DNA from: an uncultured Clostridia bacterium
GTDB lineage: Bacteria; Bacillota; Clostridia; Christensenellales; UBA1750
Length of the DNA stretch: 38,557 nt
Assembly: GCA_944383925.1 (NCBI GenBank)
Contig: CALWRM010000154.1
Span: 1-38,557 of the forward strand
Direction: 5' to 3'
Within the stretch, counting starts at the first letter, position 1. Every line of letters starts with the position of its first letter. The notes under the pieces are model-generated. The model had not been told where the DNA came from, did not search any database, and worked only from the letters and a program-made list of their open reading frames with translations. A program made the translations under genes and the position numbers. This document shows, one piece after another, positions 1 through 38,557 of this stretch.

Positions 1-1
1 G

Positions 2-94
2 GTTGAAGTGATCGAGACCGTCGCCAACGGCAGCTGGTCCAAGATCAAGTTCAACGGCGGCTATGCCTACGTGAGCAGCACCTACATCCAATAA
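2..94 (+). CDS. SH3b-domain protein, C-terminal end only
   Basis: Only the last 30 codons are in the window; the frame is open from the left edge to a TAA at 92-94. The residues (GSWSKIKFNGGYAYV followed by SSTYIQ) match the last strands of a bacterial SH3 (SH3b/YgiM-like) domain, where a Trp-x-Lys-Ile strand is followed by Gly-Tyr-Ala-Tyr-Val and a short tail. Such domains usually bind cell-wall peptides in secreted hydrolases or surface proteins. The rest of the protein and its true function cannot be seen. A strong terminator follows. Confidence 0.75.
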   Translation, partial: VEVIETVANGSWSKIKFNGGYAYVSSTYIQ

Positions 95-128
95 TCGCAC
101 AAGCAACGTTGGATCCTCTGTGAACCAA

Positions 129-170
129 AGCGCCCCGCGGCCAGACGGCCGCGGGGCGCTCTTTCGTTTT
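129..170 (+). terminator. Intrinsic terminator after SH3b gene
   Basis: A perfect 14-bp GC-rich stem (129-142 with 147-160), a 4-base loop AGAC and the tail CTTTCGTTTT. It ends the SH3b transcript. The other side of the hairpin may weakly serve the converging small gene at 178-315. Confidence 0.9.
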
Positions 171-177
171 GGGGTGC

Positions 178-315
178 TTATCTTGGAGGGCCGGGCGGTC
201 TTCTGCGTTCCGCCGCTTCCGGCCGGGCCGGGGTATTTGCCAAGCGCAGGAGGCGGTTTCGGATGCAGATGGCTCCGCCGCCCACCGTCAGCACCAGGAG
301 AAGGGCTTCCGCCAT
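178..315 (-). CDS. Small single-pass membrane peptide, 45 aa, unknown function
   Basis: The ATG at 315 is preceded at proper distance by GGGGAGG, and upstream lie a sigma-A promoter (353-381) and a palindrome over the predicted start site. The frame runs 45 codons to TAA. Residues 1-18 begin MAEALLLVLTVGGGAICI, a plausible transmembrane helix with one Cys; the rest is a basic, Pro/Arg-rich cytoplasmic tail. I do not recognise the family. The layout (promoter, operator-like palindrome, ribosome site, short membrane peptide) resembles small regulated membrane proteins attached to metal transport, but no transporter is adjacent in this window. That it is a gene rests on the signals more than on homology. 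Confidence 0.6.
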   Translation of the reverse strand: MAEALLLVLTVGGGAICIRNRLLRLANTPARPEAAERRRPPGPPR

Positions 316-334
316 GGTGATCGCCTCCCCATGA

Positions 335-348
335 TTAGTTTTGACTAA
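335..348 (-). promoter_or_regulatory. Palindromic operator candidate (TTAGT-N4-ACTAA)
   Basis: A perfect 5-bp inverted repeat, TTAGT then TTTG then ACTAA, lies just downstream of the -10 box of the small membrane-peptide gene, so a bound repressor would cover the start site. The half-site composition recalls operators of DtxR/MntR/Fur-type metal repressors, but the regulator cannot be assigned from sequence. Confidence 0.5.
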
Positions 349-352
349 CTAC

Positions 353-381
353 AGTATAGACCATGGCCCCGTCCCCGTCAA
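353..381 (-). promoter_or_regulatory. Sigma-A promoter for the small membrane peptide
   Basis: On the minus strand, TTGACG (381-376), a 17-bp spacer and TATACT (358-353). This is near consensus with ideal spacing and leads directly into the palindrome and the ribosome site of the 45-aa gene. Confidence 0.8.
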
Positions 382-400
382 GGGGCAGGGCGCGCCGCGC

Positions 401-469
401 AAAAGGCCGCACCTTCCTTGTTGGGACTGCCCTATAGTATGCGGTCCCCTTTCAAGAGGTGCGGCCTTT
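401..469 (-). terminator. Terminator after pyrH, nested hairpin
   Basis: Outer 13-bp stem (402-414 with 457-469) ending in TTTT on the minus strand. The loop holds a second hairpin (423-430 with 441-448). It ends the rpsB-tsf-pyrH transcript shortly after the pyrH stop. Confidence 0.75.
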
Positions 470-484
470 GCCAGGCGGACGGCG

Positions 485-1222
485 CTAGATGCTGACCGTT
501 GTGCCGATCTTTTCCCCGCAGACGGCCCGGATCAGGTTTTGCGGATCCTTGAGGCCGAAGCAGATGATGGGCAGGTGGTTATCCATGCAAAGGGTCAGGG
601 CGGTGGAATCCATCACGGTCAAGCCGCGCTGGAGCACCTCCATATAGGTGATGGCCAGGATCTTGTGGGCGTCCTTGACCAGGTTGGGGTCGGCGTCGTA
701 GATGTAATCGGTGTTCTTGGCCAGGAGCAGGGCGTCGGCCCCGATTTCGGTGGCGCGCAGGGCGGCGGTGGTGTCGGTGGTGAAGAAGGGACTGCCCGTG
801 CCGCAGGCGAAGATCACCACGCGGCCCTTTTCCAGATGCCGGACGGCCCGGCGGCGGATGTACGGCTCGGCGATCTGCCGCATTTCAATGGCGGTCTGCA
901 CGCGGGCTTGCACGTCGCCGCCATCCGGCAGCACGCCGACGCCCAGGCGCTCGATGGCGTCCTGCATGGCCAGGGCGTTGATGACCGTGCCCAGCATGCC
1001 CATGTAGTCTGCGGTGACGCGGTCCATATCGCGGGAAACGCCCTCCCGGCCGCGCCAAATGTTGCCGGCGCCCACGACCAGGGCGACCTCCACGCCCATC
1101 TTGACCAGGTCGATGATGCGCAGGGCTACGTTCTCGATGGTGGGTGCGGAAAAGCCCTTGCCGTTTTCGCCCAGCGCTTCGCCGGACAGCTTGATCAGTA
1201 CCCTCTTGTACGCGGGCTGCAT
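485..1222 (-). CDS. pyrH: UMP kinase
   Basis: Uridylate kinase phosphorylates UMP to UDP with ATP in pyrimidine nucleotide synthesis; the bacterial enzyme is a cytoplasmic hexamer of the amino-acid-kinase fold. The 245-aa length is normal. Visible signatures: [13 protein letters not shown] at the N-terminus (Lys and Gly-rich phosphate loop), GAGNIWRG around residue 50, [17 protein letters not shown] in the middle (family signature) and [15 protein letters not shown] chose the ATG at 1222 because the family begins just before [10 protein letters not shown] and AAAGGGG lies upstream; a longer open frame upstream has no family match. It is the last gene of rpsB-tsf-pyrH and is separated from tsf by a hairpin terminator. 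The usual next gene, frr, is absent. Confidence 0.97.
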
Positions 1223-1264
1223 CGATAAAACCCCTTTCCCTATTTGAGCATTCGGTTGTGGGCG

Positions 1265-1300
1265 AAAAAGAGACCGTGGATGCTTGCATTCACGGCCTCT
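1265..1300 (-). terminator. Intergenic terminator or attenuator between tsf and pyrH
   Basis: On the minus strand AGAGGCCGTG pairs with CACGGTCTCT (10 pairs including one G-U), with a smaller GC/AT hairpin in the loop, followed by TTTTT. It lies in the 91-base gap between tsf and pyrH and should lower pyrH expression relative to rpsB-tsf. Confidence 0.75.
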
Positions 1301-1313
1301 GTGTGGTTCCTGC

Positions 1314-1967
1314 TTACGCCTTGGCGGCCTGGGCGGCCACTTCCTCGGCAAAGTTGTCCTGGCGCTTGGTCAGGCCCTCGCCCATCTCGTAACGCACGAA
1401 GCGGCGGATCTTCACGTTCTCGCCGGTCTTCTGGATGCGATCGGTCACGTACTGGGCAATGGTCATGTCGGGGTCCTTGACGAACTGCTGGTCCAGCAGG
1501 CAGTTGTCCTTATAGAACTTCTCCACGCGGCCCTCAACCATGCGCTCGATGATCTTCTCGGGCTTGCCCTCGTTGCGGGCCTGGGCGCGCAGAATCTCGC
1601 GCTCCTTCTCCAGCACGTCCGCAGGAACTTCCTCGCGGGACAGGTACTGGGGATTGGCGGCGGCCACGTGCATGGCCACGTCGCGCACAAAGGACTTGAA
1701 CTCGGGCGTCTTGGCCACAAAGTCGGTCTCGCAGTTGACCTCGATCAAAACGCCAATCTTGCCGCCCATGTGGATGTAGCTTTCCACGATGCCCTCGGCG
1801 GCGATGCGGCCGCCCTTCTTGCTGGCGGAAGCGATGCCCTTCTCGCGGAGAATCTCAACGGCGCGGTCCAGGTTGCCATTGGCCTCGGTCAGCGCCTTCT
1901 TGCAGTCCATCATGCCAACGCCCGTCATCTCGCGCAGGGTCTTGACATCGCTAGCGGAAATAGCCAT
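1314..1967 (-). CDS. tsf: Elongation factor Ts
   Basis: EF-Ts exchanges GDP for GTP on EF-Tu during translation. The protein has 217 aa, the short form with a reduced second core subdomain compared with the E. coli protein of about 280 aa. It starts with the UBA-like module ([19 protein letters not shown]), followed by a lysine-rich hinge, the core segment [16 protein letters not shown] (family signature, the TDFV element contacting EF-Tu) and a C-terminal segment with [10 protein letters not shown]. Start ATG at 1967 behind GGGAGG. It lies 44 bases downstream of rpsB and is co-transcribed with it. Confidence 0.97.
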
Positions 1968-2011
1968 ACGGATTACCTCCCGGTCAAAATATTAACGGAT
2001 CGTATTTTCGC

Positions 2012-2767
2012 TTACTCGGCGGCTTGGGCGGCCTCTTCCTCGGCGGGCGCTTCGGCGGCGGGCGCCTCGGCCTCCTCGGTGTCCTCGCCCTGGTGGCCTT
2101 CCAGGATGGCGTCGGCCATCTTGCCGGCGATCAGCTTCACGGCGCGGATGGCGTCGTCGTTGCCGGGGATGACATAGTCGATCTCATCGGGGTCGCAGTT
2201 GGTGTCCACGATGGCCACGATCGGAATGCCAAGGGCGCGGGCTTCCTGCACGGCGATGTGCTCCTTGCGGGGATCCACCACGAACAGGGCGCCGGGCAGG
2301 GTCTTCATCTCGCGAATGCCGCCCAGGTTGGCCTGCAGCTTGGTGCGCTCCAGCTCCAGCTTGGCCACTTCCTTCTTGGGAAGCAGGTCGAACTGGCCGT
2401 CGGCCTCCATCTTATCGATCTGGTTCAGGCGGGCGATGCGGGTCTTGATGGTGCGGAAATTGGTCAGCATGCCGCCCAGCCAACGGTTGTTGACATAGAA
2501 CATGCCGCAGCGCTTGGCTTCCTGCTCCACGGACTCCTGGGCCTGCTTCTTGGTGCCCACGAACAGAACGCTCTTGCCCTCCAGGGCCAGGTCGCGGATG
2601 AACATGTAGGCTTCGTCGATCTTGCGAACGGTCTTCTGCAGGTCGATGATGTAGATGCCGTTGCGCTCGGTGAAGATGTACGGGGCCATCTTGGGGTTCC
2701 AGCGGCGGGTCTGGTGACCAAAGTGCACGCCGGCTTCGAGAAGCTGCTTCATGGAAATGACTGCCAT
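2012..2767 (-). CDS. rpsB: 30S ribosomal protein S2
   Basis: S2 binds late to the 30S head-platform junction and is needed for S1 and initiation. The 251-aa protein shows [20 protein letters not shown] at the start (family signature), [33 protein letters not shown] and [20 protein letters not shown]. The C-terminus carries an acidic Ala/Glu tail, a common S2 extension. Start ATG at 2767 is placed by homology and by AAGGAGGGA upstream; the frame is open further upstream without similarity. It is the first gene of rpsB-tsf-pyrH, with its own promoter at 2888-2917 and a folded leader. Confidence 0.98.
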
Positions 2768-2793
2768 TTGGGTTTCCCTCCTTGTTGTTCCTC

Positions 2794-2879
2794 CCCCTGC
2801 GTCCTTGGGGTTTTCTGCCGAAGACCAGCGTTTTTTTCGCCACAAGCCCCGGCTTGGCGCAGGGGTGTGTATTTCACAC
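2794..2879 (-). promoter_or_regulatory. Structured 5' leader of rpsB mRNA, S2 autoregulation candidate
   Basis: The leader can fold into an ordered set: a 5' hairpin (GTGTG-AAATA-CACAC), then a long-range 8-bp stem CCCCTGCG (2865-2858) with CGCAGGGG (2801-2794) enclosing a hairpin GCCAAGC-CGGG-GCTTGTGGC. Leaders of rpsB in other bacteria are known S2 autoregulatory elements. Whether this fold matches the described motif needs covariance modelling. Confidence 0.5.
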
Positions 2880-2887
2880 CATCGGTT

Positions 2888-2917
2888 AGTATACCATAGT
2901 CCTTAGGGCGGCGGCAA
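2888..2917 (-). promoter_or_regulatory. Sigma-A promoter of rpsB-tsf-pyrH
   Basis: TTGCCG (2917-2912), an 18-bp spacer and TATACT (2893-2888) on the minus strand, preceded by TATGG. It is placed 120 bases before the rpsB start and just upstream of the leader hairpins. Confidence 0.7.
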
Positions 2918-2950
2918 GGAAATTTTCCTGTTTTACGATGTTTTAGCAGG

Positions 2951-2986
2951 AAAAAGCCCCGCCTGCCTTGGACAGGGCGGGGCTTT
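2951..2986 (-). terminator. Terminator after the polytopic membrane protein gene
   Basis: GCCCCGCC and GGCGGGGC arms flanked by AAA/TTT, with the run TTTTT on the minus strand at 2955-2951. It separates the membrane-protein gene from the rpsB promoter. Confidence 0.85.
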
Positions 2987-3010
2987 GGGTCTTGGGCGCC
3001 GGGCGCCGCC

Positions 3011-3877
3011 TCATTTGGCCTTGGGCCCATGGCGCGCGGGCAGGAAGGAGCGCAGCCCCAGCAGGGCCAGCGCCAGGCCGAAGCTCAGGTTGCTTTGGGG
3101 CTGCACGCAGCCAGCCGCGATGCCAAGGCAGGTCCGCAGCGGACCGGCCTGCTGCATCCAGGGATTGAAGAGGGAACAGGCGAAGCACAGCTGCAGGGCG
3201 GCTATCATGAACAGGGCCACGGCCACGGAACGGCGCACGGGCCGCAGCAGGGGCTGCAGGCAGGCGGCGACAGCCAACAGCAGCAGGGCGCGCAGGCCGA
3301 TGGCCGCATTGGCCTGCGCAGCCTGCAATCCGCTGCGCTGCAGCAGGTGCAGCGGCCTTTCCAGCAGCAGGACCGCCAGCAGGCAGGCGGCGGCCAGCAG
3401 CGCCCGCTTCCAATGGAAGCCCGCCTTCCCCCCGCCGCGGGCCAAGCCGCTCAGGCAGGACAGCAGCAGCAGGCACCACAGCGCCAGGCCCGCCAGCGGG
3501 AAGTTCTTCGTGTATTGCAGCCAGCGCAGGCGATAGGCCTCGGAGAGCAGGGGCGTGGCCGTGGCCAGCACGTACCAAAGCAGGCCCAGCGCCAGGGCCG
3601 GCAGGGCGTCCAGGGGGCGCTCCAGCCCGCCCGCCGCGCCGCAGAGCAGCAGCCCGCCGCCCAGCGCCAGGCCCACCACCCAATAGGGCAGGCGGGAGAG
3701 GCCCAGGCGCGCGTAGTTGTCCTCGGCCACGGGGCCCAGGAGCGGCAGTTCCTCCAGGGCAGAGGAATACAGGCGCGTGAAGAAACAGCCGACGAACAGC
3801 CCGACGACGAGCAGCGCCACGCCCAGCCAGGCAAGGATTGCGGAAAGGTTGCTTGTAGGAACTGCGATCTTCTTCAT
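3011..3877 (-). CDS. Polytopic integral membrane protein, unknown function
   Basis: The product has 288 aa from the ATG at 3877, chosen because AAGGTGG lies 8 bases upstream; a GTG four codons earlier is less well placed. It begins with a short basic n-region (MKKIAVPTSN) and contains about seven or eight hydrophobic segments rich in Leu/Ala/Gly (for example ILAWLGVALLVVGLFVG, YWVVGLALGGGLLLCGAA, LALWCLLLLSCLSGL), separated by short Arg/Pro loops. No catalytic or transport motif is recognisable. It lies 50 bases downstream of a decayed secreted-protein gene on the same strand and ends in its own terminator, so the two may once have formed an operon. Its base composition is GC-rich like the chromosome, unlike the AT-rich pseudogene. 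Confidence 0.75.
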   Translation of the reverse strand: MKKIAVPTSNLSAILAWLGVALLVVGLFVGCFFTRLYSSALEELPLLGPVAEDNYARLGLSRLPYWVVGLALGGGLLLCGAAGGLERPLDALPALALGLLWYVLATATPLLSEAYRLRWLQYTKNFPLAGLALWCLLLLSCLSGLARGGGKAGFHWKRALLAAACLLAVLLLERPLHLLQRSGLQAAQANAAIGLRALLLLAVAACLQPLLRPVRRSVAVALFMIAALQLCFACSLFNPWMQQAGPLRTCLGIAAGCVQPQSNLSFGLALALLGLRSFLPARHGPKAK

Positions 3878-3927
3878 GCTCTCGCCCACCTTCTACATCA
3901 ACGGATTACTGGAGAGTTATCTTCTTC

Positions 3928-4647
3928 TTACAGATAGTCGTAACCATCGATAATGATTTCGACATAAACGCCGGAAGGTCCAGAATGATATAGAGTAGTC
4001 GCAGCCTTTCCTAAGTTATCCAAATTCAGCCAGCTTGAATCAGGAGAGGGTACATAGTACCAAGAACCAGCGGCAGGAGAGCTCCAAGACTTGTCGTTTA
4101 AAGCACCCCAATAGGTTGAAGCATAGCCAATGGCTATTTCACCAAGCAATGTATACGGAGTATAGCTAGTGGAAGATACGATATATCTGTGAGAAGATTG
4201 TGTATATCGAATTTGCCCCATTCCAATTTCGTCATATTCAACACTATAATGGATGCGAGCATAAACTGTAAAACCATACGCAGATTTAGAATCTTGCTTG
4301 GAGCCAGAAATGCTTGAAACAGTGGTGGTTACATATTCATCGATCGTTGAACCGGACCCTGTCACCGTTCTTTTCAATAACTGCGTAGTTTCATTCTGTT
4401 CATCTACGATGTAGCCTGCACTTCCATTTAGAAAAGAGGTATTTTGTCGAATCTAAATTTTCTCCTTAACGAGGGGAGATCGTTCATCTATATGTAAGTC
4501 CGCTCTCAGTTTCAATAGATTTGTGTCTTGTATTACTTGATTCTCAATCTGTACAGATTCTGTAGTTTTGGCAAAAGAAAGTATCATTGAACCTAATAGC
4601 GATAAGATCAATGCAAAAACAAGAAACACTCTTTCTACGGATTTTAT
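3928..4647 (-). pseudogene. Decayed secreted protein with signal peptide; lost start codon and in-frame amber
   Basis: On the minus strand AAAGGAG stands 7 bases before ATA (4647-4645), not ATG. The frame from there reads IKSVERVFLVFALILSLLG and on to SFAKTTE, a clear signal peptide of about 27 residues, and stays open to a single TAG at 4455-4453. The same frame then continues without a break for 175 codons to TAA at 3928, through a Tyr/Ser-rich region with short beta-like strands (FTVYARIHYSVEYDEIG, GVYVEIIIDGYDYL). Two lesions, a missing start and one amber codon, suggest inactivation; alternatives are start at an internal GTG or TTG, or readthrough. The gene is far more AT-rich than its surroundings, which points to acquisition. 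No family was recognised. Confidence 0.7.
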
Positions 4648-4752
4648 ACTCTTACTCCTTTCTTCTATCCTTCCCGTCCAACCCGAACAGAATCATTCAT
4701 TGGCTTAGCAACACCTCGTTTCTTGACTTTATTCATATTTTAACCCAACATG

Positions 4753-4782
4753 AGTATAACACAGCGTTTGTTTTTTTTGCAA
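4753..4782 (-). promoter_or_regulatory. Promoter of the secreted-protein pseudogene
   Basis: TTGCAA (4782-4777), an 18-bp spacer and TATACT (4758-4753) on the minus strand, about 105 bases before the original start position. It shares the divergent intergenic region with htpG. Confidence 0.6.
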
Positions 4783-4828
4783 CTTATTATTTACGTTTTT
4801 TGCTTTTAAAATTCTTATGGGCCATTTA

Positions 4829-4855
4829 TCAGCACTCTTTGCTGTTGAGTGCTAA
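4829..4855 (+). promoter_or_regulatory. CIRCE operator (HrcA box) upstream of htpG
   Basis: TCAGCACTC, nine bases, GAGTGCTAA. This differs from the CIRCE consensus (TTAGCACTC-N9-GAGTGCTAA) at one base of the left arm. HrcA represses chaperone genes through this element and is relieved on heat stress. Here it ends 7 bases before the -35 box rather than covering the transcription start. Confidence 0.92.
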
Positions 4856-4862
4856 AAACCCC

Positions 4863-4890
4863 TTGACTTTGGCAGAGACCGTGCTACAAT
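4863..4890 (+). promoter_or_regulatory. Sigma-A promoter of htpG
   Basis: TTGACT, a 16-bp spacer and TACAAT. It sits immediately 3' of the CIRCE element and 42 bases before the htpG start. Confidence 0.85.
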
Positions 4891-4931
4891 TGATTGGTAA
4901 GGAAAGCTTTTTCGGAAGGGAGTTATGAAGC

Positions 4932-6761
4932 ATGGAAAAGGGCCAGCTTTCCATTCATGCGGAAAATCTGCTGCCAATCATCAAGAAATGGCTGTATTCG
5001 GATAAGGATATTTTCGTGCGCGAGCTGATCTCCAACGGCTGCGACGCCATTGCCAAGCGCCGCGCCATGGGCCTGCTTGGCGAGGAGTCGCCCAGGATCG
5101 TGGTGGACTTAAGCAAGGAGGCGCGCACCCTCTCCTTCACGGACAACGGCGTGGGCATGACGGCCGAAGAGGTGAAGAAGTACATCAACCAGGTGGCCTT
5201 CTCCGGGGCCAGCGATTTCCTGGAAAGGTTTAAGGACAACCACGAGCAGCTCATCGGCCATTTCGGCCTTGGGTTCTACTCGGCCTTCATGGCGGGCGAG
5301 AAGGTGCGCATCGAGACCCTGTCCTGCCTGGAGGGCAGCCAGGCCGTGGCCTGGGAGAGCGACGGCGGCATGGAGTACGAGATGGAGGACATCGACCGCC
5401 AGGCGGTGGGCACCACCATCACCCTCTTCATCAACGCCGATTCCGAGGAGTTTCTCGACGCCGGACAGCTGCGGCAGACGATTCAAAAATACTGCTCCTT
5501 CATGCCCGTGCCCATCTATCTGACCGTGGACGGCAAGCCCCAGGAGCAGCACGTCCACGAGGAGGGGGAGGAGCACGAGCACGAACCCGCTGCCCTGAAC
5601 AACCCCTCCCCCCTCTATCTCAAGGCGCCCAAGGACGTGACGGAGGAGGAGTACAAGGAGTTCTACCGCAGCACCTTCCTGCAATTCGATGAGCCGCTGT
5701 TCTGGATCCACCTGAACGTGGATTATCCCTTCAACCTCAAGGGCATCCTCTACTTCCCCCGCCTGCAAAGCCAGTTTGGCCAAAACGAGGGCCAGGTGAA
5801 GCTGTACGCGGGCCAGGTGTTCGTGGCGGACAACATCAAGGAGGTCATCCCGGAGTTTCTGCTGCTGTTGCGCGGCGTGATCGATTGCCCGGACCTGCCG
5901 CTGAACGTTTCCCGTTCCTTCCTGCAAAACGACGGCTACGTGCGCAAGCTCTCCGACTACATCACCCGCAAGGTGGCCGACAAGCTGCTCTCGCTGTTCA
6001 AGAACGAGCGCGAGGCCTATGACAAGTACTGGGACGACATCCATCCCTTCATCAAATACGGCTGCCTGCGCGACCACAAGTTCTACGACCGTGTAAAGGA
6101 CTGCCTGATCTACAAGACCACCTTGGGCGAGAGCTTCACCCTGCCCGAGCTGCTGGAGCGAGCCAAGGAAAGCCACGAGAACAAGCTGTTCTACACCCAG
6201 GATAAGGAGCGGCAGTCCGCCGCGCTGAAGCTGTACGAGGGCATGGACGTGCTGGTGATGAACACGCCCATCGACAACCCCTTCATGCAGATGATCGAGG
6301 GGGAAAACAAGGACCTGCGCTTTGCCCGCGTAGACGCGGAGCTGGCCGACGCACTCAAGTGCGGGGAGGCCGGCCTGGACGAGGAGGCCTGCAAAAAGCT
6401 GACGGAGCTGTTCACCTGGGCCTTGGACGACAAGTCCCTCAAGCTGGAAACCCAGGCCCTAAAGGACGAAGCCACTCCCGCCCTGCTGATGCAGGACGAG
6501 AACATGCGCCGTTACCAGGAGGCCATGCGGCTCTGGAGCCAGGGCGGCGAGACGGCCAGCTTCCCCGTGCCGCAAACCCTGGTGCTGAACACGACCAACC
6601 CGCTGATCGGCCGCCTGGCGGCGATGGAACAGGATGAAAACAGCCGCAGCCTTTGCTTGGAGCTGAAGGACTTGGCGGAGCTGAGCCTGCAACCGCTAAG
6701 CCCCGAGAGGATGAACGAATTCCTGCAAAGGACCTTGGCTTTGCTAAACCGCCTTGGCTAG
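4932..6761 (+). CDS. htpG: Molecular chaperone HtpG (Hsp90)
   Basis: Bacterial Hsp90 is an ATP-dependent cytosolic dimeric chaperone. The 609-aa product has the GHKL ATPase motifs: FVRELISNGCDAI (Glu/Asn of motif I, with GCDA for the usual ASDA), SFTDNGVGMT, and GHFGLGFYSAFM forming the lid. The middle domain shows PLFWIHLNVDYPFNLKG and the catalytic-loop region PEFLLLLRGVIDCPDLPLNVSR, and a C-terminal dimerisation part ends at residue 609. Around residues 203-220 there is a short His/Glu-rich insert (EQHVHEEGEEHEHEP). The start at 4932 follows GGAAGGGAG with 9 bases spacing; an ATG seven bases earlier is out of frame. CIRCE plus a sigma-A promoter indicate HrcA-controlled heat-shock expression, which is not the usual class for htpG in Bacillus subtilis. 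Confidence 0.97.
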   Translation: MEKGQLSIHAENLLPIIKKWLYSDKDIFVRELISNGCDAIAKRRAMGLLGEESPRIVVDLSKEARTLSFTDNGVGMTAEEVKKYINQVAFSGASDFLERFKDNHEQLIGHFGLGFYSAFMAGEKVRIETLSCLEGSQAVAWESDGGMEYEMEDIDRQAVGTTITLFINADSEEFLDAGQLRQTIQKYCSFMPVPIYLTVDGKPQEQHVHEEGEEHEHEPAALNNPSPLYLKAPKDVTEEEYKEFYRSTFLQFDEPLFWIHLNVDYPFNLKGILYFPRLQSQFGQNEGQVKLYAGQVFVADNIKEVIPEFLLLLRGVIDCPDLPLNVSRSFLQNDGYVRKLSDYITRKVADKLLSLFKNEREAYDKYWDDIHPFIKYGCLRDHKFYDRVKDCLIYKTTLGESFTLPELLERAKESHENKLFYTQDKERQSAALKLYEGMDVLVMNTPIDNPFMQMIEGENKDLRFARVDAELADALKCGEAGLDEEACKKLTELFTWALDDKSLKLETQALKDEATPALLMQDENMRRYQEAMRLWSQGGETASFPVPQTLVLNTTNPLIGRLAAMEQDENSRSLCLELKDLAELSLQPLSPERMNEFLQRTLALLNRLG

Positions 6762-6789
6762 GCAGGCGATGGACGAAGCGGTAAAATCA

Positions 6790-6830
6790 AAAAGAAGAGG
6801 GAGGCCAAGCGGCCTTCCTCTTCTTTTTTT
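6790..6830 (+). terminator. Terminator after htpG
   Basis: A 16-bp A/G-rich stem ending in GGCC, loop AAGC, return arm GGCCTTCCTCTTC and a run of seven T (6824-6830). Confidence 0.93.
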
Positions 6831-6865
6831 GGAGGCAACCACGCGTGGCGGAGGAGCGCCGACAG

Positions 6866-6921
6866 GGAATCCCTCCGCCGGCTGCGCCGGCACCTCCCTT
6901 TCACAAGGGAGGCGAGGGGCA
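6866..6921. repeat. 56-bp intergenic palindromic repeat, copy 1
   Basis: Direct repeat of the element at 7024-7079 with a single difference (A at 6892, G at 7050). It contains two inverted repeats: GCCGGC-TGC-GCCGGC and CCTCCCTTT-CA-CAAGGGAGG. The form resembles the dispersed GC-rich hairpin elements found between genes in many gut Clostridia. The sequence around it, between htpG and xth, has no supported gene. Confidence 0.85.
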
Positions 6922-7023
6922 ACGGGGGTGGAGACGGCTTATTTGAAGCGCTGGAGCCTTGCCTTCCTCGAAGGGCGAACGGCGGGCCTGCGCGGACATC
7001 CTGCGCGTTTGGCGGGCGTCGGT

Positions 7024-7079
7024 GGAATCCCTCCGCCGGCTGCGCCGGCGCCTCCCTTTCACAAGGGAGGCGAGGGGCA
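7024..7079. repeat. 56-bp intergenic palindromic repeat, copy 2
   Basis: Second copy in the same orientation, 158 bp downstream of the first, with the same two internal inverted repeats. The rest of 6831-7137 shows no gene or promoter I can support. Confidence 0.85.
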
Positions 7080-7137
7080 GCAGGGCAGAGCGGCTTTTGG
7101 CGCGGTTTTTCCCGTGCCGCCCAGTCCAATTTTAATA

Positions 7138-7174
7138 GAGAAAGGCCGCGTCCCTCTATTCGGGGCGCGGCCTT
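7138..7174 (-). terminator. Terminator after xth
   Basis: AAGGCCGCG-CCCC pairs with GGG-ACGCGGCCTT around a 7-base loop, then TTTCTCTATTAAAA on the minus strand, 24 bases after the xth stop. Confidence 0.8.
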
Positions 7175-7197
7175 GTGGCGCGGGTTATCTGTACGTG

Positions 7198-7956
7198 TCA
7201 GACGTCCAGGGTTAGGCCCACCGGGCAATGGTCGCTGCCGAACACGTCGGCATAGATGTCCGCCGAGCGGATTTGATCGCGCAGGGAGCGGCTGGCCAAG
7301 AAATAGTCGATGCGCCACCCCGCGTTTCTTTCCCTGGCGCGCATGCGGTAGGACCACCAGGTGTAGGCTCCGGCCTTATCCGGATAGAGGCTGCGGTAGC
7401 TATCCACCAGGCCGTTTTCCTCCAACAGCCTGGAAAACTTCTCGCGCTCCTCATCGGAAAAGCCCGCGTTGCCGCGGTTGGGGCCGGGGTTTTTCAGATC
7501 GATTTCGTTGTGGGCCACGTTCAAATCGCCGCAGATGACCACGGGCTTTGTCGCCTGTAGGCCGGCCACATAGGCGCGGAAGGCATCCTCCCAGGCCATG
7601 CGGTAATCCAGGCGCTTGAGGCCGTCCTGGGCGTTGGGGGTATAGAGGCAGAGCAGGTAAAAGGGCTCCAGCTCCGCGGTGATCAGCCGGCCCTCCTCAT
7701 CCCGCAGGAAGGGGTCCAGGCCATAGCGCACCTCCAGGGGTTCCTGCCGGAGAAACACCGCCGTTCCGGAATAGCCCTTCTTCTGGGCATAGTTCCAATA
7801 GCTGTGGTAGCCTTCCGGCGCGAAATCCAGCTGTCCGGCTTGCAGCTTGGTTTCCTGCAGGCAAAAGGCGTCCGCGTCCGCCTGCTCGAAGAAATCGCTA
7901 AATCCCTTGCCCACGCAGGCGCGCAGGCCGTTGACATTCCAGGAGACGAGCTTCAT
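7198..7956 (-). CDS. xth: Exodeoxyribonuclease III (AP endonuclease)
   Basis: Exonuclease III/ExoA cleaves 5' of abasic sites and removes 3' blocking groups in base excision repair. The 252-aa product begins MKLVSWNVNGLRA (Asn of the active site), has CLQETKLQ (metal-binding Glu), the CGDLNVAHNEIDLKNP segment (Asp/Asn catalytic pair) and SDHCPVGL at the C-terminus (Asp-His), all hallmark positions of the ExoIII/APE1 family. The start is placed at MKLVSWN by homology; AAGGAG lies upstream at somewhat long spacing. It is the last gene of the minus-strand run that starts at 12371. Confidence 0.97.
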   Translation of the reverse strand: MKLVSWNVNGLRACVGKGFSDFFEQADADAFCLQETKLQAGQLDFAPEGYHSYWNYAQKKGYSGTAVFLRQEPLEVRYGLDPFLRDEEGRLITAELEPFYLLCLYTPNAQDGLKRLDYRMAWEDAFRAYVAGLQATKPVVICGDLNVAHNEIDLKNPGPNRGNAGFSDEEREKFSRLLEENGLVDSYRSLYPDKAGAYTWWSYRMRARERNAGWRIDYFLASRSLRDQIRSADIYADVFGSDHCPVGLTLDV

Positions 7957-7999
7957 AATCGGTTCTTTTCTCTCCTTGGCGTTTTTTGATCGGAATGGG

Positions 8000-9307
8000 T
8001 CATTGACCGCTGCGGTCGATATAGGGCGTAAAGCTCGCCCCTTGGGCATACCGGTTGCGGTAGGGCAGGTTATCGGCGGTGTTGACGGCGATGGTGGCGC
8101 TGCCATGGAACTGCCAGGGATTTTCCTCGCTCTTATCCCCCGTTCGCAGGGAGATGGTGATCAGCTCCGTGGCGCTCATGCTGACGCTATAGTCGGCAAA
8201 GACGGGCGTGGTCTCCTCCTGGGAGCGGGTCAGCGTATAGCCGCTGCCGCTGGCCTGCAGCCTGCCGCGCAGCTGGGAAGGCACCGAGCTTGGCAGCTGG
8301 TATGCCGGCCCGAACAGGGCCGCCATGGCGCTTTGCATGGTTTCCTTGGACACGCGCACGCTGGACCCCGAGTCGCTCAGGCCAAAGTCCTGGCCATAGC
8401 TGTTGAGCAGCACATACGCCGCCTCAAAGGCAAAGCGATCCGAAGGGGTTTGGTCAAAGCCGTCGCCCGTCTCCAGGCAGGCCTTGGCCACGGCGTGCAG
8501 CATCGGCATGATCTGCTCCACGTCCCTGGCGGGATGGGAACCGAAATCCTCCCCCGGGCGCAGGCTGATCTGCGCGTCCACCAACGCCAGCCCCAGGCCG
8601 AAGGGGGATTCGTCGTTGGTCTTGACCCAGCAGCGCACGCTGCCGCCCTGGGTCGCCTGGGCATCCTCCGGGTAGGCCCAGTACAGGTTCAGGGAAAGCT
8701 CGTAGTAGCCGTTCTCGGACAGGGCCTCCCACTCCCGCAGCTGCATGGAGAATTGCAGGTCCCCCTGATCCGGGAAGGCATAGGCCACCATGTCGCCTTC
8801 CTTGCTGCCGTAGCCGGCCGTTTCGGGCAGGCCCGCATACTCGCCCTCGGAAAAGACCATGGCGTACAGCGCCTGCAAGGCGGCCTGGCTGATCAGCGCG
8901 CCGCCCGTCTCCAGGCGCAGGTCCTCCAGCTCGTCGGAGACCTCGCCGTCCCGCAACAGGCGGGCAAAGAGCCTGTCCACCAACGCGGCGCCCGGATAGC
9001 GCTCAAAGTTGGCGTCCTCCTCGCCATCCATCACGAGGCTTTCGGCCAGGACCTCCAGCAGGGGCGCGGCCTTGCTCAGGTCCACCGGACAATTGGTGGC
9101 GGAAGGGGCGGCGCTCTCCTGCTCCTGGTCGGGCGAGGTCTCGCCGGCCGGCGTGGCCGAGGCGGGCAGGCTCGCCACCTGCCCCGGCGTGGTCTGGGCG
9201 CTGGGGCTTGGCTCTACCGTGGCGGAAGGCGATGGCGCCGGCTGGCAGGCGCTGAGCAAAAGCAGCAGGCTGAGGCAAACACAAAGGCATGGAGCGGTCT
9301 TCTTCAT
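8000..9307 (-). CDS. Putative secreted lipoprotein, unknown function
   Basis: 435 aa from the ATG at 9307 (GGAGAG upstream). Residues 1-20 form a lipoprotein signal (MKKTAPCLCVCLSLLLLLSAC, lipobox LSAC with the Cys as the anchored residue). A Pro/Ser/Thr/Ala/Glu-rich linker of about 60 residues follows, then a soluble domain of about 340 residues with no recognised signature. Its latter half is mixed alpha/beta (ALVDAQISLRPGEDFG, FEAAYVLLNSYGQDFG, LITISLRTGDKSEENPWQFH). The protein is probably anchored on the outer face of the membrane. It lies 43 bases upstream of xth and 83 bases downstream of the cytidylate-kinase-like gene; these neighbours do not suggest a role. It is typical of lineage-specific clostridial lipoproteins. 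Confidence 0.8.
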   Translation of the reverse strand: MKKTAPCLCVCLSLLLLLSACQPAPSPSATVEPSPSAQTTPGQVASLPASATPAGETSPDQEQESAAPSATNCPVDLSKAAPLLEVLAESLVMDGEEDANFERYPGAALVDRLFARLLRDGEVSDELEDLRLETGGALISQAALQALYAMVFSEGEYAGLPETAGYGSKEGDMVAYAFPDQGDLQFSMQLREWEALSENGYYELSLNLYWAYPEDAQATQGGSVRCWVKTNDESPFGLGLALVDAQISLRPGEDFGSHPARDVEQIMPMLHAVAKACLETGDGFDQTPSDRFAFEAAYVLLNSYGQDFGLSDSGSSVRVSKETMQSAMAALFGPAYQLPSSVPSQLRGRLQASGSGYTLTRSQEETTPVFADYSVSMSATELITISLRTGDKSEENPWQFHGSATIAVNTADNLPYRNRYAQGASFTPYIDRSGQ

Positions 9308-9390
9308 GAACGCATTCTCTCCGTTTCTTCCGTTGGCTTGTGGTGCGCGCGCAACGGGCAACCGCTCGGCCTACCAACCATCTGGCAGGG

Positions 9391-10017
9391 CTATTCGCCC
9401 TGCTTGATCTTGACGAAGGCGGAGATCACGGCGGCTGCGCCCTCCACGCCCAATAGGCCGGAGTCCACGCACAGCTGATAGTGCTCCATCTCCATCCAGC
9501 CGCGGCCGGTATAATAGCCGTAGTAGCTGCTGCGCTGCTTGTCGATGCGGTTGATGACGCTCTCGGCCTTCTCCAGGGGCACGTCGTAAAGCCTGGTGAT
9601 GCGGTCGATGCGCTTGAGCATGCCCGCGTGCACGAACACCGAGCACAGGGCCTTATCCTCCCGCAGGATGTAGTCCGCGCAGCGGCCGATGATCACGCAG
9701 GAGCCCTGCTTGGCCAGGTCGCGGATGACCTTGGAGGATAGGATGAACAGCTTGTCGTTGAGGGGCAGCTCGGCCTGGGGCGCGTAGCGCAGCCCTCCCA
9801 TCATGGCCGAGCCCGTGGCCAGGGTGTACAAAAGGCTGTTGGTGGGCTTTTCGTCCACCTTGTCAAAGGCTTCCGCGCTCATGCCGCCCTCCTTGGCGGC
9901 CAGCTCGATGAGTTCCTTGTCGTAAAAGGGAATGCCCATCTGTTCGGCCAGCAGGCGCCCGACAGCCCTGCCGCCGCTGCCATATTGGCGGCCAATGGTG
10001 ATGATGGTTCGTTTCAT
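9391..10017 (-). CDS. Cytidylate kinase-like family protein
   Basis: 208 aa, start ATG at 10017 behind GGGAGG. The N-terminus TIITIGRQYGSGGRAVGRLLAE is the phosphate-binding loop of the cytidylate-kinase-like (Cytidylate_kin2) family, where IGRQYGSGG replaces the classical GxxGxGK P-loop. It continues with PFYDKELIELAAKEGGMS and GSCVIIGRCADYIL, and with VFVHAGMLKRIDRI-type arginine elements of the lid and core. These proteins are common in Clostridia beside unrelated genes; the true substrate is unknown, so no symbol is given (canonical Cmk differs in its P-loop). It is part of the minus-strand run E2-like, rmuC, this gene, lipoprotein, xth. Confidence 0.88.
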   Translation of the reverse strand: MKRTIITIGRQYGSGGRAVGRLLAEQMGIPFYDKELIELAAKEGGMSAEAFDKVDEKPTNSLLYTLATGSAMMGGLRYAPQAELPLNDKLFILSSKVIRDLAKQGSCVIIGRCADYILREDKALCSVFVHAGMLKRIDRITRLYDVPLEKAESVINRIDKQRSSYYGYYTGRGWMEMEHYQLCVDSGLLGVEGAAAVISAFVKIKQGE

Positions 10018-10246
10018 GGACTTGCAACCTCCCTCTTCATGGGCATGCCGCCCGACAGGGCCGGTTGGGGGAGCTTCATCGCCTGGGTGCGCGGCGCGGG
10101 CCGCCTATCTGATAGACGAGTGGACGGCTGCGTTTCTTTCCCCTCACCGGCCCTTTACCAATATTTAACGTTCCACAGGATAAGAGTTCGACGCCGCTGG
10201 GCAAAATCCTCTTCCGCGCCGGAGAAAGGCCGAGGAAAAAGGCAAG

Positions 10247-11401
10247 TTAGGCCCGGTCCTCGTCCTTGTCCAGCACCTCCAGGCGGCCGCGCAGGGCCTG
10301 GCCCCGGCGCGCGGCCTCGTCGATGCTGTCCGCAGCCTGGCGCAGGCGCAGCTGGGTCTTGCCAAGGGCCTCCTGATAGGCCTCCAGCTCCCGGCGCACC
10401 TGGGCCAACAGCTCCAGCACCTTGGCCGACTGCCTTTGAATGTGGACGGACTGAAAGCCCAGCTGCAACGAGTTGAGCAGGGCCAGCAGCGTGGAAGGGC
10501 CCGCCACCACCACCCGCTGCTCCTGGGACAGCTGCTCGCACAGGGCTCCCTGCTTAACGGCCTGGGCATACAGGCTTTCCGTCGGCAGGAACATCACCGC
10601 AAAGTCCGTGGTTTCCGGCGGGTGCACGTACTTTTGCCGGATGCGCTTGGCCTCCACCTTCAGCGCCTGCACAAAGGCCTTTTCGCAATCCTCCACCGCC
10701 GCGGGGTCCCCGTCCTCCTGGGCCTGCACCAGCGCCAGATAGCTCTCCCTGGGAAACTTGGAGTCGATGGGCAGCAGCAGATGGCCGCCGTCCTGCACGG
10801 GCAGGCGGATGGCAAACTCCACCCGTTCCTGGCTGCCCGGCTTCACCTGGGCGTTCTTCTCGTATTGGGCCGGGGCAAAGGCCTCCTCCAGCAGGGCTTG
10901 CAGCTGCACCTCGCCAAACACGCCCCTGGTCTTGACGTTGCCCAGCACCTTTTTGAGATCCCCAACCCCCTGGGCCAGGTGCTGCATCTCCCCAAGGCCC
11001 CGGTACACCTGCTCCAGGCGCTGGCTCACCTGGGAAAAGGAGGCGTCCAGGCGCTGCTGGAGCTGGCCGCTGAGGCGGCGATCCACCAGGGCGCGCATCT
11101 CCTCCAGCTGGGCGGCGTTTTCCCGGCGCAGGGCTTCCCAGGTGCGCTGGACCTCCTGGCGGGTTTGCTCCATCAGCTGCAGCTGGCGGTTGGCCTGGGT
11201 TTGGGACAAATTCAGATGCCGGTCTACGGAATCCAGCTGGGCCCTCTGCAGCCCGATCAGGGGTTCCAAGGCCTCCCTGGAAGCGCCCCTCTGCCGGTCC
11301 AGCGCCCGGCGCAGCGAGGCCTGGGCCAGCAGCAGCCACACCATCAGGCCCGCCAGCACCAGGCAACCCAGCAGCAGCGCCGCCCCCATCCACGTGGGCA
11401 T
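10247..11401 (-). CDS. rmuC: DNA recombination protein RmuC
   Basis: 384 aa with an N-terminal membrane anchor (residues 5-27, MGAALLLGCLVLAGLMVWLLL), a long coiled coil (about 30-150, rich in Gln/Leu/Arg) and the RmuC nuclease-like core: LKKVLGNVKTRGVFGEVQLQALLE, LLLPIDSKFPRESYLAL, FAVMFLPTESLYAQAV and VVVAGPSTLLALLNSLQLGF. RmuC limits DNA inversions and rearrangements in E. coli; its core belongs to the PD-(D/E)XK-like fold group. The start ATG at 11401 is preceded by a GGGGGCGAGGG purine stretch. It is 37 bases downstream of the E2-like gene, and 229 bases separate it from the kinase-like gene that follows. Confidence 0.96.
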   Translation of the reverse strand: MPTWMGAALLLGCLVLAGLMVWLLLAQASLRRALDRQRGASREALEPLIGLQRAQLDSVDRHLNLSQTQANRQLQLMEQTRQEVQRTWEALRRENAAQLEEMRALVDRRLSGQLQQRLDASFSQVSQRLEQVYRGLGEMQHLAQGVGDLKKVLGNVKTRGVFGEVQLQALLEEAFAPAQYEKNAQVKPGSQERVEFAIRLPVQDGGHLLLPIDSKFPRESYLALVQAQEDGDPAAVEDCEKAFVQALKVEAKRIRQKYVHPPETTDFAVMFLPTESLYAQAVKQGALCEQLSQEQRVVVAGPSTLLALLNSLQLGFQSVHIQRQSAKVLELLAQVRRELEAYQEALGKTQLRLRQAADSIDEAARRGQALRGRLEVLDKDEDRA

Positions 11402-11438
11402 GCGCCCTCGCCCCCTTTCGCAAGTCTATTGGCCAATC

Positions 11439-12371
11439 CTAGCGGATATGCCTGTCCAGGGCTTGCAGCGTATCCCGCAGCCTGGGCAGGAAGCGCTCCG
11501 CCTCCGCCTGGCTACAGCCGGTCAGGCATAGCTGCGCCCGATCCTCCAGCCTGCCCAGGCACAGCCTGGGTCCGGAAACGGGCGGCAGCGCCATCCAGCT
11601 CAGCTCGCAGACCTGCACGCCCTCCGCCTCCGGAAGTTCGCCCTCCAAAAACTCCGCCAGCTCCTCCACGGAAAAGCCCTTCAGCGCCGACAGCCCCAGC
11701 AGGCCCTCGTCCGCCAGCAGACAGGCATAGAGCAGCAGCGTCCGCTTGGTGACGGCCGGGCCGCCCCGCGCCGGCGCGGTGAGGACGAAGGCCTCCAGCA
11801 CGCGGCGAAGGGCCGTGGGGTCGAAGCTCTCCACATACAGCCCCCAGGCGGCCGGCTCCGCCGGGGCCTCGGCTGTCTCCGGCGCCTCATTTTCCTCCGG
11901 CGCTGCCGGTTCCTCCGGACTCTCGCTTTCCTCCAGGGCTTCCGGCTTCTCCGGGGTCTCGCTTTCCTCCGGGGCTTCCGGCTCCTCCGCGGCCTCGCCG
12001 CTTTCCTCCGGCGCTGCCGGTTCCTCCGGCATCTCGCTTTCCTCCGGCGCTTCCGGTTCCTCCGGAGCGGCCGCCGGGTCCTCGCCGCCCGCTCGCAGCC
12101 CGTCCAGCTGGCAGAAGGCCAGGGCGCCGGCCGCGGTCGGCGCGGAGATCAGGGCCACGTCCGCCGGGCAGGGCGCGCTCTCCCCCTCCGGCAGATAGAT
12201 GGCCGACAGCCGTCCCGCCTGCTCGCAGACGGCCAAATATACCCCCGACTCCATGGAATAGGTAAAGAGCTTATCGCCCTTTTCCACCCAATCGCCCACG
12301 CGCTTGTGCCAGGCCAGGACCTTGCCCCGGCTGTCTCCCCGTTCGTGGGCGGGCATGATGAGGATCGCCAC
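11439..12371 (-). CDS. E2-like protein with degenerate lipoyl domain and acyltransferase remnant
   Basis: 310 aa. Residues 1-78 align with the lipoyl/biotinyl domain of 2-oxoacid dehydrogenase E2 (IMPAHERGDSRGKVLAWHKR, GDWVEKGDKLF, AGRLSAIYLPEGE), but the lysine of the ETDKA motif is replaced: the segment reads YSMESGVYL, so Ser42 sits where lipoyl-Lys should be. Residues about 95-175 form a Glu/Pro/Ala-rich repeat linker (PEEPEAPEESE-type), like E2 swinging arms. Residues 176-310 resemble a shortened E2 catalytic domain: FDPTALRRVLEAF, VTKRTLLLYACLLADEGLLG, ALPPVSGPRLCLGRLED and CLTGCSQAEAERFLPRLRDT, the last aligning with the DHRxxDG helix but lacking His and Asp. I infer a non-catalytic derivative of E2. 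No E1 or E3 gene is near. It is the first gene after a consensus promoter. Confidence 0.7.
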   Translation of the reverse strand: MAILIMPAHERGDSRGKVLAWHKRVGDWVEKGDKLFTYSMESGVYLAVCEQAGRLSAIYLPEGESAPCPADVALISAPTAAGALAFCQLDGLRAGGEDPAAAPEEPEAPEESEMPEEPAAPEESGEAAEEPEAPEESETPEKPEALEESESPEEPAAPEENEAPETAEAPAEPAAWGLYVESFDPTALRRVLEAFVLTAPARGGPAVTKRTLLLYACLLADEGLLGLSALKGFSVEELAEFLEGELPEAEGVQVCELSWMALPPVSGPRLCLGRLEDRAQLCLTGCSQAEAERFLPRLRDTLQALDRHIR

Positions 12372-12420
12372 GTCTCCAGACCTCCCTTTGCGCCTGCGAC
12401 AAGGGCAGGCCTTTGCCTCG

Positions 12421-12450
12421 ATTATACCCGCCCGGGCTTTGCGCTGTCAA
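12421..12450 (-). promoter_or_regulatory. Consensus sigma-A promoter for the E2-like/rmuC/xth run
   Basis: TTGACA (12450-12445), an 18-bp spacer and TATAAT (12426-12421) on the minus strand. Both boxes are exact consensus, 50 bases before the start of the E2-like gene. Confidence 0.9.
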
Positions 12451-12515
12451 ATGGCCCTTTCCCCGCTTTTTTGCCGATTCTTAATCAACGGCGGCCTCGG
12501 CGGGCCCGCTTTGCC

Positions 12516-12543
12516 TTGGCAGGAGGCGGGGGCATGTGATAAT
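12516..12543 (+). promoter_or_regulatory. Possible promoter of the ABC-F gene
   Basis: TTGGCA, a 16-bp spacer and GATAAT, 36 bases before the ABC-F start and divergent from the promoter at 12421-12450. It is a moderate match only. Confidence 0.45.
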
Positions 12544-12578
12544 ATATAGGTATCTATGGAAACGAGGAACCTGCCCCC

Positions 12579-14483
12579 ATGATCATCTTGCAAACCAACG
12601 AACTGAAAAAGGCCTTTGGCGTGACCGAAGTGCTCACCGGCGTGACCATCACCCTGCAGGACCGCCAGCGCCTGGGCCTGGTGGGCTCCAACGGCTCGGG
12701 CAAGACCACCCTGCTGCGCATCCTGGCCGGGGAACTGCCCCACGACGGCGGCCAGCTCTCCATGCTGCGAGGGCTCAAGATCGGCTACCACAGCCAGCTG
12801 GACGACCTCAACTCCCCCTTGACCGTTTACGAGGAGCTCAAGACCGTTTTTGAGCCCCTGTTTGCCATGGAAAAGAGCCTGCGCGACATGGAGGTGCGCA
12901 TGGGGTCCCTCCACGAGACGGACGCCGCCGCCTACCAAAGGCTTAGCGAGGAATATGCCACCCTCACCGACCGCTTCGAGGAAAGCGGGGGCTACCAATG
13001 GAACTCACGGCTGCTCGGCGTGCTCTACGGCCTTGGCTTTCCGAAGGAGCGCCACGACCAGAGCGTCTCCTCCCTTTCCGGCGGGGAGCGCACGCGGCTG
13101 AAGCTGGGCAAGCTCCTGCTGCAGGACAACGACCTCATCCTGCTGGACGAGCCCACCAACCACCTGGACCTGGACTCCACCGCCTGGCTGGAGGACTTTC
13201 TCAAGGCCTACAAGGGCGCCGTGATCGTGGTGTCCCACGACCGTTACTTCCTGGACACGGTCTGCAACCAAATTGCGGAGCTGTCCTTCGGCAAGACCGA
13301 GCAGTATGCAGGCAACTATACCCGCTACCTGGAGCTGCGCGCCGAGGTGATGGAGCGGCGCATGAAGGAATACACCCTACAGCAAAAGGAAATCGAGCGG
13401 GAAAAGCGCATCATCGCCATGTTCCGCTCCTTCAACACCGAGCGGGCCCACATCACGGCCAAGTCCCGCGAAAAGCGCCTGGCCATGGTCGAGCTGAAGG
13501 AAAAGCCCATGGAGGAGCACAACGTGTTCTTCCGCTTCGAGGCGGGCAAGGGCACCGGCCAGGACGTGCTGCTGGCCGAAGGCCTGGCCAAGGGCTATGC
13601 GGGCAGGCAGCTGTTTTCCCAGGTGGGGCTACACCTGCGGGCCGGCGACCGGGTGGCCCTGTTGGGGCCCAACGGCTGCGGCAAGACCACCCTGCTGCGG
13701 CTACTGATGGGCCTGGAAACCCCGGACGAGGGGAGCTTCCGCTTCGGCGCCGGGGTGCAGGTGGGCTACTACGACCAGCAGCAGCGGGGCCTGCATCCGG
13801 ACAAGACCGTGCTGGACGAGGTCTGGGACGACTTTCCCCGCATGGAGCAGACGGACATCCGCAACGCCCTGGCGGCCTTTCTCTTCACCGGCGACGAGGT
13901 GTTCGCCCCCGTCTCCACCCTGTCGGGCGGCGAGCGCGGCCGGGTGCTCCTGACCAAGCTCATGCTGCGCAAGGACAACCTGCTCCTGCTGGACGAGCCC
14001 ACCAACCACCTGGACATGGATTCCCGCGAGTGCCTGGAGGCGGCGCTTTCCCAGTTCACGGGCACGCTGCTGACCGTCTCCCACGACCGCTACTTCATCA
14101 ACCGCGTGGCCAACCGGGTGCTGGTGATGGAGGGCGGCCGGCTGAAGGAATACCTGGGCAACTACGACGACTACCAGGAGAAGCTGCGCCTGCTCTCCCA
14201 GGAGAGCCAGGAGCAGACCCAGACCAAGACCAAGACCGCCCAGCGGGAGGAAAAGCGGCGCGAGCGCCAGGCCCGCGAGGCCGCCCAGGCCTATCGGGCC
14301 AGGGTGCAAAACCTGGAAACCCAGATCGAGGAGGCCGAGGAGCGCCTGACCAAGACCGAGCTTGCCCTGGCCGATCCGGAGCTGTACCTGGACCCCAAGA
14401 AGGCCCAGGCCCTCAACCAGAAGTACACCGCCCTCAAGGAGGAAATCGAGCGCCTCTACCAGGAATGGGACGAGGCCACCTAG
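12579..14483 (+). CDS. ABC-F family ATPase (YdiF/Uup type)
   Basis: 634 aa with two ABC ATPase modules and no membrane segments, the ABC-F layout of ribosome-associated factors. Module 1: Walker A GSNGSGKTT (about residues 36-44), signature LSGGERTRLKLG, Walker B LILLDEPTNHLD, switch VVSHDRYF. The linker (about 245-310) holds the charged helical arm (QQKEIEREKRIIAMFRSFNT) that reaches the ribosomal E site in characterised members. Module 2: GPNGCGKTT, LSGGERGRVLLT, LLLLDEPTNHLD and VSHDRYF. The C-terminal 110 residues are a charged coiled coil (REEKRRERQAREAAQAY), as in YdiF/Uup. Whether it is a housekeeping factor or an antibiotic-protection protein cannot be told from sequence. Start ATG at 12579, weak GAGG upstream. 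Confidence 0.95.
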   Translation: MIILQTNELKKAFGVTEVLTGVTITLQDRQRLGLVGSNGSGKTTLLRILAGELPHDGGQLSMLRGLKIGYHSQLDDLNSPLTVYEELKTVFEPLFAMEKSLRDMEVRMGSLHETDAAAYQRLSEEYATLTDRFEESGGYQWNSRLLGVLYGLGFPKERHDQSVSSLSGGERTRLKLGKLLLQDNDLILLDEPTNHLDLDSTAWLEDFLKAYKGAVIVVSHDRYFLDTVCNQIAELSFGKTEQYAGNYTRYLELRAEVMERRMKEYTLQQKEIEREKRIIAMFRSFNTERAHITAKSREKRLAMVELKEKPMEEHNVFFRFEAGKGTGQDVLLAEGLAKGYAGRQLFSQVGLHLRAGDRVALLGPNGCGKTTLLRLLMGLETPDEGSFRFGAGVQVGYYDQQQRGLHPDKTVLDEVWDDFPRMEQTDIRNALAAFLFTGDEVFAPVSTLSGGERGRVLLTKLMLRKDNLLLLDEPTNHLDMDSRECLEAALSQFTGTLLTVSHDRYFINRVANRVLVMEGGRLKEYLGNYDDYQEKLRLLSQESQEQTQTKTKTAQREEKRRERQAREAAQAYRARVQNLETQIEEAEERLTKTELALADPELYLDPKKAQALNQKYTALKEEIERLYQEWDEAT

Positions 14484-14559
14484 CCTGGCCGGGGCGCAAG
14501 GCGCGTGCCCTTGATGCATGTTGATCCAAATATTTCATGAAGAGAGGATGGTTGACCCC

Positions 14560-15159
14560 ATGTCTCAAGACAAGCCGACAAGCCTGTGGACCCTGTTCTT
14601 CAGCTTCTTTAAGATCGGCGCCTTCACCTTTGGCGGCGGCTATGCCATGATCCCCATCATCGAGAAGGAAGCCATCGAAAAGCAGCACTGGATCACCGAC
14701 AGCGATATGCTGGACATCATCGCCATCGCCGAATCGACCCCCGGCGTGTTGGCCGTGAACACGGCCACCTTCGTTGGGTACAAGGTCCGGCGTTTCTGGG
14801 GAAGTCTGGTGGCCACGCTGGGTGTGGTGCTGCCCGCCTTTGTGGTCATCTCCATCCTGTCCTATTGCATCGCCCAGGTGCGCGACAACCTGTGGGTGGC
14901 CGCGGCCTTTGAGGGCATTCGCGCCGCCGTGGTGGTGCTGATCCTCAACGCCGTGTTCAAGCTGGCCAAGGGTTGCGAGAAAAACTGGTTCGGCTACACC
15001 CTCATCGGCGTCTCCTTCCTGTTGGTGGCCCTGCTCAACCTGCCCGTGATCCCCGTGATCCTGGGCGCGGCCGTGCTGGGCATCCTCTATGTCCTCTTCC
15101 TGCTTCCCCGCCTGCGCAAGGCCCAAAGGGCCCATCAAGAAGAAAAGGAGGGCAAGTAA
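14560..15159 (+). CDS. chrA: Chromate transporter family subunit, first half
   Basis: 199 aa, a single ChrA domain (CHR short form). Chromate transporters of Firmicutes are often two half-size genes that together form the pump. Visible: LFFSFFKIGAFTFGGGYAMI (family FGGGYAMI signature), IAESTPGVLAVNTATFVGYK, and further hydrophobic segments up to a basic tail (LRKAQRAHQEEKEGK). The start at 14560 is favoured because AGAGAGGA lies 11 bases upstream; ATG codons at 14518 and 14548 have no spaced ribosome site. The next gene begins 3 bases after its stop. The real substrate in such gut bacteria is not certain to be chromate. Confidence 0.92.
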   Translation: MSQDKPTSLWTLFFSFFKIGAFTFGGGYAMIPIIEKEAIEKQHWITDSDMLDIIAIAESTPGVLAVNTATFVGYKVRRFWGSLVATLGVVLPAFVVISILSYCIAQVRDNLWVAAAFEGIRAAVVVLILNAVFKLAKGCEKNWFGYTLIGVSFLLVALLNLPVIPVILGAAVLGILYVLFLLPRLRKAQRAHQEEKEGK

Positions 15160-15162
15160 GCC

Positions 15163-15798
15163 ATGGTTCTCCTGAAGATTTTCGCCTTGCTGTTTGGCAT
15201 TTTCTTTAAGATCGGCCTGTTCACCATCGGCGGCGGCTACGCCATGATCCCCATGATCAAGGCCGAGGTCGTGAACATGAACTGGATGTCCGTCAACGAC
15301 CTGATCGACTTCATCGCCATCGCCGAGTCCACCCCCGGCCCCTTCGCCATCAACATCGCCACCTATGTGGGCATCATCGTGGGCGGCCAGTCGGGCATTT
15401 GGCAGGGCATCCTGGGCGCAATCTTCGCCACCGTGGGCGTGGTGCTGCCCTCCTTCCTCATCATCCTGCTCATCGCCAAATACTTCGACGGCTTTAAGGA
15501 CAACCGCTACGTTTCCGCCGCCCTGGTCGGCATCCGCCCCGCCGTGGTCGGCCTGATCGCCGCGGCCGCCTTCACCATCGCCATCGGCGTGTTCCTCGGG
15601 CTTTCCATCGGCTCCGACCAGAACCTGTTCACGGCCGCGACCGCTTCCCAGGGCCTGCAGTGCAACTGGCGCGCCCTGCTCATCGGCGCGCTGGCCTTCG
15701 GCTTCTCCCGCTGGAAGAAGAAGCTGCACCCCATCTGGATGATCCTGGGCGCAGCGGCGCTCGGCATCCTGTTCTTCGGCCTGCCCCAGGTGCTGTAG
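15163..15798 (+). CDS. chrA: Chromate transporter family subunit, second half
   Basis: 211 aa, homologous to the preceding gene and with the same motif order: FFKIGLFTIGGGYAMIPMI, IAESTPGPFAINIATYVG, then alternating hydrophobic helices and a C-terminal segment ending in FGLPQVL. The ribosome site AAAAGGAGGG lies inside the end of the upstream gene, so translation is probably coupled. In paired short ChrA proteins the two halves have opposite membrane topology; that is known for the family and not tested here. Confidence 0.93.
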   Translation: MVLLKIFALLFGIFFKIGLFTIGGGYAMIPMIKAEVVNMNWMSVNDLIDFIAIAESTPGPFAINIATYVGIIVGGQSGIWQGILGAIFATVGVVLPSFLIILLIAKYFDGFKDNRYVSAALVGIRPAVVGLIAAAAFTIAIGVFLGLSIGSDQNLFTAATASQGLQCNWRALLIGALAFGFSRWKKKLHPIWMILGAAALGILFFGLPQVL

Positions 15799-15836
15799 TC
15801 GGCCCGGCGACATAAAAAAACGGAGGTGGCTCTCCC

Positions 15837-17432
15837 GTGTTCGATCCAAGCTTTTACCCCTATGCCTCTAAGCGCAACCTGGTCTACGCCCTCAACGGCC
15901 TTTGCGCCTCCTCCCATCCCATGGCCTCCCAGGCCGGGGTGGAGATCCTGAAAAAGGGCGGCAACGCCGTGGACGCCGCCTTGGCCATGGCCGCCGCCCT
16001 GGCCGTGGTGGACCCCGCCAACAACGGCGTGGGCGGCGACTGCTTCGCCATCGTCAACCACAAGGGCCGGCTCTACGGCCTCAACTCCAGCGGCTACGCG
16101 CCGGCCCTGTTGGACGCCGAGGCCATGCGCCGGCAGGGCCATGCCAGCGTGCCGGCCAAGGGCTGGCTGCCCGTGACCGTGCCGGGCGCGCCGGCGGGCT
16201 GGGCGGCGCTCAGCCGCCGCTTCGGCGCGCTGAAGCTGCGCGAGTGTTTCGAGCCGGGCATCCGCCTGGCCGGCGGCTACGCCCTCTCCCCGGACAACGC
16301 GCCCATCCTCAACGCCATGACCCGGGCCGCCAAGGAGAGCCCCTACCCGGAGGTCAAGCCCTGGCTCGGCGAGTTCAATCCGCTGGGCAAGACCTTCCGC
16401 GCCGGCGACATTTACGACCTGCCCCAGCTGGGCCGCACCCTCGCGCGCATCGCCCAAAGCGAGGCCGAGGACTTCTACCGGGGCGAGCTGGCCGAAAGGA
16501 TGGTGGCCTACGCCAAGGAGACCGGCGGCCCGCTGCGCATGGACGATCTGGCCGAGTACAAGCCCCGCTGGGTGGAGCCCGTGCGCACCGCCTACAAGGG
16601 ATACGAGGTCTGCGAGCTGCCCCCCAACGGCCAGGGAATGACGGCGCTGCTGGCCCTGAACATCCTGGAGCAGCTGCCCGTCCGCGGCAAGGACAGCGTG
16701 GAGACCCTGCACCTGCAGATGGAGGCCATGAAGCTGGCCTTTGCCGACGCGCTGCATTACATCGCAGATCCGGCCTTCATGCCGGTGCCGCCGCAGGCCC
16801 TATTGTCCAAGGAGTACGCGGCCCAGCGGGCCAAGCTCATCGCGGAAACGGCCCAAAGCTATGCGCCGGGCGTGCCGCCCAGGGGCGACACCGTCTACTT
16901 CTGCGCAGCGGACGGAGAGGGCAATTCCATCTCCATGATCCAAAGCCTTTACCAGGGCTTCGGCTCCATGACCACCATTCCGGGCACGGGCATCTCCCTG
17001 CAAAACCGGGGCGCCTGCTTCTCCCTGGTTCCCGGCCACGCCAACGAGGCCGCGCCGCGCAAGTATCCCTATCACACCATCATCCCGGGCTTCCTCTGCA
17101 AGGACGGCAAGCCCCTGGGGCCCTTTGGCATCATGGGCGGCTACATGCAGCCCCAGGCCCACATGCAGGTGGTGATGAACCTGGCCGACTTTGGGCTCAA
17201 CCCCCAAGCCGCTCTGGACGCGCCGCGCTTCTGCTGGACCGAGGGCCTGCAATTCGACATGGAGCCCGCCTTCAACACGGAGGTGATCTCCGCCCTGCGG
17301 CGCCGGGGCCATGCCATCCGCGTGATCTCCGGCGGCCAATACGGCCGGGGCCAGATCATCTTCCACACCGCCGAGGGCACCCTTTGCGGCGCAACGGAAC
17401 CCCGCGCCGACGGCTGCGTGATCGGCTATTAG
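15837..17432 (+). CDS. ggt: Gamma-glutamyltransferase family protein, apparently cytoplasmic
   Basis: 531 aa, an Ntn-hydrolase precursor. The large-subunit part shows HPMASQAGVEILKKGGNAVDA and GVGGDCFAIV; the predicted cleavage site and nucleophile is Thr352 in PPRGDTVYFCAADGEGNSIS (family TTH-S-VVD region, here Asp-Thr-Val), and the small subunit carries MIQSLYQGFGS, GTGISLQNRGACF and GFLCKDGKPLGPFGIMGGYMQPQ (split here for length), the loop that binds the gamma-glutamyl carboxylate. There is no signal peptide, unlike classical periplasmic GGT, so it should act inside the cell on a gamma-glutamyl or amide substrate. GTG start at 15837 behind CGGAGG. It lies between the chromate-type transporter pair and FolT. 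Confidence 0.93.
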   Translation: MFDPSFYPYASKRNLVYALNGLCASSHPMASQAGVEILKKGGNAVDAALAMAAALAVVDPANNGVGGDCFAIVNHKGRLYGLNSSGYAPALLDAEAMRRQGHASVPAKGWLPVTVPGAPAGWAALSRRFGALKLRECFEPGIRLAGGYALSPDNAPILNAMTRAAKESPYPEVKPWLGEFNPLGKTFRAGDIYDLPQLGRTLARIAQSEAEDFYRGELAERMVAYAKETGGPLRMDDLAEYKPRWVEPVRTAYKGYEVCELPPNGQGMTALLALNILEQLPVRGKDSVETLHLQMEAMKLAFADALHYIADPAFMPVPPQALLSKEYAAQRAKLIAETAQSYAPGVPPRGDTVYFCAADGEGNSISMIQSLYQGFGSMTTIPGTGISLQNRGACFSLVPGHANEAAPRKYPYHTIIPGFLCKDGKPLGPFGIMGGYMQPQAHMQVVMNLADFGLNPQAALDAPRFCWTEGLQFDMEPAFNTEVISALRRRGHAIRVISGGQYGRGQIIFHTAEGTLCGATEPRADGCVIGY

Positions 17433-17454
17433 CAGCAAGGAGGATGTTCGCGCC

Positions 17455-18045
17455 ATGGAGTCCCTGAAGAACAACCGCGTCAAGCTGCTGCTGGCCTCCT
17501 ACAAGGAGCTTTCCAACGCGCGTCAGCTGTCGTTGTGCGCCATGTGCCTGGCCCTGTCGGTGGTGCTTGGCCGGCTCTCCATCTACCTGACCCCCACCAT
17601 CAAGCTTTCCGTGGCCTATCTGCCCTTTGCCCTGGCGGGGTTTTACGCCGGTCCCTTGGCCGCCCTGTTGGTGGGCGCGCTCAACGACCTGATCGGCGCC
17701 TTTCTCTTCCCCGTGGGCGCCTACTTCCCCGGCTACACCCTCACCTCCGCCCTGACGGGCCTGGTGTTCGGCCTGGGCTTTTACAAGGCGCGGCCCACCC
17801 TGCTGCGCGTGGCCGTGACGCGAGCGGTGGTGGTGCTCTTCCTGCACATGGGGCTGAACACCCTGTGGTCCTCGCTGTTTGTGGGCGATTCCTTCTGGGT
17901 GCTCCTGCCCGGGCGGGCGCTGAAGTCCCTCATCCAGTACCCCGTGGACGTTCTGCTGCTCTATCTGCTGCTCAAGCTGGTGCCCCGCATCCGCCTGGGC
18001 CGCGGCGGAGCGGCTCGACCGCCAATAGATCCCACAAAACGATAA
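17455..18045 (+). CDS. folT: ECF transporter S-component, folate family
   Basis: 196 aa, six predicted membrane helices. The FolT-type substrate-binding subunit captures folate and docks on a shared energising module (EcfA/A'/T, not in this window). Evidence: LCAMCLALSVVLGRLSIYL, then LPFALAGFYAGPLAALLVGA and LNDLIGAFLFPVGAYFPGYT, and LTSALTGLVFGLGFY, which match the folate S-component family closely. The C-terminus is basic and Pro-rich. Ribosome site AAGGAGG; 22 bases after ggt and 22 bases before the VOC gene, so co-transcribed. A riboswitch is not visible. Confidence 0.9.
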   Translation: MESLKNNRVKLLLASYKELSNARQLSLCAMCLALSVVLGRLSIYLTPTIKLSVAYLPFALAGFYAGPLAALLVGALNDLIGAFLFPVGAYFPGYTLTSALTGLVFGLGFYKARPTLLRVAVTRAVVVLFLHMGLNTLWSSLFVGDSFWVLLPGRALKSLIQYPVDVLLLYLLLKLVPRIRLGRGGAARPPIDPTKR

Positions 18046-18067
18046 AACGATAAGGAGGCTGTTTCAC

Positions 18068-18433
18068 ATGATCAAAGGCATCGAGCATACCGGTATCGCC
18101 GCCAAGGACACCCACGCCTTGGCCGCCTGGTACATCCGCATGTTTGACGCAAAAACCCTGCTCAAGACCGACTCGGGCAACTACTTCCTGGGCTTTGCCG
18201 ACGGCTCCATGATCGAAATCTACGCCGCCAACGCCTTTGACACCCCCAAGGGCAACCTGCACCAGGGCATGCGTCACCTCTGCTTTAGCGTGGTGGACTT
18301 CAAGGCCGAGCGCGACCGCTTCCTGGCCGAAGGCGTGGAGGCCTTCATCAGCAACGACAACGCCTTCTTCTTCTACGATCCGGAAGGCAACGTGCTGCAC
18401 TTTGTGGAAAGGCCCAAGCCTCTGGGCGCCTAA
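18068..18433 (+). CDS. VOC family (glyoxalase/dioxygenase fold) protein
   Basis: 121 aa, one vicinal-oxygen-chelate unit with the two beta-alpha-beta-beta-beta modules. His7 (GIEHTGI), Glu50 (SMIEIY), His70 (GMRHLCFSV) and the C-terminal FFYDPEGNVLHFVERP are at the usual positions of the metal ligands and the domain end. Such single-domain proteins include glyoxalase I and many metal-dependent isomerases or lyases; the substrate is unknown. The ribosome site AAGGAGG precedes the ATG. It is likely the fifth or sixth gene of the operon that begins with the chromate-type transporters. Confidence 0.88.
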   Translation: MIKGIEHTGIAAKDTHALAAWYIRMFDAKTLLKTDSGNYFLGFADGSMIEIYAANAFDTPKGNLHQGMRHLCFSVVDFKAERDRFLAEGVEAFISNDNAFFFYDPEGNVLHFVERPKPLGA

Positions 18434-18537
18434 GGGGCCGTCTTCCGGCGCAGGACCGGGCAAGGGCCCGGCCTGCGCTCCATTCTTTGTCTGCCGCGCG
18501 CAAGAAACGTCGAATCGAATAGAAGGTATGTTGGAAC

Positions 18538-19452
18538 ATGGGGGACGTGCTGCTCAAGGCCTTTGGCTTTGTCTTCATCATCATCGCCGGTATCGTGTTC
18601 CGGCGCATCGGCCTTTTCCATAAGGACGACGACCGCATCCTCAGCAAGATCGTGCTCAACTTCACCCTGCCCTGCTCGGTGATCAACGCCTTTTCCGGCT
18701 TTGAGATGGAACTTAGCCTGCTGGGCGTGGTGGCCCTTGGCATCCTCACCAACCTGGCCCTTTCCTTCTTCGGCAAGACCATGGCCGGCAAGGATCGGAA
18801 AAAGCAGGCCTTTAACTACATCAACTACTCGGGCTTTAACATCGGCTGTTTCACCATGCCCTTTGTGCAGAGCTTTCTTGGCTCCTTCGGCGTGGCCGTC
18901 ACCTGTCTGTTCGACACCGGCAACGCCATCATGTGCACCGGCGCCACCTACGCCATCGCCTCCGGCCTGGTGGGCGGCGAAAGGCAGAGCCTGAAGGGCT
19001 TCCTGAAGAAGGCCTTCTCCTCCGCCCCCTTCGTCTCCTATTTGGTGATGCTGGTGCTGAGCCTCTTCCACTTCCGCTTCCCGGATCCCGTCTACCAGGT
19101 GACCTCCGCCGTGGCCCAGGCCAACGCCTTTTTGTGCATGTTCATGATCGGCCTGATGTTCGAGGTGCACCTGAGCCGCAGCCAGGTGTTGGCCGTGGTC
19201 AAAACCCTTTCGCTGCGCCTGCTCCTCTGCTGCGCCATGGCCCTGGCCATCTACTTCCTGCTGCCCTTCGAGGCGGCGGTCAAGCAGGTGCTGGTGCTGG
19301 TCTGCTTCTCGCCCGTGTCCGCCATGGGCCCGGTCTTCACCGACCGCCTGCACCTGGACAAGGGCCTGGCCGGCGTTATCAACTCCATCTCCATCCCCAT
19401 CTCCGTGCTGATCCTCACCGGCATCCTCCTCCTCTGGCCGCCCGTAGCCTAG
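18538..19452 (+). CDS. AEC family transporter (auxin efflux carrier/malonate permease type)
   Basis: 304 aa with about ten hydrophobic helices in two repeats of five, the AEC layout. Family features: N-terminal segment FGFVFIIIAGIVFRRIGLF, NFTLPCSVINAF in helix 2, NYINYSGFNIGCFTMPFVQS and, near the end, FSPVSAMGPVFTDRL and the small-residue helix NSISIPISVLILTGILL. Members export or import organic acids or related solutes; the substrate cannot be predicted. The start ATG at 18538 has GAAGGT upstream. It lies 104 bases after the VOC gene and is followed by a strong two-way terminator. Confidence 0.9.
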   Translation: MGDVLLKAFGFVFIIIAGIVFRRIGLFHKDDDRILSKIVLNFTLPCSVINAFSGFEMELSLLGVVALGILTNLALSFFGKTMAGKDRKKQAFNYINYSGFNIGCFTMPFVQSFLGSFGVAVTCLFDTGNAIMCTGATYAIASGLVGGERQSLKGFLKKAFSSAPFVSYLVMLVLSLFHFRFPDPVYQVTSAVAQANAFLCMFMIGLMFEVHLSRSQVLAVVKTLSLRLLLCCAMALAIYFLLPFEAAVKQVLVLVCFSPVSAMGPVFTDRLHLDKGLAGVINSISIPISVLILTGILLLWPPVA

Positions 19453-19469
19453 AGGCGCGAACCGAAAGG

Positions 19470-19514
19470 AAAGGGGCCGGACAGCTTCCAAGTTAGAAGC
19501 TGTCCGGCCCCTTT
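19470..19514. terminator. Bidirectional terminator between AEC and MGMT genes
   Basis: A perfect 19-bp stem (19470-19488 with 19496-19514) and a 7-base loop. Each strand ends in CCCCTTT followed by a T/C-rich stretch. The convergent genes on both sides share it. Confidence 0.92.
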
Positions 19515-19547
19515 CGCTTTCCTTTGCGCTGGCTGGGCGCGGGCGGC

Positions 19548-20021
19548 CTATTTCCAGCCGATGCCTTCCAGGGTCAGGAGGCGGCGCTTGGCGTCCAGGC
19601 CGAGGCGGAAGCCGCCGAGGGCGCCCTCGCGGCCGAGCACCCGGTGGCAGGGCAGGAGGATCGGGAAGGGGTTCTTGCCAACGGCCCCGCCGACGGCCCG
19701 CGCCGCGCCGGGCTTGCCCAGGCGCTGGGCGATGGCCTGGTAGCTGGTGGCGCCGCCATATGGCAGGGTGGCCAGGATCCGCCACACCCGCTGCTGAAAC
19801 TCGGTGCCCGTAAGGCGCAGGGGCAGGTCGAAGCGCCTGCGCCGGCCCTCGAAGTACTCGGCCAGCTCCAGGGCCGCGGTCCGGGTTAGGGCGCTCTCCT
19901 CGCCGCACGGGGCGCCGCCCGCGGGCAGCAGGAACACGCCCCGCAGGGCCTGGCGGTCCGCCTGGATGCAAAGGGGGCCGATGGGGCTTTGCAGCACGGA
20001 TTCAAAGCGTTCCGGATTCAT
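19548..20021 (-). CDS. ogt: Methylated-DNA--[protein]-cysteine S-methyltransferase
   Basis: 157 aa. The suicide repair enzyme moves O6-alkyl groups from guanine to its own Cys. The active site reads NPFPILLPCHRVLG (family IPCHRV), preceded by the DNA-binding helix-turn-helix segment YGGATSYQAIAQRLGKPGAARAVG with its Arg finger; the tail GALGGFRLGLDAKRRLLTLE closes the fold. The start at 20021 is set by homology (MNPERFESVLQSPIGPL) and by GGAGG upstream; an open frame continues upstream into the neighbouring gene without similarity. It begins 8 bases after the stop of the Nif3-like gene and is probably translated from the same mRNA. Confidence 0.95.
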   Translation of the reverse strand: MNPERFESVLQSPIGPLCIQADRQALRGVFLLPAGGAPCGEESALTRTAALELAEYFEGRRRRFDLPLRLTGTEFQQRVWRILATLPYGGATSYQAIAQRLGKPGAARAVGGAVGKNPFPILLPCHRVLGREGALGGFRLGLDAKRRLLTLEGIGWK

Positions 20022-20029
20022 CTTCGCGT

Positions 20030-20818
20030 TCAGGCCTCCGGATAGGCGTAGACCTCGCCGCAATCGAAGTAGCGGGTTTCCAGCGCGGGGTCCAGGCCCT
20101 GCAGGATGGCGCAGAGCAGCTCCATGCCGTCCCGCTCGCTGCCCGCGTGGCCCAGGGCCAGCACGGCCTTGTTCATCCCGAGCAGGGACGCGTCCCGCGC
20201 GTACTCGCACACGCGCCATTCGCTCACCTCGCCCGCCAGCAGGGCGTCCACGTCCGGCCGCATCAGGGCGGACAGCTGCCACTTCTCGCCAGGGGAGCCG
20301 ATCATGGGCGACAGGCTGCGCAGGGGCGCGTCCAGGCTGCCGGCCACGCGCACGTGGGCGATGCCCAGCTTGCGCTGGATGTCCGCGGCCATCTGCCTGG
20401 CGGTCATGGGGGTTTTGAGCACGGCGGGCTGGTCAAAGCTGCTCCAGCTGATCTCCCAGCCCAGCTTCTTGAACAGGCCGTCCACGATCACGTCGGGCTT
20501 CTTGCAATGGGCGTGGTCGTGGTAGCGGTAGACGGTCATGCCGCTGCTTTCCAGTAGGGCCTTCTTGGCGCCGATCACCGGATCGTCCTGCAGGCCGGTC
20601 ACGTCGTCCCGATGCTCGTAGAAGGTGGGTTCGTGGGTGATGATGAGGTCCGCGCCCCAGGCGGCCGCCTGGCGGATCACCTGGGCGGTGGCGATGAAGC
20701 AGGTGGCCACCTTGCGGACCTCCTTGTCCGGGCTGCCCGCCTTTAGGGTGTCCACGGTGTCCGGCACGCGCTGTTCCGACAGGGAAAACAGGGCTTCCAT
20801 CAATGCTTGCGCCTTCAT
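20030..20818 (-). CDS. Nif3-like dinuclear metal center hexameric protein
   Basis: 262 aa, the short form without the PII-like insertion. Family elements: a first metal-binding region LIITHEPTFYEHRDD (usually HHP; here His-Glu-Pro), SSGMTVYRYHDHAH, and the C-terminal LALGHAGSERDGMELL, where His and Glu match the GHxxxE-type metal ligands. Members form toroidal hexamers with two metal ions; a role in nucleotide or cofactor hydrolysis (GTP cyclohydrolase-like) has been proposed but is unproven. ATG at 20818 behind AGGAGGAG. The start overlaps the stop of the GNAT gene by 4 bases (ATGA), so translation is coupled. Confidence 0.88.
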   Translation of the reverse strand: MKAQALMEALFSLSEQRVPDTVDTLKAGSPDKEVRKVATCFIATAQVIRQAAAWGADLIITHEPTFYEHRDDVTGLQDDPVIGAKKALLESSGMTVYRYHDHAHCKKPDVIVDGLFKKLGWEISWSSFDQPAVLKTPMTARQMAADIQRKLGIAHVRVAGSLDAPLRSLSPMIGSPGEKWQLSALMRPDVDALLAGEVSEWRVCEYARDASLLGMNKAVLALGHAGSERDGMELLCAILQGLDPALETRYFDCGEVYAYPEA

Positions 20819-21357
20819 GCTTCTTGCTCCTCCTTATATGCTCTTGGCCGGGCCAGAGGGCCGGCCGGTTGGTTCAGCGTCAGGGCAAAGTACTTCACGC
20901 TGTGCCAAGCGCCGTGCTTAAAGCCCACGTCCGGCAGCTCGGCCTCCAGGGCAAAGCCCTCCGCCAGGTGAAAGCGCTCCGATATGGGGTTGGGACAGCC
21001 CAACACCGCATAGGCCTTGGCAAAGCCCATGCGCCCAAGGGCCGGCAACAGCCGTCCGTACAGGGCATGGCCCACGCCGCCCTGGCGATGCCTGCAATCC
21101 ACGTACACGCTGGTCTCGCAGCTCCAGTCAAAGGCGGCCCGCTCGTGAAAGCGGTGGGCATAGGCATAGCCCAGGACGCGCCCCTCCTCCTCGAAAACAA
21201 AATAGGGAAAAAACGCCAGGGTCTGCGCGATGCGCTGGGCAAAGACGCCCGCATTCGGCGCCTCCGTCTCAAAGGTAAAGCAGGTATACTCCACATAGGG
21301 CCGGTAGATTTCCGCCAGTTGCGGCGCGTCCATGGGCGTGGCCAAGCGCACAGGCAT
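20815..21357 (-). CDS. GNAT family N-acetyltransferase (phosphinothricin acetyltransferase-like)
   Basis: 180 aa. The PAT-like layout is clear: VRLATPMDAPQLAEIYRPYV and TCFTFETEAP at the N-terminus, YFVFEEEGRVLGYAYAHRF for strands 3-4, and motif A VYVDCRHRQGGVGHALYGRL (acetyl-CoA pyrophosphate loop Q/RxxGxG). The residues after it (AVLGCPNPISERFHLAEGF) fit motif B. Characterised relatives acetylate phosphinothricin, methionine sulfone or similar amines; the substrate here is unknown. GAAGGGAG precedes the ATG. It is the first gene of the three-gene minus-strand operon with nif3-like and ogt. Confidence 0.9.
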   Translation of the reverse strand: MPVRLATPMDAPQLAEIYRPYVEYTCFTFETEAPNAGVFAQRIAQTLAFFPYFVFEEEGRVLGYAYAHRFHERAAFDWSCETSVYVDCRHRQGGVGHALYGRLLPALGRMGFAKAYAVLGCPNPISERFHLAEGFALEAELPDVGFKHGAWHSVKYFALTLNQPAGPLARPRAYKEEQEA

Positions 21358-21441
21358 ATGGCTTCAACTCCCTTCATAAACTAAAGCGCCAAAGGAAAGA
21401 CTAAGCCCCATCAGCAAAGGATGGGAGGTCAGCAAATTCAC

Positions 21442-21663
21442 ATGGCGAAGAAACATCCAAAGGAACGGGCGCAACGCTCGGACCAGGGCCTGGTCCGGGA
21501 ACCCCTGGGGTTGGAGCGAAGCGTGCACTACGCGGGCGTCCCCCAATATCTCACCTACGCGGCCACGGAAAGCCTGCGCCAGGAGCCGGAAAGCGGCGTT
21601 CCCCTGCCCTCGAGGCGAAACATCCAGGAGGCGAAGGACTGGGTGGACCACAACGAAAAATAA
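21442..21663 (+). CDS. Small protein resembling clostridial DUF3787-type spore-surface proteins
   Basis: 73 aa. The N-terminus is basic and hydrophilic (MAKKHPKERAQRSDQG) and the C-terminus reads SGVPLPSRRNIQEAKDWVDHNEK when joined across SGVPLPSRRN and IQEAKDWVDHNEK, close to what I recall of the CDIF630_02480/DUF3787 family, whose members end in VPIPs...AKxWVDEN. I chose the ATG at 21442 because GGGAGG is 12 bases upstream; the ATG at 21421 overlaps its own ribosome site. There is no signal or membrane segment. It stands alone, divergent from the GNAT operon. A spore or late-sporulation role is inference. Confidence 0.6.
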   Translation: MAKKHPKERAQRSDQGLVREPLGLERSVHYAGVPQYLTYAATESLRQEPESGVPLPSRRNIQEAKDWVDHNEK

Positions 21664-21770
21664 CCCGCCTTTTTATTGTAAACAGCCGCAAATGGCTTTG
21701 TCAAGAAGCGCCGCCCCGCCGCCCTTGGCCGGCAAGGGCCTGGGCTTTCGCTTTTTCTTCCATCGCCTCA

Positions 21771-21800
21771 TTGACAAAGGCGCTGCGGCAACAGTATAAT
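21771..21800 (+). promoter_or_regulatory. Consensus sigma-A promoter of the dap operon
   Basis: TTGACA, an 18-bp spacer and TATAAT, both exact consensus. Transcription should start about 7 bases later, directly before the riboswitch. Confidence 0.92.
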
Positions 21801-21807
21801 CAAGATA

Positions 21808-22023
21808 CCTTAACAGAGGTCGCGGGCACTGCGGTACCCCCAATGACGGAAAACAAAGCCCTTGTTTGGCTCGTTTTACCATTGGCGGGAAAGGGCTTGC
21901 CCGCCGAAGGCGTGGAGCAGGGGGTCTTGTGGCCTTCCCCCGCCTGGGCGTACGGCACAGGGCCGTGCGACTGTCGCCCGTTGCCGGTTGGTTTGAGGCA
22001 GGCGGGCGGAGCGCTGGATAAGG
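21808..22023 (+). promoter_or_regulatory. Lysine riboswitch (L box) upstream of dapA
   Basis: The closing stem P1 is CCTTA-A-CAG (21808-21816) with CTG-GA-TAAGG (22014-22023). Directly inside follows AGAGGTCGCG, close to the L-box AGAGGUGCG element. The conserved CGCCGAAG lies at 21902-21909 and an ACTGTC element at 21970-21975, followed by a GGAG element before the 3' P1 arm, in the order seen in known lysine riboswitches. Length (216 nt) and position between a consensus promoter and dapA fit. The downstream terminator at 22116 implies control by transcription termination when lysine is bound. A covariance search was not possible. Confidence 0.75.
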
Positions 22024-22071
22024 CAAACGGTAGAAAAGGCTCGGCGCGGCAGACCTGCAACGGCCGCCCGC

Positions 22072-22093
22072 CGCCGTCCGCCTGCGGACGGCG
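22072..22093 (+). promoter_or_regulatory. Hairpin in the riboswitch expression platform
   Basis: CGCCGTCCGC and GCGGACGGCG form a 10-bp inverted repeat between the aptamer and the terminator. It may be part of the antiterminator or only a stable spacer hairpin. No T-run follows. Confidence 0.5.
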
Positions 22094-22115
22094 ACCCCTT
22101 CCCCCGTCTTGCTGG

Positions 22116-22148
22116 GCGCTCACCTTCTGCAAGGGAGCGCTTTTACTT
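22116..22148 (+). terminator. Riboswitch-controlled intrinsic terminator
   Basis: GCGCTC-A-CCTT and AAGGGAGCGC form ten pairs with one bulged A and a CTGC loop, then TTTTACTTT. It lies 43 bases before the dapA start and is the probable output switch of the lysine riboswitch. Confidence 0.82.
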
Positions 22149-22190
22149 TGGGCTCATATTCCATGGCCCGGCCTTTAAGGAGGATGCGAA

Positions 22191-23084
22191 ATGCGGCAAA
22201 AAACCCTTGTTTTCCAGGGCTGCGGCACAGCCATGATCACGCCCTTCACCTGGGACGGCGGCCTGAACCTAAAGACCTTCGACCAGCTGATCGACTTTCA
22301 GCTTGAAAACGGCACCGACGCCCTCATCGTTTGCGGCACCACCGGCGAGCCCTCCACCATGGACATCAGCGAGGAGGCCGTGCTCATCTCCCATGCGGTG
22401 GAGCGGGTGGCCGGCCGCAAGCCCGTCGTGGCCGGCGCCGGCAGCAACGACACCAGCTTTGCCATCCGCTCTGCCAAGCAGGCCAAGTCCCTCGGCGCGG
22501 ACGCGCTGCTGCTGGTGACCCCCTACTACAACAAGACCTCCCAGGAGGGCCTGGTCCGCCACTTCAACGCCATCGCCGACGCCACGGACCTGCCCATCAT
22601 CCTGTACAACGTCCCCTCCCGCACGGGCGTCAACCTGCTTCCCCAGACGGTGCGGCGGCTTGCCGAGCACGAGAACATCGTGGGCGTGAAGGAGGCCTCC
22701 GGCGACATCGCCCAGGTGGCCAAGATCGCCGCCCTTTGCCCGGAACTTGCCATCTACTCCGGCAACGACGACTATGTGGTGCCCGTGCTGTCCCTGGGCG
22801 GCAAGGGGGTCATCTCCGTGGTGTCCAACCTGCTGCCCGCCCTGATGCACCAGATGGCCATGGACTACCTGCAGGGCCGCTGCCGGGAATCCCTGGAGGC
22901 CCAGCTGCGCATTTTGCCGCTGGTCTCGGCCCTGTTCAGCGAGGTCAACCCCATTCCCGTCAAGACCGCGCTGGGGGACATGGGCTATGATTGCGGGCCC
23001 CTGCGCCTGCCCCTGATCGAGATGCAGCCCAACACCCATGCCGAGCTGCTGCGCCAGCTCCGGGCCTTCGGCCTGGTGGAATAG
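22191..23084 (+). CDS. dapA: 4-hydroxy-tetrahydrodipicolinate synthase
   Basis: 297 aa, TIM-barrel aldolase of the lysine/diaminopimelate pathway: condenses pyruvate with aspartate semialdehyde. Visible: GCGTAMITPFTWDGG near the start, LIVCGTTGEPSTMD (family GTTGExxTL; the Thr pair binds the pyruvate carboxylate), VTPYYNKTSQEGL with the catalytic Tyr, YNVPSRTGVNL, and the Schiff-base lysine at residue 167 in IVGVKEASGD. Length is normal. Start ATG at 22191 behind AAGGAGG. It is the first gene of a lysine-riboswitch operon with dapB (51 bases downstream) and an MFS gene. Confidence 0.97.
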   Translation: MRQKTLVFQGCGTAMITPFTWDGGLNLKTFDQLIDFQLENGTDALIVCGTTGEPSTMDISEEAVLISHAVERVAGRKPVVAGAGSNDTSFAIRSAKQAKSLGADALLLVTPYYNKTSQEGLVRHFNAIADATDLPIILYNVPSRTGVNLLPQTVRRLAEHENIVGVKEASGDIAQVAKIAALCPELAIYSGNDDYVVPVLSLGGKGVISVVSNLLPALMHQMAMDYLQGRCRESLEAQLRILPLVSALFSEVNPIPVKTALGDMGYDCGPLRLPLIEMQPNTHAELLRQLRAFGLVE

Positions 23085-23135
23085 CCGGCCAGCCGCCCGC
23101 GCAAAGGAACCCATAGAAGTGAGGATGTGACCGAC

Positions 23136-24305
23136 ATGCTTTCCATTTTGATCAACGGAGCCCTGGGCAAGATGGGCCGCACGCTGGCGGCCTGCGCCGT
23201 GGAACAGGGCTTTGGCGTTTCCGCGGGCGTGGACCGCTACGCCGCCGGCGCCAAATGCAGCTTCCCCCTTTACGAACGCCTGTGCGATTGCCGCGAGCAG
23301 GCCGACGTGTTGGTGGACTTTTCCAGGCCGGACGCCCTGGAGGAGCTCCTTTCCTACGCCTTGGAGCGCCGCCTTCCCCTGGTGTTGGCCACCACCGGCT
23401 ACACGGCCGAGCAGGAGGCCCTGGTCCAGCAAGCCGCCAAGGAGCTGGCCATCTTCCGCACGGCCAACATGTCCCTGGGCGTCAACGTCCTGCTGGAGCT
23501 GGCCAGGCAGGCCGCCTCCGAGCTGCACGGCTTCGATATCGAAATCGTGGAAAAGCACCACAAGACCAAGGCGGACGCCCCCTCGGGCACGGCCCTGCTG
23601 TTGGCCGAGGGCCTCAAGCAGGGGCTGCCGGAGGAGCGCCAATACGTCTTCGGCCGCCAGGGCCTGTGCCCCCGGCAACCCCAGGAGATCGGCATCCATG
23701 CGGTGCGCGGCGGCAGCGTGGCCGGCGACCACGAGATCTTCTTCCTGGGCGAGGACGAGACCGTCACCCTCTCCCACTCCGCGGCCAGCCGGCGCATCTT
23801 CGCCAACGGCGCCCTCAAGGCCGCCGGGTACATCGTGAGCCAGAGGCCGGGGCTGTACAACATGCGCGACCTGCTGCTGCAAAACGCGGGCGTCACCCAC
23901 CTGCGCGCCGAACAGGGCCAGGCCTTGGTTACCCTGCCGGACGGCGGCCGCGGCGCCGCGGAGCTGTTCCGGGGCCTGGCCTCCCTGGACATCAACGTGG
24001 ACATGCTGGCCCAATCCGCCCGCGAGGAAAGCTTCTCCTTCACCCTGCGCGAGGAGGATCTCCCCCGGGCCAAGGAGCTGCTGGACGGCGCCAAGCTGGT
24101 GCTCGGCCTGGTGAAGCTCACGGTGCTCGGCCAGGGCATGGAGAAGCAGCGCGGCATCGCCGCCGGCGTGTTTTCCCAGCTGGCCCAGGTTCAGGCGCAT
24201 CCCCTGCTGGTCACCAGTTCCGAAACCCAAATCAGCCTGCTGCTTGGAGAGGAGGAGGCGCAGTTGGCCGCCGACGCGCTGCGGCGGCGCTACGGCCTGC
24301 GCTAG
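23136..24305 (+). CDS. dapB: 4-hydroxy-tetrahydrodipicolinate reductase fused to two ACT domains
   Basis: 389 aa, whereas DapB is normally 240-275. Residues 1-249 are a complete DapB: INGALGKMGR (NAD(P)-binding loop), VLVDFSRP, VLATTGYT, ANMSLGVNVLLELA, VEKHHKTKADAPSGTALL (catalytic His-His/Lys motif), RGGSVAGDHEIFF and the closing helix. Residues 250-389 match the regulatory ACT pair of aspartokinase: ACT1 with VTHLRAEQGQALVTLP, LASLDINVDMLAQS, FSFTLREEDLPRAKELL; ACT2 with VKLTVLGQGMEKQRGIAAGV, VTSSETQISLLLG and a final RRRYGL. The fold and order are those of lysine-binding aspartokinase ACT domains, so allosteric control of the reductase by lysine or a related amino acid is a reasonable inference. 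Start at 23136: the GAGGA site is 11 bases upstream; the GTG at 23127 is too close to it. Confidence 0.93.
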   Translation: MLSILINGALGKMGRTLAACAVEQGFGVSAGVDRYAAGAKCSFPLYERLCDCREQADVLVDFSRPDALEELLSYALERRLPLVLATTGYTAEQEALVQQAAKELAIFRTANMSLGVNVLLELARQAASELHGFDIEIVEKHHKTKADAPSGTALLLAEGLKQGLPEERQYVFGRQGLCPRQPQEIGIHAVRGGSVAGDHEIFFLGEDETVTLSHSAASRRIFANGALKAAGYIVSQRPGLYNMRDLLLQNAGVTHLRAEQGQALVTLPDGGRGAAELFRGLASLDINVDMLAQSAREESFSFTLREEDLPRAKELLDGAKLVLGLVKLTVLGQGMEKQRGIAAGVFSQLAQVQAHPLLVTSSETQISLLLGEEEAQLAADALRRRYGLR

Positions 24306-24314
24306 GGCAAGGAA

Positions 24315-25592
24315 ATGAAGATTGGGCAGCTGCGGGACGAGCGCTGTTCGCGCCTGGTGTTTTGGGCCGCCTGGGTCGCCTATGCCTGCACCTACATCGG
24401 CCGCATCAACTACTCCGCCGCGCTGGCCGGTATGGTCAGCGCCCAGCTGTTTACCAAGGCCGAGGCCAGCGTGATCGGCACGGTGTTCTTCTTCTGCTAC
24501 GGCGCCGGCCAGCTGGTCAACGGCTTTTTGGGGGACCGGCTTTCGCCCTTCCCCATGCTCTTCACGGGCCTGACCGTCAGCGCCTGCATGAACGCCCTGA
24601 TGTGCTGGATGCCCTCGGCCCTTTGGCTCTCCGTGGTCTGGGGGCTCAACGGCCTGGCCCAATCCATGATTTGGTCGCCCATCGTCCGGATCCTCTCCAC
24701 GGTGCTGGCGCCCTCCCAGCAGCGCAAGGCTTGCCTGAACATCGCCTCCACCACGCCTGTGGGCACGGTGGCCGCCTACGCGCTCTCCATGCTGATGCTG
24801 CGCTTCTTCTCCTGGAGGGCCGTGTTCCTGGCGGCCGGGCTCTGCATGCTGCCGGCGGTGGGGCTGTGGATCTACGCCTGGCGGCGCTACGCCGGCCAGG
24901 AAACCGTCCCGCCGGCATCGCCCGCGCCCCTGCGGCCGTCCGCAGGCGGAGGAAAGGGCCTTTGGCCCCTGCTGCTGGCCTCCGGCGCGGCGCTGCTGGT
25001 GCTGCCGACCCTGTTGCACGGCATGCTCAAGGACGTCATCACCACCTGGGTGCCCACCATGATCACGGAAAGCTACGGGGTTTCGCCCTCCTTCTCGCTG
25101 GGGCTGACGCTGGTGTTGCCCATCGTCAACCTGTCCGGCGCCGTCGGGGCCACCTGGCTTTGCCACAGGCATTGCGGCGGCAACGAGGTGAAGGCGGCCG
25201 CCTGGTGCATGGTGGCCATCCTCCCGCTGTTGGGCTGCCTGTGCTTCATCGGCCGGGTGCCCATCTACCTGGCGGTGCTGCTGCTGGCCCTTTGCACCTC
25301 GCTGCTGCTGGGCTTTAACCACATGCTCATCACGCTGGTGCCGGTGCGCTTCGGGCCCTATGGCAAGACCTCCACCGTCTCCGGAACGCTCAACTCCACC
25401 ATCTACATCGGCTGTTCGCTCTCCAACTACGTCTTCGGCCTGGTGGCCGACCGCGGCGGCTGGACGGTGACGGTGTTCTGCTGGCTGCTGATCGCGGCGC
25501 TGACCCTGTTTCTCTGCCTGGTGGCCCTGCGCCCCTGGGGCAGGTTCTGCCAGGAACGGCCGGACCGCGCACAGGCCCTCGCGGGAAGATAG
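24315..25592 (+). CDS. MFS transporter, organophosphate:phosphate antiporter-like
   Basis: 425 aa with 12 predicted helices and a cytoplasmic loop in the middle. The N-terminal helix ends CTYIGRINYSAALAGM, like the RMNLS/RxNYS element of the GlpT/UhpT (OPA) group, followed by GAGQLVNGFLGDRLSP (the MFS motif A region, here GDRLSP). The central loop (VPPASPAPLRPSAGGGKG) separates the two six-helix halves; the second half has the GFNHMLITLVPVRFGPYGKT segment typical of these carriers (read in pieces). It begins 9 bases after dapB and shares its promoter and riboswitch. Substrate unknown: OPA carriers move sugar phosphates, but the setting suggests an amino acid or pathway product. ATG at 24315 after AAGG. 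Confidence 0.88.
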   Translation: MKIGQLRDERCSRLVFWAAWVAYACTYIGRINYSAALAGMVSAQLFTKAEASVIGTVFFFCYGAGQLVNGFLGDRLSPFPMLFTGLTVSACMNALMCWMPSALWLSVVWGLNGLAQSMIWSPIVRILSTVLAPSQQRKACLNIASTTPVGTVAAYALSMLMLRFFSWRAVFLAAGLCMLPAVGLWIYAWRRYAGQETVPPASPAPLRPSAGGGKGLWPLLLASGAALLVLPTLLHGMLKDVITTWVPTMITESYGVSPSFSLGLTLVLPIVNLSGAVGATWLCHRHCGGNEVKAAAWCMVAILPLLGCLCFIGRVPIYLAVLLLALCTSLLLGFNHMLITLVPVRFGPYGKTSTVSGTLNSTIYIGCSLSNYVFGLVADRGGWTVTVFCWLLIAALTLFLCLVALRPWGRFCQERPDRAQALAGR

Positions 25593-25615
25593 GCGCCGAT
25601 TCCTTCCCGGCGCAA

Positions 25616-25659
25616 AAGCGCCCCCCCCCCGAACCCATCCTAGGCTCGAGGGGGCGCTT
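25616..25659 (+). terminator. Terminator after the dap operon
   Basis: AAGCGCCCCC (25616-25625) with GGGGGCGCTT (25650-25659), then CCTTTCC. The left arm extends into a run of ten C (25621-25630). Nearly identical in arms and part of the loop to the hairpin at 25761-25801. Confidence 0.75.
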
Positions 25660-25760
25660 CCTTTCCGCTGTTCGCAGGCCCTACCTGGCCGCCGCCGACT
25701 TTGGGAAGCGCGTCTGCCGGGCCTCCTTGCAAGCGGCGCGGGCTCCCCTGCCCCACGCAA

Positions 25761-25801
25761 AAGCGCCCCCCGAACCCGTCTTTGGGCTCGAGGGGGCGCT
25801 T
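25761..25801 (-). terminator. Terminator after the solute-binding protein gene
   Basis: AAGCGCCCCC with GGGGGCGCTT and the loop containing GAACCC...GGGCTCGA, closed on the minus strand by a TTTTGCG tail. It lies 16 bases after the stop of the lipoprotein gene and copies the hairpin at 25616-25659. Confidence 0.75.
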
Positions 25802-25816
25802 GTTCTTCTTCCCGGC

Positions 25817-27619
25817 TTAGCCTTGACCGTCGGAGCCGAAGCTCCAGTTTTCAATGCCCCGGTAGCCATCCCCCAGCCGCGCGGTTCCGGAGGCGTTCAG
25901 GTCCGGCGCGGTGACGCGGGTGGCGCAGCGCATGCAGAGGGTGAACACGGGCAGGTCCTGCTGAATCTGGGCGTAGAGCCTTTGGGCCGCAACCTGGTAT
26001 GCCTCCTGGCTTTCGGCGCTCAGCAGGGCGTTTAGGTCGGCGTCCATAGTGGCGCTGCGGTAGCCCATAAGGTTGTTTTCGCCCTCGGAGCCCAGCAGGG
26101 GTTGCAGGTTCGCCGAGCTGCCAAGCTGGTATCCCAGCAGGGCCAAATCGTATTCCTTGGCCTGCATCCTTTCCAACAACTCCTCAAAGGGCAGGCTTTC
26201 GATCTCCAGCTCGATGCCCGCCGCGCGGAACTGGGATTGCAGGCAGAGGGCCACGTCCGTCCCCTCGGCGCTGTTGTCCGAGGCGGCCAACAGGGTCAGG
26301 CTGAGGTGCTGGCTGTCCTCCTCCTGCTGCAGGGCGTCGCCCAGCAGGTCCTCCAGGGTGACGCCCTCGTCCTCGTCCTCCTCCTCGTCCGCCTCCGGAG
26401 TGGGGCTGGGCGTGGGGGTGGGCGTCGAGCTGGGGCTGGGCGTGGGGCTGGCCTCGGCCTCCCCGGCCTCCGGCGAGGCGGAAGGGTCCGGCGTGGGGCT
26501 GGGCGTGGGGGTGGGCGCCACATAGTTGGCCGTCCTTTCCACCAGGCCGTCGCCGTCCAGGTCCTCAAAGCCCATCTGCTCCAACAGGGCCGCGGCGGTG
26601 TCCAGGTCCTGCTCGCCGGCGATCACCTGCTCGGATAGGAAGCTATCCGGCCAGACGGGCACCTCCGCGGCCACGCCGTGGCCCTGGAAGGCGCTGGTGA
26701 TGATCTCCCTGCGGTCCAGCAGGTAGGCGATGGCCTGGCGCAGGCGCAGGTCGGACAGGGCGCCCTCCAGGTTGGGCAGCAACAGCTCCACGCGGCCGGT
26801 GAGGTAATCCTGGGTGCCCACGCGGCTGTAGGCATACAGGGACGAGGCCATGGTCAGCTCCACCAGCGCCACGTCCAGCTCGCCCTCCTGCACCTGTTCC
26901 ACCGTGGGGTCCTCTTGCTGGCCGGTGGCCTGCAGGCTGGCGATGGCGGGGGCCTTTCGCCACCAGTTGCCGCTGGAAACCAGCTTCAGCTCCACGCCCA
27001 TGAGGTAGCTTTCCACCTTATAGGGGCCCGTGCCGATGGCCAAGCCGTCCTGCTCCGGATACCGGACCACGGGAAAGCAGAGGGAATAGAGCGCCTCGTA
27101 GCCGTAGGGGGTTTCCACCAGCAGGGTCTGGTTGTCCTGGGCGCTCATGGAGGTGATCACCTGGAGGCACCCGGCATAGGGCCCGGACTCGCCGGCCTGC
27201 TTCAGGGCCTCGAAGGCGTTGACCACGTCCTGGGCGGACAGCAGGGTTCCGTCGTGAAACTCCACGCCGCTGCGCAGGGTGAACGTCCAGCCCGTCTGCG
27301 TCTTTTCCATGGTCTCGGCCAGCCAGGGCTCCGGCTGGCCCTGGTCGCCCAGGCGCAGCAACCCTTCAAACACCAGGGAAAACAGCTCCTGCATGTCCGC
27401 GGAGCCGTTCGTCAGCGGGTCGAAGGCGCCGGAATCCGCCGGCATGGCCAGACGCAGGCCCTCCTCGTCGCTGCGGGCCGCCTGGGCCTGGGGGGTGGGG
27501 GTGGGGTTGGTGCTGAGCATGGACCAATCGAAGCCGCCCGAGGCGCTACAGCCCGTCAGACTCCAGAGCAGCGTCGCCGCAGCCAAGCACGTCGCCATAC
27601 GCTTGCCGATATTCTTCAT
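25817..27619 (-). CDS. ABC transporter solute-binding lipoprotein, family 5
   Basis: 600 aa. The signal peptide (MKNIGKRMATCLAAATLLWS) ends in lipobox LTGC, then a Pro-Thr linker. The SBP_bac_5 core follows: DPLTNGSADMQELFSLVFEG, WTFTLRSGVEFHDGTLLSAQ, GTGPYKVESY, LRQAIAYLLDRREII and, near the C-terminus, LDGDGLVERTANY. Unusual is an insertion of about 80 residues (about 370-450) made of Pro-Thr-Pro-Ser repeats and an acidic Asp/Glu run (EEDEDEGVTLED), splitting the core. The second half resumes at LTLLAASDNSAEGTDVALCL. Typical members bind oligopeptides or nickel; no permease or ATPase gene is beside it. The start overlaps the transglycosylase gene by 74 bases, chosen because MKNIGKR carries the n-region. 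Confidence 0.9.
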   Translation of the reverse strand: MKNIGKRMATCLAAATLLWSLTGCSASGGFDWSMLSTNPTPTPQAQAARSDEEGLRLAMPADSGAFDPLTNGSADMQELFSLVFEGLLRLGDQGQPEPWLAETMEKTQTGWTFTLRSGVEFHDGTLLSAQDVVNAFEALKQAGESGPYAGCLQVITSMSAQDNQTLLVETPYGYEALYSLCFPVVRYPEQDGLAIGTGPYKVESYLMGVELKLVSSGNWWRKAPAIASLQATGQQEDPTVEQVQEGELDVALVELTMASSLYAYSRVGTQDYLTGRVELLLPNLEGALSDLRLRQAIAYLLDRREIITSAFQGHGVAAEVPVWPDSFLSEQVIAGEQDLDTAAALLEQMGFEDLDGDGLVERTANYVAPTPTPSPTPDPSASPEAGEAEASPTPSPSSTPTPTPSPTPEADEEEDEDEGVTLEDLLGDALQQEEDSQHLSLTLLAASDNSAEGTDVALCLQSQFRAAGIELEIESLPFEELLERMQAKEYDLALLGYQLGSSANLQPLLGSEGENNLMGYRSATMDADLNALLSAESQEAYQVAAQRLYAQIQQDLPVFTLCMRCATRVTAPDLNASGTARLGDGYRGIENWSFGSDGQG

Positions 27620-28250
27620 ACATCCTCATGACCTTTGCCGCGTATTCCTTGACGTCCTGACCCGGGATCTGGTCCAGGGTCTTGCCGTCCGCGGAAAGGG
27701 TTTCGTCCTTCAGCCACTCGTCCACCTGCCCCTGGCCCGCGATGTAGGCCGTGAGCGCCTCCTGGTGCTGGCCGTCGTAGCGGTCCAGCAGGAAGCGCAG
27801 GTACCAGCAGCCCATGCGCAGGTTGGTGGACGGATCCAACAGCATTTCGGGCGTGTAGTCCTCGATCCCCAGCTTGCCGGCCAGCCAGCGGCCGGTTTCC
27901 GGCATGATCTGGGTCAGGCCAACGGCGCCCACATCGCTCACCGCGTCCGCCTGGAAGCTGGACTCGCAGTAGACAAGGCCCGCCACCAGGCAGGGGTCCA
28001 GGGAGAACTCCTCCGCGGCCGCGCGCAGCTCCTCCACATAGTCCAAGGGGTAGATCTGCTCCTGGCGGAAGGGCGCGTACACGAAGGCCCAAACCAGGGC
28101 CACGGCCACCAGCAACAGCGCCGCGCCGCCGGCCAGCCACCAGGCCGCCGCGCGCCTTCTGCCGCGGCGGCGAACCGGCCTCGCGGGCCGTCTCGGCGGT
28201 TCGGGCCGGCGCCCGGCCTGGGCGCCCGGCCTCTGTCTTCCTGCGGTCAT
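27546..28250 (-). CDS. Membrane-anchored lytic transglycosylase (SLT/GH23)
   Basis: 234 aa: an Arg/Pro-rich cytoplasmic tail (residues 1-35), one membrane helix (WWLAGGAALLLVAVALVWAF, about 37-56) and an extracellular SLT domain. The catalytic Glu is residue 96 in VYCESSFQADAVS, with GAVGLTQIMPETGRWLAGKL after it (the GLMQIMP motif) and TNLRMGCWYLRFLL, YNxGxG-type region AYIAGQGQVDEWL. It cleaves the glycan between MurNAc and GlcNAc, forming 1,6-anhydroMurNAc. ATG at 28250 overlaps the coaE stop as ATGA; GGGAGGAGGT lies upstream in the coaE reading frame. Order polA-coaE-SLT is common in Clostridia. Confidence 0.94.
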   Translation of the reverse strand: MTAGRQRPGAQAGRRPEPPRRPARPVRRRGRRRAAAWWLAGGAALLLVAVALVWAFVYAPFRQEQIYPLDYVEELRAAAEEFSLDPCLVAGLVYCESSFQADAVSDVGAVGLTQIMPETGRWLAGKLGIEDYTPEMLLDPSTNLRMGCWYLRFLLDRYDGQHQEALTAYIAGQGQVDEWLKDETLSADGKTLDQIPGQDVKEYAAKVMRMYEEYRQAYGDVLGCGDAALESDGL

Positions 28251-28843
28251 GGGCGGTTGACCTCCTCCCATAGGGCGGTCAGGCGCTCGTACAGGGCCTG
28301 CAAGGGCAGGTCCGTGTCGATCACCAGGTCCGCGCGGGCGCGCTTTTGCTCCAGGGGCATCTGGCTATGGATGCGCGCGAGGGCCTCCTCCCGGGTATAG
28401 CCGTCCCTGGCCATGAGCCTTTGCAGCTGCACCTCGGCCGGAACGGCCACCAGCCACACCTCGTCCGCCAGGGTTTCCATGCCGCTTTCATACAGCAGGG
28501 GAACGTCCAGCACGGCCACGCGTTCTCCCTGTAAACGAAGGCGCCGGAGCTGGCGTTCCATCTCCGCCCGCACCAGGGGATGCACGATGGCGTTGAGGCG
28601 GCCGCGCGCCTCTCCGTCCCCGAAGACGAGCGCGCCCAGGGCCCGCCGGTTCAGCGCGCCGTCCTGTTGGAACACCCCCTGGCCGAAGGCCTGGCGGATG
28701 GCGGGCAGCGCCGCCCCGCCCGGGGCGGTGAGGGTTCTGGAGATGGCGTCGGCGTCGATGCACGCAGCCCCCAGCGCCTTGAGATGGTTCAGCACCGTGG
28801 TCTTTCCGCTGGCAATGCCGCCGGTGATGGCGATCACGCGCAC
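28247..28843 (-). CDS. coaE: Dephospho-CoA kinase
   Basis: 198 aa. Final step of CoA synthesis: ATP phosphorylates the 3'-OH of the ribose. P-loop GGIASGKTT (residues 8-16), CIDADAISRTLTAPG (Asp and Ala of the acceptor pocket), GALNRRALGALVFGD, IVHPLVRAEMERQL, VLDVPLLYESGMET (Walker-B-like Asp, LxE), and the lid RLMARDGYTREEALARIHSQM all fit. Normal length. It starts 27 bases after the polA stop and overlaps the transglycosylase gene by 4 bases. Confidence 0.97.
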   Translation of the reverse strand: MRVIAITGGIASGKTTVLNHLKALGAACIDADAISRTLTAPGGAALPAIRQAFGQGVFQQDGALNRRALGALVFGDGEARGRLNAIVHPLVRAEMERQLRRLRLQGERVAVLDVPLLYESGMETLADEVWLVAVPAEVQLQRLMARDGYTREEALARIHSQMPLEQKRARADLVIDTDLPLQALYERLTALWEEVNRP

Positions 28844-28870
28844 GGGCTTCTCCCCCTTTCTCGATGGGTC

Positions 28871-31411
28871 CTATTTGGTCTCGTACCAACTGGCGCCGCT
28901 CTTAACGTCGGCCACCAGGGGCGCGTCCAGGGGATAGGCGCCCTCCATCTCCCGCTTGAGCAGGCGCTCCACGGCCTGCGCCTCCTCGGCGGGGGCGTCC
29001 ACGATCAGCTCGTCGTGCACCTGCAGGATGAGCTTTGCCCTCAACCCTTCCTCCTGCAGGGCGCGGTGCACCCGCACCATGGCCACCTTGATGATGTCCG
29101 CGGCGCTGCCCTGCACGGGGGTGTTCATGGCCGCCCGCTCCCCAAAGGAGCGGGTGTTGTAGTTGGAGGAGCGCAGCTCGGGGATGGCCCGGCGCCGTCC
29201 CAGCAGGGTGGCCACATAGCCCTGCTCCTTGGCGGTCTTGACGCAGCGGTCCATGAAGTCGCGCACGGCCGGATACTGGGCGAAGTAGCGCTCGATGAAG
29301 TCCGCGGCTTCCCGGCGGGATATGCCGATGTTCTTGGCCAGTCCAAAGTCGCTGATGCCGTAGACGATGCCGAAGTTGACGGCCTTGGCGCTGGAGCGCA
29401 TGGCGGGGCTGACCTGGTCCAGCGCCACGCCATACACCTTGGCGGCGGTTTGGGCATGGATGTCCTGGCCCTGGCGGAAGGCCCGGATCATGTTCTCCTC
29501 CCCGGCCATGTGCGCCAGCACGCGCAGCTCGATCTGGGAATAGTCCGCGTCCACCAGCAGGCGGCCGGGCTGTCTTGGCACGAAGACCTTGCGGATCTCC
29601 CTGCCAAGCTCGGTGCGCACGGGGATGTTTTGCAGGTTGGGCTCGGCGGAGGAGATGCGGCCGGTGACGGTGACGGTCTGGTTCAGGGTGGTATGGACGA
29701 TGCCTTCCTGGTCGGAAAGCTTGAGCAGGCCGTCGATATAGGTGGATTTGAGCTTGGACAAGGTCCTAAACTGCAACACCAGGGGCACCACGGGGTGCAT
29801 CTCCTGAATGGCCTCCAGCACCTCGGCGTCCGTGGAGTAGCCGCTCTTGGTTTTCTTGGAGCTGGGCAGGCCCAGGGTTTCGAACAGCAGCTCGCCCAGC
29901 TGTTTGGGCGAGTTGAGGTTGAAGCTCTGGCCGCAGGCCTCGTAGGCCTCCGCCTGCAGGCGGGCGATGGCCTCGCCGAAGTCCTTTTGCAGCTGGAGCA
30001 AGGTTGGGCGGTCCACCTTGAAGCCCTCCTGCTCCATCTCGAACAACACCTTGGAAAGGGGCTGCTCCACCTGATGGAAGAGCTCCCACATGCCAAGCTC
30101 CCGCAGCCTCTCCTCAAGGCGGCGGCAGAGGGCGCAAAAGGCCGCGCCGCTCAGGCCCTTGCCCTCCTGCGACAGCAGGGAAGCGGCCGTGGGCGATCCG
30201 CCCGGCTCCAGCAGATACTGGGCCAGGGCCGCGTCGAAACAGGCGCCGCCCAGGTCGATGCCGAGCCTTTTGAGCCGGGTGCGCAGGGACTTGGCGTCGA
30301 AGAGGCGCTTTTCTCCTCCGCCCTGGAACAGGGCGGAGAGGGCTTGCAGCAGCTCCTGGACGTCCAGGCCCGGGTTGAGCAGGTCGCCCTGGAGCCGTAT
30401 GCGCAGATCCGGGCCTCCCTCCAGGCCCAGGTAGGCGAAGTCGCCGTCCACAAAGAAGCCAAAGCCATCGTCCTGGCGCTCCTTGGCCAATTGGCGCAGG
30501 GCCTGCAGGTCCGCCACGTCCTCCGGCTGGGCCAGGTCCGGCTCCATCTGGGCGGGCTGGGGGAGCCTTTCCAGGAGGGAGCCGAACTCCAGGCGGCGGA
30601 ACACCGGCCTTGCCGCCTCCAGGGGCGGCAAGCGCAGCTGGTCCAGGCCGATCTGCAAGGGGGCGTCCCGCCGAATCACCGCCAGCTGGCGGCTCATCCT
30701 GGCCTGTTCCACGCCGGCGCGCAGCTTCTCGCCCAGCTTGCCCTTGACCTGGTCCGCATGGGCGAGGGTTTCCTCCAGGCTTCCGTACTCGCCCAGGAGC
30801 TTAAGGGCCGTCTTTTCCCCGATGCCGGCGATGCCGGGGATGTTGTCGGAGCTATCGCCCATCAGGCCCTTGAGGTCCGGCACCTGCCAGGGGGCAAGGC
30901 CATACCGCTCCCGCAGGGCCGCCTCGTCCAGCTTTTCGGTTTCGGAAATGCCCTTCTTGGTGAACCAAACCTGGGTGTTGCCGCCGATCAGCTGGAAGGA
31001 ATCCCTGTCCCCCGTGACGATGACGGTGGCCAAGCCCCTCTCCTCCGCCTGGGCCGACAGGGTGCCGATGATGTCGTCGGCCTCAAAACCCGGCGCCTCG
31101 GTCCAGGCCACGCCCATCTCCCCCAAGGCCTGGCGCAGCAGGCCCAGCTGGGGCCGCAGCTCCTCGGGCATGGGCTTTCTGGTGCCCTTGTAGGCGGCGT
31201 AGGCCTCGTGGCGAAAGGTGGGCGCGTGGGCGTCCAGAGCCACGCAAAGATGGCTGGGTTCCGCCTCCTTAACCACCTTGAGCAGCATGCTGAAAAAGCC
31301 GAACACCGCGTTGGTGTATTCGCCCTGGCTGTTGGTCAGCGCGGGCAGCGCGTAAAAGGCGCGATGCATCAGCGAATAGCCGTCGATCAAAACCAGGCGG
31401 TCCTGAACCAT
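28871..31411 (-). CDS. polA: DNA polymerase I, without active proofreading site
   Basis: 846 aa. Residues 1-290: 5'-nuclease (LIDGYSLMHRAFYALPAL, PTFRHEAYAAYKGTRKPMPE, GFEADDIIGTL, VTGDRDSFQLI, KGLMGDSSDNIPGIAGIGEK). Residues about 300-460: 3'-5' exonuclease-like domain in which the first metal-binding DxE is lost (FGFFVDGDFAYLGLEG), as in Taq and Bst enzymes, while the FDAALAQYLLEP region remains. Residues about 465-846: polymerase with motif A DADYSQIELRVLAHMAGE, motif B RSSAKAVNFGIVYGISDFG and motif C LQVHDELIVD. It fills gaps in repair and removes RNA primers. Start at 31411 from GGGAGG 9 bases upstream and homology. Confidence 0.98.
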   Translation of the reverse strand: MVQDRLVLIDGYSLMHRAFYALPALTNSQGEYTNAVFGFFSMLLKVVKEAEPSHLCVALDAHAPTFRHEAYAAYKGTRKPMPEELRPQLGLLRQALGEMGVAWTEAPGFEADDIIGTLSAQAEERGLATVIVTGDRDSFQLIGGNTQVWFTKKGISETEKLDEAALRERYGLAPWQVPDLKGLMGDSSDNIPGIAGIGEKTALKLLGEYGSLEETLAHADQVKGKLGEKLRAGVEQARMSRQLAVIRRDAPLQIGLDQLRLPPLEAARPVFRRLEFGSLLERLPQPAQMEPDLAQPEDVADLQALRQLAKERQDDGFGFFVDGDFAYLGLEGGPDLRIRLQGDLLNPGLDVQELLQALSALFQGGGEKRLFDAKSLRTRLKRLGIDLGGACFDAALAQYLLEPGGSPTAASLLSQEGKGLSGAAFCALCRRLEERLRELGMWELFHQVEQPLSKVLFEMEQEGFKVDRPTLLQLQKDFGEAIARLQAEAYEACGQSFNLNSPKQLGELLFETLGLPSSKKTKSGYSTDAEVLEAIQEMHPVVPLVLQFRTLSKLKSTYIDGLLKLSDQEGIVHTTLNQTVTVTGRISSAEPNLQNIPVRTELGREIRKVFVPRQPGRLLVDADYSQIELRVLAHMAGEENMIRAFRQGQDIHAQTAAKVYGVALDQVSPAMRSSAKAVNFGIVYGISDFGLAKNIGISRREAADFIERYFAQYPAVRDFMDRCVKTAKEQGYVATLLGRRRAIPELRSSNYNTRSFGERAAMNTPVQGSAADIIKVAMVRVHRALQEEGLRAKLILQVHDELIVDAPAEEAQAVERLLKREMEGAYPLDAPLVADVKSGASWYETK

Positions 31412-31449
31412 ACAACGTCCCTCCCCAGCCAATTTGCCGTACCATTCCT

Positions 31450-31458
31450 ATTGTAGCA
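31450..31458 (-). promoter_or_regulatory. Extended -10 promoter of polA
   Basis: TGC-TACAAT on the minus strand, 39 bases before the polA start. No good -35 box at the standard distance, so it is a tentative extended -10 promoter. Confidence 0.5.
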
Positions 31459-31519
31459 CATTCACGCCGTCTCCACAGCCCCAACGCAAATTCTTTTTGG
31501 TTGAAATTGCGCAAACCCC

Positions 31520-31548
31520 TTGACAAGCCTTGGCGTTTGCTTTATTAT
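31520..31548 (+). promoter_or_regulatory. Promoter of the tRNA-Met pair
   Basis: TTGACA, a 17-bp spacer and TATTAT, 31 bases before the first tRNA. Confidence 0.88.
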
Positions 31549-31579
31549 AGGTGTTGCCGTTTTGAACGGCCTTTCACGT

Positions 31580-31657
<78 letters not shown>

Positions 31658-31699
31658 CAAAAATGCGCGGATTGTTCAGCCAATTCGCGCATTGCATAT

Positions 31700-31776
31700 G
31701 GCGGCGTAGCTCAGTTGGCCAGAGCATTCGGTTCATACCCGGAGTGTCGTAGGTTCGAATCCCACCGCCGCTACCA
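31700..31776 (+). tRNA. Elongator tRNA-Met (CAT)
   Basis: Seven-pair acceptor GGCGGCG/CGCCGCT (G1-U72 included), anticodon loop TTCATAC, variable loop GTGTC, T loop TTCGAAT, CCA encoded; 77 nt. The anticodon stem is TTCGG/CCGGA, without the three G-C pairs of initiators; an Ile2 (lysidine) tRNA is less likely from its similarity to known elongator Met. The T stem GTAGG/CCCAC has an A51-C63 mismatch, the same position as in the neighbouring initiator tRNA. Confidence 0.9.
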
Positions 31777-31818
31777 AGGGTAGGTCCTTATGGGACTTAC
31801 CCTTTTGTTTTGTGTTTT
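31777..31818 (+). terminator. Terminator after the tRNA pair
   Basis: AAGGGTAGGTCC pairs with GGGACTTACCCTT around TTAT (one G-U), then TTTTGTTTTGTGTTTTT. It begins directly at the 3' end of the second tRNA. Confidence 0.92.
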
Positions 31819-31898
31819 TGGTTCCTTGTTCTGGCTGGCTTTTTGTCGTATTGTGGTATACTTTGGGCATGCAAAAAAGAAAGTAGAGGTGAGGCCAT

Positions 31899-32400
31899 AT
31901 GGCTGTGCGCCTAAAGAAATACTCCTTTCGCTTTTCGGAAGAACTCTTTAATAGCCGTCTATCGCAAAAATCGGAAATCGAAGAAATTCTATACACGGCC
32001 TGCCTCGATTTTTCCAAATTAAACCGCAAAGAATTTAATAAATACTAAATGATTTGTTTTTGAAAGGGGCTGGGAAGGACAGCCTCGCGTATCTCCAGAC
32101 ATAAAAGCATACAGAAAATTTGATTTTTAGAAAAATCGTATAGCGGTTGAGGTTCAATTCGGGCATTCCTCCTTTCTGGGAACGGATCTACCAAAGTTCC
32201 AAATGGCATCCTATTCGAATTTAGATCTGATCGATTTTGGAGTGTATATTACCACCACCAAGAATATGCAAAAGTTTTTGACTCGCCAATATGGGCACAA
32301 CTGGGAAGGTTCTCTTCATTTTGAAAAAGTCGAAAAATACCTGCCTTATTTTAAAAGCGCAATCCAAGTTCTTATTTATGTCATTGGAATTGACGTTTGA
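31899..32400 (+). pseudogene. Broken BglII/BstYI-type restriction endonuclease
   Basis: A first frame begins at ATG 31899 (GAGGTGAGG upstream) and reads MAVRLKKYSFRFSEELFNSR, ending at TAA 32046-32048 (49 aa). A second frame is open from 32053 to TGA 32400 with one TAG at 32128-32130. It reads ERGWEGQPRVSPDIKAYRKF, D F [amber] K N R, IAVEVQFGHSSFLGTDLPKF, ASYSNLDLIDFGVYITTT and ends YVIGIDV. The active-site pattern of BglII (Asp84, Glu93, Gln95 in DFGKxxxxVEVQF) is present with exact spacing: Asp 32122, Glu 32149, Gln 32155. The frameshift near 32046-32053 and the amber codon two residues after the catalytic Asp indicate a dead gene. No methyltransferase gene is in the window. The area is AT-rich relative to the chromosome, suggesting transfer next to the tRNA genes. 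Confidence 0.78.
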
Positions 32401-32445
32401 CTCTAGGATAGGTTTCCAAGTCCTATACAAGTATACTCGGACCAC

Positions 32446-32479
32446 GCCGGAGCAAAGTTGGCTTTGCTCCGGCTTTTTT
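32446..32479 (+). terminator. Terminator after the endonuclease pseudogene
   Basis: A perfect 12-bp stem GCCGGAGCAAAG/CTTTGCTCCGGC, loop TTGG and six T. It marks the end of the former transcription unit. Confidence 0.92.
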
Positions 32480-33347
32480 GCGTCCTTTCAGGCGTCCCCG
32501 CAGCGCCGCCCCTTCTCCCCCGGCCGGCCCGTCTCGCCGGTTTGTTTGGCTTTTCTCGATTCCCCTTGCGTCCCGGAGCAAGCGTTTCCCCGCTCGCCCC
32601 GGCTTTTTTCGCGCCCCCAGAGCGCCGGCGAGACCGCCCTTCTCTCCAGGGCGTTGCGGCGGGACGCGCCAAACGGCTGTGCCGCCGCGGTCCAGCGGCC
32701 CTTGGCCGACCACGTCCCAGCGGAGCGCGCAAAGCTCGTCGTGGAAATCCGACATTTGAGGGTGGACCTCCCGCCTCGGCGAGACGACGAGACAGCGCAT
32801 CGCGTCAGCCCCGAGGGGAGGCTATCGCGCCGCTTCGGATCGCTTCCTGATTCTTTCTATGATATAGAATGCGCATCGTCCTTCGCGGGCGTCTTGGGGA
32901 TTTGTGGCCGAGGCCTGTCCGCCCGACGCTCGATCAGGCGGACGGCCTCGACTTGCGCCATTCCTCTTCCCCAAAATCCACGCAAAGGTTTTCTCGATCT
33001 CGGCGATGGCATCGAGCTTTATTCGCTCAAGGGCGCCTTTGGCCACGCGCTCCAGCCGTTCGGCCTTGCGCTTTCTCCGGGCCGGTCCCCCAGGTTTTCG
33101 CCGCCGGTCTCCCCCCTGCCCGTCCGAAAACTTCCATGCAATAGCTTGCAGACCCCTTTTTAGGACCGACCGCATCCGCCTCCCTGTTCGGCAACCAAAG
33201 CGGGCGGCCGTCCCGGAACGGCCGCCCGCATCGCGCGCTGCTCGATAACCCAAAGCCCTTGGCTGTGCATTCAAGGGCGAGGCCGCCAACGCCTGGAGGC
33301 CCGGTCCGTCGCGGTCCTTTTTTCGCAACAGCGCCTCCCGCCCGCTC
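32480..33347. other. GC-rich stretch without a convincing gene
   Basis: About 870 bases with no reading frame that combines a ribosome site and a recognisable protein. The longest frames on both strands are Arg/Ala/Gly/Pro-rich. A minus-strand frame (32822 to about 33175) contains a helical-looking segment (RLERVAKGALERIKLDAIAE) and could be a gene remnant; I could not assign it. The sharp shift from AT-rich (before 32450) to very GC-rich suggests a junction. Confidence 0.5.
33200..33229 (-). terminator. GC hairpin downstream of the URO-D gene
   Basis: A perfect 12-bp stem GCGGGCGGCCGT/ACGGCCGCCCGC with a 6-base loop. On the minus strand it is followed by TTTGGTTGCC, a weak T-run, 119 bases after the URO-D stop. 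Possible terminator. Confidence 0.5.
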
Positions 33348-34367
33348 CTAGCCGGCGCAGGCCTTGCGAACATACTCGGCGTAGAGCTTCAGATAAATCC
33401 GGTAGTTTTCCAGAGAAACGCCCGGGGGCGTCTGGTGGTCTACGCTCGGGAGGAAGCCCCCCTGGCGCATCACGGGCAAAAGGCGCTCAAACTCCTCCCG
33501 CATGGCCTGCTCGCCCTTGGGCATGACCATCTTGTCGTAGTGGCCAAGAAACAAAAACCTGGGGTAACGCTGGCGCAGGCGTTCCAGGTCCACGCCGGCC
33601 TGCCGTTCCAGGGGCAAAATGCCCTCGATGCCCGCCCTGGCGAACCAGGGCAGCGCCCGCTCGATGTCCCCATCTGAATCCACGAACACGTAAATGCCAT
33701 GCGCCTTGAGTCTTGGAACCATCTGTTGGTAATAGGGAAGCAGGAACTCGTCGAAGAGCCTTTCCGAGATCATGGGACCGTTGTTGTAGCTCATATCCTC
33801 GCCAAAGGTCATGAAGTCCGGGGTTACGATCTGGCAAACCTGCTCGATCACCCGGAGGTTGTAGGCGCAGAGGTCGGCGTTGATGCGATGCATCAGCGCC
33901 GGCTCGTCATAAAAGGCGAACAGATGCGGCTCGATGCCAAGCAGGGTGCGCGGTCCCCAGAATGGGCCGTCCAAAGAAAGCCACACGATGGCCTCACCCG
34001 TGGCCTGGTGCCTTGCGTATGCGCGCAATACGGACTCATCGATCGGGTTTTGCGGATAGAGCGTCGGCAAAATCGCCTCGTACTCCTCTAGGCTCGTCAC
34101 GATGGGCGCGCCATGGTGGGCAGGCGTCGGGGTCCGGGCGGTTCGGGGCGTAATCCACACCTGCAAATCCAGGTCCAGGCCCATCGCCTTCTTGAGCAGC
34201 TGCAACGACGATAAGCCATCCCCTGCTGGCGGGATCTCCAACCCCTGCCTCACCCAGTTGTCGATGGTCAGGTCCCACCAACTGGCCCACTCCAGCATGG
34301 GCAGGCGATCGACCTTTTCAAAATTCATCAGCCTGTGAAAGCGTTCGCGATTGGTCAAGGCGGCCAC
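33348..34367 (-). CDS. URO-D superfamily protein (uroporphyrinogen decarboxylase-like)
   Basis: 339 aa from a GTG at 34367, preceded by GAGGGAGGG at 6 bases. The start LTNRERFHRLMNFEKVDRLP and the opening phrase WWDLTIDNWVRQGL are typical of the URO-D fold group that includes MtaA/CmuA-type methylcobamide:CoM methyltransferases; other segments are FMTFGEDMSYNNGPMISERL, YVFVDSDGDIERALPWF and FLPSVDHQTPPGVSLENYR. True HemE signatures are absent and no heme or corrinoid genes are near, so a methyltransferase or unknown TIM-barrel enzyme is likelier than heme synthesis. The C-terminus (YLKLYAEYVRKACAG) is complete. An upstream extension of the frame is low-complexity Arg/Gly and has no support. 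Confidence 0.88.
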   Translation of the reverse strand: MAALTNRERFHRLMNFEKVDRLPMLEWASWWDLTIDNWVRQGLEIPPAGDGLSSLQLLKKAMGLDLDLQVWITPRTARTPTPAHHGAPIVTSLEEYEAILPTLYPQNPIDESVLRAYARHQATGEAIVWLSLDGPFWGPRTLLGIEPHLFAFYDEPALMHRINADLCAYNLRVIEQVCQIVTPDFMTFGEDMSYNNGPMISERLFDEFLLPYYQQMVPRLKAHGIYVFVDSDGDIERALPWFARAGIEGILPLERQAGVDLERLRQRYPRFLFLGHYDKMVMPKGEQAMREEFERLLPVMRQGGFLPSVDHQTPPGVSLENYRIYLKLYAEYVRKACAG

Positions 34368-34403
34368 GGCAATCCCTCCCTCAGCGTTTTTGTATCCCTT
34401 CTC

Positions 34404-34412
34404 AGTATAGCA
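34404..34412 (-). promoter_or_regulatory. Extended -10 promoter of the URO-D gene
   Basis: TGC-TATACT on the minus strand, 37 bases before the GTG start. No clear -35 box. Confidence 0.55.
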
Positions 34413-34614
34413 CAACCGGCCGTCCTTCCGCTTCCCCATCTTCCTCTTCGCCCAGCGCGCTGTTTTACCCCCCCCCAATCCCTTTCCCCCGCAGGAAAAA
34501 CGCCTCGTCTCCCGTCTCCCCCAATCTCTCCTCCTCCCCTCTCCCTCCTCTTTTTCCAAGAAACCCCCCTCTTCCCTCGCTATCCCCTACCTCCCTTTTC
34601 CGCACCCCTCCTTC

Positions 34615-34733
34615 CACGCATCCCCCGCAAGGGGGATCCTCTTTCGCCGCTACTGCTCATCCCTCCGCCTCCCCCACAACTTCCCGATGCGACCGCAAGC
34701 CCTCCCTTTTTCCCCTTGCGTCCTTCTCGAAAG
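34615..34733. repeat. About 120-bp intergenic repeat, copy 1
   Basis: One of three direct copies (34615, 34783, 35022). The core starts CACGCATCCCCCGC and includes the perfect hairpin ATCCCCC-GCAA-GGGGGAT, then CCTCTTTCGCCGCTACTG and CAACTTCCCGATGCGACCGC. No coding potential is apparent. The surrounding region 34413-35210 is C/T-rich on this strand and has no supported gene. Confidence 0.85.
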
Positions 34734-34782
34734 AGAGGAAAATTGCCATCCTCCCAGCTCCTTTCCTCCGCGTCCCTCCCCC

Positions 34783-34900
34783 CACGCATCCCCCGCAGGG
34801 GGATCCTCTTTCGCCGCTACTGCTCATCCCTTTGCCTCCTCCGCAACTTCCCGATGCGACCGCAAACCTGCCCTTTTCCCCCTTGCGCCCTTCTCGAAAC
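34783..34900. repeat. About 120-bp intergenic repeat, copy 2
   Basis: Second copy, 168 bp from the first, closest to copy 3 in the segment CCCTTTGCCTCCTCCGCAAC. The hairpin loop is GCA instead of GCAA. Confidence 0.85.
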
Positions 34901-35021
34901 GACCCCCTCCCGTCCTCCCAACCCCTTCGCCCCCATCCTCGTACCCTCTTTCCCTTGGCATTCCCCAAAGGAATGCCCTCTTTTCTCGCTGCGCTCTACC
35001 CCCTTTCCCGCACCCCTCCTC

Positions 35022-35130
35022 CACGCATCCCCCGCCAGGGGGATCCTCTTTCGCCGCTACTGCGCATCCCTTTGCCTCCTCCGCAACTTCCCGATGCGAC
35101 CGCAAACCCACCCCTTTCCCCTTGCGTCAT
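35022..35130. repeat. About 110-bp intergenic repeat, copy 3
   Basis: Third copy, 239 bp from the second, with hairpin loop GCCA and one change in the CTACTG segment context (GCGCATCCC for GCTCATCCC). The spacing is irregular, so it is not a CRISPR or tandem array. Confidence 0.85.
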
Positions 35131-35212
35131 TGCCCTTTTCCGCTCCTCGCACCCCTTCCGGGCTTCCCCACGCCTCTTCTCAACCGCTGGCCCAACCGCT
35201 CCACGCGCACGC

Positions 35213-35249
35213 AAAAGGGACGCCGCTCTTCCCGACCGGCGTCCCTTTT
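35213..35249 (-). terminator. Terminator after the large surface protein gene
   Basis: AAAAGGGACGCC (35213-35224) with GGCGTCCCTTTT (35238-35249) and a T-run (TTTTGCG) on the minus strand, 17 bases after the stop. Confidence 0.82.
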
Positions 35250-35266
35250 CCTCTCTTCCTTTTTCC

Positions 35267-38200
35267 TCATCCCAGGTACATCGCGCTCACATACGCCTCC
35301 CCTCCAAAGTACCTCACACGCGCCCAGCCCTCCGACTCTTCCTCCACGCTCACCCATTGGCCCCGCGTCAGGCTGCCCGTTCTCTCCTCCTCCGTTCCAG
35401 GCCCTTTGCGCAGGTTCAGTTCCCTGCACAGCACCTGCCGGCTGCTCTCCTCCCATCCCAGGTACTCCAGGCTCACATACCCCCATTCTCCTCCTTTCGT
35501 CACCACCAGCGCCCATTCTCCTTCCCTTAGCAACACCCGCACGCGCTCTCCCATCGGCAGCGTCCCCCTCTTCTCCCAGGCCTCTCCTGGTCCTTGCCTC
35601 AGGTTCAGCTTCCTGGCCAGCACTCGCCCGTACATCCCTTCTTCTCCGCCTTCCTCCTCTTCTTCCTCTTCCACCAGCTTCCCCGCAATGGGCTTCCGGA
35701 TAGGTTCCGGCAGCTTCTCAAACCGGCCTCCCACCACCACCTCGTGTCCCGGCATGGTAAACCCGCCCTCTTCCACCACCCGCTCGCTTCCTTCCCGGTC
35801 CTCCGGGTCGTACCAATAGGCCTCCGTCAGCGCATACCCCGCCGCCGGCTGTCCTTCCACCAGCACCCACTGCCCTTCCTCCGCCTCTTTCAGCCCCAGG
35901 CGCAGGCTTCCGTTCTCCATTCCCTCCTCCAGCCGCACCCTGTAGCCTCTCGCTTCCTCCCTGCCGTTTCGCACCTTCGCCTCCCCGCTCAGCTCCAGCC
36001 CTCCCGGGTTGCTATACGCCTCCCCTTCCGCCAGTTCCCAGACAAATCGGTTCTCCGCCCCAGGCATTGCGTCATACGTCCCCTCCAGCCTCCACCGCAA
36101 CGCCAACCGGCGCGCCTGCGCCTCTCCCGCTATCCACGCCTCGATCTCCCCTCGCTCCGCCTGCAGCTTCCTCAGCGTTTCCTCCGCGCTCTCCAGCGCC
36201 TCCTCCAGCCGCAGATCCTCCGGCCCCTCCAGTCGGGACAGCGCGGGCTTTGCTTCCTTGCCTTCCTCCACCGGGCCGATCTCCTCTCCCTCGATCTCCC
36301 CCCGGTAATCCCCAACGCCCACCGCCTTGGCGCGCAGCGTCGCGCCCAGGTCGCTCCGGGAGGGCACGTACCGCTCGCCTCGTGCTCCCCTTATCTGCTC
36401 ATAGACCGTCTTTCCCGCTTCCCTTCTCTCCCACACGATCTCGTACTGCCCCGCTCCGCTGCCTTCCAACGCCGCCGTCAGCCCTTCCCCCACCCGGGCT
36501 TCCCCCTCCACGTGCAGCGTTCCCGTCAGCTCCCTCGCCTGCACCGGTCCCAGCAGCTGGCTGTACACCCGTTCTCCTTCCTCTTCCAGCCATGCGCGCA
36601 GATAGCTCCCCTCGTCCTCCGCCTGCAGCCTATACCTCTCCCCTTCCGCTCCGGCTATGGCCTCAAAGCTCCCCTCCGGACGCTTCGCTCGCTCCCAATG
36701 GATGCGCCTTTCTCCTCCCTGCGCGCTCGTCTCCTTTCCCTGCTTCTCCTGTTCCTCCTGCTCCTTTTCGTCCTCCTGTCCCTGCACCACGGCCGTCACC
36801 GTCTCTCCGAGCAGCCCTTCTCCGCGCAGCTCCAGCCGCAGCGCCTCCTTCGCCTCCCGCACCGGACCTACCGCCTCGCTCTCCAAACAGCCTCCGTGGT
36901 TCCCCTGTCCCACCGCCAGCACGCGCAGGTATCTCCCCACCTGCTCCGTCCCCGGCGCATACTGGGCCTGGTTCGCCCCCTCTATGTCCTCAAAGGGTCC
37001 CTCCGCTTTCTCCCCGCTCTGCCATTGGTACCCCACCTCTTCCGGCTCCAACCCCTCGCTCAGCTTCGCCTCCATCCACCGGCCTTCTTCCGCCTCCCCG
37101 ACGATCTCCACATATCCCTCCAGCTCCCGCAGCTCCACCGGCCCCACCGCTTCGCTCCTCAATTCCCCCTCGTATCCGGCCGCGCGGACGCACAGGCGCA
37201 GGTATTTCCCCACCTGCTCCGTCCCCGGCGCAAAGCTCTCCCCTTCCGCTCCTTCCACCGCCGCAAAGGGTCCCTCCGCGCTCGCTCCCGCTTCCCACCT
37301 CAGTTCCAGGCCTTCCTTGGCCCTCTCCTCCAGCCCCCGGATCCCGGCGCTCAGCTTCCCCTGCACCTCCGCCTTTCCCTCGATCCATACCTGTCCTTCC
37401 AGCTTCGCCGCCTTCACCGCCTCCGTCGCCTCCGAGCACAGCGCTTCCGCCTCCCGGCCTTCCTCCCAGACCCGCAACCGCAGGCGCAGGCCGATCTCCT
37501 CCTGCTCCACCCGGTGCCTTTCCCCGTTCGCACCCGGGATGTCCTCAAAGCTCCCCGCTTCCTCCTTCTGCCAGGCATAGCACAGCCGCGCCTCTCCCGC
37601 GCCCTCCCGCAGGGTGCACCTGGCCCGCAGCTCCTCTCCCACCCGGGCCTCGCCTTCCAGCTCCACCCCGCTGAGCCGCAGCTCCGGCAGCTCCTCCGCC
37701 TCCAGCCCCCGCTCTCCGGCCCGCAGCACATATCCCCCGCCGTCCACAGCCAGGGCCCGCGCGTCCTGCGCGTCCGCCGCATAGCCCTCCGCGCCCTGGG
37801 CCAGCGTTTCCGGCCAGCCCCGCTCCGGCAGCTCCAGGCAGACCTTCCCCGTCAGCGGCCCGCGCAGCTCCACCGGCAGCCACAAGCCCTCCAGCCGCAG
37901 GTTCCCCGCCTCTTCCGACGCCTCGTTTCCCTCCACGCGGATGTCCCCGCCCAGCGTCAGGCGGACGCTGTCTCCGTACTGCCCGTCCGCAAACAGCGCG
38001 CCGCCCTCTCTCCGCGCCCGGTTGTCCGTCAGCTCCCCGCCCAGCAGCTCCACCTCCGCCGCCGCTCCGTAGCCGGCCATGTACGCGCCGCCGCCCTGCT
38101 CCGCCTGGTTCCCCTGCAGGCCTCCCTCGCGCAGGCTCAGCCTAGACGCGCCCGCCAGGTACACCCCGCCGCCCTGGTCCGCCGCGCATCCGCGCACAAC

Positions 38201-38557
38201 GCCGCCCTCCAGCCTCACCGTGGCCGACTCGCCGTACACCCCGCCGCCCAGGCTGGGCGCCGCGCCTCCCAGGGTCCGCCGGTTGTTCTGCAGCGCCGTT
38301 CCCTGTCCCAGGACCAGCTCGCTTCCCTCCTGCAGCACCACCAGGGCCTCCGCTCCTTCCGCCGTCTCCTGGCCCCCGCCCTCCAGGCAGAGCCCTTCCA
38401 GGCGCAGGCTGCCGCCCGGCGACACCTGCACCAGCGGACCGGCGTAGCCCGAAGCCCGGACGAGGCTTGCCCCCGCCGCTCCGCCCCGCAGGCAGATCTC
38501 CTGACCGTCGTAGATGCACAGGGGCCCGTCCAGCTCCAGGTCCGCCTCCAGGCAAAA
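35267..38557 (-). CDS. Large extracellular repeat protein (beta-helix, Ig-like, SH3b), 5' end missing
   Basis: The frame is open to the right edge, so at least 1096 residues; the start lies outside. From the visible N-terminus: a Gly-rich right-handed beta-helix-type region (about 40-260; LQEGSELVLGQGTALQNNR, GGGVYGESATVRLEGGVVRG), then five Ig-like repeats (about 290-770), each ending in a phrase like SEAVGPV and containing a core such as YQWQSGEKAEGPFEDIEGAN and QVGRYLRVLAVG. Next come a YDAMPGAENRFVWEL module, an InlB-B-like repeat (PAAGYALTEAYWY, FTMPGHEVVVGGRF), an acidic Glu run and two C-terminal SH3b domains (ARKLNLRQGPGEAW, CRELNLRKGPGTEE, ending SAMYLG). This is the build of a secreted, wall-bound adhesin-like protein. 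Its Glu/Gly/Arg/Ala composition is extreme for the family, and the coding strand is strongly purine-rich. Confidence 0.88.
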   Translation of the reverse strand, partial: FCLEADLELDGPLCIYDGQEICLRGGAAGASLVRASGYAGPLVQVSPGGSLRLEGLCLEGGGQETAEGAEALVVLQEGSELVLGQGTALQNNRRTLGGAAPSLGGGVYGESATVRLEGGVVRGCAADQGGGVYLAGASRLSLREGGLQGNQAEQGGGAYMAGYGAAAEVELLGGELTDNRARREGGALFADGQYGDSVRLTLGGDIRVEGNEASEEAGNLRLEGLWLPVELRGPLTGKVCLELPERGWPETLAQGAEGYAADAQDARALAVDGGGYVLRAGERGLEAEELPELRLSGVELEGEARVGEELRARCTLREGAGEARLCYAWQKEEAGSFEDIPGANGERHRVEQEEIGLRLRLRVWEEGREAEALCSEATEAVKAAKLEGQVWIEGKAEVQGKLSAGIRGLEERAKEGLELRWEAGASAEGPFAAVEGAEGESFAPGTEQVGKYLRLCVRAAGYEGELRSEAVGPVELRELEGYVEIVGEAEEGRWMEAKLSEGLEPEEVGYQWQSGEKAEGPFEDIEGANQAQYAPGTEQVGRYLRVLAVGQGNHGGCLESEAVGPVREAKEALRLELRGEGLLGETVTAVVQGQEDEKEQEEQEKQGKETSAQGGERRIHWERAKRPEGSFEAIAGAEGERYRLQAEDEGSYLRAWLEEEGERVYSQLLGPVQARELTGTLHVEGEARVGEGLTAALEGSGAGQYEIVWERREAGKTVYEQIRGARGERYVPSRSDLGATLRAKAVGVGDYRGEIEGEEIGPVEEGKEAKPALSRLEGPEDLRLEEALESAEETLRKLQAERGEIEAWIAGEAQARRLALRWRLEGTYDAMPGAENRFVWELAEGEAYSNPGGLELSGEAKVRNGREEARGYRVRLEEGMENGSLRLGLKEAEEGQWVLVEGQPAAGYALTEAYWYDPEDREGSERVVEEGGFTMPGHEVVVGGRFEKLPEPIRKPIAGKLVEEEEEEEGGEEGMYGRVLARKLNLRQGPGEAWEKRGTLPMGERVRVLLREGEWALVVTKGGEWGYVSLEYLGWEESSRQVLCRELNLRKGPGTEEERTGSLTRGQWVSVEEESEGWARVRYFGGEAYVSAMYLG

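Follow-up and report, generated by a model that had tools for sequence, protein, structure and literature searches.

The window, by which we mean the whole 38,557-nucleotide stretch of DNA from an uncultured Clostridia bacterium that was analyzed, carries a dapA-dapB operon on its forward strand, in which the dapB gene (positions 23136 to 24305) is one open frame of 389 aa plus stop that encodes a DapB reductase fused to two ACT domains. Upstream of it lies dapA (22191 to 23084, + strand), which encodes a 297-aa 4-hydroxy-tetrahydrodipicolinate synthase (Pfam DHDPS, 9.5e-94) in which the catalytic residues T44, T45, Y107, Y133, R138, and K161 are kept. The leader of the operon contains a lysine riboswitch aptamer (RF00168; 21806 to 22021, + strand) that sits 170 bases before dapA and that scored 49.2 bits with cmscan (E, 6.5e-12) against a gathering cut-off of 30. 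This riboswitch precedes the dap operon in 10 of 10 relatives from the window's family and is also found at fused and split loci of the class (L052, L056, L061, L066, L071, and L162), in agreement with a first-pass annotation of the window that had placed a lysine riboswitch upstream of dapB. A reading in which no riboswitch is present came from the fast default filters of Rfam applied to the whole window and was overturned by a sensitive scan. A major facilitator transporter gene (24315 to 25592, + strand) starts 9 bases after the dapB-ACT stop codon and is possibly part of the same operon. The window also holds two tRNA genes (31580 to 31654 and 31700 to 31773, + strand), both with the anticodon CAU as read by eye.

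Residues 1 to 249 of the fusion protein (23136 to 23882, + strand) are a complete DapB. Pfam assigned DapB_N to residues 3 to 112 (1.9e-23) and DapB_C to residues 115 to 247 (1.3e-42), and the NCBIfam dapB model TIGR00036 scored 203.6 bits against a cut-off of 122, with model positions 2 to 269 of 270 covered. The DapB active-site motif E139-KHHKTKADAPSG-T152 (23550 to 23591, + strand) is intact in the window protein, and within it E139, H141, H142, K145, D147, and P149 to T152 are invariant across 30 fused homologues. The N-terminal dinucleotide glycines G8, G11, and G14 are also present and are likewise invariant in the 30 fusions, and we predict that this part of the protein has NAD(P)H-dependent reductase activity.

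The remaining residues, 250 to 389 (23883 to 24302, + strand), are an ACT pair of the class II aspartokinase type. In Pfam, ACT_9 matched two stretches of the fusion protein, the best at residues 329 to 384 (7.5e-17; 61.3 bits against a cut-off of 27), while the plain ACT model gave a weak match to residues 274 to 316 (0.004). Residues 252 to 388 matched aspartate kinase models, PRK06635 and others, at 2e-15, and the tail alone, when searched against PDB sequences, matched aspartokinase regulatory domains (3l76, 5e-19; 4go5, 4e-12; 3s1t, 5e-12; 2dtj, 1e-9). The amino-acid kinase domain is absent from the fusion protein, and the aspartokinase models match by their C-terminal parts only. We also obtained an AlphaFold2 monomer model from the window protein and its related sequences, with a mean pLDDT of 94.8 and a pTM of 0.81. 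Beyond residue 255, this model has two beta-alpha-beta-beta-alpha units, which is the ACT topology twice. When the model was used in Foldseek, DapB structures ranked first (4ywj, 1.1e-28), and next among other folds came the lysine- and threonine-bound Corynebacterium glutamicum aspartokinase 3aaw (1.6e-14), with 3c1n also matched. Thus, the Pfam, NCBIfam, PDB, and model results all bear out the division of the protein proposed in the first-pass annotation, a complete DapB of 249 residues followed by an aspartokinase-type ACT pair, including its coordinates, and the tail is predicted to fold as that annotation had supposed.

We then looked for the fusion in samples of genomes from the window's family, order, and class. 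Searching with the whole protein, we found a full-length fusion without a stop codon in 10 of the 11 family genomes. Within the order, 261 of 297 genomes had a DapB match, and in at least 52 the match extended to residue 370 or further without a break in the frame; these fusions fall in about 17 of the 33 families sampled. The class sample contributed 20 further genomes with a fusion outside the order, from 7 families, so a survey of DapB across Clostridia finds the DapB-ACT fusion recurring in the family, the order, and other families of the class. A frameshift or assembly error that joins DapB to a separate aspartokinase piece had been named at the outset as what could undo the fusion reading. 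We found no point in support of such an artefact, and it is refuted by the same junction being shared by dozens of independent genomes, including the single-contig genomes G040 and G062, which leaves it a vanishingly small probability. One fused DapB-ACT gene (L163:4998-6212) comes from a record titled Spirochaetae bacterium HGW-Spirochaetae-7, which represents either a transfer outside the Clostridia or a binning error. Some DapB frames of families f15, f6, and f12 have long N-terminal extensions; these match nothing and are probably open frame upstream of the true start.

In 15 other genomes of the class, the match spans the ACT part but crosses a stop codon. ORF analysis of these split loci identified a dapB gene of 250 to 258 aa followed by a separate ACT-pair ORF of 150 to 165 aa, with a gap that ranges from a few bases to a few dozen and a stand-alone ORF that usually lies <100 bases downstream. 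Stand-alone pairs sit by dapB in families f46, f47, f51, f55, f57, f58, f71, f79, f90, f91, f96, and f98 and in several Oscillospiraceae, and the ACT domains were confirmed by Pfam in 6 of these ORFs. Among the matches listed, 80 loci are named, and of these 3 are fused, 9 are split, and 6 have a nearby aspartokinase; no ACT pair was detectable at the other 62, with none at the Lachnospiraceae loci, where pairs that are too diverged or >2 kb distant are counted as absent. At L079, L090, L091, and L166, the gene order is asd-dapA-dapB, then a dapH-like gene of about 245 aa (named from sequence alone), and then a full class II aspartokinase, so that the operons form a series that runs from asd-dapA-dapB-dapH-aspartokinase through dapA-dapB-ACT to dapA-dapB~ACT. 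At L076, a full class II aspartokinase (3010 to 4209) is directly followed by a second, stand-alone ACT pair (4222 to 4701) in the same dap operon. Since the ACT pair adjoins dapB in many families and is fused to it in others, we infer that DapB and the ACT pair work together, and the unfused adjacent gene is the stronger functional clue. The first-pass annotation was right about the fold, the aspartokinase origin, and the riboswitch, and it described the fusion itself, but it treated the window protein as one protein and missed the separate ACT gene that adjoins dapB in many Clostridia, and with it a sizeable clade in which some members are fused and others are not.

To place these pairs, we built an ACT-pair tree of 66 rows with bootstrap and SH-aLRT support, as well as a larger quick tree of 129 rows. 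The fused pairs, the stand-alone pairs, and the ACT pairs of the dap-operon aspartokinases form one clade (100/100), and neither the solved aspartokinases nor the remaining class II kinases of the genomes concerned fall within it. Inside the clade, support is 98/89 for a group of the fused pairs and 100/96 for a second group made up of the stand-alone pairs, and the 129-row tree gives the same picture. A tree of DapB separates the fused copies from the split ones, and several losses or decays fall within the fused part. With one clade overall and the fused forms grouping together inside it, the most economical account is that the kinase domain of an operon aspartokinase was probably lost, while the ACT pair remained beside dapB and was later joined to DapB in a single fusion. 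The series from full regulatory kinase to free subunit to fused domain is unusually clear.

Some lineages have lost the ACT part or carry it in degraded form, and it is therefore dispensable there. In family f18 of the order, DapB proteins (L109:1501-2694, L130:2156-3307, and L131:340-1392) have tails of 100 to 150 residues without a match to an ACT model, whose pattern, for example TRITVSEPSIGRRVTAEDIACALLEHHLFPLALSIQ, looks like a decayed ACT pair, and the DapB part is intact in these genomes despite the decayed tail. Within the window's own family, genome G006 (L011) has an unfused dapB of 248 aa (1495 to 2238, minus strand) with the riboswitch still upstream. We rejected a simple loss of the tail in this genome, as its DapB groups far away in the DapB tree; the dapB gene was probably replaced in place by a DapB of distant ancestry. 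In each of nine close pairs that were compared, the ACT part has a dN/dS below 1 (range, 0.05 to 0.61), a value that is mostly above that of the DapB part. Constraint is weakest in the window's own pair, with a dN/dS of 0.61 for the ACT part and 0.42 for DapB, and these estimates are limited by high G+C.

We mapped the predicted ligand face of the ACT pair onto C. glutamicum aspartokinase (CgAK) by alignment. The predicted effector loop of ACT2, G332-Q-G-M-E-K-Q-R-G340-I-A-A343 (24129 to 24164, + strand), contains M335 and G340, which are invariant in the fusions of the window's order and 98% conserved across all fused sequences. The ACT2 strand V359-T-S-S-E-T-Q-I366 (24210 to 24233, + strand) is the equivalent of the aspartokinase strand I-S-T-S-E-I, with S362 at 98% and T/S361 conserved in fused proteins. 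The ACT1 strand I286-N-V-D-M-L-A-Q293 (23991 to 24014, + strand), which aligns to CgAK I291 to Q298, is predicted to be the second wall of the kept effector site, and its D289 is invariant in alignment A1. In CgAK numbering, M354 (98%), G359 (98%), S381 (98%), and D294 (93%) are kept in the fused proteins, so that the kept face consists of the ACT2 loop (M354, G359, V360, A361, and A362), the T-S-E strand, and the ACT1 strand I-N-[IV]-D-M. Across 43 fused and 31 stand-alone proteins, few columns of the tail are kept as well as those of the ACT2 loop and its partner strand. In contrast, D274, P276, G277, and N374, which we take to be the threonine-side residues of CgAK, are not conserved in the DapB-linked pairs; the CgAK positions Q298 and A279 appear in PMC10464499.

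The kept positions include ones with a known link to lysine. In Corynebacterium pekinense aspartokinase, T379 and A380 adjoin the inhibitor lysine, and its Kd rose from 1.32 to 9.24 mM when these residues were changed (PMC8690038). The C. pekinense numbering is that of CgAK plus 18, since R151 of CgAK is R169 there (PMC4691045), and T379 and A380 therefore correspond to T361 and A362 of CgAK, in the ACT2 loop. As the face on the lysine side is conserved, whereas that on the threonine side has eroded, lysine or meso-diaminopimelate is favored over threonine as the ligand, by analogy with these enzymes. Several observations count against an allosteric reading. In the window protein, ACT1 is weak in Pfam and its loop is altered, and the ACT dN/dS of the window's own pair is the highest of the nine. 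The ACT part is dispensable in the lineages that have lost or degraded it, and DapA may still respond to lysine. In class II aspartokinases, lysine also contacts the kinase domain, which is missing here.

Textbook control of the lysine and diaminopimelate pathway acts at aspartokinase and DapA, with DapB as a follow-on step. The contrast drawn in the first-pass annotation, that regulatory domains here sit on DapB, holds for the domains themselves but is less clear as regards control at DapA. His or Glu at DapA position 56 (E. coli numbering) is a marker of sensitivity to lysine (PMC5109050), and the window's DapA has Glu56, with P48, I53, and F84 in place of S, H, and E in the lysine site. This DapA may be lysine sensitive, and DapB may therefore add to control at DapA instead of being the sole point of control. 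When position 56 was compared in the dapA genes of 181 loci, His was found in 30 of 30 split genomes, while 26 of 41 fused genomes had Lys or Arg and 8, including that of the window, had Glu. We rejected the idea that the fused DapB replaces lysine control of DapA, as unfused neighbors of the fused clade also have Lys or Arg at this position and the window has Glu. Independent contrasts showed no link between fusion and position 56, and the pattern reflects shared ancestry.

Taken together, the presence of the ACT pair on or beside DapB suggests that a step held to be unregulated is under allosteric control. We put a probability of roughly 0.6 on the reading that DapB here is an allosteric enzyme that acts through an aspartokinase-derived ACT pair, with lysine as the likeliest ligand, and that the pair was fused once after a stage as a separate subunit. 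For the wider proposal, that DapB is an allosteric point across much of the Clostridia, with the ACT pair of an operon kinase serving as a subunit or domain that senses lysine or meso-diaminopimelate in addition to a lysine riboswitch, we see the chances as even. A control signal other than these, such as threonine, methionine, or another amino acid, is quite unlikely: class II kinase ACT pairs do bind threonine as well as lysine, and the window protein still has Asp at CgAK position 274, but the wall of the threonine site at N374 is His in the window protein and rarely Asn in the clade, and the riboswitch ties the operon to lysine. The pair could instead be mainly structural, tying or stabilizing DapB chains and binding no effector, which would fit with the erosion of one of the two classical effector faces, with f18 tails that have decayed beyond recognition by Pfam next to an intact DapB, and with the several losses of the ACT part. 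A structural role does not, however, predict that the ACT2 loop and its partner strand would rank with the best-kept parts of the tail in both fused and stand-alone proteins, and we consider it unlikely.

A further possibility is that the ACT pair acts on aspartokinase as a beta subunit, with the fusion docking DapB onto the kinase. Class II enzymes, to whose type the pair belongs, use a free ACT-pair beta subunit in an alpha2beta2 organization (PMC8690038), and a class II kinase is present in some of the split genomes. The window's genome, however, has a single full-length aspartokinase, a PRK09034-type enzyme (G000:C131:2306-3613; 523.5 bits against a cut-off of 434), and no partner kinase of the same class as the pair was found there. 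Among the order's fused genomes that were examined, all but G093 have one aspartokinase each, with a score in the range of PRK09034, a distant type; direct typing covered the window's genome and G005. With a PRK09034-type enzyme as the sole aspartokinase, a class II beta-subunit role is unlikely in these fused genomes. The split genomes G411, G506, and G472 gave no class II kinase match, and in the tree the DapB-linked pairs branch separately from other class II kinases that occur in the same genomes. We regard this kinase-docking role as very unlikely overall.

If DapB is indeed allosteric through its ACT pair, the route to this state would begin with an aspartokinase of the same dap operon that lost its kinase domain and left the ACT pair, which would first have served as a separate subunit encoded beside dapB and then have been fused to DapB a single time, in an ancestor of the fused lineages. 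In the present enzyme, the ACT pairs of neighboring chains would dimerize as they do in aspartokinase, and the end-product amino acid, most likely lysine and next meso-diaminopimelate, would sit where the ACT2 loop of one chain faces the ACT1 strand of its partner. Binding would shift the DapB tetramer and presumably lower its activity, and the operon would then sense its end product twice, slowly at the riboswitch RNA and quickly at DapB.

To our knowledge, DapB has so far been treated as unregulated, also in studies of it as a drug target, and no mention of a DapB-ACT protein or of a DapB-linked ACT subunit was found in the open-access literature searched. If the allosteric reading is true, a control point moves to the branch that makes both cell wall diaminopimelate and lysine, and flux models and work on DapB inhibitors would be affected. 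The hosts of an ACT pair on or beside DapB include many gut and environmental Clostridia, among them several gut Oscillospiraceae.

Compared with known systems, residues 1 to 249 have the same active-site motif and the same fold as DapB (TIGR00036; PF01113 plus PF05173), but no DapB chain that the PDB search brought up exceeds about 280 aa or is listed with an ACT pair, and the fusion protein has a further 140 residues. The tail is like the class II (PRK06635, LysC-type) aspartokinases and the C. glutamicum beta subunit (2dtj and 3aaw) in the order of its two ACT domains and is about the same length, and its stand-alone relatives resemble the free beta subunit of C. glutamicum aspartokinase in size. 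It differs from the class II aspartokinase pair in being linked to DapB rather than to a kinase, in its eroded threonine face, and in forming its own clade with the dap-operon kinases. The riboswitch has the same placement before dapA as in other dap operons with a lysine riboswitch (RF00168), but the aptamer here is divergent and was missed by fast filters. Finally, ACT domains have been added to other biosynthetic enzymes, such as 3-phosphoglycerate dehydrogenase and the phosphoserine phosphatase SerB2, and the DapB-ACT protein follows the same logic.
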